Shown here: one piece after another, positions 1 to 32,023 of the stretch
How positions within the stretch are numbered: the first letter of the stretch is position 1
How the letters are laid out: every line of letters starts with the position of its first letter
Assembly (NCBI GenBank): GCA_017883165.1
Contig: JADGOC010000031.1
Span: forward strand, 1-32,023
From: Acidobacteriota bacterium
Lineage (GTDB): Bacteria; Acidobacteriota; Vicinamibacteria; Vicinamibacterales; CAVVIG01
DNA length: 32,023 bases
Reading direction: 5' to 3'
Program-made: the position numbers and the translations under genes
Notes under the pieces: generated by a model
Told to the model about the DNA's origin: nothing
Databases searched by the model: none
The model's input: the letters and a program-made list of their open reading frames with translations, nothing else

Positions 1-13
1 ATGGGAAGCGTGC

Positions 14-86
14 GCCCAACACGCGGTTGCAGGCGACCGTCCTTCGCGCTCCGCGCTCGGCCGGCGCCTGAACCGCCACGTTAGCC
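14..86 (+). other. attC-like recombination site 1
   Basis: Putative integron attC site ending a cassette whose gene lies left of the window. The R'' box is GCCCAAC (14-20) and the R' box is GTTAGCC (80-86). The inner arms GCGGTTGCAGGCG and CGCCTGAACCGC pair along their length except for one unpaired base, the extrahelical-base signature of attC hairpins. R'' and R' are only partly complementary. The orientation (R'' left, R' right) puts the array's integrase, if there is one, to the left of the window. Confidence 0.75.
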
Positions 87-112
87 CGCTCACGTCGAAC
101 GGAGGCGCACAC

Positions 113-727
113 ATGAAGCAAGCACTCGGCGTAGCGAGCGTGTTAGCCCTGATTGCGGCGCTTGCGTGGTCGAACCACTCGGTAAAGGCGCAGGATGCGT
201 CTCTCAAGCCCGTCGACGATCCGGAGGCCTACGCCGTCTACGCGAGTCTGCTTCCGAACGAATGGATTGTCCGCTCGGCGCATGCGAAGACTCTGGTGTT
301 CCAAGAGGAAACGGCCACGAACTGGGGGTGCATGCCATCTGGCAAGCCCCTCGAAACGGACTGGCGCGTAGTCGTCGATAGCTTCAAGGCGGAGAACGCC
401 GGCGTCAGGACCGTGCGAGCGGGATTCCCTCTTGAACCGGCTTACGTCGTCGTTCCTTCAGCCGAGATTAAGGCGAGCTTCCACGAAGTGCCAAACGATC
501 CGAGGTCCGGCTGGAGCGGCTTCTACAAGCGATACCCAGATTCTGGTGGCTACATGTTCGTTTCGGCCGTTGGCTTCGATCCTTCAAAGAAACGGGCGAT
601 GGTCTACATGGCACATTCTTGCGGTTTGCTCTGCGGCGGCGGAATGCACCATCTCCTAGAAAAGACCGACGGTGCATGGCGCGAGGCGAAGGTACCGGGC
701 GTGTCGAATTGCGTGTGGAACTCCTGA
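113..727 (+). CDS. Secreted protein of unknown function (cassette gene)
   Basis: The 204-aa product is not assigned to a family. It starts at an ATG with a GGAGG-type ribosome-binding site about ten bases upstream. The N-terminus has one Lys followed by a hydrophobic stretch (residues 3-20) and a likely signal-peptidase site after SVKAQ, so the mature protein should be periplasmic or secreted. The body is rich in aromatic residues and has Cys at about residues 73, 171, 175 and 201, including the segment CGLLCGGG, which could form disulfides after export. The gene lies exactly between attC-like sites 14-86 and 730-826, the layout of a single-gene integron cassette. No catalytic motif is visible and the function is unknown. 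Confidence 0.85.
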   Translation: MKQALGVASVLALIAALAWSNHSVKAQDASLKPVDDPEAYAVYASLLPNEWIVRSAHAKTLVFQEETATNWGCMPSGKPLETDWRVVVDSFKAENAGVRTVRAGFPLEPAYVVVPSAEIKASFHEVPNDPRSGWSGFYKRYPDSGGYMFVSAVGFDPSKKRAMVYMAHSCGLLCGGGMHHLLEKTDGAWREAKVPGVSNCVWNS

Positions 728-729
728 CA

Positions 730-826
730 TCGTAACGTCGCGGGCTGACCATCGAATGGAGTCGGCGCGCCGGTCGTCTCGTGTCACCATGTCGCCACAG
801 CGCGCGGCTCATTCGCGGCGTTAGGC
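730..826 (+). other. attC-like recombination site 2 (less regular)
   Basis: Candidate attC directly after the stop of the first cassette gene. The R' box is GTTAGGC (820-826) and the R'' box is TCGTAAC (730-736). The adjoining bases GTCGCG (737-742) pair with CGCGGC just before R'. The central region is longer and less symmetrical than in the other sites, so this call rests mainly on the R' box, the position right behind a stop codon, and the regular spacing of the array. Confidence 0.5.
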
Positions 827-881
827 TGCCGGAGCAACGCCATCGTTTCTCCGGGCTGACGGCTACGAAGAGGTGGACTGC

Positions 882-1661
882 ATGCGCGAATTATGGGTTG
901 AAAGCCAGGGCGCGCGGTTGTTCGCCGTTGAGGATGGCAGTGGTCCGGTGATCGTCATGCTACATGGCGGGATGGGGAACCATCAGGCGGCGCTGCCTCT
1001 GATCGCACCCTTGGCCACGCGGTATCGCATCATTGCGCCGGACCTGCGCGGCAGCGGAAAGTCCTGGTGCGGCGCTCCGCTGACATTCGATCAGCTTGCG
1101 GACGACGTCGAACTGCTCCTTGACCACATCGGCGTGGATCGGGCTGTTGTCGGTGGCGTATCGGGCGGCTCCGGAGTCGCTCTGCGCTTTGCGCTTCGAC
1201 GCCCCACCCGAACGCTCGGGCTTGTCGTGGCGAAGCCGGTATATGCGGGCGAAGCGCGGGGCTATACCGAACAACAAAGGGCGACATTCGCGATGATGGA
1301 CGCTGTTGCAAGCCGGGCGCTCGAAGAAGGCGTGCAGGTTCTGCGCCCGCTTTACGCGAATCTGCCGGCGGGCATGCGGGAGAGGGCGTTGGCAATGATG
1401 GAGGGTTTCGACGCGGCAAGCGTCGTGGCGACGAGTCACTTCATCGCATCGGGCTCCCAGCCGTTCATTGCGGCTGCAGACTTGGCGTCTCTGGAGTGTG
1501 CAACGCTCCTGGTGCGTGGTGACGATCCCATGCATCCGTCGGAGGTGTCGGATCTTTATGCGACCGGTATTCCAGATTGTACGGTTGTGCCCGCGTCGAC
1601 GCCGGTTCTCGCGCCGATCATCGGTGCGTTTGTCGATCGATGCCTACGCCCCGCAGCCTAA
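882..1661 (+). CDS. Alpha/beta hydrolase fold protein
   Basis: The 259-aa product has the alpha/beta-hydrolase fold: an oxyanion-hole HGGMG near residue 27, the strand-turn APDLRGSGKS, and a nucleophile elbow GVSGG near residue 90. Asp in VRGDDPMHP, near residue 212, could be the acid. I see no His in the last 40 residues where the catalytic His normally sits, so the triad may be incomplete or rearranged. I chose the ATG at 882, which has GAAGAGG nine bases upstream, over a GTG nine bases earlier. The stop TAA lies inside the R'' box of the following attC, a typical cassette arrangement. Substrate unknown. Confidence 0.88.
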   Translation: MRELWVESQGARLFAVEDGSGPVIVMLHGGMGNHQAALPLIAPLATRYRIIAPDLRGSGKSWCGAPLTFDQLADDVELLLDHIGVDRAVVGGVSGGSGVALRFALRRPTRTLGLVVAKPVYAGEARGYTEQQRATFAMMDAVASRALEEGVQVLRPLYANLPAGMRERALAMMEGFDAASVVATSHFIASGSQPFIAAADLASLECATLLVRGDDPMHPSEVSDLYATGIPDCTVVPASTPVLAPIIGAFVDRCLRPAA

Positions 1662-1729
1662 CCAGCGCTTGCAGCCGTCGGCGGCCGGCGCGATGATGAG
1701 CCGCCGCGGCTAAAACGCGATCGTTAGGC
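1656..1729 (+). other. attC-like recombination site 3
   Basis: R'' GCCTAAC (1656-1662) and R' GTTAGGC (1723-1729) are perfectly complementary. The inner arms GCGCTTGCAGCCG and CGGCTAAAACGC pair with a small mismatch and bulge, and the centre GGCGG/CCGCC extends the stem. The hydrolase stop codon is embedded in R''. The arm sequence is shared with the sites at 3152 and 5840, showing one attC subfamily. Confidence 0.85.
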
Positions 1730-1748
1730 GGACAACGGAGTCAGTTCC

Positions 1749-2696
1749 ATGCGAACTTTGGTAGCCGTCACGTTGGTCTCGCTTCTAGTCGCCAGCGATC
1801 GGGCCGTGCGGTTCCCGCAGAATCCGATTCTGACGTCGGCATCGAGTCCGACGATTGGCGACAGCATCAACGGTCCCTCCCTGATCCGGGTGCCGGCGTG
1901 GGTTGATCGACCGCTGGGCCGCTACTACCTGTACTTCTCTCATCACGCCGGGAAGTTCATTCGCCTCGCGTACGCCGACCAACTGTCCGGCCCGTGGACG
2001 GCTCACGAGCCGGGCACGCTCCGTCTCGAGGAGGCGCCGCGCTGTTTCGATCACGTCGCGTCGCCAGACATGCATGTCGACGACGCCAGACGCGAGATCC
2101 TCATGTACTTCCACTGCCCGTCAGGCGGCAGCGTCGACAGCAACGGCCGCGTCGACATCAACGAACAAAAGACGTTTCTGGCGACCTCAAGCGATGGCCT
2201 TCGCTTTCGCGTTACCACGCAGTCCCTCGGCCCCGCGTATTTCCGCGTGTTCCGCTGGGGCCAGTACTACTACGCTATCGTACGTGCCGGCAGCGTCCTG
2301 CGTTCGCGTGACATGCGATCGCCCTTCGAGCCAGGCCCGACCCTGATCGGCGCGGAGTCTGGTCGGTTGCTGCGGCATGCTGCGGTCGATCTGCGAGGCG
2401 ACCTTCTCCGGGTGTACTACTCACGCATCGGGGATCGGCCCGAACGCATTCTGCTTTCGGAGACGCGTTTGACGACGGACTGGTTGAAGTGGCGGGCATC
2501 GGCGCCGATCGAGGTGCTTCGTCCTGAGAAAGGGTACGAGGGCGCTGACAGGCCGCTCGAGGTCTCTCTGCCCGACGAGGCTCCGGGCCGGGTGCAGCAG
2601 TTGCGCGATCCTGGCATCTTCAAGGAAGGCGGCAAGACGTACCTGCTCTACTCGATCGCCGGCGAAAGTGGTCTCGCCGTAGGGGAGCTGCGATAG
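1749..2696 (+). CDS. Exported five-bladed beta-propeller, GH43-like protein
   Basis: The 315-aa product begins with a short hydrophobic leader (MRTLVAVTLVSLLVAS), then NPIL and a GPSLIRVP stretch typical of the first blade of GH43/GH32-like propellers. Repeated aromatic strand motifs follow (RYYLYFSHH, EILMYFHCP, QYYYAIVRA, LLRVYYSRI, KTYLLYSIAG). Candidate acidic residues are in SPDMH and RDPGIF. It could be a glycoside hydrolase or a catalytically inactive carbohydrate-binding propeller; I cannot assign a substrate. An ATG with CGGAG upstream marks the start, directly behind attC site 3. No attC is recognised after it, so it may share a cassette with the next small gene. Confidence 0.85.
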   Translation: MRTLVAVTLVSLLVASDRAVRFPQNPILTSASSPTIGDSINGPSLIRVPAWVDRPLGRYYLYFSHHAGKFIRLAYADQLSGPWTAHEPGTLRLEEAPRCFDHVASPDMHVDDARREILMYFHCPSGGSVDSNGRVDINEQKTFLATSSDGLRFRVTTQSLGPAYFRVFRWGQYYYAIVRAGSVLRSRDMRSPFEPGPTLIGAESGRLLRHAAVDLRGDLLRVYYSRIGDRPERILLSETRLTTDWLKWRASAPIEVLRPEKGYEGADRPLEVSLPDEAPGRVQQLRDPGIFKEGGKTYLLYSIAGESGLAVGELR

Positions 2697-2709
2697 CAAA
2701 CGGTGTGGA

Positions 2710-2765
2710 GTGCGGTTCGAAGGCCGCACCCATCCAGGTGCGCCTCCCCATCCTCAACAGGGGAG
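2710..2765. terminator. Two adjacent GC-rich hairpins, possible terminator
   Basis: GTGCGG/CCGCAC (2710-2715 with 2724-2729) and CTCCCC/GGGGAG (2744-2749 with 2760-2765) form two six-base-pair stems with short loops between two + strand genes. Neither is followed by a T run, so intrinsic termination is uncertain. They do not resemble attC arms. Confidence 0.3.
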
Positions 2766-2808
2766 TCGAGACGAGGTCTGGCGCGTTATCCTGAGCGAGG
2801 AACTATCA

Positions 2809-3093
2809 ATGCCGATCCTGCACATTCAACACTCGGTCCAGAACTTTGAAGGCTGGAAGCGCGCCTTTGAGAGCGACCCCATGGACCGGAAGGGCTCCGG
2901 CGTCCGTCGGTACCACGTCTATCGTTCCGTCGCGGACCAGAATTTCGTGATGATCGACCTGGAGTTCGACACCATGGCTGAGGCCGAGAGGCTGCTGGAA
3001 AGACTGCGCCAGTTGTGGGCGGGGCCTGGCGGCACCGTCATGCGGAACCCCGAGGCCTGGATCGTTGAAACAGTCGAATCGAGAACCGTCTGA
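2809..3093 (+). CDS. Small ferredoxin-fold (dimeric alpha/beta barrel) protein
   Basis: The 94-aa product has no signal peptide. Its pattern of a short strand (ILHIQHSV), a helix (FEGWKRAFES), a strand (GVRRYHVYRSV), a strand (NFVMIDLEFD) and a helix (MAEAERLLERLRQLW) fits the dimeric alpha/beta-barrel group that includes antibiotic-biosynthesis-monooxygenase-like and stress-response proteins. This is a fold-level assignment; cofactor and substrate are unknown. The ATG at 2809 follows GAGCGAGGAAC. An upstream in-frame extension exists but runs through the hairpin region and is unlikely to be coding. The gene ends 58 bases before the attC at 3152. Confidence 0.8.
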   Translation: MPILHIQHSVQNFEGWKRAFESDPMDRKGSGVRRYHVYRSVADQNFVMIDLEFDTMAEAERLLERLRQLWAGPGGTVMRNPEAWIVETVESRTV

Positions 3094-3151
3094 CTAGGCT
3101 GTTCCTGCGCTACATTTCGTAGCCTGTTGAAACAACCGGATGCAGGAAGCT

Positions 3152-3235
3152 GGCTAACCAGCGTTTGGAGCCGACGGCGCGCGCCTATCTCTTTAGTGGG
3201 CGGGTCGCGCCGCGGCTGAAACGCAATCGTTAGCC
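3152..3235 (+). other. attC-like recombination site 4
   Basis: This is the clearest site. R'' GGCTAAC (3152-3158) and R' GTTAGCC (3229-3235) are perfectly complementary. The inner arms GCGTTTGGAGCCG and CGGCTGAAACGC pair fully except for one extra base, the expected extrahelical base. A central stem (GGCGCG/CGCGCC) closes a variable loop. Total length is 84 bp. Confidence 0.9.
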
Positions 3236-3276
3236 GGACCTACTCTGGATGTGGGCGAGACCATGGGAGCTCTGCG

Positions 3277-3940
3277 GTGAATCGTGTGTTCGTGCTAGGT
3301 CGCTCGGTACATCCCGTCGCATTCGGCGCCCTCGTCATACTGCTGGTCGCCACACCAAGTCGGACACAGTCCGCAACAACATGGTGGCCGTCAAGAGGCG
3401 CCGTCATCCTTGAGGGTGGCGGTATCGGATCAACAACGTTTGGCGCGGTCTCGGCCCGCCTCATCGCACTCGCGGGTGGCCCCAGTGCGCGCATCGTGAT
3501 CATTCCGACTGCAAACGAAGCCGTCGCGCCTCGACTGACGGGAACCGGGCCAGCTGTCGACCCAGACCAACTCAAGAAGTTGCTTGAGGCCAAGGGAGCG
3601 GAACGCGTCACTATTCTGCACACCCGAGATCGACAAGTGGCGAATTCGGAAGAATTCGCGAAAGTGCTTCGCACTGCGAGCGGCGTGTGGATTCCTGGCG
3701 GGGCAGCGCGCATCCTGGAGAACACGTATCGCGGGACGCTGGTCGCCCAGGAGCTGAATGGTTGCACATCCGGGCCCGGTTGGCATCGTCATTGACGAAG
3801 ACACCGCCCTTGTACTCAACGGCAGCGCCGCCGAGGCCATCGGAGTAGGAACCATCGCTCTTGTGGATCCGGCGAAGGACAAGGCCAGGCCGTATCTAGT
3901 CCTCAAGGGTGGTGACAAGCGAGACCTCGCGCTCCCGTGA
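3277..3940 (+). pseudogene. Cyanophycinase-like (peptidase S51) gene, internally deleted and frameshifted
   Basis: The first frame (from a GTG at 3277) gives a hydrophobic leader, then GAVILEGGG, ARIVIIPTAN, RVTILHTRDR and GVWIPGGAARILE, the order seen in cyanophycinases. At about 3758 the match jumps to another frame reading VGIVIDEDTALVLNGSAAE, the family's C-terminal portion (GIGIDE). The segment that normally lies between, with the nucleophile motif GGTSAGA and the DQHF region, is absent, so both a deletion of roughly 70-90 codons and a frame change have occurred. The product would lack the catalytic Ser. Sequencing or assembly error cannot be excluded. It sits directly behind attC site 4. 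Confidence 0.8.
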
Positions 3941-4043
3941 AAAACCTAGGAGGCATCATCCTGTCGACGTCCCTCGATGGTTACTTTGGAGCAATACGAA
4001 GCTGGTGAAGGGCGACATGATACGTGAGGAGAGGGAGGTTCAG

Positions 4044-4514
4044 GTGCGGAACAGACCAGCCGTTGTGGGGTCAGCGCTGAGAGTGCTTCTCGTGTGCGTG
4101 CCACTTGTCCTTTCGACCGCGTGCGCTACCGTCTTTCATGGAAGGACGCAGGAGACCACGATCACGTCGGAGCCCGTTGGCGCTCGGATCTTCATCGGCA
4201 AGGAGTTAGTAGGCGTCACGCCGGCCCGGATCATCCTGAAGAGACGAGAGTCCCACGTGGTCCTTCATTTCGAGAAGGAGGGCTACCAAACCGAGGAGTT
4301 GGCGCTGAAGAGAAGCTTCAGTGGTTGGATCGCGGCCGACATTGGTTTGGGCGCTGCGCAGTTTGCAAACCAGGGGCTTGCGTCCCAATCGCAAATGGCC
4401 TCCGCCGCGGCGGGAATCACGACGGTCACCCTCGGCGTTGACCTCATCACGGGGTCGGCGTACCAGCTGCCAACACACGTGCAGGTAACCCTCAAGCCTT
4501 TGCAGTTGCGCTGA
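4044..4514 (+). CDS. PEGA-domain lipoprotein
   Basis: From the GTG at 4044 the product is 156 aa. This start has GAGGGAGG five bases upstream and is preferred to an in-frame ATG at 4017. A hydrophobic signal leads to the lipobox LSTAC with Cys27 as the lipidation site, predicting an outer-membrane or periplasm-anchored lipoprotein. A PEGA domain follows (TSEPVGARIFIGKELVGVTPARI then LKRRESHVVLHFEKEGY, given in parts), a beta-rich module common in surface lipoproteins. A glycine/alanine-rich hydrophobic segment near the end (IAADIGLGAAQFA and TLGVDLITGSAY) resembles the C-terminus of PEGA lipoproteins. It probably has an envelope role, and is followed four bases later by the HEAT-repeat gene. 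Confidence 0.82.
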   Translation: MRNRPAVVGSALRVLLVCVPLVLSTACATVFHGRTQETTITSEPVGARIFIGKELVGVTPARIILKRRESHVVLHFEKEGYQTEELALKRSFSGWIAADIGLGAAQFANQGLASQSQMASAAAGITTVTLGVDLITGSAYQLPTHVQVTLKPLQLR

Positions 4515-4518
4515 CGAC

Positions 4519-5319
4519 GTGTGGCCCTTTTCCGAACTACCGCAGAATGTCGCGACATTGCGCGTCGGTTGCGGCCGGCAGGCGCTGGAAGCCAAGAACC
4601 CCGATACGCGGAAGCAAGCCGTGGTGGCGTTGAGCCTGGTGGCGGCGCAGTTCTTGTCGCCCCTCAAAGCGATGTTGCAGGACAAGGACGTCGAGGTCCG
4701 CCTGGCCACCGTGGTGAGCCTGACGGAGGTGAGAAGCCAGCAGTCCATCGCGGCGCTGCGCGCCGCGCTGGATGACGAGGTGCCGGAAGTGAGCTTTGCC
4801 GCCGCGAAGGCGCTGTGGGGCTTGCACGACACCGCGGGCAAGCAGGCACTGCTCGCCATACTCGCAGGCGATAGTCGGAGCTCGTCCAAATTTTTCTCGA
4901 AGCAGAAACGGGACGCGCTGCGGATGATCCATTCGCCGCGGGTCATGCTCCTGTTTGCCGTGCACAAAGGCATCGGATTTGTCCCGGTGCCTTACATGGG
5001 ATTGGGCGTCGCCTCGATGCAGACACTCCTGACCGATACCGGAGTCTCGGGGCGGGCGGCGGCGGCATTGATGCTGGCTACCGAAAAGGACCAAGCCACG
5101 TTGGAGGCCTTACGGGACGCGTTGAGCGACACAGACTGGTCGGTGCGAGCCGCAGCCGTGCATGCGCTCGCGCTGCGCAGGGATCCTCGACTGAGGACCG
5201 ACCTGGCACCGCTGCTCGATGACCAGAACGAAGCCGTGCGGCTCCGCGCCGCGGCTGCGTACCTGAGACTGGCAGGTCAAGCGCGGACACCCGACAAGGC
5301 TGGCGCACGTCACGAATGA
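4519..5319 (+). CDS. HEAT-repeat protein
   Basis: The 266-aa product is made of paired helices of the HEAT/PBS-lyase type: NPDTRKQAVVALSLV, DKDVEVRLATVVSLTEV, DEVPEVSFAAAKALWGL, then a less regular middle with a hydrophobic KGIGFVPVPYMGLGVA patch, and DTDWSVRAAAVHALAL and DQNEAVRLRAAAAYLRL at the C-terminus. Such repeats form a solenoid for protein-protein contacts; the partner is unknown. The GTG start lies four bases after the lipoprotein stop, suggesting co-transcription, but there is no good ribosome-binding site and the first 20 residues look atypical, so the N-terminus may be truncated. The stop overlaps that of the convergent cupin gene by ten bases. Confidence 0.82.
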   Translation: MWPFSELPQNVATLRVGCGRQALEAKNPDTRKQAVVALSLVAAQFLSPLKAMLQDKDVEVRLATVVSLTEVRSQQSIAALRAALDDEVPEVSFAAAKALWGLHDTAGKQALLAILAGDSRSSSKFFSKQKRDALRMIHSPRVMLLFAVHKGIGFVPVPYMGLGVASMQTLLTDTGVSGRAAAALMLATEKDQATLEALRDALSDTDWSVRAAAVHALALRRDPRLRTDLAPLLDDQNEAVRLRAAAAYLRLAGQARTPDKAGARHE

Positions 5320-5780
5320 CGATGGGCATCCGGCATGCCGAGACGGCGGACCGTGTCACCCTCGAAGTCGAATTCGATCAGCACCGCCGGCTCGCTGCCC
5401 ACGACCCAGCCGTCGTGGCCCGGCGCGATCGCCACAATCTGCGGAGCCTTGTGTTCCACAACACAGCCGTCGGCGTATTCGATGTGGATCTCGCCGTGCG
5501 CCAGGAAACCGACGTGGGCGTGCATGCACAGGTCAGTCCCGACGATCGGTTTCATGTCGACCGACCAGCGGAATCCGCTTGGATAGACCATGCGCTTGAC
5601 GCGCGCGGCGCCGGCACGTCCGACATCGAGCCGGACATGGCCGATCGTGCGGCGCTCGGCCCCCTTCACCGGCGCAAGGAGCGGATCCGGCGCCTTCGGT
5701 CGGCTCCGAGAAGGCTTGCGTCGTTTCGCGATCCTGGCGGAGTGCCTGACGCTCTTTCGGACGGGCTTCTTTTTTGCCAT
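5310..5780 (-). CDS. Cupin-domain protein with basic N-terminus (reverse-oriented in the array)
   Basis: The 156-aa product begins at an ATG preceded by AGAGAGGCCT. Residues 1-30 are Lys/Arg-rich (MAKKKPVRKSVRHS, AKRRKPSRSRP), possibly nucleic-acid or polyphosphate binding. The rest is a small cupin barrel: GTDLCMHAHVGFLAHGEIHIEYADG holds two His spaced as in metal-binding cupin motif 1, and VVEHKAPQIVAIAPGHDGWV resembles motif 2 (each given in short parts). It is the only minus-strand gene in the first 17 kb and sits antiparallel in front of the attC at 5840, so it is a reverse-oriented cassette gene. Its basic tail is unlike typical cupins. Function unknown. Confidence 0.82.
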   Translation of the reverse strand: MAKKKPVRKSVRHSARIAKRRKPSRSRPKAPDPLLAPVKGAERRTIGHVRLDVGRAGAARVKRMVYPSGFRWSVDMKPIVGTDLCMHAHVGFLAHGEIHIEYADGCVVEHKAPQIVAIAPGHDGWVVGSEPAVLIEFDFEGDTVRRLGMPDAHRHS

Positions 5781-5839
5781 AGGCCTCTCTCTGGTCAGCA
5801 GAACGGCGATGCTAGCACGGCTCGGAGCGCGAACGAGCC

Positions 5840-5912
5840 GTCTCACACGGTTTTGCAGCCGACGGCGGGAGGAGCGACAATGAGCCGCCGCGGCTGAAAC
5901 CTGGCGTTAGCC
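5840..5912 (+). other. attC-like recombination site 5 (R'' degenerate)
   Basis: R' GTTAGCC (5906-5912) and the inner arms GGTTTTGCAGCCG and CGGCTGAAACC are intact and nearly identical to those of sites 3 and 4. The R'' position holds GTCTCAC (5840-5846), which has lost the AAC end, so the outer stem is weakened. This is the last convincing attC before the backbone. Confidence 0.75.
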
Positions 5913-5937
5913 AGCAGGATTTTGGAGGAGCTTCGAC

Positions 5938-6393
5938 GTGGTTCCCCGCTCGCTTCGTGATCCGGCCGGGCGACGGTCTGTTCTCGACCGACTTGGCGCG
6001 CTCACTCCGGAGCATCCGCGTCGATGGGGTCGGATGGAGCCCGTTCAGCTCTTGCCTCACTTGGCAAGTGGCCTGCGTATGGCGTTGGGCGAGCGGAAAC
6101 TCGAAGGCTCGCCTCCCGGTCGAATCCGTGGCGCGGTCTTGCGCTACCTGGCCATCTACCGTCTGCCGTGGCCGGAAGGAAGGATTCAATCGCCGCCTGG
6201 CGCGTTCAACACGCCAAGTCTCGGTTGGGAACGGGATCGGCAGGTCGTGGTCGAACTGATCGAACGCTTCGCGACGACGCCGCCTGACAAGCTGGGGGTC
6301 GTCCATCCGAGTTTCGGCCGGATGAGGCCCCGTGACTGGGATGTGTTGCAGTACCGGCATCTCGACCATCACCTTCGGCAGTTCGGGGTTTGA
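5938..6393 (+). CDS. DUF1569 / DinB-like helical bundle protein
   Basis: The 151-aa product starts at a GTG with GGAGGAG eight bases upstream, 25 bases after the attC R' box, as for the first gene of a cassette. The motif MEPVQLLPHLASGLRMALGE (given whole, 20 residues) supplies a His on the first helix. HPSFGRMRPRDWDVLQYRH and LDHHLRQFGV form the C-terminal helix with several His. These match the DUF1569 family, a metal-binding four-helix bundle related to DinB. Its physiological reaction is not established. No attC is visible behind it. Confidence 0.82.
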   Translation: MVPRSLRDPAGRRSVLDRLGALTPEHPRRWGRMEPVQLLPHLASGLRMALGERKLEGSPPGRIRGAVLRYLAIYRLPWPEGRIQSPPGAFNTPSLGWERDRQVVVELIERFATTPPDKLGVVHPSFGRMRPRDWDVLQYRHLDHHLRQFGV

Positions 6394-6491
6394 ATGCGAA
6401 AAGCTCAGATCATGACGGCGGCACTCGCGGATCTGGTGAAGAGCTATCACGTCTCGATGGTGATGGGTGGGTTGATCAAGAAGAGAGTGTG

Positions 6492-6830
6492 ATGATGAAT
6501 CCGATCACGTACTTCGAGGTTGCAGGGCCTGACGCCAAGAGCTTGGCCGACTTCTACGCGGCAGTATTCGGATGGGAACCTACGCCTGGCCCTTTTCCGA
6601 ACTACTATTCGCTTCAAGCGGCCGGAGGCGCTGGGCTCGCAGGCGGGTTTCGTCAGGACGATCGGCCCGAGCACGTGTTCTACGTGAAGGTTCCCGACCT
6701 CGCGGCGGCGCTCGAAAGCGTCGTCCGGGCCGGGGGGCGGGTCCTGATTCCGCCAACCGATGTGCCCGGCGTGGTGCACTTCGCCCTGTTCGAAGATCCA
6801 GCCGGTAATCGCACCGGCATCATGCAATGA
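6492..6830 (+). CDS. VOC-family (glyoxalase/bleomycin-resistance fold) protein
   Basis: The 112-aa product shows the opening of VOC proteins (ITYFEVAGPDAKSLADFYAA, then VFGWEP) and the second beta-alpha-beta unit (HVFYVKVPDLAAALESVVRA, then GGRVL). It ends HFALFEDPAGNRTGIMQ. This single-domain form is typical of uncharacterised VOC proteins, which as a family bind a metal between paired domains and act in detoxification or dioxygenation. I use the ATG at 6492, the first of two adjacent Met codons behind AAGAAGAGAG; an upstream extension of 34 codons has no family likeness. Substrate unknown. Confidence 0.88.
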   Translation: MMNPITYFEVAGPDAKSLADFYAAVFGWEPTPGPFPNYYSLQAAGGAGLAGGFRQDDRPEHVFYVKVPDLAAALESVVRAGGRVLIPPTDVPGVVHFALFEDPAGNRTGIMQ

Positions 6831-6871
6831 CGTAGGTGCGGTCGCGCGGCGCCGCAGGTGAGGGGCACACC

Positions 6872-7590
6872 ATGCTTGGACGGTTTGGCCACATCTCGTT
6901 GGCCACAGTGGCACTCGTCGCGATCGTCCCTGGCGTGGCAAGACCGGCCCCACAGACACCCACCGAGATTGTCGTGGTCGGCACCGTTCACACGGCCACC
7001 GAGAAGTACTCCGTGCAGGACCTGGTCCGCATTCTTCAGAGGGTCAGGCCCGACGTGATTCTCTTCGAGTACCCGGCCGACATGATGACGCCGGGGTTCG
7101 AATCGATGGTCGCAACGTCTTCTACGAGCGCACGCATTACTTCGAGCGCCAGCGGCAGTGCAATCAGGAACTGAACGCCCGGATCGACACCAAGGGACTG
7201 AGTGCTGAAGCGCAGAAGGTCGTCGACGCGCTCGATGCGGCGAATGCCAGGCGCGACGCCATTGGGAAGTCGGATCCCCTGGCGATCAACTCGTTTCAGG
7301 CCGACACCGCGAGCAACGACAGGCAGTGGCTGATGAACCAGGGAATTCCAGAGATCGTGCGTCTGACACCGGGTTTGAGAGGCTGCGAAGCATTTTGGAA
7401 CGCGTCGAGAGCCTACTGGGTCAGGCGGAACGACGAGATGCTGCGCAACATCAGGCGATTCGCGACAGAATTCGCGGGAAAGCGGCTGGTTGTGCTCTGC
7501 GGGTACGAGCACCGGTACTACTTGCGGAGTCACTTATACGATTGGGATGAACAGCCGGGCTATGTCCTCAAGGAATACTGGGAGTACTAA
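6872..7590 (+). pseudogene. Frameshifted secreted TraB/Tiki-like protein
   Basis: The reading starts at an ATG behind GTGAGGGG with a signal-like leader (hydrophobic to ARPAPQ), then EIVVVGTVHTATEKYSVQDL and VRPDVILFEYP, a strand-GTVH arrangement like TraB/Tiki/ChaN-type proteins. Between about 7085 and 7110 the coding signal moves to another frame, continuing NVFYERTHYFERQRQCNQEL and on to LVVLCGYEHRYYLRSHLY and the stop at 7588-7590. The C-terminal GYEH matches a second conserved His of this superfamily. The frame change suggests an indel, possibly with loss of some codons. It may be a true pseudogene or an assembly error. The family name is tentative. Confidence 0.65.
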
Positions 7591-7594
7591 CGGT

Positions 7595-8665
7595 ATGGCC
7601 AGTACACATCGCGGTGCGCCCGAGACCAGCGGCGCCGTTGGAAACGTCAACCGCCCGAGTCCTCTCGTTGAGATGGCGATGGGCTACGCCCGGAGCCGGG
7701 CGCTTTGCGCGGCTGCCCGTTTGGGTATTGCCGACGTCTTGGCTGACGGCCAAAGCACTGTCGAGCAACTGGCGACGGCATGCCACGCCGACCCCGCGGC
7801 ACTTCACCGCCTTCTGCGCGCTCTCGCGAGCTTCGGTATCGTCTCGGAATCTGGCCCTGGTACGTTCGCCCTGACAGCCTTGGGTGCACCTCTCCGCAAG
7901 ACGGCTCCTGATTCGGCCTGGGCTGCCGTCGTGTTTTGGGCCGACTTGCTCGCCGACCATTGGTCCTACCTAACCGATTGCGTTCGCACTGGGAGCAGCG
8001 CCGCGGAGATCATGAAACGAGAGGGCATCGTCTCGCGCTGGTCAAAGGATCCCGATGCGCCCGCGATCTTCCGAGCCGTCATGGGGACAGGCCCGGCGGA
8101 AGACTATCTGCCGCTCGCCCGCGCCTGGAACTTTTCCGAACGGCACGTCGTAGCCGACCTCGGCGGCGGCGGTGGCACGCTGATTCTGGCCCTTCTCGAG
8201 ACGTACCCGAATATCCACGGGATGCTCGTCGATCGTCAGGAATCGATCGATCGGGCGGCCTCCCGCTTCGCTGCCCAGGATCTCACGTCACGATGTGCCC
8301 TTGTTGCTGCCGATCTGTGCCAGGCCGTACCGGCTGGTGCCGACACTTATGTACTGAAACACGTCCTCCACGGCTACGGTGACGAAGTCGCGATGGGCAT
8401 CCTTTGCAACTGCCGGTCCGTCATGTCCGCGGAAGGCCGTCTTCTTGTCATTGAATTTGTTCTGCCCGATATATTCGATTCCGTGGACCAGGAGCTGGAG
8501 CGGCGTGCGATGAGCGACCTCAACATGTTGGCCGTCACTGGCGGCAAAGAACGTGGCGCGGCCGAGTGGAAGGAGCTTCTGTTCCGGTCAGGCTTTGAGA
8601 TGCGCCGCATCATAGCGGTGTCCGGTGAATCGGCTTCCATCATCGAAGCCGCGCCCTTGGCGTGA
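7595..8665 (+). CDS. SAM-dependent O-methyltransferase (small-molecule type)
   Basis: The 356-aa product has a winged-helix dimerisation domain in the first 110 residues (YARSRALCAAARLGIADVLA; DPAALHRLLRALASFGIV) and a Rossmann methyltransferase domain. The SAM-binding glycine loop is ADLGGGGG, with Asp at residue 188. LVDRQESID binds the ribose region. VLKHVLHGYGDE corresponds to the catalytic His segment of plant/actinobacterial O-methyltransferases. It likely methylates a hydroxyl on a phenolic or polyketide-type metabolite; the substrate is unknown. I use the ATG at 7595 rather than an upstream in-frame start that would overlap the preceding gene; the two genes are four bases apart. Confidence 0.9.
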   Translation: MASTHRGAPETSGAVGNVNRPSPLVEMAMGYARSRALCAAARLGIADVLADGQSTVEQLATACHADPAALHRLLRALASFGIVSESGPGTFALTALGAPLRKTAPDSAWAAVVFWADLLADHWSYLTDCVRTGSSAAEIMKREGIVSRWSKDPDAPAIFRAVMGTGPAEDYLPLARAWNFSERHVVADLGGGGGTLILALLETYPNIHGMLVDRQESIDRAASRFAAQDLTSRCALVAADLCQAVPAGADTYVLKHVLHGYGDEVAMGILCNCRSVMSAEGRLLVIEFVLPDIFDSVDQELERRAMSDLNMLAVTGGKERGAAEWKELLFRSGFEMRRIIAVSGESASIIEAAPLA

Positions 8666-8706
8666 GCCCATCGTCGCCGGTGACCAAAACAGGAGACCCC
8701 CCACGC

Positions 8707-9484
8707 ATGTCCATCACCACGCGGCATCGACTCGTCGCGTTTCTCGTCCTGACGTTCGCCCTCAGCTCGATCTTCTACGTACGGATCGCATCCGCGGGCA
8801 AGCTGAAGATGCTGCCCGTGCTCGGGCTCATGTGGTGTCCGGGCGCGGCGGCACTGATCGTGCGGCTCGTGTCTCAACGGAATCTCCGAGGGACCGGCTG
8901 GAAGTGGGGCGCGACGCGGTGGCAGGCCTTGAGCTACCTGTTGCCGCCCTTATTGGGCGCAGTCGTCTATGGTCTCGTCTGGCTGACCGGGATCGGCAGC
9001 TTCACGGCTGGTGGGCTGGCGCTCGGCAAAGACGTTGGAGCCCACATACCGCTGCCCGTGATCATCGTCTTGTTTGCGACCGCTGGCGTTCTTCAGGGAG
9101 TGGTCTTCACGCTCGGCGAAGAGATCGGCTGGCGGGGATTCCTGGTTCCCGAGTTGGCCCAGGTTTCGAGCTTTACGAAGACGGCGTTGATCAGCGGGGC
9201 GGCCTGGTCCGTCTACCATTACCCCCTCATCCTGTTCGCGGACTACAACAGCCGGGCGCCGAAGTGGTTCGCGCTGCTCGTCTTCACCTGGATGATCATG
9301 GCCTCCTCGTTCGTGTACGCCTGGCTGCGCCTCAAATCGGGAAGCATCTGGACGGCTGTCATCCTGCATGGCGCTCACGAGGTACGTCACCACCGAGTTC
9401 GGCGTCGGCCTCGCGCTCGCGTATACGATTCTGGCACTTTATTTCTGGCGCCGGCGCGGCGATGTTCTTGCGGATGCAGCGTGA
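8707..9484 (+). pseudogene. CPBP-family intramembrane metalloprotease, frameshifted
   Basis: From ATG 8707 the product has several membrane segments and the CPBP (Abi) motifs: EEIGWR at residues 138-143 (EExxxR), WSVYHYP with His171, and ILHGAH near 220. At about 9382 the family-like reading moves to another frame, giving YVTTEFGVGLALAYTILAL and then YFWRRRGDVLADAA with a stop at 9482-9484. The stretch usually found between the third motif and the last helix is missing, so there is a deletion plus a frame change. In the original frame the reading runs on into the next gene and creates a false fusion. The conserved catalytic part is intact, so a truncated product might retain activity. Confidence 0.8.
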
Positions 9485-9492
9485 GAGGTGGA

Positions 9493-10512
9493 ATGCTCAT
9501 GCGTCACTTGCTGACCGCACTCGTGGCTGTGGGCATGCTCGGGAGCGCCGTGCTTGCTCAAGTCAGCGACGCTCCCCGGAACGACCTGCCGCAGCCCTAC
9601 CGGACGACGCGCGACTGGGGGCAGCTGCCTCCGGGAGTGAAATGGGCCGCCGTCACCGCCGTCGAGCCCGCGCCCGACGGCACGATCTACGTCATCCACC
9701 GCTGCGTCGCCAATTCCTGCGCCGGTCGCCCGGAGCCGCCGATCCTGCAGTTCGACTCCAGCGGCAAGCTCCTCAAGACTTTCGGCGAAGGGCTCTTCGT
9801 CTTCCCGCACGGCGCGACCGTGGATCGTCACGGCAATCTCTGGGTGACCGACGCGGGCGGTCAGGACGGCAAGGGCCACCAGGTTTTCAAGTTCAGCCCG
9901 GAGGGCAAGGTGCTCATGACGCTCGGTCGAGCGGGCGTCAGCGGTTCGACTCCCGATCTGCTGGATCAACCGACCGACGTCGTCGTCGCGCCGAGCGGCG
10001 ATATTTTTGTCACTGACAGCCACCGCAACGGCAAGAACAACCGCGTCGTCCGGTTCACCGCGGACGGCCGGTACGTCAAGGAGTGGGGGACGAAAGGTGC
10101 CGGCCGTGGAGAAATGAGCGAGCCGCACACGATCGCCATGGACTCGCGCGGACGTCTCTTCGTCGGGGATCGCGAGAACAACCGCATCGAAATCTTCGAC
10201 CAGGACGGCCACTACCTCGACGAGTGGCGTCAGTTCGGCCGCCCGAGCGGCATCTTCATCACCAGGGACGACACCATTTACGTCACCGACTCCGAGTCCG
10301 GCCGCGATACGGGCGCACACGAGCTCGCCGGCATCAGGAAAGGCATCCGCATCGGCAGCGCCAGGGACGGGACAGTCACCGCGTTCATCGAAGAGCTGGA
10401 ATCGACCTCGCCGGATCACTCTGGCGCTGAAGGCGTCGGCGTGGACGCGCAAGGGAACGTGTACGGCGCTGTCGTCCGCCGCCAGATGCTCGAACGCCAC
10501 GTGAAGAAGTAG
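9493..10512 (+). CDS. Secreted NHL-repeat six-bladed beta-propeller protein
   Basis: The 339-aa product has a signal peptide (MLMRHLLTALVAVGMLGSAV then LAQ) followed by NHL repeats. Each has a bulky strand and a DxxGN/DxxGR turn: VDRHGNLWVTDAG, VAPSGDIFVTDSH, MDSRGRLFVGDRENNRIEIF, ITRDDTIYVTDSES and VDAQGNVYGAVV. The order resembles peptidyl-alpha-hydroxyglycine lyase-like propellers of soil bacteria, but I cannot assign catalysis. The ATG at 9493 is nine bases past the CPBP stop, suggesting co-transcription. The open reading continues upstream only because the CPBP gene is frameshifted. Confidence 0.9.
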   Translation: MLMRHLLTALVAVGMLGSAVLAQVSDAPRNDLPQPYRTTRDWGQLPPGVKWAAVTAVEPAPDGTIYVIHRCVANSCAGRPEPPILQFDSSGKLLKTFGEGLFVFPHGATVDRHGNLWVTDAGGQDGKGHQVFKFSPEGKVLMTLGRAGVSGSTPDLLDQPTDVVVAPSGDIFVTDSHRNGKNNRVVRFTADGRYVKEWGTKGAGRGEMSEPHTIAMDSRGRLFVGDRENNRIEIFDQDGHYLDEWRQFGRPSGIFITRDDTIYVTDSESGRDTGAHELAGIRKGIRIGSARDGTVTAFIEELESTSPDHSGAEGVGVDAQGNVYGAVVRRQMLERHVKK

Positions 10513-10520
10513 CGTGAGGC

Positions 10521-10904
10521 ATGGGATATCGGTTGCTCGCCGATCTTGTTGTCATCCTCCACTTAGCCTTTCTCTTGTTCACGGTGCTGGGCGGCCTAGT
10601 GGTTCTTCGTTGGCGCTGGTTTCCGTGGATTCACCTGCCGGCCGCCATCTGGGGCGGGTTCGTCGAGGTTACCGGTCGTGTCTGTCCGTTGACTGTTCTC
10701 GAGAACTGGCTCCGCCGGGCAGGAGGAGGCTCTGGGTATGAGCGCGACTTCATCGACCGCTACGTGGTACCTATCGTCTATCCGCCCGGTCTCACGAGAG
10801 AGATTCAACTGGCACTAGGAGTGCTCCTGGTCGTGGTCAACGGCGCGATCTACATGATTGCCTGGCGTTGCCGGACGAAAGTCGAGACAACCAGCGGCCG
10901 CTAA
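10521..10904 (+). CDS. DUF2784 membrane protein
   Basis: The 127-aa product has the hallmarks of DUF2784: an N-terminal helix YRLLADLVVILHLAFLLFTV, a second segment around RWRWFPWIHLPAAIWGGFVE, then the conserved CPLTVLENWLRRAGG and GYERDFIDRYVVPIVYPPGL. A final membrane helix precedes a short hydrophilic tail. Function of the family is unknown; it is an inner-membrane protein. It follows the NHL gene by eight bases. The stop sits in CGCTAACGG, which looks like an attC R'' box, but no matching R' box was found downstream. Confidence 0.92.
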   Translation: MGYRLLADLVVILHLAFLLFTVLGGLVVLRWRWFPWIHLPAAIWGGFVEVTGRVCPLTVLENWLRRAGGGSGYERDFIDRYVVPIVYPPGLTREIQLALGVLLVVVNGAIYMIAWRCRTKVETTSGR

Positions 10905-11028
10905 CGGCTTTCCGGCAGATTGAACTGCAGGCCCGCAGGCCCCTGACGCGGGCAAGGCGATTCCGGCCGGGTACGTTCCTTGTACCTGATGAAGGCGTTC
11001 GCGGTCTCCCTGAGCTGGGCAGCGTGGA

Positions 11029-11553
11029 ATGACGATGCGGATTCTCCGCCAGCTCTTTGCGATCGCGGTGCTGCCGTTCACTGACACGATGCTCATCCCG
11101 ATCTGGGTGGTGCGCCGCAATGGGATCTCGCCGGGAATCGGCTCGGGCCTCGCCCACGTGCTGCTGCAGGTGGCCGGGCTGTGCCTCCTGACCGCCGGGG
11201 CGCTCTTGTTCGCCGCCAGCCTCCGTCGCTTCGCCACCGAGGGCCGCGGCACGCTCGCCCCCTGGGATCCTCCTCGACGCCTCGTCGTCCGCGGACCGTA
11301 TCGATACGTGCGCAATCCGATGATCTCGGGCATCGTCTTCGTGCTGTTTGCCGAGGCGCTGCTGCTTCTGTCGCGGCCTCACCTGATGTGGGCGCTCATA
11401 TTTCTGGGAATCAACTGCGTGTACATCCCGCTGCTCGAAGAGCCGGACCTGGCGAAGCGGTTTGGGGAAGCCTATCGGGAGTATTGTCGACACGTGCCGC
11501 GGCTCGTGCCACGCTTGCGGGGGTGGGAGCCGGTTCAGGACCACAGATTGTGA
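11029..11553 (+). CDS. ICMT/PEMT-like membrane methyltransferase family protein
   Basis: The 174-aa product has about four membrane segments and the family's C-terminal signature: RRLVVRGPYRYVRNPMISG, then a helix, then EEPDLAKRFGEAYREYCRHV and a terminal PRLVPR. This is the isoprenylcysteine-carboxyl / phospholipid methyltransferase-like family, which uses SAM at the membrane. Bacterial members are mostly uncharacterised, so the acceptor is unknown. The start is ATG 11029 (MTMR). The 124-bp gap before it holds a small inverted repeat GGTAC/GTACC and no clear attC. Confidence 0.9.
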   Translation: MTMRILRQLFAIAVLPFTDTMLIPIWVVRRNGISPGIGSGLAHVLLQVAGLCLLTAGALLFAASLRRFATEGRGTLAPWDPPRRLVVRGPYRYVRNPMISGIVFVLFAEALLLLSRPHLMWALIFLGINCVYIPLLEEPDLAKRFGEAYREYCRHVPRLVPRLRGWEPVQDHRL

Positions 11554-11572
11554 GCGCGGCAGAGAGTTGTCC

Positions 11573-12040
11573 ATGATCAAGACTCCGGAATCCGTCGCAA
11601 CGTTTCTTCGAGGAAGGCGCATAGCCGTGGCCGGCGTCTCCCGGCACCCGAGCCAGGCGGCCAACTTCGTGTTCCGCAAGCTGAGAAGCTCCGGGTACGA
11701 GGTGTTTCCGATCAACCCAAAGGCCTCGGAGGTGGAGGGCGTCAAGTGTTACCCCGACCTCGCCGCCGTGCCGGTTCAACTTGACGGTGTCGTGATCGCG
11801 ACCTCTCCAGATGTGTCGATCCAGGTTGTGCGGCAGTGCAGTGACCATGGCGTACGCCAAGTGTGGTTCCATCGGTCTTTTGGGAACGGAAGCGTTTCAG
11901 ACGAGGCCGTTCGCGAGTGTGACGCGCAAGGCATCGACTGCATCGTTGGGGGCTGCCCGCTCATGTTCTGCGATCCGGTCGATGTCGGGCACAAGTGCAT
12001 GAGGTGGTGGCTTCAGCGGCAGGGCCGCGTTCCAACCTAA
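11573..12040 (+). CDS. CoA-binding domain protein (YccU-like)
   Basis: The 155-aa product is a single CoA_binding_2 domain: RRIAVAGVSRHPSQAANFVF is the first strand and glycine loop, GYEVFPINPKASEVEG is the second strand with the conserved NP, then CYPDLAAVP, LDGVVIATSPD and QVWFHRSFGN. The usual VWMQ.G segment reads VWFHRSFG here. The C-terminus GIDCIVGGCPLMFCDP carries a Cys cluster seen in many members. Such stand-alone domains are thought to bind CoA or a related nucleotide; the role is unknown. ATG 11573 lies 19 bases after the previous stop. Confidence 0.92.
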   Translation: MIKTPESVATFLRGRRIAVAGVSRHPSQAANFVFRKLRSSGYEVFPINPKASEVEGVKCYPDLAAVPVQLDGVVIATSPDVSIQVVRQCSDHGVRQVWFHRSFGNGSVSDEAVRECDAQGIDCIVGGCPLMFCDPVDVGHKCMRWWLQRQGRVPT

Positions 12041-12057
12041 GGGGGCGTGGCGTAATC

Positions 12058-12591
12058 ATGCCTGAGAGCCATCTCATCTTGTTCTATCGGCATCAAGGGA
12101 CGGACCATCGTGGGCGCTCGTTGGTGGATATTCGAAGGCTCAGCCTCGAAGAGCTCGAAGAGACGCACGACTTCATCCAGTGGCTGTTTCCACTACCAGA
12201 GCCGAGCTCGGCCAGCGATGACGCACCTCTGCTGTCTCAAGCGGACATCAGCCTGTTCAAGTCCGATCAGTCTCTTCGAGCCGAGCTTCTTCTGTCTTTT
12301 GGAGTCATGCTGCGCTTCTTCGGCTTAGCCTGCCGAGATGAAGCCGGGGCCGTAACACCCGAGATCGTCCGCGCCGCGGATTTCACCGAACGACGCCGGA
12401 TATGGCTGTACTCCCACAGCCACAATTTTCTCCGCATCACACGAATTCTGCGCGCCCTGTACCTTCTTGGCTGCTCCGATCATGCGGTGGCCTTCAGGCG
12501 ATGTCTTGACAGTATCTATGGTGATTTTCGTGATGTCGTGGGGCCTCGAACGATCGCGTTTTGGCGAAGTGCAGCGCCGGGCGGCATCTGA
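12058..12591 (+). CDS. Opioid growth factor receptor (OGFr) conserved-domain protein
   Basis: The 177-aa product carries the signature of the OGFr N-terminal domain: SLEELEETHDFIQWLFPLPE, then DAPLLSQADISLFKSDQSLR, a long helix LLSFGVMLRFFGL, and the C-terminal SHNFLRITRILRALYLLG. In animals this domain belongs to a nuclear-envelope receptor; bacterial members are short, cytosolic and of unknown function. No signal peptide or membrane helix is seen. The start ATG is 17 bases after the CoA-binding gene. A single-domain protein of this type in a string of unrelated small genes fits a cassette-like origin. Confidence 0.88.
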   Translation: MPESHLILFYRHQGTDHRGRSLVDIRRLSLEELEETHDFIQWLFPLPEPSSASDDAPLLSQADISLFKSDQSLRAELLLSFGVMLRFFGLACRDEAGAVTPEIVRAADFTERRRIWLYSHSHNFLRITRILRALYLLGCSDHAVAFRRCLDSIYGDFRDVVGPRTIAFWRSAAPGGI

Positions 12592-12602
12592 GGCATTTCG
12601 AC

Positions 12603-13208
12603 GTGTCCACACAGATCGGCCTCGCATTGCGGCATGCTCGCCCGGGCATCGTGATCATCGCGATGACGTACATCCTGTCGGTCACGAGCGGTGCCGTGAT
12701 GGCCCACGCGGGGAACAGCTTCGCCCTCCGCTATCGCGACTCGCTGGTCGCGCGGGCACACCGCGCCGACCCCGCCTCCCGCGCGGATGATCAGGGTGCG
12801 CACGCGACGGCGGCTCTCATCGATTTTTCCAGAAACCTCGGGCTTGCGGCGATTCCAGAGACGATTGGGGGGATGACTCTGGTATTGCCCGTGGGCCTGG
12901 CTGCGTATCGTGGATGGGTGGGCGGCATCGTATCGGTCAATCACGCTCACAGGAGCCGCCTGGCGCATGTGCGGACGGCGACGTACTACCTCGTCACACT
13001 CTTCCTGCAGCTCGCCGCATTCATCCTGGCGGGCGGGGGCGGACTCCATCTCGGGTGGGCCTTCCTGAAACACCGCGGTCCGTTCGTTGGGCCGTGGTGG
13101 TTTCGCCTACCGCAGCCAGCGCTCGTCGATGTCGCTTGGCTGTACGCTGTGGTTGTGCCCTTGTTTGCGGTCGGTTCGTTCTGGGAGTTTCTGGGACCCA
13201 CTGCCTAA
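12603..13208 (+). CDS. Membrane protein, possibly SpoIIM-like
   Basis: The 201-aa product starts at a GTG with GAGG about nine bases upstream. An N-terminal helix (PGIVIIAMTYILSVTSGAVM) precedes a hydrophilic loop ending in SRNLGLAAIPETIGG. At least three further membrane segments follow: GMTLVLPVGLAAYRGWVGGI, TATYYLVTLFLQLAAFILAG and VAWLYAVVVPLFAVGSFWEF. Topology and the Asn-containing start of helix two recall stage II sporulation protein M-type proteins, but this is a weak likeness. The stop TAA lies inside GCCTAAC, identical to an attC R'' box. Confidence 0.75.
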   Translation: MSTQIGLALRHARPGIVIIAMTYILSVTSGAVMAHAGNSFALRYRDSLVARAHRADPASRADDQGAHATAALIDFSRNLGLAAIPETIGGMTLVLPVGLAAYRGWVGGIVSVNHAHRSRLAHVRTATYYLVTLFLQLAAFILAGGGGLHLGWAFLKHRGPFVGPWWFRLPQPALVDVAWLYAVVVPLFAVGSFWEFLGPTA

Positions 13209-13274
13209 CCGTCACGCGGACACTGCGCGCGAGTGGGGCAGTGGAGAGAGGCGTTTGAGACAGCAAGGTAGCTT

Positions 13275-13631
13275 GTGAATCAGTTGAACTGGTCCTGGAT
13301 CGCACTGGCGCTGACCGTGCCGCCCGTGGTGGGCGGTCTGGTCGCATACCCGTTGTGGCGGACGGGTCAGCCGATCCTCGGCAACCTCACCGGCACGACC
13401 GTCATCTTCGGCGCCGCCATGGCGCTGATGATGCGGGAGCATGTCGAGCTGGTCCGCGTCGCGCAAAAGTGCCTCGACGAGGGCTTCACGTGCTGGCCCG
13501 ACCCGAGCGCGTTCACGCGCTACGCGATCTACGCATTCATCGCACTGGTCGAGGTGATGGCGCTGTTCTCTCTGAGCCTCAAGGTGGAAACAAGGCTCCG
13601 GCGCCGCGGGTACGATCCGGAATGGCGGTGA
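13275..13631 (+). CDS. Small inner-membrane protein of unknown function
   Basis: The 118-aa product starts at a GTG. It has three predicted membrane helices: WIALALTVPPVVGGLVAYPL, NLTGTTVIFGAAMALMM and YAIYAFIALVEVMALFSLSL. Between the last two, a loop with REHVELVRVAQKCLDEGFTC contains two Cys. The C-terminus is short and basic (ETRLRRRGYDPEWR). I do not recognise a family with a known role. It ends 30 bases before the YdeI-like gene. Confidence 0.78.
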   Translation: MNQLNWSWIALALTVPPVVGGLVAYPLWRTGQPILGNLTGTTVIFGAAMALMMREHVELVRVAQKCLDEGFTCWPDPSAFTRYAIYAFIALVEVMALFSLSLKVETRLRRRGYDPEWR

Positions 13632-13660
13632 TCGAACGTCGCGCCTGTCGCCTGAGCATC

Positions 13661-14161
13661 ATGCCCGGAAAGCCGACCTTCTTCAGATCCGCCTCTGATC
13701 TGGGAAAGTGGTTTGCGGCGCATCATGCCACTGCGAAGGAACTCTGGGTCGGCTACTACAAGAAAGGCTCGGGCACGGCGAGTGTGACGTGGCCGGAGTC
13801 GGTCGACGAGGCACTGTCGGTCGGCTGGATCGACGGCGTGCGGAAACGCGTGGATGACATGCGGCCCGCGGGCCTGCTGGCCTTTGAGGCGCGCACAGAG
13901 AATCGGTCGGGCATCTATTCATACGAGCAGCGGAGCGACACGCTCCCTGAACCGTACGCGCGGACACTCAAGAAGAACACAATCGCGTGGGCATTCTTTC
14001 ACGCGCAGACCGCGTCGTACCGGAAGAAATGCTATTGGTGGGTCGTCAGCGCCAAGCAGGAGGCGACACGGCTGAAACGCCTCGAGGCGCTCGTCGAGGC
14101 CAGGGCGTACGGAGAAACGATCCCGGAAGCGACTCGCGGGAAGAAGTTGAAGTGGTTTTGA
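13661..14161 (+). CDS. YdeI/OmpD-associated family protein with internal deletion
   Basis: The 166-aa product has the family's opening (PTFFRSASDLGKWFAAHH; ELWVGYYKKGSG; WPESVDEALSVGWIDGVRK) and its ending (MRPAGLLAFEARTENRSGIY; AWAFFHAQTASYRKKCYWWV; SAKQEATRLKRLEALVE). In the relatives I know, about 30 residues containing IRFTPR and WSAVN lie between GVRK and MRPAG; here RVDD joins directly to MRPAG. The frame is kept, so this is an in-frame loss of a conserved block and the protein may be non-functional. The ATG at 13661 starts the conserved region; an in-frame ATG at 13622 is an alternative. Confidence 0.85.
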   Translation: MPGKPTFFRSASDLGKWFAAHHATAKELWVGYYKKGSGTASVTWPESVDEALSVGWIDGVRKRVDDMRPAGLLAFEARTENRSGIYSYEQRSDTLPEPYARTLKKNTIAWAFFHAQTASYRKKCYWWVVSAKQEATRLKRLEALVEARAYGETIPEATRGKKLKWF

Positions 14162-14180
14162 GTCGTCGCGTAAGGTGTAG

Positions 14181-14858
14181 ATGACCAATTATCCCGACGC
14201 CGTGATATTTGATTTCGACGGCGTCATTCTCGACAGCGAAACCGCGGAGTTCGAATCCCATCGTCTGATCTACGAGCGCTGCGGCGTGCCGCTCACGCCG
14301 GCGGAATGGTGCGATCAGATCGGCATCTGGGTCGAGGGGCACGAGGACCGCTGGGCGGTGAGGCTGCGCGGGTTGTCGGATCGCGCGCCGGGATCGTCGG
14401 CGGCGTTCAAGGACGAGCAGCACCGGCTCTTTCAGGAGCTCGTCTCGCGCGAGCCGATGCGGGGGATTCGCGCGCTGATCGATGCATTGGTTCAAGCGGC
14501 CGTGCCGCTGGCGATCGCCTCGTCGGCGCCCGCGCGCTGGGTGGTTCCGACGGTCGATCGCCTCGGCCTCTCGGGGCGCTTTCAGACGATCGTGACGGCG
14601 CACGACGTGCAGCGGCGGAAGCCGGCGCCGGACGTGTATCTCGAGGCGGCGCGGAGGCTGCAGGTCGACCCCGCGCGGACGGTCGCGATCGAGGATTCCG
14701 GTCCCGGCATCGCGGCGGCGGCCGCGGCGGGAATGAAAACGGTCGCGATCCCGCATTGGCTGACCGAGACGCACGACCTGGCGCCGGCGATGCTCCGCGT
14801 GGCGCACGCCGGCGAGCTGACGCTGGCGGTCCTGCAGGAACTGGTCAAGCCACACTAA
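14181..14858 (+). CDS. HAD-superfamily phosphatase (subfamily IA, beta-phosphoglucomutase-like)
   Basis: The 225-aa product is full length for the family. Motif I is IFDFDGVILDSE with nucleophile Asp11 and acid/base Asp13. Motif II is in AIASSAPARWV. Motif III is the Lys in RRKPAPDVYLEAARRL. Motif IV is IEDSGPGIAAAAAAGM with the Mg-binding Asp. The helical cap lies at about residues 17-80. This arrangement fits phosphatases and mutases acting on small phosphosugars or phosphonates; the substrate is not predictable. It precedes glnS by 15 bases and may be co-transcribed with it. It marks the start of the intact backbone region. Confidence 0.92.
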   Translation: MTNYPDAVIFDFDGVILDSETAEFESHRLIYERCGVPLTPAEWCDQIGIWVEGHEDRWAVRLRGLSDRAPGSSAAFKDEQHRLFQELVSREPMRGIRALIDALVQAAVPLAIASSAPARWVVPTVDRLGLSGRFQTIVTAHDVQRRKPAPDVYLEAARRLQVDPARTVAIEDSGPGIAAAAAAGMKTVAIPHWLTETHDLAPAMLRVAHAGELTLAVLQELVKPH

Positions 14859-14873
14859 AATACTCGACAGCCC

Positions 14874-16589
14874 ATGAACGAACCCCACACGCCGGCGGCC
14901 GCGCCGGTCGATTTCATTCGGACGATCGTCGAAAAGGACGCGGCGTCAGGCAAGCATGGCGGACGCGTCGCGACGCGGTTTCCCCCAGAGCCGAACGGCT
15001 ATCTCCACATCGGCCACGCCAAGTCGATCTGCCTGAACTTCGGCGTCGCGCGGGAGTTCGGCGGCACCTGCAACCTGCGGTTCGACGACACGAACCCGGC
15101 CAAGGAAGACGTCGAGTACGTCGATGCGATCAAAGAAGACGTCGAGTGGCTCGGTTTCCGCTGGGACGCGCTCTTCTACGCCTCGGACTATTTCGAGCCG
15201 CTCTATCAATTCGCGGTCGCGCTCATCACGAGCGGCAGGGCGTACGTCGACAGCCTGACCGGCGACGAGATCCGGCAGCACCGCGGGACGCTGACCGAGC
15301 CTGGGACGAACAGTCCGTACCGCGATCGATCCGTCGAGGAAAACCTGGATCTGTTCGCGCGAATGCGCGCCGGCGAGTTCCCCGACGGCGTCCACGTGCT
15401 CAGGGCGAAGATCGACATGGCGTCGCCCAACTTCAACATGCGCGATCCGGCCCTCTACCGGATCCGTCACGCGACGCACCACCGCACGGGCGACACCTGG
15501 TGCATCTATCCGATGTACGACTTCGCGCATCCGCTGTCGGATGCGCTCGAGCGGATCACGCATTCGCTGTGCACGCTCGAGTTCGAGGATCACCGGCCGC
15601 TGTACGACTGGCTGGTGACGAACCTGGCCGTGTCTCCGGACGGCGGCCGGCCGCAGCAGATCGAATTCGCGCGGCTCAATCTGAACTACACCGTGATGAG
15701 CAAGCGCAAGCTGCTGCAGCTCGTGCAGCAGAACGTCGTCTCGGGCTGGGACGATCCGCGGATGCCGACGATCACCGGCCTGCGCCGCCGCGGGTACACC
15801 CCGGAGTCGATCCGCGATTTCTGCAGCCGGATCGGCGTGGCGAAAAAAGAAAACGTCATCGACATGGCGCAGCTCGAGCACGCCATTCGCGAGGATCTGA
15901 ACGCGCGCGCCCGGCGCGTGATGGCGGTGCTGCGTCCGTTGAAGGTCGTCATCACGAATTATCCGGAAGGGCAGACCGAGGAGGTCGACGTCATCAACAA
16001 CCCGGAGGACGCGTCAGCGGGCACGCGCAAGGTGCCGTTCTCGCGCGTGCTGTACATCGAGCGCGACGACTTCCGCGAGGATCCGCCGAAGAAGTTCTTT
16101 CGCCTGTCGCCGGGCAAGGAGGTCCGGCTGCGCTGTGCGTATTTCCTCACCTGCACGGGCGTCGTGAAAGACGATCGCGGCGAGGTCGCGGAACTGCGCT
16201 GCACCTACGACCCGGCGACGCGCGGCGGCGACTCGCCAGACGGCCGGCGCGTGAAGGCGACCCTCCACTGGGTGTCGGCCGCGCACGCGATTGGCGCCGA
16301 AGTACGACTGTACGATCGGCTCTTCTCGGTCGACGATCCCGAGAAGGCGGCCGATGGGAAGACGTTTCTCGACAACATCAACCCGAACTCGCTCGAGGTG
16401 CTGACGACGTGCCAGGTCGAGCCCAGCCTTGCATCGGCCGCGCCCGGCGCGCGGTTTCAATTCGAGCGTCTCGGATATTTTTGCGTCGATCCCGACGCGA
16501 AGCCAGGCGCACTCGTCTTCAACCGCACGGTGTCGCTGCGGGACGCCTGGACGAAGCTCGAAAAGCGAAACGCAGAGACGCCGAGATGA
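14874..16589 (+). CDS. glnS: Glutaminyl-tRNA synthetase
   Basis: The 571-aa product catalyses ATP-dependent charging of tRNA-Gln in the cytosol. It shows the class I signatures: [15 protein letters not shown] with HIGH at residues 45-48, and the KMSKS-equivalent VMSKRKL near residue 275. RFDDTNP is the Gln-specific hallmark in the Rossmann fold. [10 protein letters not shown] and [17 protein letters not shown] are conserved GlnRS blocks. The C-terminal beta-barrel anticodon-binding domain starts near residue 345 ([35 protein letters not shown]). Length matches bacterial GlnRS. The stop overlaps the esterase start by four bases (ATGA), suggesting translational coupling. Confidence 0.97.
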
Positions 16590-17434
16590 AATTGCCACAG
16601 AGCCACAAAGGGACAGAGAGAACAGTGGCTCTGTGTCTTAGTGCCTCTGTGGCTCTGTTCCTCTGTGCCTCACCGTCCTCTGCGTCTGCTTTCGAGCACC
16701 CAGGCAAGGTCGATGTCCGTCAGTTTCACAGCCGCGTCCTGAACGCCGACCGAACGGTGCGCGTGTGGCAGCCGGCCCATACGCGGCGCGGCGTCCGGTA
16801 TTCGGTGCTCTATCTGAACGACGGGCAGAATCTGTTTCGCGACGGCGATCCGGATTCGGGCGGCGGCGGCTGGCACGTCGACGACACCGCCGCGCGGCTC
16901 ATCGACGAGCACGTGGTCGATCCGCTGATCGTGGTCGGGATCGACAACGCCGGCGACGAGGCACGCGGCGTCGACTATCTGCCGCCAACCGCCGACCGTT
17001 ACCTGCAGTTCGTGATCGACGAGTTGATGCCGTTCATCAACAAGAAGTATCCGACGCTCGTCGGCCCGGCCCATACCGGCTTCGGCGGATCGTCGTACGG
17101 CGCCGCGTGCGCCTTCTACGCGACCCTCGCGCGCGCCGGCGTGTTCGGCCGTCTGCTCCTCGAGAGCCCGTCGGTCGGCGCCGGCAACGGCCTGATGCTC
17201 GATCGGGCCAGAACAATGACGAGCTGGCCCGAGCGGATCGTGATCGGCATCGGCACGGGAGAAGGCCGCGGCGGGCGCGGCCCGAGCGCCGTGCAGACGC
17301 TCGGCCAGATCCTCGCGAACGCCGGCCTCGGCGACAATCGCCTGAAGGTGGTCGTCCAGGAAGGCGGCCGCCACAACGAAGCGTCGTGGGCGTCGCGCTT
17401 TCCCGACGCTCTCGCGTTCTTGTTCCGACGATAA
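16586..17434 (+). CDS. Exported esterase (PF00756-type alpha/beta hydrolase)
   Basis: The 282-aa product resembles enterochelin-esterase/esterase-D-like enzymes: [24 protein letters not shown], the nucleophile elbow [17 protein letters not shown] and the late His in [10 protein letters not shown]. It probably cleaves an ester in the periplasm; substrate unknown. The first 36 residues form a signal peptide: a polar start ([13 protein letters not shown]), a hydrophobic core ([15 protein letters not shown]) and a cleavage-like SASA before FEHPG. This whole leader is encoded by a palindromic heptad repeat (see the repeat entry). The start ATG overlaps the glnS stop, so ribosomes reach it by coupling. 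Confidence 0.9.
16596..16690 (+). repeat. Palindromic heptad-type repeat forming the esterase signal peptide
   Basis: CACAGAGCCAC (16596-16606) is the exact inverse complement of GTGGCTCTGTG (16625-16635). A second near copy, GTGGCTCTGT, follows from 16649. The right half reads as CTCTGTG/CCTCTGT units with a period near 7 nt. The left arm is translated as polar residues and the right as Val/Ala/Leu/Cys/Phe, forming the leader of the esterase. The element lies right at the glnS stop. Confidence 0.75.
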
Positions 17435-17449
17435 GAGGGAGAACGATCA

Positions 17450-17745
17450 ATGCGCGTGCGTGTGGCCCTGCATCCTCTCGATCCTCGCCGGTGCGTATTC
17501 GCCCGCCGCCGCAGCCCAGCAGACGGTTCGCTACGAGCCGGCCGACAAAGATCTCAAGTAGGTGTACGCCACCGTGCCGCCGGTCGCGACGCTCAAGCCG
17601 GGCGACACGCTCGCGCTCGTGAAGGGCGACAACCCGCTGACCGGACCGTTCGCGATCGCGGGCGCCGAACCGGGCGACACGCTGGTCGTCAGAATCCTGA
17701 ATCTCACCGTCGATTCGGATCGAGGCGTCGGCACGCTTGCGCGCC
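17450..17745 (+). pseudogene. Acetamidase/formamidase-family remnant
   Basis: Similarity to exported FmdA/AmdA-family amidases is clear in one frame: a leader ILSILAGAYSPAAAAQQ, then VRYEPADKDLK, a TAG stop, VYATVPPVATLKPGDTLALV, KGDNPLTGPFAIAGAEPGDT and LVVRILNLTVDSDRGVGTLA. At least three lesions are present. A frame change separates the ATG from the leader. A nonsense codon sits where Tyr is expected (LK-stop-VYAT). And the segment between two family copies of PGDTL is missing. Similarity then stops abruptly about 35 bases before a repeat array, so the large C-terminal part is gone. No functional product is expected. Confidence 0.8.
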
Positions 17746-17779
17746 AATCAGCCTGGAAACGGCTCAGACCGGTCGGTAT

Positions 17780-17886
17780 GGGGTGATGGAGTTAAGTGGT
17801 GATGGGTTGATGTAGGTTCGGCCCCATCATTTCCATCACGCCGTCACTCCATCACTCCATCACTCCATCACCCCATCACCCCATCA
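17780..17886. repeat. 9-bp tandem repeats with inverted copy between convergent genes
   Basis: On the right, CATCACTCC and CATCACCCC units repeat in tandem (about 17844-17886). On the left, GGGGTGATGGAG (17780-17791) is the exact inverse complement of CTCCATCACCCC (17863-17874), and GGTGATGGG also recurs. The stretch can fold into a long hairpin. It lies between the amidase remnant and the stop of the BNR protein and could act as a bidirectional transcription barrier. Confidence 0.8.
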
Positions 17887-17896
17887 CCAAATTTCG

Positions 17897-20800
17897 CTAT
17901 CTCCCCATGTCGTCTGCCTCTACGACGACCTTCGTCGTGTAGTCCTTGCCGCCCGCCGACAGCTTGACGAGATACGTGCCTGGCTCGACCGGCGGCCCCT
18001 GGTTGAAGCCGCCGCGTCCGCCTCCACCGCCGAAGCCGCGTCCGGCGCCCGGCGGCAGCTGCGGCGGATTTGCCGTCAGCGGCCACGGCACGCGGTTGAT
18101 GCCGGCCACGTTGGTGCCCGGTAGATCGCGCAGCACCTTGCCCGTGATGTCGCTGATTGCGATCTTCACGTCGCCGGTCACGGGGCCTTTCAGGTAGTAG
18201 CTGATCGCCGTGCCGCGCGGCGGATTCTGTCCCTGGAAGTGTTTCGCGCCGCCCATTTGCCGCGACAGCATGATGTCGTTGGCGAGCAGCACGCTGGGAC
18301 GCACGTCGAAGAGGTGCACGTCCTCCGTCATCACCTTGTCGTTCGCCAGCTGCTGCAGCGGCGTGATGTCGTCCATGATGAAGATGCTGCGTCCGTGCGT
18401 GCCGACGATGAGGTCGTTGTCGCGCGGGTGGATGAGGATGTCGTCGATCCGCACGGTCGGCAGCCCGTTCATGAAGCGCTGCCACTCCTGGCCGCCGTTC
18501 AGCGAGACGTAGAAGGCGTACTCGGTGCCGAGGAACAGCAGGTTCTTGTTCTTCGGATCCTCGCGGATCACGTTGACGTTCGCCATCGGCAGCCCGTTCG
18601 AAAGCGACGTCCAGGTGGCGCCGTAATCGCGGGTGACGAAGACGTACGGCTTCATGTCGTCGGTGCGGTGGCCGTCAAAGGTGACGTAGCAGGTGCCGGC
18701 GTCGAAGTGCGACGCCTCCACGCGCGACACGTGCGTTTCCTTCGGCACCCCCGGCACGTTGTCGGCGACGTTCTTCCAGGTGGCGCCGCCGTCGCGGCTG
18801 ACCTGCAGGTTGCCGTCGTTGGTGCCGACCCACAGGATCCCCGGCACCGCCGGCGACTCCGCGATCGTGACGATGTTGCTGTAGGACGCCGCGCCGTCGT
18901 GCTTGGATGCCATCGGCTTGTCGCCGGCGACGCCCATGATCGGCCGTTCGTTTCTGCCGATGTGCTTGGTCAGATCCGGCGTCATCGTGAACGTGTTCCC
19001 GCGGTCGCGCGAGATGAACAGCCGATCGCCGCCGATGTACAGCGTCCGCGGGTTGTGCGGCGACAGCAGAATCGGCGTGTTCCAGTAGAAGCGCGGCCGC
19101 ACGTCGGCGCCTGGCGTCGGGACAATATTGGGGTTGGTCTGCCCGCCGAAGCCGAATTGGCTGGCGAGTGCCGCGATCTGTTCCGGCGTCATCCCTTCGA
19201 CCGCGCTCGCGACCTGTGGCGGCGTCCCTGGCGGCACCGCCGCCGCTGCGCCCGCGCCGCGGCCTCCGCCCGCGCCGCGCCCCTGCGGCACGCCGCGCGG
19301 CCTGACGCTGGACGTGCGGCCGGTCCGCAGATCGAGCCGCTGCGTCGCGCCGTCCTGCGACTCGGCGTAGATGGTCGTCCAGTCGGTGGGATCGTTCTGC
19401 GTGTAGAAGCCGTCGCCGCCGCCGACGCGGAACCAGTCCTCGTTGATGATCCCGTTGTTGCTGCGCGTGGCGCTCGGCCCGCACCACGAACCGTTGTCCT
19501 GCAGGCCGCCGCACACGTAGTACGGCTTTCGCATGTCGGCGCTCACTGCGTAGAAGAGTCCCGCGGCGAAGTTGTTCACGTACTCCCACGTGGCGCCCTG
19601 GTCGTAGGTGATGTCGAGGCCGCCGTCGTTGCCGATGATCACGTGGTTGGTGTTCTTCGGATCGATCCAGATGGCGTGATGGTCGCTGTGCGCGACGCCC
19701 TGGACGTTCTGAAACGTCCTCCCGGCGTCAACGGATTTGTAGAACGGCGCGCCGCCCTGATAGATGATCTTGTCGTTGCTCGGATCGACCCGCACCTGGC
19801 TGTAGTACATCGGGCGATCGACGATGTTGCTCGTCAGATGCCACGTCTTGCCTTTGTCGTCGGAGCGCCAGATGCCGGTCTTGTTCGGATTGAGCGCCGG
19901 TGGCGTCGTGGCGCCGCCGCGTCCACCGCCCGACTGAGGCGCCGCCGCTCCTTCCGCGGCCGGCGCTTCGCCGGTGCCTTCACCGCCGGCGCCGCCGCGC
20001 CCCGGCATCACCGCGCCGTTCTCCGCCAGTTGTCCTTCGTCGTTCACGCCGGCGCCCGTTCCGCCGGTCGCGCCCACTTCAATCTGCGCGACGACGACGC
20101 CCGGTTTGCTGCGGCCGACGTCGAGGCCGATGCGGCCGATGTACGGATTGTCGGGCAGGCCGTTGCCCGAGAGCTTCGTCCACGACTTGCCGGCATCGGT
20201 CGTTTTCCAGATGGCGCTCCCGGGGCCCGATCCGTTGAAGCCCCACGCGGTGCGCCGGCGCTGATACGATGCGGCATAGAGCGTGTTGGGATCGTGGGCG
20301 TCCATCACGACATCGGTGAAGCCGGTGTCGTTGTCGATGAACTTCGACTTGGTCCACGTCTTCCCGCCGTCGGTCGTCTTGTACAGCCCGCGCTCGCCGT
20401 TGGGCCCGAAGAGATGCCCGACCACCGCCACGTACACCGTCTCGTCGCTGCGCGGATCGATGACGATGCGCGCGATCGATTGCGAGTCCTTGAGGCCGAC
20501 GTTCACGAACGTCTTGCCTCCGTCGGTCGACTTGTAGATGCCGTCGCCGAACGACGAGCTCTGGCGGTTGTTCGCTTCGCCGGTGCCGACCCAGACGATA
20601 TCGGGATCTTTCTGGCTCACGGCGACGTCGCCGATCGAGGCCGACGAGTAAATCTCGAAGATCGGCGTCCACGTCGTGCCGTTGTTCACGGTCTTCAGGA
20701 CGCCGCCCGTCGCCAGGCCGATGTACATCGTGGCCGGGTCGCTCTCGACCACCGCGATGTCGTCCACGCGGCCGCCGATGTTGGCGGGGCCGATCGACCG

Positions 20801-20953
20801 GAACCGGAAGTTCTTCAGCAGCGGGTCGCTGGACTGGTTGATCGGCGGCGCCAGCGGTGGCGCCTGGCCGCCGCGGCCTTGCGCGTAGCCGTGGAGTCCG
20901 AATGCCGCCGCGATCGTCGCTGCGAAAAGAAGGACGGAGCGTCTTGGGGTCAC
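17897..20953 (-). CDS. Large secreted BNR/sortilin-like beta-propeller protein
   Basis: The 1018-aa product starts at a GTG with GAGAGG six bases upstream. A longer reading exists to 20974 (TTG), but that start overlaps a palindrome. The signal peptide is TPRRSVLLFAATIAAAFGL then HGYAQG. The body holds many BNR/Asp-box motifs: KSTDGGKTF, KTTDGGKTW, KTTDAGKSW, RSDDKGKTW, KSVDAGRTF, VSRDGGATW and VTRDYGATW, giving two stacked propellers as in VPS10/sortilin-like and xyloglucanase-like proteins. Two Gly/Ala/Pro-rich linkers occur near residues 310-350 and 560-590. A C-terminal beta domain ends GTYLVKLSAGGKDYTTKVVV. It is common in Acidobacteria, with unknown ligand. No catalytic residues are assigned. 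Confidence 0.93.
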   Translation of the reverse strand: MTPRRSVLLFAATIAAAFGLHGYAQGRGGQAPPLAPPINQSSDPLLKNFRFRSIGPANIGGRVDDIAVVESDPATMYIGLATGGVLKTVNNGTTWTPIFEIYSSASIGDVAVSQKDPDIVWVGTGEANNRQSSSFGDGIYKSTDGGKTFVNVGLKDSQSIARIVIDPRSDETVYVAVVGHLFGPNGERGLYKTTDGGKTWTKSKFIDNDTGFTDVVMDAHDPNTLYAASYQRRRTAWGFNGSGPGSAIWKTTDAGKSWTKLSGNGLPDNPYIGRIGLDVGRSKPGVVVAQIEVGATGGTGAGVNDEGQLAENGAVMPGRGGAGGEGTGEAPAAEGAAAPQSGGGRGGATTPPALNPNKTGIWRSDDKGKTWHLTSNIVDRPMYYSQVRVDPSNDKIIYQGGAPFYKSVDAGRTFQNVQGVAHSDHHAIWIDPKNTNHVIIGNDGGLDITYDQGATWEYVNNFAAGLFYAVSADMRKPYYVCGGLQDNGSWCGPSATRSNNGIINEDWFRVGGGDGFYTQNDPTDWTTIYAESQDGATQRLDLRTGRTSSVRPRGVPQGRGAGGGRGAGAAAAVPPGTPPQVASAVEGMTPEQIAALASQFGFGGQTNPNIVPTPGADVRPRFYWNTPILLSPHNPRTLYIGGDRLFISRDRGNTFTMTPDLTKHIGRNERPIMGVAGDKPMASKHDGAASYSNIVTIAESPAVPGILWVGTNDGNLQVSRDGGATWKNVADNVPGVPKETHVSRVEASHFDAGTCYVTFDGHRTDDMKPYVFVTRDYGATWTSLSNGLPMANVNVIREDPKNKNLLFLGTEYAFYVSLNGGQEWQRFMNGLPTVRIDDILIHPRDNDLIVGTHGRSIFIMDDITPLQQLANDKVMTEDVHLFDVRPSVLLANDIMLSRQMGGAKHFQGQNPPRGTAISYYLKGPVTGDVKIAISDITGKVLRDLPGTNVAGINRVPWPLTANPPQLPPGAGRGFGGGGGRGGFNQGPPVEPGTYLVKLSAGGKDYTTKVVVEADDMGR

Positions 20954-20972
20954 GACATACCTCTCTGCATCC

Positions 20973-20997
20973 AAGGATGTGAGGATCTTACATCCTT
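20973..20997. promoter_or_regulatory. 8-bp palindrome in divergent promoter region
   Basis: AAGGATGT (20973-20980) and ACATCCTT (20990-20997) are perfect inverted copies separated by nine bases, between the BNR gene (minus) and the GNAT gene (plus). The spacing suits a dimeric repressor or activator. No regulator is encoded next to it. Confidence 0.4.
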
Positions 20998-21007
20998 CGG
21001 ATTCGTG

Positions 21008-21013
21008 TACAAT
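21008..21013 (+). promoter_or_regulatory. Possible -10 element for the GNAT gene
   Basis: TACAAT (five of six matches to TATAAT) lies 15 bases upstream of the GTG start. A weak -35-like CTTACA is about 15 bases further upstream, inside the palindrome. The predicted transcript would have a very short leader. Confidence 0.35.
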
Positions 21014-21027
21014 GCGTCGTTTCAGCC

Positions 21028-21624
21028 GTGGAATACCACATCACGCACTATGATCTCGAGCAGGGCGCGCTCGAGATTCAATACATCGAGGAGTTTTTCG
21101 GCGAATTCCCGCGCAAGAAGACCGCGGCGGAAATCGTCCGCCGCCTCACCGGGCGCGCGCACCTGATTCTCCTCGCCAACGCCCCGCTGCCCGACGACCG
21201 TGGCTCGGTCGTGCCGGTCTCGTTCAAGGTGGCGCACGAAGTCACCATCAACGAAGCCGAACCCAAGCTGCACGACCTCGTCAACCGGCTGCGCGACTAC
21301 GTCCGGTTCGACGGCCGCCGCATCCTCTATACGTGGATCGGCGGCACGCGCCGCGACTGGCGCGGCCAGGGGCATTTCCGTGCGCTCACCGAGCAGCAGG
21401 AAGTGTGGGCCATCGAACAGGGGTTCGACGAGATCGTCGTCAAGACCAAGAACAAGTTCTACGACATGCGCGGCACGCTCGATCACCTGCGCTTCGAGGT
21501 GGTGAAGTACGAGCGCAACGCGGCGGACAACGCCGAGTCCAAGGTGTATTTGAGCAAGAAGCTCCTGCCGCACCTGATCGAGCAGCACCGCAGCGCCAAG
21601 ACCGTCGTGCAAATCACGATTTAG
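21028..21624 (+). CDS. GNAT-family N-acetyltransferase
   Basis: The 198-aa product starts at a GTG. The acetyl-CoA-binding motif is RRDWRGQGHFRALTEQQE, followed by GFDEIVVKTKNKFYDMRGTL and HLRFEVVKYE, the strand-bulge-helix order of GNAT motif A and B. The N-terminal half (ITHYDLEQGALEIQYIEEFF) and the LILLANAPLP and SFKVAHEVTI strands give the rest of the fold. Acceptor amine unknown. It is transcribed away from the BNR gene and is 14 bases from the DinB gene, so the two probably form an operon. Confidence 0.9.
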   Translation: MEYHITHYDLEQGALEIQYIEEFFGEFPRKKTAAEIVRRLTGRAHLILLANAPLPDDRGSVVPVSFKVAHEVTINEAEPKLHDLVNRLRDYVRFDGRRILYTWIGGTRRDWRGQGHFRALTEQQEVWAIEQGFDEIVVKTKNKFYDMRGTLDHLRFEVVKYERNAADNAESKVYLSKKLLPHLIEQHRSAKTVVQITI

Positions 21625-21638
21625 CGCGAACGGAGAGC

Positions 21639-22133
21639 ATGACTCCGAATACTCCGTATTCCGCATACCTCGGCGACCGCGAGCCGATCGCGTCGATGCG
21701 TGATACCTCCGAGCGCATCCGTGCGCTGACCGACGGCTGGTCGCGGCCGCAGTTCGAGCGCACGTATGCGCCGGGGAAGTGGACCGCGCGCCAGATCCTC
21801 ACGCACCTGGCCGAAACCGAGATGGCGCTTGGCTATCGTGTGCGCATGGCGCTCTGTTCGCCCGGCTACGTGGCGCAGCCCTTCGATCAGGATGCGTGGA
21901 TCGTGAAGGAATCGCGGACGACCGGCGCCGAGGCCGCCGCCGCGCGCTTCGCGCTACGGCAGATGAATCTGTCGCTCTTCGCCGCTTTGTCGGCCGCCGA
22001 GCGCCAGACGCCGTTCACGCACCCCGAGTCCGGCGCGCTCACCGTCGACTGGGTAATCCATCAGATGGCGGGACACGACCTCAATCACGTGCAGCAGCTC
22101 GAGACGATTGCCGCGTCGCCGTCTCCCGTATAG
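21639..22133 (+). CDS. DinB-superfamily protein
   Basis: The 164-aa product is a DinB_2 four-helix bundle: ERIRALTDGWSRPQFERTYA, PGKWTARQILTHLAETEMAL with the first metal-binding His, and VIHQMAGHDLNHVQQLETIA with the two later His. The metal site looks complete. Family members include mycothiol- and bacillithiol-dependent enzymes, but most, like this one, have no assigned reaction. ATG 21639 is preceded by GGAGAG. Its last 53 bases overlap, antisense, the end of the convergent M20 peptidase gene. Confidence 0.92.
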   Translation: MTPNTPYSAYLGDREPIASMRDTSERIRALTDGWSRPQFERTYAPGKWTARQILTHLAETEMALGYRVRMALCSPGYVAQPFDQDAWIVKESRTTGAEAAAARFALRQMNLSLFAALSAAERQTPFTHPESGALTVDWVIHQMAGHDLNHVQQLETIAASPSPV

Positions 22134-23523
22134 CCTCGAAAAACACTTGCGCCGCCTCAGGAATCGCGTCGAGCCTGACGTGCTCGGCGTCGCCGTGCAT
22201 CGACGCGACCTCGTCGGCGGACACGGGGGCGGGAAAGATGCCGTAGCTCGTGACGCCGCGCGGCCGGAAGGCGTTCGAATCGGTGCCGTACGGCACCAGG
22301 ATCGGCGTGATCACGGCATCGGGGTGGCGCCGGTGAATCGCCGCCTCGAGACTCCGATAGAGCGGCGTGTCCTGCGGCGACACGATGGGGTCGTCCGACT
22401 CGCTGATCACGTCGATCTCGAGCCCGGGATCGCCGAGCCCGCGGCGGATGTCGGCGAGCCACTGGTCGCGCGTGGTGCCCGGCAGCACGCGGCAGTCGAG
22501 CGTCGCCTCGGCGACCGACGGGATCACGTTCGCCTTCGGCGGATCGCCGACGCCCGATCGGATCGTCGTCACCGCGATGGTCGAGTGCTGGATCGCGTTG
22601 GTGAACTTGTTGATCGCGAAGGCGCCGACCCGCTCGTGCATCGTGCTCATCAGCCCGGATGCGACAGAAGAGGCTGACGGACCGGGCAGGGGTTCGGCGA
22701 GGAGACGCGCGAGCGCACGAACCAGCCGATCGTTCGGGTTCTGATCGTTTGGCTGGCTGCCGTGTCCCGCGACGCCCGTCGCGCGCACCTTGAGCCAGAG
22801 GAGTTTCTTTTCGGCGACCGAGATGCCGTACACCAGCTTGCCGGCCGTGAAGAGATCCGGGCTGCCGAAGCCGCCTTCGTCCAGCACGAACTCGGGATCG
22901 AGCTCGGCGTAATGATTCGCGATCATCCAGCGTGCGCCCATCGCGCCGCCGACTTCCTCGTCCGGCTCGGCCAGGAGAATCACGTCGCGCGCGAGCGGCA
23001 CGTGCTGCCGCTTGAGCATGAGGAACGCCATGAGGTGTGCGACGCCGAGGCCTTTCATGTCGAGCGCGCCGCGCGCGCGCATCTCGCCGCCGACGATCGT
23101 GGCGGCGAACGGGTCGACCTTCCATTGCGAGCGGTCGGCCGGCACCACGTCCATGTGATGAAGCAGCAGAATCGCCTTGCCCGCCGCCGGTGTCATCGTC
23201 GCCTTGAGGCGCGCGTAGATGATCGCCTTGCCCGGCGCCGATTCGTACCGCGTCACCGGGATGCCCTCGCGCTCGAACACCGACGCGAGGAAGTCGGCCG
23301 TCTTGCGCGTGTCGCCCGGAGGATTCGATGTGTCGATGCTTACATACTGCTGGAGGAGTTGAGTCGCCTCGGCGCCTACAGCCTTCCAATCGGGTGCCTG
23401 TACACCTATCGCGCGCTGAGCAACCACTAAGGACACCAAGGACACAAAGGTAAAGGCCAACCAGGTTTTCCTTCGTGTCCTTGGTGTCCTTTGTGGTGAA
23501 TCAGTCTTCGAATGGCCCTTCAT
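22081..23523 (-). CDS. Exported M20-family metallopeptidase
   Basis: The 480-aa product is a zinc peptidase of the M20/ArgE/DapE group. LLLHHMDVVP gives zinc ligand His123 and Asp125. RGALDMKG gives the bridging Asp155. AEPDEEVGG gives the catalytic Glu189 and Glu190. VLDEGG and the late SMHGDAEHVRLD provide further ligands. The dimerisation lid spans about residues 260-370. The N-terminus is a signal peptide: basic QRTPRTRRKTW, hydrophobic LAFTFVSLVSLVV, then AQRAIGVQA; it is encoded by a palindromic heptad element. The start ATG overlaps the asparaginase stop (ATGA). It likely hydrolyses short peptides or N-acyl amino acids in the periplasm. Confidence 0.94.
   Translation of the reverse strand: MKGHSKTDSPQRTPRTRRKTWLAFTFVSLVSLVVAQRAIGVQAPDWKAVGAEATQLLQQYVSIDTSNPPGDTRKTADFLASVFEREGIPVTRYESAPGKAIIYARLKATMTPAAGKAILLLHHMDVVPADRSQWKVDPFAATIVGGEMRARGALDMKGLGVAHLMAFLMLKRQHVPLARDVILLAEPDEEVGGAMGARWMIANHYAELDPEFVLDEGGFGSPDLFTAGKLVYGISVAEKKLLWLKVRATGVAGHGSQPNDQNPNDRLVRALARLLAEPLPGPSASSVASGLMSTMHERVGAFAINKFTNAIQHSTIAVTTIRSGVGDPPKANVIPSVAEATLDCRVLPGTTRDQWLADIRRGLGDPGLEIDVISESDDPIVSPQDTPLYRSLEAAIHRRHPDAVITPILVPYGTDSNAFRPRGVTSYGIFPAPVSADEVASMHGDAEHVRLDAIPEAAQVFFEAIRETATRQSSRAAARD
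23423..23497. repeat. Palindromic heptad element inside the M20 peptidase leader
   Basis: Two 28-nt arms (23423-23450 and 23470-23497) are inverse complements with two mismatches and a 19-nt loop. Each arm is built from units like AAGGACACC with a near-7-nt period. In the coding strand, the first arm reads as Gln/Arg/Thr/Pro and the second as Phe/Val/Ser/Leu, giving the n- and h-regions of the signal peptide. Similar CTTCGTGTCCTTGGTGTCC elements are known to me as dispersed intergenic repeats in related genomes. Confidence 0.88.
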
Positions 23524-24011
23524 ATCGACTCAAACACTCCCGTTTCGCGATTCTTGCGCACCCGGTCCCATGGAAAGTACCGGCCGTTCATCGCGACATA
23601 CACGCCGGGCGGCAGCACCTGCACGAACGACAGCGCGCTCCCCAGATTGAAAAGTCCGTCAGAGCTCCCGAACGCGTACGGAATCATCGCGCCCGTCAGC
23701 ACGATGGTTCGGCCGGCGGCATCAGGAAACGCGGCGGCGAGCGCCCGCGCCGTCTCGGCCATCGTGTCGGTGCCGTGGGTGATGAGCACGCGCGGCTCGG
23801 CCGCTTGCTTGCACCGCTCGACGATCAGCGCGCGGTCGGCGTCGGTCATGTCGAGGCTGTCGATCATCATCAGCGTGGTGACCGAGACGTCGAGCCGGCA
23901 GCGTCCAAGCCGCAGCATTTCAGAGAGATGGGTCTCGTTGAACGCCAGCGAGCCGGTTAGCTCGTTGTATTCCTTGTCGAACGTCCCGCCGGTTACGAAG
24001 ATGCGGATCAC
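23520..24011 (-). CDS. Asparaginase-domain protein (N-terminal domain only)
   Basis: The 163-aa product has the asparaginase core: IRIFVTGGTFDKEYNEL with the nucleophile Thr in GGTFD, LITHGTDTMAETARAL with the second catalytic Thr-Asp pair, and TIVLTGAMIPYAFGSSDGLF. It ends after the first domain, so it belongs to the short single-domain group rather than the 330-aa enzymes; activity on asparagine is likely but not certain. The GTG at 24011 (VIRIF) is the probable start. An upstream in-frame TTG would add residues encoded by a heptad repeat. The stop overlaps the M20 start by four bases. No signal peptide, so cytosolic. Confidence 0.88.
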   Translation of the reverse strand: MIRIFVTGGTFDKEYNELTGSLAFNETHLSEMLRLGRCRLDVSVTTLMMIDSLDMTDADRALIVERCKQAAEPRVLITHGTDTMAETARALAAAFPDAAGRTIVLTGAMIPYAFGSSDGLFNLGSALSFVQVLPPGVYVAMNGRYFPWDRVRKNRETGVFESI

Positions 24012-24015
24012 GATC

Positions 24016-24043
24016 GGTTCAGGGTTCAAGGTTCAGGGTTCTG
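24016..24043. repeat. Four GGTTCNN heptads at the M14/asparaginase junction
   Basis: Exact 7-nt period: GGTTCAG, GGTTCAA, GGTTCAG, GGTTCTG. On the minus strand this encodes the last residues of the M14 peptidase (QNPEP) and contains its TGA stop (24026-24028), formed by the repeat. It ends just before the asparaginase GTG, replacing the normal ribosome-binding region. The same heptad occurs at 24769-24831. Confidence 0.85.
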
Positions 24044-26713
24044 GGTCGTGGAAAGATACAGTGCGTTGAAGAGCAGTGGAAACGTCGTGTGCGTCTGCGC
24101 GCGGTGCTGTGGGCGCAGGCCGAACAGGACGACGCGCCCTGGGCTCATGTCGATCGAGACGACCGCCGCGCGCCCCGCCATCAATTCTTCGCCTTTCAGC
24201 CAGCCGGACGCGAGCACATTCGTGTTCGGGTACCTCGCGATGACAGTCGTCTTCTGCGAGGCGAAGCCTTCGACGAGCGTGAAGAACGGGCTGTTGATGT
24301 AGAAGCCGTAGGTCTCCGGCGCGACGCCGTAGCCGAACGGGCTCGCCGTGTCGACTTCGAGCCGCAGAATGGCGCCCGGTGCGAAATGCTGATCGCGCGA
24401 CAGGCCGCGCTTGAGATCGCGCACGGGAATGGGCAGCCGGTCGATCGCCAGATCGCACGCATTCCCCATCGTGATGAGCGTGCCGCCGTCGGCGATGAAC
24501 TGCTTCAGGTTGTCCACGCCGGCCTCGCCGATGCCGCCGCGATATTCCGGGCGGATGGCGGGAGCGTCGAAGCCGTCCACGATGTCGCGCGGGTTCTGAT
24601 CGGCCAGGATGATCGCGTCGAACTTCTGGCGCAGCTTGCCGCCCCGGATGTCGTCGTTGTGAATGGAGGTGAGGTTGAACTCGTATTGTTCGAGCACCCA
24701 GCGCGTCCATCCCTCGTCCATGTTCCCGCCGGTCCACGGCTGATACATCGCGACGCGCGGCGCACGAAGGTTCCGGGTTCGGGGTTCAGGGTTCAGGGTT
24801 CGCGGTTCGGGGTTCGCGGTTCGAGGTTCGGCGGCCGCCTTCACCGACAGCCCGAGATCTTTCGCGATCTGGTCGATCTTCGATCGCGGCACACCGGTCA
24901 CGGCCACGCGCGAGGGCGCTTCGAACGAGACGTGCGCGCCGTCCTTCAACAGCCTGTTGATCGCGATCGCGGTGTCCGGCCCCTTGTCGTCGAACGTGAA
25001 CCGCGTGCCGCTGCCGTCGACGCCGCCCGGCACCGCCGGAAAGCTGGCCACGGGCGTCAGCTTCAGCGACGCGGGCAGCGCATCCTTCACGAACACCGTG
25101 TCGACGCCGAGCAGCATGCCGAGCGACCAGGCGGTGACGTCATAGGGCGCTTCGGGCGGCGCGGAGGGTGCGCGCCGGACCTCCGGATACGTCTGCTTCT
25201 CGAGCATGTCCTTCGCGTAGCGCGCGAACACCTGCGTCATCGGCATCACGAACGTGCCTGCGCCATATTTCTTACCGTCGGCTTCGAATGCGGCGCCGGC
25301 GCGATACACGTCCACGCCGCCCATGTGCAGCCGATCGACCAGGTGCACCGCTTCGCGCGCGTCGTGCTGCGGCTCGATCGGCACGAGAATCGCCGACGGG
25401 TTGCTCTTCTTGCCGTCCTCGATCGTCGCGCGATTCACCTCGTAGATCTGCCGCACGATGGTTTCCCGTCGATCCGCCGCCGTCTCGAGCAGCGCCATCG
25501 TCGCAATCATTTCGTAGTCGACGATGTCGCGGAGGGTCCAGTGGCCGCCCATCCAGGGTCTGGGATATTCGGTGCGCGGGTTGATGTCGGTTGGAGGAGG
25601 CAGCGGATTCAGGTTGAAGCGGCCGCCGCCCTCGACGGGTCCGCCGCCGGCCGCACCAGGGGCGCCGCGCCCACCGCCGTCGGCCGGCGCGCCGCGACCC
25701 GAGCCGGCACGCTGCTGATCGATCGGCGCCGCGATGCGGGCGCTCGCGACTTCCGTGAGGAGGCCAATCTGGTTGTGCCACCAGCCGCTCCACGCCATCG
25801 CGCCTTCCCAGAAGTTCGTGTACGTCGCGTTGTAGATGATCCCTTCCTTGCCGGCCGCCTCAAGCGCGGCCGCCTGCGATTGCCCGAGGATGCCGTTCCA
25901 GCGATAGATCAGCGGGTGCACGTTCACGTTGATCGGGTCGGTCGCCGGCATGACGAAAATCCGCGCGCCGTTGCTGCCCTGCTGGTGCTCGTCGAGCCAG
26001 ACGGAAGGGAACCAGTCGTGCCACAGCAACTGCGCCGTGTACTCGCTCTCTTTCTGCGTGAACATGTACATGTCGCGGTTGTTGTCGTGGCCGACGTAGG
26101 GGTGGTAGAGGTACGGGATCGGGCTCGCTTCGTACGGCGTGCCGACGTTCTTGTTGAACCAGTCGGTCACCAGGATCTCGCCGTCGGGATTGAGGCTCGG
26201 CACGAGCACGAAGATCACGTTGTCCAGGATCTTCTTCACCTCCGGCGAATCTTCGGTGGCGAGCCGGTGCACGAGCTCCACCGACATCTGCGTCGCGCCG
26301 ATCTCGGTGGCGTGGATGCTGCAGGTGATGAGCAGCACGACCTTGCCCTGCCTGAAGATCTCGTCGCGTTCGCTGTCGGACGGCGCGCCGCCTTGGAAGT
26401 ACAGCTTGCGCTCCATCTGCTTGTAGCGGTCGAGGTTCTTCAGCGTGTCGGGCGCGCTGATTTCGAGCGCGATGAACGGATTGCCGCTCGACGTCTTGCC
26501 AAGCTCGCGATAGCGCACGCGATCGGATCCGGCCGCCGCCAGCTTCATGTACTCGACGACTTTGTCCCAGCGAACGAGCTTGTTGTCGGCGCCGACCTTG
26601 AAGCCGAGGAACTGCTCGGGCGATTGGAGCGAGCCCGAGGCCCCGGACACGATCGCGCCTGCGATGAGCAAGGTGGCCGAGAGGAGACCGGCGTGGCGGA
26701 GGTGGCGTTTCAT
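24026..26713 (-). CDS. Exported M14-family zinc carboxypeptidase
   Basis: The 895-aa product has a signal peptide (MKRHLRHAGLLSATLLIAGA then IVSGASG). The catalytic M14 domain spans roughly residues 45-400. HATE gives zinc ligands His134 and Glu137. NNRD at 211-214 holds the substrate-binding Asn-Arg. DEHQQG gives His243. A Gly-rich insert lies near 390-420. The C-terminal half includes a linker of EPRTANP-like heptapeptides (about 628-648) and a Rossmann-like segment (VAMYQPWTGG; FDAIILADQNPRDI; FIADGGTLITMGNACD) that resembles a class-I glutamine-amidotransferase-like fold. It is probably a periplasmic peptidase. ATG 26713 follows AGTATA on the plus strand (TATACT on the coding strand), so the transcript may be leaderless. 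Confidence 0.93.
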   Translation of the reverse strand: MKRHLRHAGLLSATLLIAGAIVSGASGSLQSPEQFLGFKVGADNKLVRWDKVVEYMKLAAAGSDRVRYRELGKTSSGNPFIALEISAPDTLKNLDRYKQMERKLYFQGGAPSDSERDEIFRQGKVVLLITCSIHATEIGATQMSVELVHRLATEDSPEVKKILDNVIFVLVPSLNPDGEILVTDWFNKNVGTPYEASPIPYLYHPYVGHDNNRDMYMFTQKESEYTAQLLWHDWFPSVWLDEHQQGSNGARIFVMPATDPINVNVHPLIYRWNGILGQSQAAALEAAGKEGIIYNATYTNFWEGAMAWSGWWHNQIGLLTEVASARIAAPIDQQRAGSGRGAPADGGGRGAPGAAGGGPVEGGGRFNLNPLPPPTDINPRTEYPRPWMGGHWTLRDIVDYEMIATMALLETAADRRETIVRQIYEVNRATIEDGKKSNPSAILVPIEPQHDAREAVHLVDRLHMGGVDVYRAGAAFEADGKKYGAGTFVMPMTQVFARYAKDMLEKQTYPEVRRAPSAPPEAPYDVTAWSLGMLLGVDTVFVKDALPASLKLTPVASFPAVPGGVDGSGTRFTFDDKGPDTAIAINRLLKDGAHVSFEAPSRVAVTGVPRSKIDQIAKDLGLSVKAAAEPRTANPEPRTLNPEPRTRNLRAPRVAMYQPWTGGNMDEGWTRWVLEQYEFNLTSIHNDDIRGGKLRQKFDAIILADQNPRDIVDGFDAPAIRPEYRGGIGEAGVDNLKQFIADGGTLITMGNACDLAIDRLPIPVRDLKRGLSRDQHFAPGAILRLEVDTASPFGYGVAPETYGFYINSPFFTLVEGFASQKTTVIARYPNTNVLASGWLKGEELMAGRAAVVSIDMSPGRVVLFGLRPQHRAQTHTTFPLLFNALYLSTTQNPEP
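24769..24831. repeat. Nine GGTTCNN heptads within the M14 peptidase gene
   Basis: Nine uninterrupted 7-nt units (GGTTCCG, GGTTCGG, GGTTCAG, GGTTCAG, GGTTCGC, GGTTCGG, GGTTCGC, GGTTCGA, GGTTCGG). As 63 nt they keep the frame, and three heptads equal seven codons, so they give a peptide heptad: EPRTANP, EPRTLNP, EPRTRNL. The peptide is a Pro-rich flexible linker between two domains. Confidence 0.92.
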
Positions 26714-26720
26714 GGCTGGT

Positions 26721-26726
26721 AGTATA
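26721..26726 (-). promoter_or_regulatory. Possible -10 element for the M14 peptidase
   Basis: TATACT on the minus strand lies seven bases before the ATG, so transcription could start at or next to the start codon (leaderless mRNA). No good -35 box is seen in the 36-bp space shared with the divergent aminotransferase gene. Confidence 0.3.
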
Positions 26727-26749
26727 GGACCTTGAGATCGCGCACGCGC

Positions 26750-27919
26750 ATGGACGCCGTCCAGACGCCCATTATTCCCGTCATCGGCGAGATCATCCGG
26801 CGGACGCCCGGCACGATCTCTCTCGGCCAGGGCATGGTCCATTATGGCCCGCCGCTGGCGGCGCTCGATGCCGCGCGCGCGGCCATGGACGATCCCGCGA
26901 CGCACCAGTACCAGGCGGACGCCGGGCTACCGGCGCTGATCGATCGAATCGGCGCGAAACTCGGCCGGGAAAACGGGATCGACGTCGCGCATGGACGCCG
27001 CGTCATGGTGACGGCCGGCTCGAACATGGCGTTCATGCACGCCGTGCTCGCCGTCACCGAGCCGGGCGACGAGATCGTACTGCCGGTGCCGTTCTATTTC
27101 AATCATGAGATGGCCATCGAGATGGCCGGCTGCCGCGTGGTGCGCGTGCCGACAGACGAGGCGTATCAACTGCGGCTCGATGCCATCCGCGCCGCGGTCA
27201 CCGATCGCACGCGCGCGATCGTGACCGTCTCGCCGAATAATCCGACCGGCGCCGTCTTCTCTGAAAGCTCGCTGCGCGAGGTGAACGCGCTCTGCGGCGA
27301 GCGCGGCCTGTACCATCTCGCCGACGAGGTCTACGAGTACTTCACCTACGGAACGGCGCGGCATGTGTCGGCGGGGTCGCTCGCGGGCGCGGCGCCGCAC
27401 ACGATCTCGTTGTACTCGCTGTCGAAGGCGTATGGATTCGCGGGCTGGCGCATCGGCTACGTGGTCTATCCCGAACATCTCGAGGAGGCCATGCTGAAGA
27501 GTCAAGACACGATCGTCGTGTGCGCACCGATCGTCTCGCAGATCGCCGCCTGTGCCGCGCTCGATGTGGGGCGCGCGCACTGCGAGCCCTACGTCCGCGA
27601 TCTCGCCGAGGTTCGCCGTCTTGTCGTGGACCAGTTGTCGGCGCTCGCGCCGCTCGCGGACGTGCCGGCGGCCGACGGCGCGTTCTATTGTCTGCTGCGC
27701 GTCCACACGCGGCTGGATCCGATGGCGCTCTGCGAGCGGCTGATCCGCGAGCACCGCGTCGCCGTCATCCCCGGGGCGGCGTTCGGCATGACGGACGGCT
27801 GCTACTTCCGTGTCGCGTACGGTGCGCTGCAGAGCGAGACCGTCGCCGAAGGCGTCGGACGTCTCGTCAATGGTCTGCGCGTGGAGCTCGGGGACGGCAG
27901 AATACGTCAGGATGCCTGA
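26750..27919 (+). CDS. PLP-dependent aminotransferase, class I/II (fold type I)
   Basis: The product from ATG 26750 is 389 aa. Signatures: GTISLGQGMVHYGPP, YQADAGLPALIDRIGAKLGR, VSPNNPTGAVF with the conserved Asn, YHLADEVYEYF with the PLP-binding Asp and Tyr, and SLSKAYGFAGWRIGY with the Schiff-base Lys and Arg. The C-terminal FRVAYG carries the carboxylate-binding Arg. It converts an amino acid and a 2-oxo acid in the cytosol; specificity unknown. A TTG 18 bases upstream is an alternative start. It is divergent from the M14 gene with 36 bp between, and overlaps the next gene by eight bases, suggesting coupling. Confidence 0.93.
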   Translation: MDAVQTPIIPVIGEIIRRTPGTISLGQGMVHYGPPLAALDAARAAMDDPATHQYQADAGLPALIDRIGAKLGRENGIDVAHGRRVMVTAGSNMAFMHAVLAVTEPGDEIVLPVPFYFNHEMAIEMAGCRVVRVPTDEAYQLRLDAIRAAVTDRTRAIVTVSPNNPTGAVFSESSLREVNALCGERGLYHLADEVYEYFTYGTARHVSAGSLAGAAPHTISLYSLSKAYGFAGWRIGYVVYPEHLEEAMLKSQDTIVVCAPIVSQIAACAALDVGRAHCEPYVRDLAEVRRLVVDQLSALAPLADVPAADGAFYCLLRVHTRLDPMALCERLIREHRVAVIPGAAFGMTDGCYFRVAYGALQSETVAEGVGRLVNGLRVELGDGRIRQDA

Positions 27920-29435
27920 GGTCCCGCCGCCACCGCGCTTCGACCGTGCGACCTGGCTCGCGCTGCTCGTCGTCTCGGTCGCCGCTTTCTTCACCTACCT
28001 CTACTACTTCGACTATCCGGCCGTTCCGTTCTGGGACGAGCGCTACTACATCGTCGACGCGCAGAAATATATTCACGGAGTCTATTTCGTCGATCTGCAT
28101 CCGCCGCTCGGCAAACTGCTCGTCGCGCTCGGCGAGCGGCTGTTCGGCGACAACGTGGACACGACGCAATTCCTGAACGTCACCTACTGGGCCACGACCG
28201 TTCCGGAAGGGTTTTCGTTCGCCGGTTTTCGCTTCTTTCCCGTGCTGCTCGCGTGGCTGACGGCGCCGCTGCTCTTCCTGCTGTTCTTCACGATCACGCG
28301 CAGCCGCGTGCTCGCGATGCTGCTCTGCGGGCTCTACATCTTCGACAACGCGCTCGTCGTGCATCTGCGCGGGGCGATGCTCGAGGGGCCGCTGCTGTTC
28401 TTCACGGTGCTGCTGCTGCTCGCCGCCGTCTGGCTGCTCGGCACGCCGCCGGCCGCGCGCCGGCGCCAACGCACGCTGGCGCTCGTGATGGGCATCGCGC
28501 TCGGCTGCGTGCTCACCACGAAATCGATCGGCGTCGTGATGGTGTGGGTGCCGATCGCCGCCGCGTGGGGTCTCCGGCGCGAGCGGCGCCGCGCGCTCGA
28601 GTGTCTGACGATCGCGGCGATCGTCAGCGCCGTCGTCGTCCTGGCCGTCTGGGAGGTTCACTTCACGCTCGCGCGGCATCTGAATCCCGCGCTGCAAGAG
28701 CAGGGCTTCTACCAGACGCCATCGCCCGCCGCGCGCGCCTTTCTCCAGAGCGGCCAGCGCGTGCCCATCGCCGCGTTTCCCGCGCTCCTCGGCGAAGCGC
28801 TTCGCTACGCGCGGTGGTACGACTCGGCGCGGCCGGCGATCGATTTCTGCCGGACCGACGAAAAGGCGAGCCCGTTCTGGATGTGGCCGATCGGCGCCCG
28901 ATCGGTCGCGTACTGGTGGGACACCGACGACGGCGGCAAGTCGTTTCGCTATCTCTATCTCCAAGTCAATCCCGTCGTCTGGTGGACCGCGCTCGCGGGG
29001 CTCATCGCCGCCGTCTCGCTGCTCGTGGGATCAGCGATCGCGCCGCCGGCGAGACCGCTGAAGCACAGATTCCTGTTGACGATGTTCACGGGGCTGTACG
29101 TCGCGTATTTCGTGCCGTTCCGGTGGATCCACGGCGTGATGTTCCTCTATCACTACTTCATTCCGTTGATTCTCAGCTTCGTGCTCCTCGCCCTCGTCAT
29201 CGACGAGATCACGCAGCTCGGGAGCCGCACGATCACGATGGGGCACAAGCAGACGGCGCTGGCGCTCTGGCTCGTCGCCGCGGTCGCGTGCTTCTGGTTC
29301 TACAAGCCCATGACGTATTACGAGCGGCCGCTCACGCCCGAAGCGCTGCAGCGCCGCGCCATCGTGGCGCTGTGGGATCTGCGGTGCATCACCTGCCCGC
29401 ATGCCGACGGGCTCTGCACGTCAGCCCAGAAATGA
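27912..29435 (+). CDS. PMT-family membrane glycosyltransferase (GT39-like)
   Basis: The 507-aa product has about ten or more membrane helices. After the first, VPFWDERYYIVDAQKYI has the acidic pair of PMT/ArnT-type enzymes, followed by VDLHPPLGKLLVALGERLFG, a signature of protein-O-mannosyltransferases. RFFPVLLAWLTAPLLFLLFF and LRGAMLEGPLLFFTVLLLL continue the conserved core; FWMWPIGARSVAYWW lies in a late external loop. It should transfer a sugar from a polyprenyl-phosphate donor at the outer face of the inner membrane. The acceptor could be protein or lipid. ATG 27912 overlaps the preceding stop; its TGA overlaps the next ATG (ATGA). Confidence 0.92.
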   Translation: MPEVPPPPRFDRATWLALLVVSVAAFFTYLYYFDYPAVPFWDERYYIVDAQKYIHGVYFVDLHPPLGKLLVALGERLFGDNVDTTQFLNVTYWATTVPEGFSFAGFRFFPVLLAWLTAPLLFLLFFTITRSRVLAMLLCGLYIFDNALVVHLRGAMLEGPLLFFTVLLLLAAVWLLGTPPAARRRQRTLALVMGIALGCVLTTKSIGVVMVWVPIAAAWGLRRERRRALECLTIAAIVSAVVVLAVWEVHFTLARHLNPALQEQGFYQTPSPAARAFLQSGQRVPIAAFPALLGEALRYARWYDSARPAIDFCRTDEKASPFWMWPIGARSVAYWWDTDDGGKSFRYLYLQVNPVVWWTALAGLIAAVSLLVGSAIAPPARPLKHRFLLTMFTGLYVAYFVPFRWIHGVMFLYHYFIPLILSFVLLALVIDEITQLGSRTITMGHKQTALALWLVAAVACFWFYKPMTYYERPLTPEALQRRAIVALWDLRCITCPHADGLCTSAQK

Positions 29436-30796
29436 GCGCGGCGATGGTCGGCTGGCTCGATCGGCACACGCGCGCGTGCATGTGGACGCTCACGATGGTC
29501 GCCGTCGCGCTGCGGGCGCTCCTGGCCGCGTACAGCCCGTGGTCGTTCGGCTACGTGTGGGACCTCTATCACGAAGCGATTCAGCGGCTGTATACGACGG
29601 GGCACCTGCCTGTGTCCACCGACTGCTGGGAGTGCTGGCAGCCGCCGCTGCTGTTCCTCGCGTCGTGGCCGTTGTACGCGATCGGCCGCATCGTGTATCC
29701 GACGTCGCCGTGGCCGGACGACTACGCGCTGCGGTTTGTCGGCGCGATTCCGCTGGCGGCCGGCCTCGCCTGTTTGTATTACACCTGCCAGCTCCTGCGG
29801 CTGACGCGGCAGCGAGGGGCGTGGCTCGTGCTCGGCTTGGGCATCGCGGCGGCGTGCCCGTGTCTCTTCTTCAGCAGCTACAGCATCGAGCCCGACATTC
29901 TGCTCGCGGGGCTGCTCGCGGCGTTCATCTATTACCTGATGCGCTGGCATCTGCATCCGCACGGCTCGCGCGCCGACATCGTCCGCCTCGGCGTCCTCGC
30001 GGGGTTTGCGGCTGCAACGAAATATAACGGCCTGAGCGCCGTGGTGGCCGGCACGCTAGTGCTTCTATCGCACATCTCGTGGCGTGGCGCGACGCGGCGC
30101 GGTCTCAGCGCCCTCGTCTCGTTCCTGGTGGTGGCGATGCTGGTCGGTGGGTGGAAATACGTGGACAACGAGCGCCGCTACGGCACGCCGTTGTTCGCCA
30201 ACGGCGATGCGGGCGCCGGCTTCAGCCTTTCGCAGCGCATGCTGCACACGCGGTACGAGTTCACGACGTTCCGCTTGCCGTCGCTGCTGGCGTTGACCAG
30301 GCCCGATGCGCCAGACGGCATGCTCACGGACCTGCCGGTCTACCGCAGCTTCTGGACGACGCTCCATGGACTGGTGTGGGGCGACATGGGATTCTTCACG
30401 AATCCGACGCGCCACGGCACGCGGTATCCGTTCTACAACGATCGCCACATTCCACCGTGGCTCGCGTCCGCCGTGCTCGTCCTCGGCATCGTGCCGAGCC
30501 TGCTGGCGATCGGCGGGCTGCTGATCACAGTGCGGCGTCGCGCCTATCTGCCGATCACGATCATGTCCGGGGTCGGATGGGCGATCTATCTGCAGTACGT
30601 GCTGTCGCAGGAGATCTGGGCGATCAAGGCCAAGTATCTGATGTTCCTGCTGCCGGCGTACGTCCTCTATGCGGTGATCGGTCTGCGGTGGGTGCGCGCG
30701 AAGCTGCCCGACGCGATTACCGCGGCCGTCGTTTCGGCGCTGGCCGCGCTGATTGTGGCGGCGCATCTGTATCTGCTGCGATTCGCGCTCGGCTGA
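29432..30796 (+). CDS. ArnT/GT39-like membrane glycosyltransferase
   Basis: The 454-aa product is a polytopic membrane protein with the glycosyltransferase-39 pattern: VWDLYHEAIQRLYTTGHLP after helix one, with an acidic residue in the active-site loop, and CWECWQPPLLFLASWPLYAI. YSIEPDILLAGLLAAFIYYL and GFAAATKYNGLSAVVAGTL match the mid-region, where the A..TKY motif is typical. A long periplasmic loop (about 250-330) holds RYEFTTFRLPSLL and GDMGFFTNPTRHGTRYPFY. It likely works with the upstream PMT gene on one glycan pathway. Its last 80 bases overlap, antisense, the end of the GGDEF gene. Confidence 0.9.
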   Translation: MSAAMVGWLDRHTRACMWTLTMVAVALRALLAAYSPWSFGYVWDLYHEAIQRLYTTGHLPVSTDCWECWQPPLLFLASWPLYAIGRIVYPTSPWPDDYALRFVGAIPLAAGLACLYYTCQLLRLTRQRGAWLVLGLGIAAACPCLFFSSYSIEPDILLAGLLAAFIYYLMRWHLHPHGSRADIVRLGVLAGFAAATKYNGLSAVVAGTLVLLSHISWRGATRRGLSALVSFLVVAMLVGGWKYVDNERRYGTPLFANGDAGAGFSLSQRMLHTRYEFTTFRLPSLLALTRPDAPDGMLTDLPVYRSFWTTLHGLVWGDMGFFTNPTRHGTRYPFYNDRHIPPWLASAVLVLGIVPSLLAIGGLLITVRRRAYLPITIMSGVGWAIYLQYVLSQEIWAIKAKYLMFLLPAYVLYAVIGLRWVRAKLPDAITAAVVSALAALIVAAHLYLLRFALG

Positions 30797-31913
30797 CCGC
30801 GGTCCCTTTGTCCTGATACATGCGCTCGTCGGCTTCGCGCACGAGCGGGTTGATGTCGGTGGTGCCGTGCGGCACGTCGGTCCAGCCGACGCTCAGCCCG
30901 ATGCCCGGCGGCAGCTCCACGGCTTCCGGGGCGGCGTCGAACGCGGACTTGAGCACCGCCGCTTTGTGCTGCGCCTCGTCGCCGGCGCAGGTGATCAGCA
31001 CCAGGAATTCGTCGCCGCCCCAGCGGAAGATGTAGTCGGCTTCGCGGATGTGGCGCTTGAGAAACCGCGCGACGTATTGCAGCACGCGGTCGCCGGCGTC
31101 GTGCCCGAGCGCGTCGTTGACCGCCTTGAAGCGATTGACGTCGATGAAAAGCAGCGACAGCGGCAGATTGAAACGCATGTGGCGCTGCAGCTCGCGGTCC
31201 ATCACCTGTTCGAGGAACCGGCGATTGTGGCAGCCGGTCAGCGGATCGGTGATCGCCGCCTGCATCAACTCCTGTCGCGCCACCTCGAGCCGGCGGTTGG
31301 CCGTTCGCAGCTCATAGGTCATGTCTTCGAACACCAGCAGGTGAATGCCGAGCGCCCCGAAGGTGTACAGCACGGCGTTCAGCACGAGAATCTCGATGGG
31401 GAGCTGGGCGGTCTGGCGCGACATGGTGGCGGCGCTCGTCACATTCGCCATGGCGAGGCCGAGGAGCACGAAGGCGACCAGGCCGGCGCCGATCATCCGC
31501 CGCTCGAGCAGCACCGCCACATACATCGATCCGGCGAGCGCCAGGAGCGCCGCCGCGATGAGATGCCCCGGGATGAACACCGCCGCCCGCCCCAATACGA
31601 GGGGCGCCACCGCGAACCAGGCGGCGACGACGATCAGCAGCTTGAGCCGCGCCGGCTGCACGTACTGCGTCTCCCTGAAGACGTCCGCGCTCGAGAGATA
31701 CAGCGTGGCGGTGCAGATCGCGAGAAGCTCCGAGAGGCCGGACGCGGACTCCGCAATCCACGCCGTCGAATAGTGGTGCGCCTGGAGCAGCATCGCCGGC
31801 GCGATCAGCAGCCACCCCGCGGCCCACAAGAGAATGAACGGGCGGCGGCGGTGCGCATACTGCAGCAGCAGCAGCGCGCAGACGATGGCGGCGCCAAAGG
31901 CCGCCGCATGCAT
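30717..31913 (-). CDS. Membrane-bound diguanylate cyclase (GGDEF)
   Basis: The 398-aa product has an N-terminal sensor of about seven membrane helices (residues 1-195; FILLWAAGWLLIAPAMLL, RLKLLIVVAAWFAVAPLVLG, YVAVLLERRMIGAG and others), a short coiled linker (TYELRTANRRLEVARQELMQ), and a GGDEF domain from about residue 220: DPLTGCHNRRFLEQ, LLFIDVNRFKAVNDALGHDA and RWGGDEFLVL (GGDEF at 299-303). RxxD (R290-D293) five residues before it is the inhibitory site, so activity is probably feedback-controlled. It makes cyclic di-GMP. The start is 20 bases after the topoisomerase stop. A Pro/Arg-rich tail overlaps the convergent glycosyltransferase gene. Confidence 0.94.
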   Translation of the reverse strand: MHAAAFGAAIVCALLLLQYAHRRRPFILLWAAGWLLIAPAMLLQAHHYSTAWIAESASGLSELLAICTATLYLSSADVFRETQYVQPARLKLLIVVAAWFAVAPLVLGRAAVFIPGHLIAAALLALAGSMYVAVLLERRMIGAGLVAFVLLGLAMANVTSAATMSRQTAQLPIEILVLNAVLYTFGALGIHLLVFEDMTYELRTANRRLEVARQELMQAAITDPLTGCHNRRFLEQVMDRELQRHMRFNLPLSLLFIDVNRFKAVNDALGHDAGDRVLQYVARFLKRHIREADYIFRWGGDEFLVLITCAGDEAQHKAAVLKSAFDAAPEAVELPPGIGLSVGWTDVPHGTTDINPLVREADERMYQDKGTAVSRARIAADTDAPPQSARPAPKRRPR

Positions 31914-31933
31914 GGGGTTGATGAGGATCGGAT

Positions 31934-32023
31934 TCAGACGTCCAGCTCTTCGGCTTCGTCCGCCCGCTCCATGATGAATCGGAAGCGGGCCGACGCATCC
32001 TTGCCCATCAGCTCGTTGATCAC
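31934..32023 (-). CDS. Type IIA topoisomerase B subunit (GyrB/ParE), C-terminal end only
   Basis: Only the last 29 residues fall in the window, reading ELMGKDASARFRFIMERA then ending ELDV and TGA. This matches the C-terminus of GyrB/ParE (LMG....R..FI....), where the subunit supplies the ATPase and TOPRIM domains for DNA strand passage. The fragment is too short to decide between gyrase and topoisomerase IV. The gene continues to the right of the window and is followed by the GGDEF gene on the same strand, probably as an operon. Confidence 0.8.
   Translation of the reverse strand: MINELMGKDASARFRFIMERADEAEELDV

Follow-up and report, generated by a model that had tools for sequence, protein, structure and literature searches.

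An integron gene-cassette array occupies positions 14-5912 of the window, which is the entire contig C199 (32,023 bases) from a draft assembly of 4.24 Mb in 334 contigs. Five attC sites, all in a single orientation, delimit four cassettes. The reading that we favor, with a probability of about 0.75, is that the array is a CALIN (at least two attC sites without a neighboring integrase), a remnant or a detached part of a chromosomal integron. The array is real, but as an example of a well-known kind of gene-capture system it is ordinary. Its limits, the start of the first R'' (GCCCAAC) at 14 and the end of the last R' (GTTAGCC) at 5912, are exactly those given in an earlier reading of the letters (the original prediction), and the five sites proposed there were all matched by R2, a covariance model whose training set contained no site of the window. 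The sites, with their R2 scores, are:

14-86, minus strand: attC site 1, R'' GCCCAAC at 14-20 and R' GTTAGCC at 80-86; 52.7 bits, E 9e-12 (match at 17-87); folds as a hairpin
744-826, minus strand: attC site 2, mismatched, degenerate R'', R' GTTAGGC at 820-826; 32.5 bits, E 2e-6 (match at 746-827)
1656-1729, minus strand: attC site 3, perfect R''/R' pair GCCTAAC/GTTAGGC, R' at 1723-1729; 66.5 bits, E 2e-15
3153-3235, minus strand: attC site 4, perfect R''/R' pair GGCTAAC/GTTAGCC, R' at 3229-3235; 59.9 bits, E 1e-13
5842-5912, minus strand: attC site 5, degenerate R'', R' GTTAGCC at 5906-5912; 52.9 bits, E 8e-12; the last recognizable attC

The sites have the architecture of attC, with R'' (RYYYAAC) and R' (GTTRRRY) bounding an imperfect inverted repeat. 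R' reads GTTAG(G/C)C at all five. Sites 1 and 3 have an R'' that fits the consensus, sites 3 and 4 show full complementarity between R'' and R', as had been predicted, and in sites 2 and 5 R'' is degenerate. A simple search for R''/R' pairs with up to 2 mismatches was too crude, as only site 3 stood out strongly.

An Rfam scan of the window returned nothing at the gathering thresholds, and therefore we built our own covariance models. Model R1, made from window sites 1, 3, 4 and 5, gave strong matches on integron-integrase-bearing contigs of related genomes, and 21 of these matches, all on such contigs, were used to train R2. Because the training sites of R2 were gathered with a model of the window's own sites, the two models are not fully independent, a concern that is answered in part by the class 1 integron control described below. 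When the whole window was scanned with R2 with filters off, exactly the five sites were recovered, in one orientation (E from 2e-15 to 2e-6). The best score elsewhere, excluding reverse complements of the sites, was 17.6 bits, and we counted attC-like matches under 18 bits as background. Neither model had been trained on site 2, and its E value is therefore a fair test: in spite of its degenerate R'' it is a genuine attC.

The original prediction had proposed folding of the bottom strands as a further check. Sites 1, 3, 4 and 5 all folded into long hairpins of a common layout, with two unpaired columns in the 3' half of the bottom-strand hairpin (the R''/L'' side), as in attC sites. The loop-proximal unpaired base is T in 17 of the 21 sites of the relatives. 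In the other column the pairing used leaves a C unpaired next to a G in 14 of the 21 sites, so that the identity of this base is tentative. In the R2 training alignment 96.6% of the cells are in standard pairs, compared with 70.5% after shuffling, and the covariation score is 0.551, compared with 0.136 after shuffling and 0.015-0.126 when the partners were displaced by 1 to 3 columns. Both the pairing and the covariation figures are flattered, since the alignment had been fitted to the structure.

As a control, R2 was applied to an E. coli plasmid whose class 1 integron contains the dfrA17-aadA5 cassettes. The top two matches were both known attC sites, on the expected strand. That of aadA5 (2829-2883, 26.3 bits) lies directly downstream of the gene, and that of dfrA17 (3724-3854, 14.3 bits), which with an E of 0.04 would be weak alone, is correctly placed downstream of dfrA17. 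Thus, R2 recognizes the sites of the window and textbook class 1 attC sites alike. A second class 1 control was left out and not scanned, IS26 being located within 75 bases after its cassette.

The same kind of site accompanies an integron integrase in a relative. A family member of a sister genus (G007) has a complete integron. Its integrase (L026:8780-9766) scores 437 bits, the cut-off being 265, and shares 49% identity with IntI1. Three attC sites follow, at 10816, 11575 and 12311; R1 gives the first two 77.9 and 75.5 bits. These sites are very similar to those of the window, whose attC type is thus found next to a true IntI in a sister genus.

Since the hairpins are GC-rich and so is the genome, the repeats could be imagined to be unrelated dispersed elements (REP-, MITE- or terminator-like). 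This explanation we regard as extremely improbable: the model that finds them also recognizes known class 1 attC sites, similar sites stand beside IntI in relatives, and at each of the five sites R2 scores the bottom strand well above the top strand. Dispersal without cassette-like spacing, which the original prediction had named as an outcome that would speak against it, was not what we found, as the host genome has only six good copies and five of them form the co-oriented, cassette-spaced row of the window. The sixth is a single strong attC (C284:10804-10874, 58.9 bits) that immediately follows a DinB-like gene (10288-10785), far from any array, and it represents a lone cassette.

The R'-to-R' distances in the array are 740, 903, 1506 and 2677 bases (0.7 to 2.7 kb), which is a cassette-size spacing, and the four cassettes are as follows:

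81-820, plus strand: cassette 1, ORF 113-727 for an exported protein of unknown family (no Pfam or NCBIfam match), with site 2
821-1723, plus strand: cassette 2, alpha/beta hydrolase ORF 882-1661 (Pfam PF00561, E 7e-17), with site 3
1724-3229, plus strand: cassette 3, ORFs 1749-2696 and 2809-3093, both without Pfam or NCBIfam match, with site 4
3230-5906, plus strand: cassette 4, cyanophycinase-like ORF 3277-3795, PEGA-domain ORF 4017-4514, HEAT-repeat ORF 4519-5319 and minus-strand ORF 5310-5780, with site 5

The genes between the sites are, as first described, small, unrelated and mostly co-oriented, the sole exception being the minus-strand ORF 5310-5780. The cargo had been expected to be other than resistance genes, and the Pfam and NCBIfam scans indeed named no resistance gene.

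The distribution of the cassette genes in relatives is patchy. A search of 26 family relatives at E<=1e-20 gave no homolog of the hydrolase. Among 396 genomes sampled across the phylum, homologs of protein 113-727 were found in 5 other genomes and those of protein 2809-3093 in 3, and protein 1749-2696 was more widespread (23 genomes including that of the window, i.e. 22 other Acidobacteriota). No plasmid relatives of protein 113-727 were found. In the other genomes examined, attC sites near homologs of the genes of cassettes 1 and 3 were present at one locus only, and none was seen near the examined homologs of protein 1749-2696. At that one locus (L173), which belongs to a distant Acidobacteriota genome, the homolog of gene 113-727 starts no more than about 10 bases past the end of an attC, and a second attC lies upstream. 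This locus provides independent support for the gene travelling as a cassette.

Several features are consistent with an array in decay, namely the degenerate sites 2 and 5, the broken cyanophycinase-like gene and the over-long cassette 4; the order of events is one that we infer. The cyanophycinase-like frame (3277-3940) breaks near 3795 and resumes in another frame to about 3940; the middle part of the gene is apparently missing. Cassette 4 is 2.7 kb long with four frames, and in it R2 with filters off detected no further attC above background. It may represent several cassettes fused through the loss of attC sites. Separately, a 24-base repeat (92% identical) was noticed at 4517-4540 and 6582-6605, so that a piece of a glyoxalase gene (6495-6830) occurs again immediately ahead of the HEAT-repeat frame at 4519; the copy at 4517-4540 is probably the relic of a second glyoxalase gene.

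To the right of the array, the closest relative found for the glutaminyl-tRNA synthetase (GlnRS) gene was in the metagenome-assembled genome of an uncultured member of the Acidobacteria (L062, 79% identity), and the gene order downstream of GlnRS is conserved. The host is therefore a bacterium of the Acidobacteriota, with chromosomal DNA in the right half of the contig. The L062 locus was considered as an empty site and rejected, since only the downstream genes are syntenic and the sequence upstream of GlnRS is unrelated and has no attC. The intervening region contains small, unrelated, mostly co-oriented genes without recognizable attC and without a counterpart in the L062 locus:

5938-14180, mostly co-oriented: O-methyltransferase, CAAX protease, NHL repeat protein, DUF2784, PEMT, CoA-binding, OGFr_N, SpoIIM-like and YdeI-like genes

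As a suggestion only, these genes may be old cassettes that have lost their attC sites. A weak relative of one of them, the phospholipid-methyltransferase-like gene at 11029-11553, lies between attC sites at 2099 and 3544 in another genome (G021; L040:2998-3243). A gene at 6869-7590 is split across two frames and is apparently a pseudogene.

The original prediction had described the array as having no integrase in the window and had placed any integrase to its left, the array otherwise being a CALIN. The first statement holds in that the 32 kb contig has no integrase, which in part reflects the end of the contig only 13 bases before site 1. As the contig ends at the array, the search for intI was extended to the whole genome, and none of the 334 contigs had anything over the cut-off of TIGR02249 (integron integrase). 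Partial matches to the profile were to Xer-type or other tyrosine recombinases. Among them, one is truncated at a contig end and fits Xer models best (C12), one is a frame that adjoins a TrmFO-like gene (C275), and one, a further recombinase, is below every cut-off (C172). XerC genes often adjoin TrmFO-like genes. Thus, the second statement also found support, from the fold and covariation of the sites, from the IntI-adjacent sites of the relatives and from the absence of an integron integrase over the cut-off genome-wide: with five attC sites, no integrase in the contig and none over the cut-off elsewhere in the assembly, the array conforms to the definition of a CALIN.

With the contig ending where it does and the assembly in 334 pieces, the integrase could be in unassembled sequence. 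The array would then belong to a complete sedentary chromosomal integron split by the assembly, with IntI and attI just to the left of the contig end and missing from the draft. We consider this unlikely, though deserving of weight. The contig does begin 13 bases before an attC, very similar attC sites complicate assembly and, as integrons become split at these repeats, inflate CALIN counts in draft genomes (PMC9024848), and an integron integrase over the cut-off was detected in 12 of 27 family genomes. Against this, no IntI over the cut-off was present in the contigs of a genome rated 100% complete, the left-end sequence was found on no other contig of the host (DNA comparison gave short chance matches only), and the one other good attC of the genome stands alone.

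A different origin would be the insertion of cassettes, one by one, at ordinary sites of the chromosome (attG-type) through a trans-acting integrase, in which case the array would never have had an integrase of its own. The lone attC after the DinB-type gene and the occurrence of attC sites on many contigs of family genomes, often without IntI, would be in line with such insertions. Five sites in a row, however, resemble an array that became detached more than a set of separate insertions, and no empty site could be demonstrated, since the search turned up no genome of the same genus and the assembly lacks the left flank. We hold this origin to be highly improbable; the weight given to it overlaps that given to the CALIN reading, since insertion in trans would also leave a CALIN.

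If the array is a CALIN as we propose, the window would be the right-hand end of an integron cassette array on the chromosome. Each attC would have been recombined as a single-stranded bottom-strand hairpin, and the cassettes would have been strung together through cleavage at G^TTRRRY in R' by an IntI that was once encoded here or provided in trans. Loss of the integrase would have followed, and the array would now be immobile.

CALINs are a defined and common class, with 2961 CALINs against 2760 complete integrons in one survey (PMC9024848). The array resembles those of the IntegronFinder definition (PMC9024848) in having at least two clustered attC sites without a nearby integrase and in its size (five sites against a mean near six), but here the contig end adjoins the first site, so that the absence of a neighboring integrase is provisional. 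With the sedentary chromosomal integrons of Acidobacteriota (PMC8352920; G007) it shares a common attC family, small genes bounded by attC and, as far as visible, the order of parts in G007, whereas in the genome of the window neither integrase nor attI was detected and the left flank of the array is missing from the assembly. The class 1 mobile integron (dfrA17-aadA5, L176) has attC sites recognized by the same covariance model and a like polarity of genes and sites; the array of the window differs from it in being chromosomal, in having neither resistance cassettes nor an integrase, and in its more uniform attC sites.

Five family relatives (G013, G015, G017, G019 and G022) have 17 to 46 attC matches per genome, on several contigs where these were listed, and none of the five had an integron integrase at E 1e-60. 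It is conceivable that in the family as a whole cassettes spread mainly by repeated insertion into ordinary sites, with a transient or shared integrase, so that integrase-free clusters and single cassettes would be the normal state and not a sign of decay, but this appears distinctly improbable to us.

Integrons of acidobacteria are already known, the taxon being one of eleven for which a dedicated attC covariance model was made (PMC8352920), and the value of the array lies mainly in an additional data point and in a list of cargo that includes several proteins without a family. It is a clear case of a cassette array without an integrase from an acidobacterial lineage that is uncultured. In the draft genomes of this family, attC sites occur more widely (at least one at E 0.01 in 22 of 27) than integrases can be detected (12 of 27).

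Follow-up and report, generated by a model that had tools for sequence, protein, structure and literature searches.

Does a palindromic DNA repeat lying inside a protein-coding gene supply that protein's export signal, and has this happened once or repeatedly? The question arises from an M20 peptidase gene in the window, i.e., the whole 32,023-nt stretch of DNA that was analysed. This stretch is contig C199 in a draft genome of 4.24 Mb, and the public genomes closest to it are MAGs of Acidobacteria, several of which carry the label gp6. Sequence comparisons indicate that, in a family of soil Acidobacteria, a dispersed palindrome has very probably been recruited repeatedly as an N-terminal export leader, replacing ordinary leaders.

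The palindrome and leader of the M20 gene

The features of the M20 locus were as follows:
22081 to 23523, minus strand: M20 peptidase gene, 480 aa, predicted exported, leader MKGHSKTDSPQRTPRTRRKTWLAFTFVSLVSLVVAQRAIGVQA (ORF; Pfam M20, E = 2e-31)
23395 to 23523, minus strand: predicted signal peptide, 43 codons (hydropathy and charge)
23416 to 23504, no strand: dispersed palindromic repeat at its full pairing extent, 39-nt arms (pairing search, BLAST, fold)
23470 to 23497, minus strand: purine-rich arm of the mRNA, coding for the basic n-region PQRTPRTRR (in-frame translation)
23451 to 23469, minus strand: 19-nt loop, coding for about KTWLAF (in-frame translation)
23423 to 23450, minus strand: pyrimidine-rich arm of the mRNA, coding for the hydrophobic core FVSLVSLVV (in-frame translation)
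23520 to 24029, minus strand: upstream asparaginase-like gene, its stop overlapping the M20 start codon as ATGA (ORF, Pfam)

The arms at 23423-23450 (ACCACTAAGGACACCAAGGACACAAAGG) and 23470-23497, each 28 nt long and separated by a 19-nt loop, were reverse complements with exactly two mismatches. Both lay in frame within the first 40 codons of the M20 ORF (23523..22081, minus strand), and on recheck the original prediction was exact in its arms, mismatches, loop and coding location. Its term heptad did not hold: the repeating unit was 9 nt (AAGGACACN; TRF period 9). An unconstrained search widened the pairing to 39-nt arms (23416-23454 and 23466-23504) that were 85% complementary. The transcript of the M20 palindrome folded at -63 kcal/mol (z = -6.3), and Rfam gave no match for the palindrome. 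No second such arm pair was found in the rest of the window or in any of 20 mononucleotide-shuffled windows; these shuffles, together with the dispersed copies, ruled out a chance palindrome. The palindrome is distinct from the 7-nt GGTTCAG repeats that the window also contains.

Sec-type signal peptides have a positive n-region, an h-region of about 7-15 hydrophobic residues, and small residues at -1 and -3. The predicted M20 leader had an n-region charge of +6, the h-region FTFVSLVSLVV (Kyte-Doolittle 2.5), and the c-region VQA|PDW. Translation bore out the expected division of labour, one arm encoding the basic n-region and its inverse the hydrophobic core, while the c-region was host-gene sequence outside the repeat. 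At M20 the repeat lies within the coding sequence and would provide both the n-region and the h-region of a Sec-type signal peptide; the host gene would contribute the cleavage site.

This reading depends on the start codon. The ATGA overlap with the asparaginase-like stop supports use of the M20 start. A start downstream of the element, which would have spoken against the original prediction, was looked for and ruled out: no in-frame ATG, GTG or TTG occurred from the end of the element to a point already within the M20 domain (about residue 88).

Copies of the repeat in the genome and the family

The element is a dispersed palindromic repeat of about 90 bp, REP/MITE-like, built of 9-nt units and usually found in short intergenic gaps. 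A BLAST search of its own genome gave 30 matches at E ≤ 10 and 12 at E ≤ 1e-6. The copy counts for this genome, which rest on BLAST and pattern searches, gave eight full palindromes, besides several arms that occurred singly. Four of the eight full copies formed predicted N-terminal signal peptides: those of M20, LptE (MSFHGKTATGIWLCVLCVLCGEFSAG|C), a HEAT-repeat protein (MHSCADSPPRTPRTPRLSNVGLYLCVLGVLCGESAIGLASGA|QEP), and one unknown protein with its start codon inside the element (MGTKIWIGIYLCVLGVLCGESVPRA|QS). The other four full copies and the single arms lay between genes. The excess of leaders in this genome (4/8) is one of small numbers.

For a first set of 117 copies, from 11 of 27 family genomes, the gene context was determined with a self-trained gene caller based on codon usage. 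Eleven formed the N-terminus of a protein whose gene has no start codon past the element; none was internal or C-terminal. In a second set, the sister subtype (GGACACGGAGG) in one genus, 7 of 40 copies were fusions and none was internal. Across both sets, 18 of 157 copies were predicted signal-peptide fusions, in 13 genes, as classified partly by eye and with a home-made gene caller in draft MAGs; no copy was internal or C-terminal, and the others were intergenic. The genome-wide count of copies at gene starts that had been proposed as a check thus went in favour of the original prediction, both in the window's own genome and in the family. At the level of predicted genes, the coding position of the repeat, its recurrence at N-termini and its absence from gene interiors were demonstrated.

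The fused genes encoded M20, LptE, HEAT, PQQ dehydrogenase, an M28/TFR-type peptidase, an FG-GAP/TPR protein, DsbD, SCO1, a sulfatase, an M16 peptidase, a HupE-like protein, a PKD-like protein, and one unknown. Nearly all belong to families that we take to be normally exported or to start with an exported domain, and the exported status of M20, LptE and HEAT was also backed by ordinary leaders in orthologues. DsbD was fused in two genera and to two subtypes: G004 has the AAGGACAC type, G041 the other. Open frames through the element ahead of cytosolic-looking genes (enolase-, mdh-, accC- and lysS-like by eye) resembled fusions but were not counted as such, since each of these genes has a start codon of its own past the element.

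Signal peptides were called from hydropathy and charge only, which are proxies rather than trained predictor scores. By these proxies, 17 repeat-derived leaders had n-region charges of 0 to +7 and Kyte-Doolittle cores of 1.6-3.6, as in Sec-type leaders, and their ranges overlapped those of ordinary orthologue leaders and of E. coli leaders. Some were long (43-54 aa), and the core of the PQQ dehydrogenase was weak (1.6). We infer that the repeat leader directs export.

A DNA profile built from intergenic copies only was used to search leader DNA. At E < 1e-5 it matched the leader DNA of LptE in 8 of 25 genomes and that of HEAT in 5 of 19, with weaker matches in three more genomes for each gene; M20 leader DNA was matched in several genomes. 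The same profile gave no match to shuffled or gene-internal control DNA. M20 leaders were of the repeat type in G000, G004, G016, G017 and SRVP_36, and ordinary in G020, G014, G026 and G018; the G020 leader was MKTILLAVLFLSIVLTPWPVRA|Q, and the M20 gene of the congeneric G004 had the repeat. In lipoprotein signal peptides the lipobox Cys directly follows the h-region, and this arrangement was found in the repeat leaders of LptE (Pfam E = 3e-16), with the Cys kept right after the repeat core as SAGC, TAGC or SSC in G000, G017, G041 and G024. LptE is essential in model Gram-negatives.

Orthologues sharing the leader without repeat sequence would also have counted against the proposal. Those free of the repeat had unrelated ordinary leaders and those bearing it had repeat-type leaders, i.e., comparison of orthologous sequences demonstrated replacement of the ordinary leader. 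With this result, the start codon and the count of copies in agreement, the core claim of a dispersed palindrome serving as a portable signal peptide was largely supported, its function being predicted. A resident copy would replace the ancestral leader, and LptE, the HEAT protein, M20 and DsbD would have been recruited in several genera, each with the subtype resident in the genome.

Two leaders or groups of leaders stood apart. In the M20 leader of G017 (L075, upstream of 3001), one whole palindrome of the other subtype preceded a second arm belonging to the first subtype, so that the leader contained two hydrophobic stretches. The LptE leaders L222, L224, L220 and L226 (G010, G009, G008 and G014, respectively) were repeat-derived and partly degenerate in genomes where intergenic copies were scarce or undetected, as if leader copies of LptE could outlive the repeat family there.

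Composition, insertion and selection

In the proposed mechanism one arm, being purine-rich, would yield R, K, T and P codons and the other, being T-rich, hydrophobic ones, so that a basic stretch is followed by a hydrophobic stretch. Because the repeat is a palindrome, its transcript runs from the purine-rich to the T-rich arm in either orientation. Over all copies, 96% had an open GTG-TCC frame and 94% a hydrophobic one; for the GTC frame the values were 83% and 79%, and for the TGT-CC frame 41% and 11%. The two open frames of the second arm read VSLVSLVV or LCVLGVLCGE; the third often hit a stop. A leader-like translation (an open, hydrophobic frame with a basic stretch before it) was obtained for 55% of copies in the GTG-TCC frame, 48% in the GTC frame and 8% in the TGT-CC frame, vs. 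1.8% for random 90-mers of the same loci. Strand composition is the general cause, the T-rich arm being hydrophobic in two of three frames. The narrower rule first offered, a swap of A and T at codon position two on inversion, failed for M20, where position two pairs with position three, and applied to other fusions (e.g., L056, with K/D opposite L/V).

Since the second arm is open and hydrophobic in two frames, leader DNA at tight gene junctions would tolerate the repeat about as intergenic DNA does. Assuming that a quarter of genes are exported and have 25-codon leaders, leader DNA makes up about 1.6% of the genome and an estimated 8-14% of repeat-tolerant DNA; the observed fused fraction was 11% (18/157). 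This fraction is about what random insertion into tolerant DNA would give, which suggests that leader DNA behaves like intergenic DNA for the repeat and that tolerance is enough to explain the pattern. Signal peptides are very tolerant in sequence. The cause of the fusions would then be tolerance plus retention, and not a benefit of the insertion.

Leader and resident copies of a genome agreed in subtype, with GGACACGGAGG in genus g17 and AAGGACAC in G000. Repeat-type LptE leaders, including degenerate ones, occurred in 10 of 12 repeat-holding genomes vs. 3 of 13 others (p = 0.005, uncorrected for kinship). On a tree of LptE plus HEAT, the leader state changed at least six times for LptE and at least five times for HEAT. 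Except within a single genus, copies in the leaders of one gene resembled each other no more than they resembled copies elsewhere, and a nearest-copy analysis showed no clear phylogenetic signal of common descent among them. The recurrent leaders appear to be best explained by repeated insertion or repeated conversion, and we infer that the gains were separate insertions and not conversions of an older copy.

The strongest competing account, which we judge rather unlikely, is a single ancient insertion per gene that was inherited vertically, lost or degraded in some lineages, and later homogenised by gene conversion. It would account for the shared site in related genera and for degenerate remnants in G008, G009, G012 and G023, and on the tree losses were as parsimonious as gains. 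The lack of special likeness among the leader copies of one gene, the match of leader to resident subtype, and the differing DsbD subtypes of G004 and G041 argue against it, although each is still compatible with conversion.

A selective origin, in which the repeat family was selected as signal-peptide-competent or the fused genes gained in expression or export, is unlikely to a greater degree. Two of three frames are open and hydrophobic, four of the eight full copies in the window's own genome are leaders, and a second repeat family behaves alike, all of which are in keeping with such selection. So is the frequency of start codons: in five fusions the first arm holds an in-frame ATG that can initiate translation (CNATGG, with AAGGA before it), and ATG-bearing arms made up 7 of 11 fused sense arms (five in frame) vs. 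50 of 212 others (p = 0.007), a count that is small and not independent of the fusion call. Against selection, the fused fraction equals the estimated share of leaders in insertion-tolerant DNA. From its sequence, the repeat can supply its own start codon.

It is very improbable that the element is an ordinary intergenic hairpin (an mRNA stabiliser, attenuator or terminator-like structure) with translation starting after it and the leader an annotation artefact. In favour of this reading, copies between genes are the majority, a gene with its own start codon often follows 5-60 nt downstream, many of these copies have a chance open frame through the element, and the RNA hairpin is very stable. 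Against it, M20, LptE and the other fused genes lack a start codon anywhere from the element to the mature domain or the lipobox Cys, and repeat-free orthologues carry an ordinary leader at the same place.

Recurrent recruitment of the palindrome as a leader remains the preferred reading. A wider version of it is offered tentatively: selfish palindromes that are signal-peptide-competent in two frames and sometimes bring their own start codon (CACCATGG after AAGGA) may have leader DNA as a regular niche and serve as portable start-plus-export cassettes, rewiring exported-protein leaders time and again, that of LptE among them, with unrelated families such as the 8-nt-unit repeat at 16594 doing alike.

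Relation to known repeats and other repeats of the window

REP elements are short (20-40 bp) intergenic palindromes with a GTAG or CGTC tag and a companion RAYT (Y1) transposase. MITEs are recognised by terminal inverted repeats, a target-site duplication and a parent transposon. At about 90 bp and with 9-nt units, the Acidobacteria repeat is larger than REP elements, and by inspection its profile consensus has no terminal GTAG or CGTC tag. It resembles REP/BIME sequences and their RAYTs (PMC3733652) as a palindrome of short gaps with many copies per genome, and differs from them in its length, its internal unit, its coding copies, and the lack of a consistent link to a Y1 transposase. Y1 transposases occurred in 17 of the 27 genomes and did not track copy number: G000 had one Y1_Tnp, and G011, with at least 30 copies, had none. 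This mismatch speaks against mobilisation by RAYTs, and no mobilising enzyme was found for the repeat among the Y1 transposases of the 27 genomes.

Rickettsia palindromic elements (RPE) are dispersed palindromes translated in frame within protein genes (Ogata et al., 2000, summarised in PMC10969869). The Acidobacteria repeat shares dispersal and in-frame translation with them. RPE occur in unrelated metabolic genes, whereas coding copies of the Acidobacteria repeat were all N-terminal leaders of exported or membrane proteins; insertion into genes of any kind, beyond leaders, was not seen among the 157 copies (18 N-terminal, none internal). In Yersinia, one predicted exported protein has a leader made partly of an RU-2 repeat, and the leaders of its relatives differ (Delihas, 2007; PMC2759123, PMC2229807). 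RU-2/YAPL and RU-1 (ERIC) of enterobacteria concern very few loci, in contrast to the 13 genes, LptE among them, several genera and two subtypes found here, and unlike them the Acidobacteria repeat gives both n- and h-regions. The palindromic tandem coding tracts of known repeat proteins also have a constrained protein-level property, but are neither dispersed intergenic repeats nor leaders.

In-frame palindromes (Rickettsia) and one leader partly made of a repeat (Yersinia RU-2) are thus already known. In the open-access papers searched, no report was found on palindromic repeats, signal peptides and Acidobacteria together, and a 2024 review on the MITEs of prokaryotes does not contain the term signal peptide. 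Nor did that literature yield a report of recurrent recruitment across many genes and genera, of n- and h-regions that a repeat supplies in full, or of a repeat kept out of gene interiors.

The source of new signal peptides is, to our knowledge, poorly documented. Here a definable repeat replaces the leaders of named proteins, with the states before and after present in relatives, which makes signal-peptide origin and turnover directly traceable. A dispersed repeat may act as a ready-made export tag, as predicted, and would offer a concrete route from selfish DNA to protein. Gene callers and repeat maskers perhaps mishandle such N-termini.

A second palindromic repeat of the window also lies at the start of a gene:
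16586 to 17434, plus strand: esterase with a leader made by a different palindromic repeat of 8-nt units, its ATG overlapping the stop of a glnS-like ORF (14874-16589)
16594 to 16653, no strand: second palindromic repeat, arms 16594-16618 and 16629-16653, 84% complementary, also on two other contigs of the genome

Its 8-nt units (CTCTGTGG) in the region 16586-16690 formed the predicted esterase signal peptide, again with an ATGA overlap. One of its two other genomic places was also an N-terminal leader (MITETQRHRETKPRRLCASVALWLSLLCASVAHVADA|APAW; G000:C223:1854-1937, L352). As this unrelated repeat also forms leaders, the phenomenon would not be limited to one repeat.

Further repeats were observed in the window. 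GGTTCAG heptads occurred at 24016-24046, where the C-terminus of the M14 peptidase (TQNPEP) meets the start of the asparaginase-like gene, and at 24769-24831, in frame inside the M14 gene (EPRTANPEPRTLNPEPRTRNL). Three attC-like sites at 1656-1729, about 3151-3235 and about 5837-5915 (GCCTAAC...GTTAGGC, GGCTAAC...GTTAGCC, and a third ending GTTAGCC) suggest a chromosomal-integron gene-cassette array at the left end of the window. At 17778-17888, a palindromic array of TCCATCAC units lay between two convergent genes.
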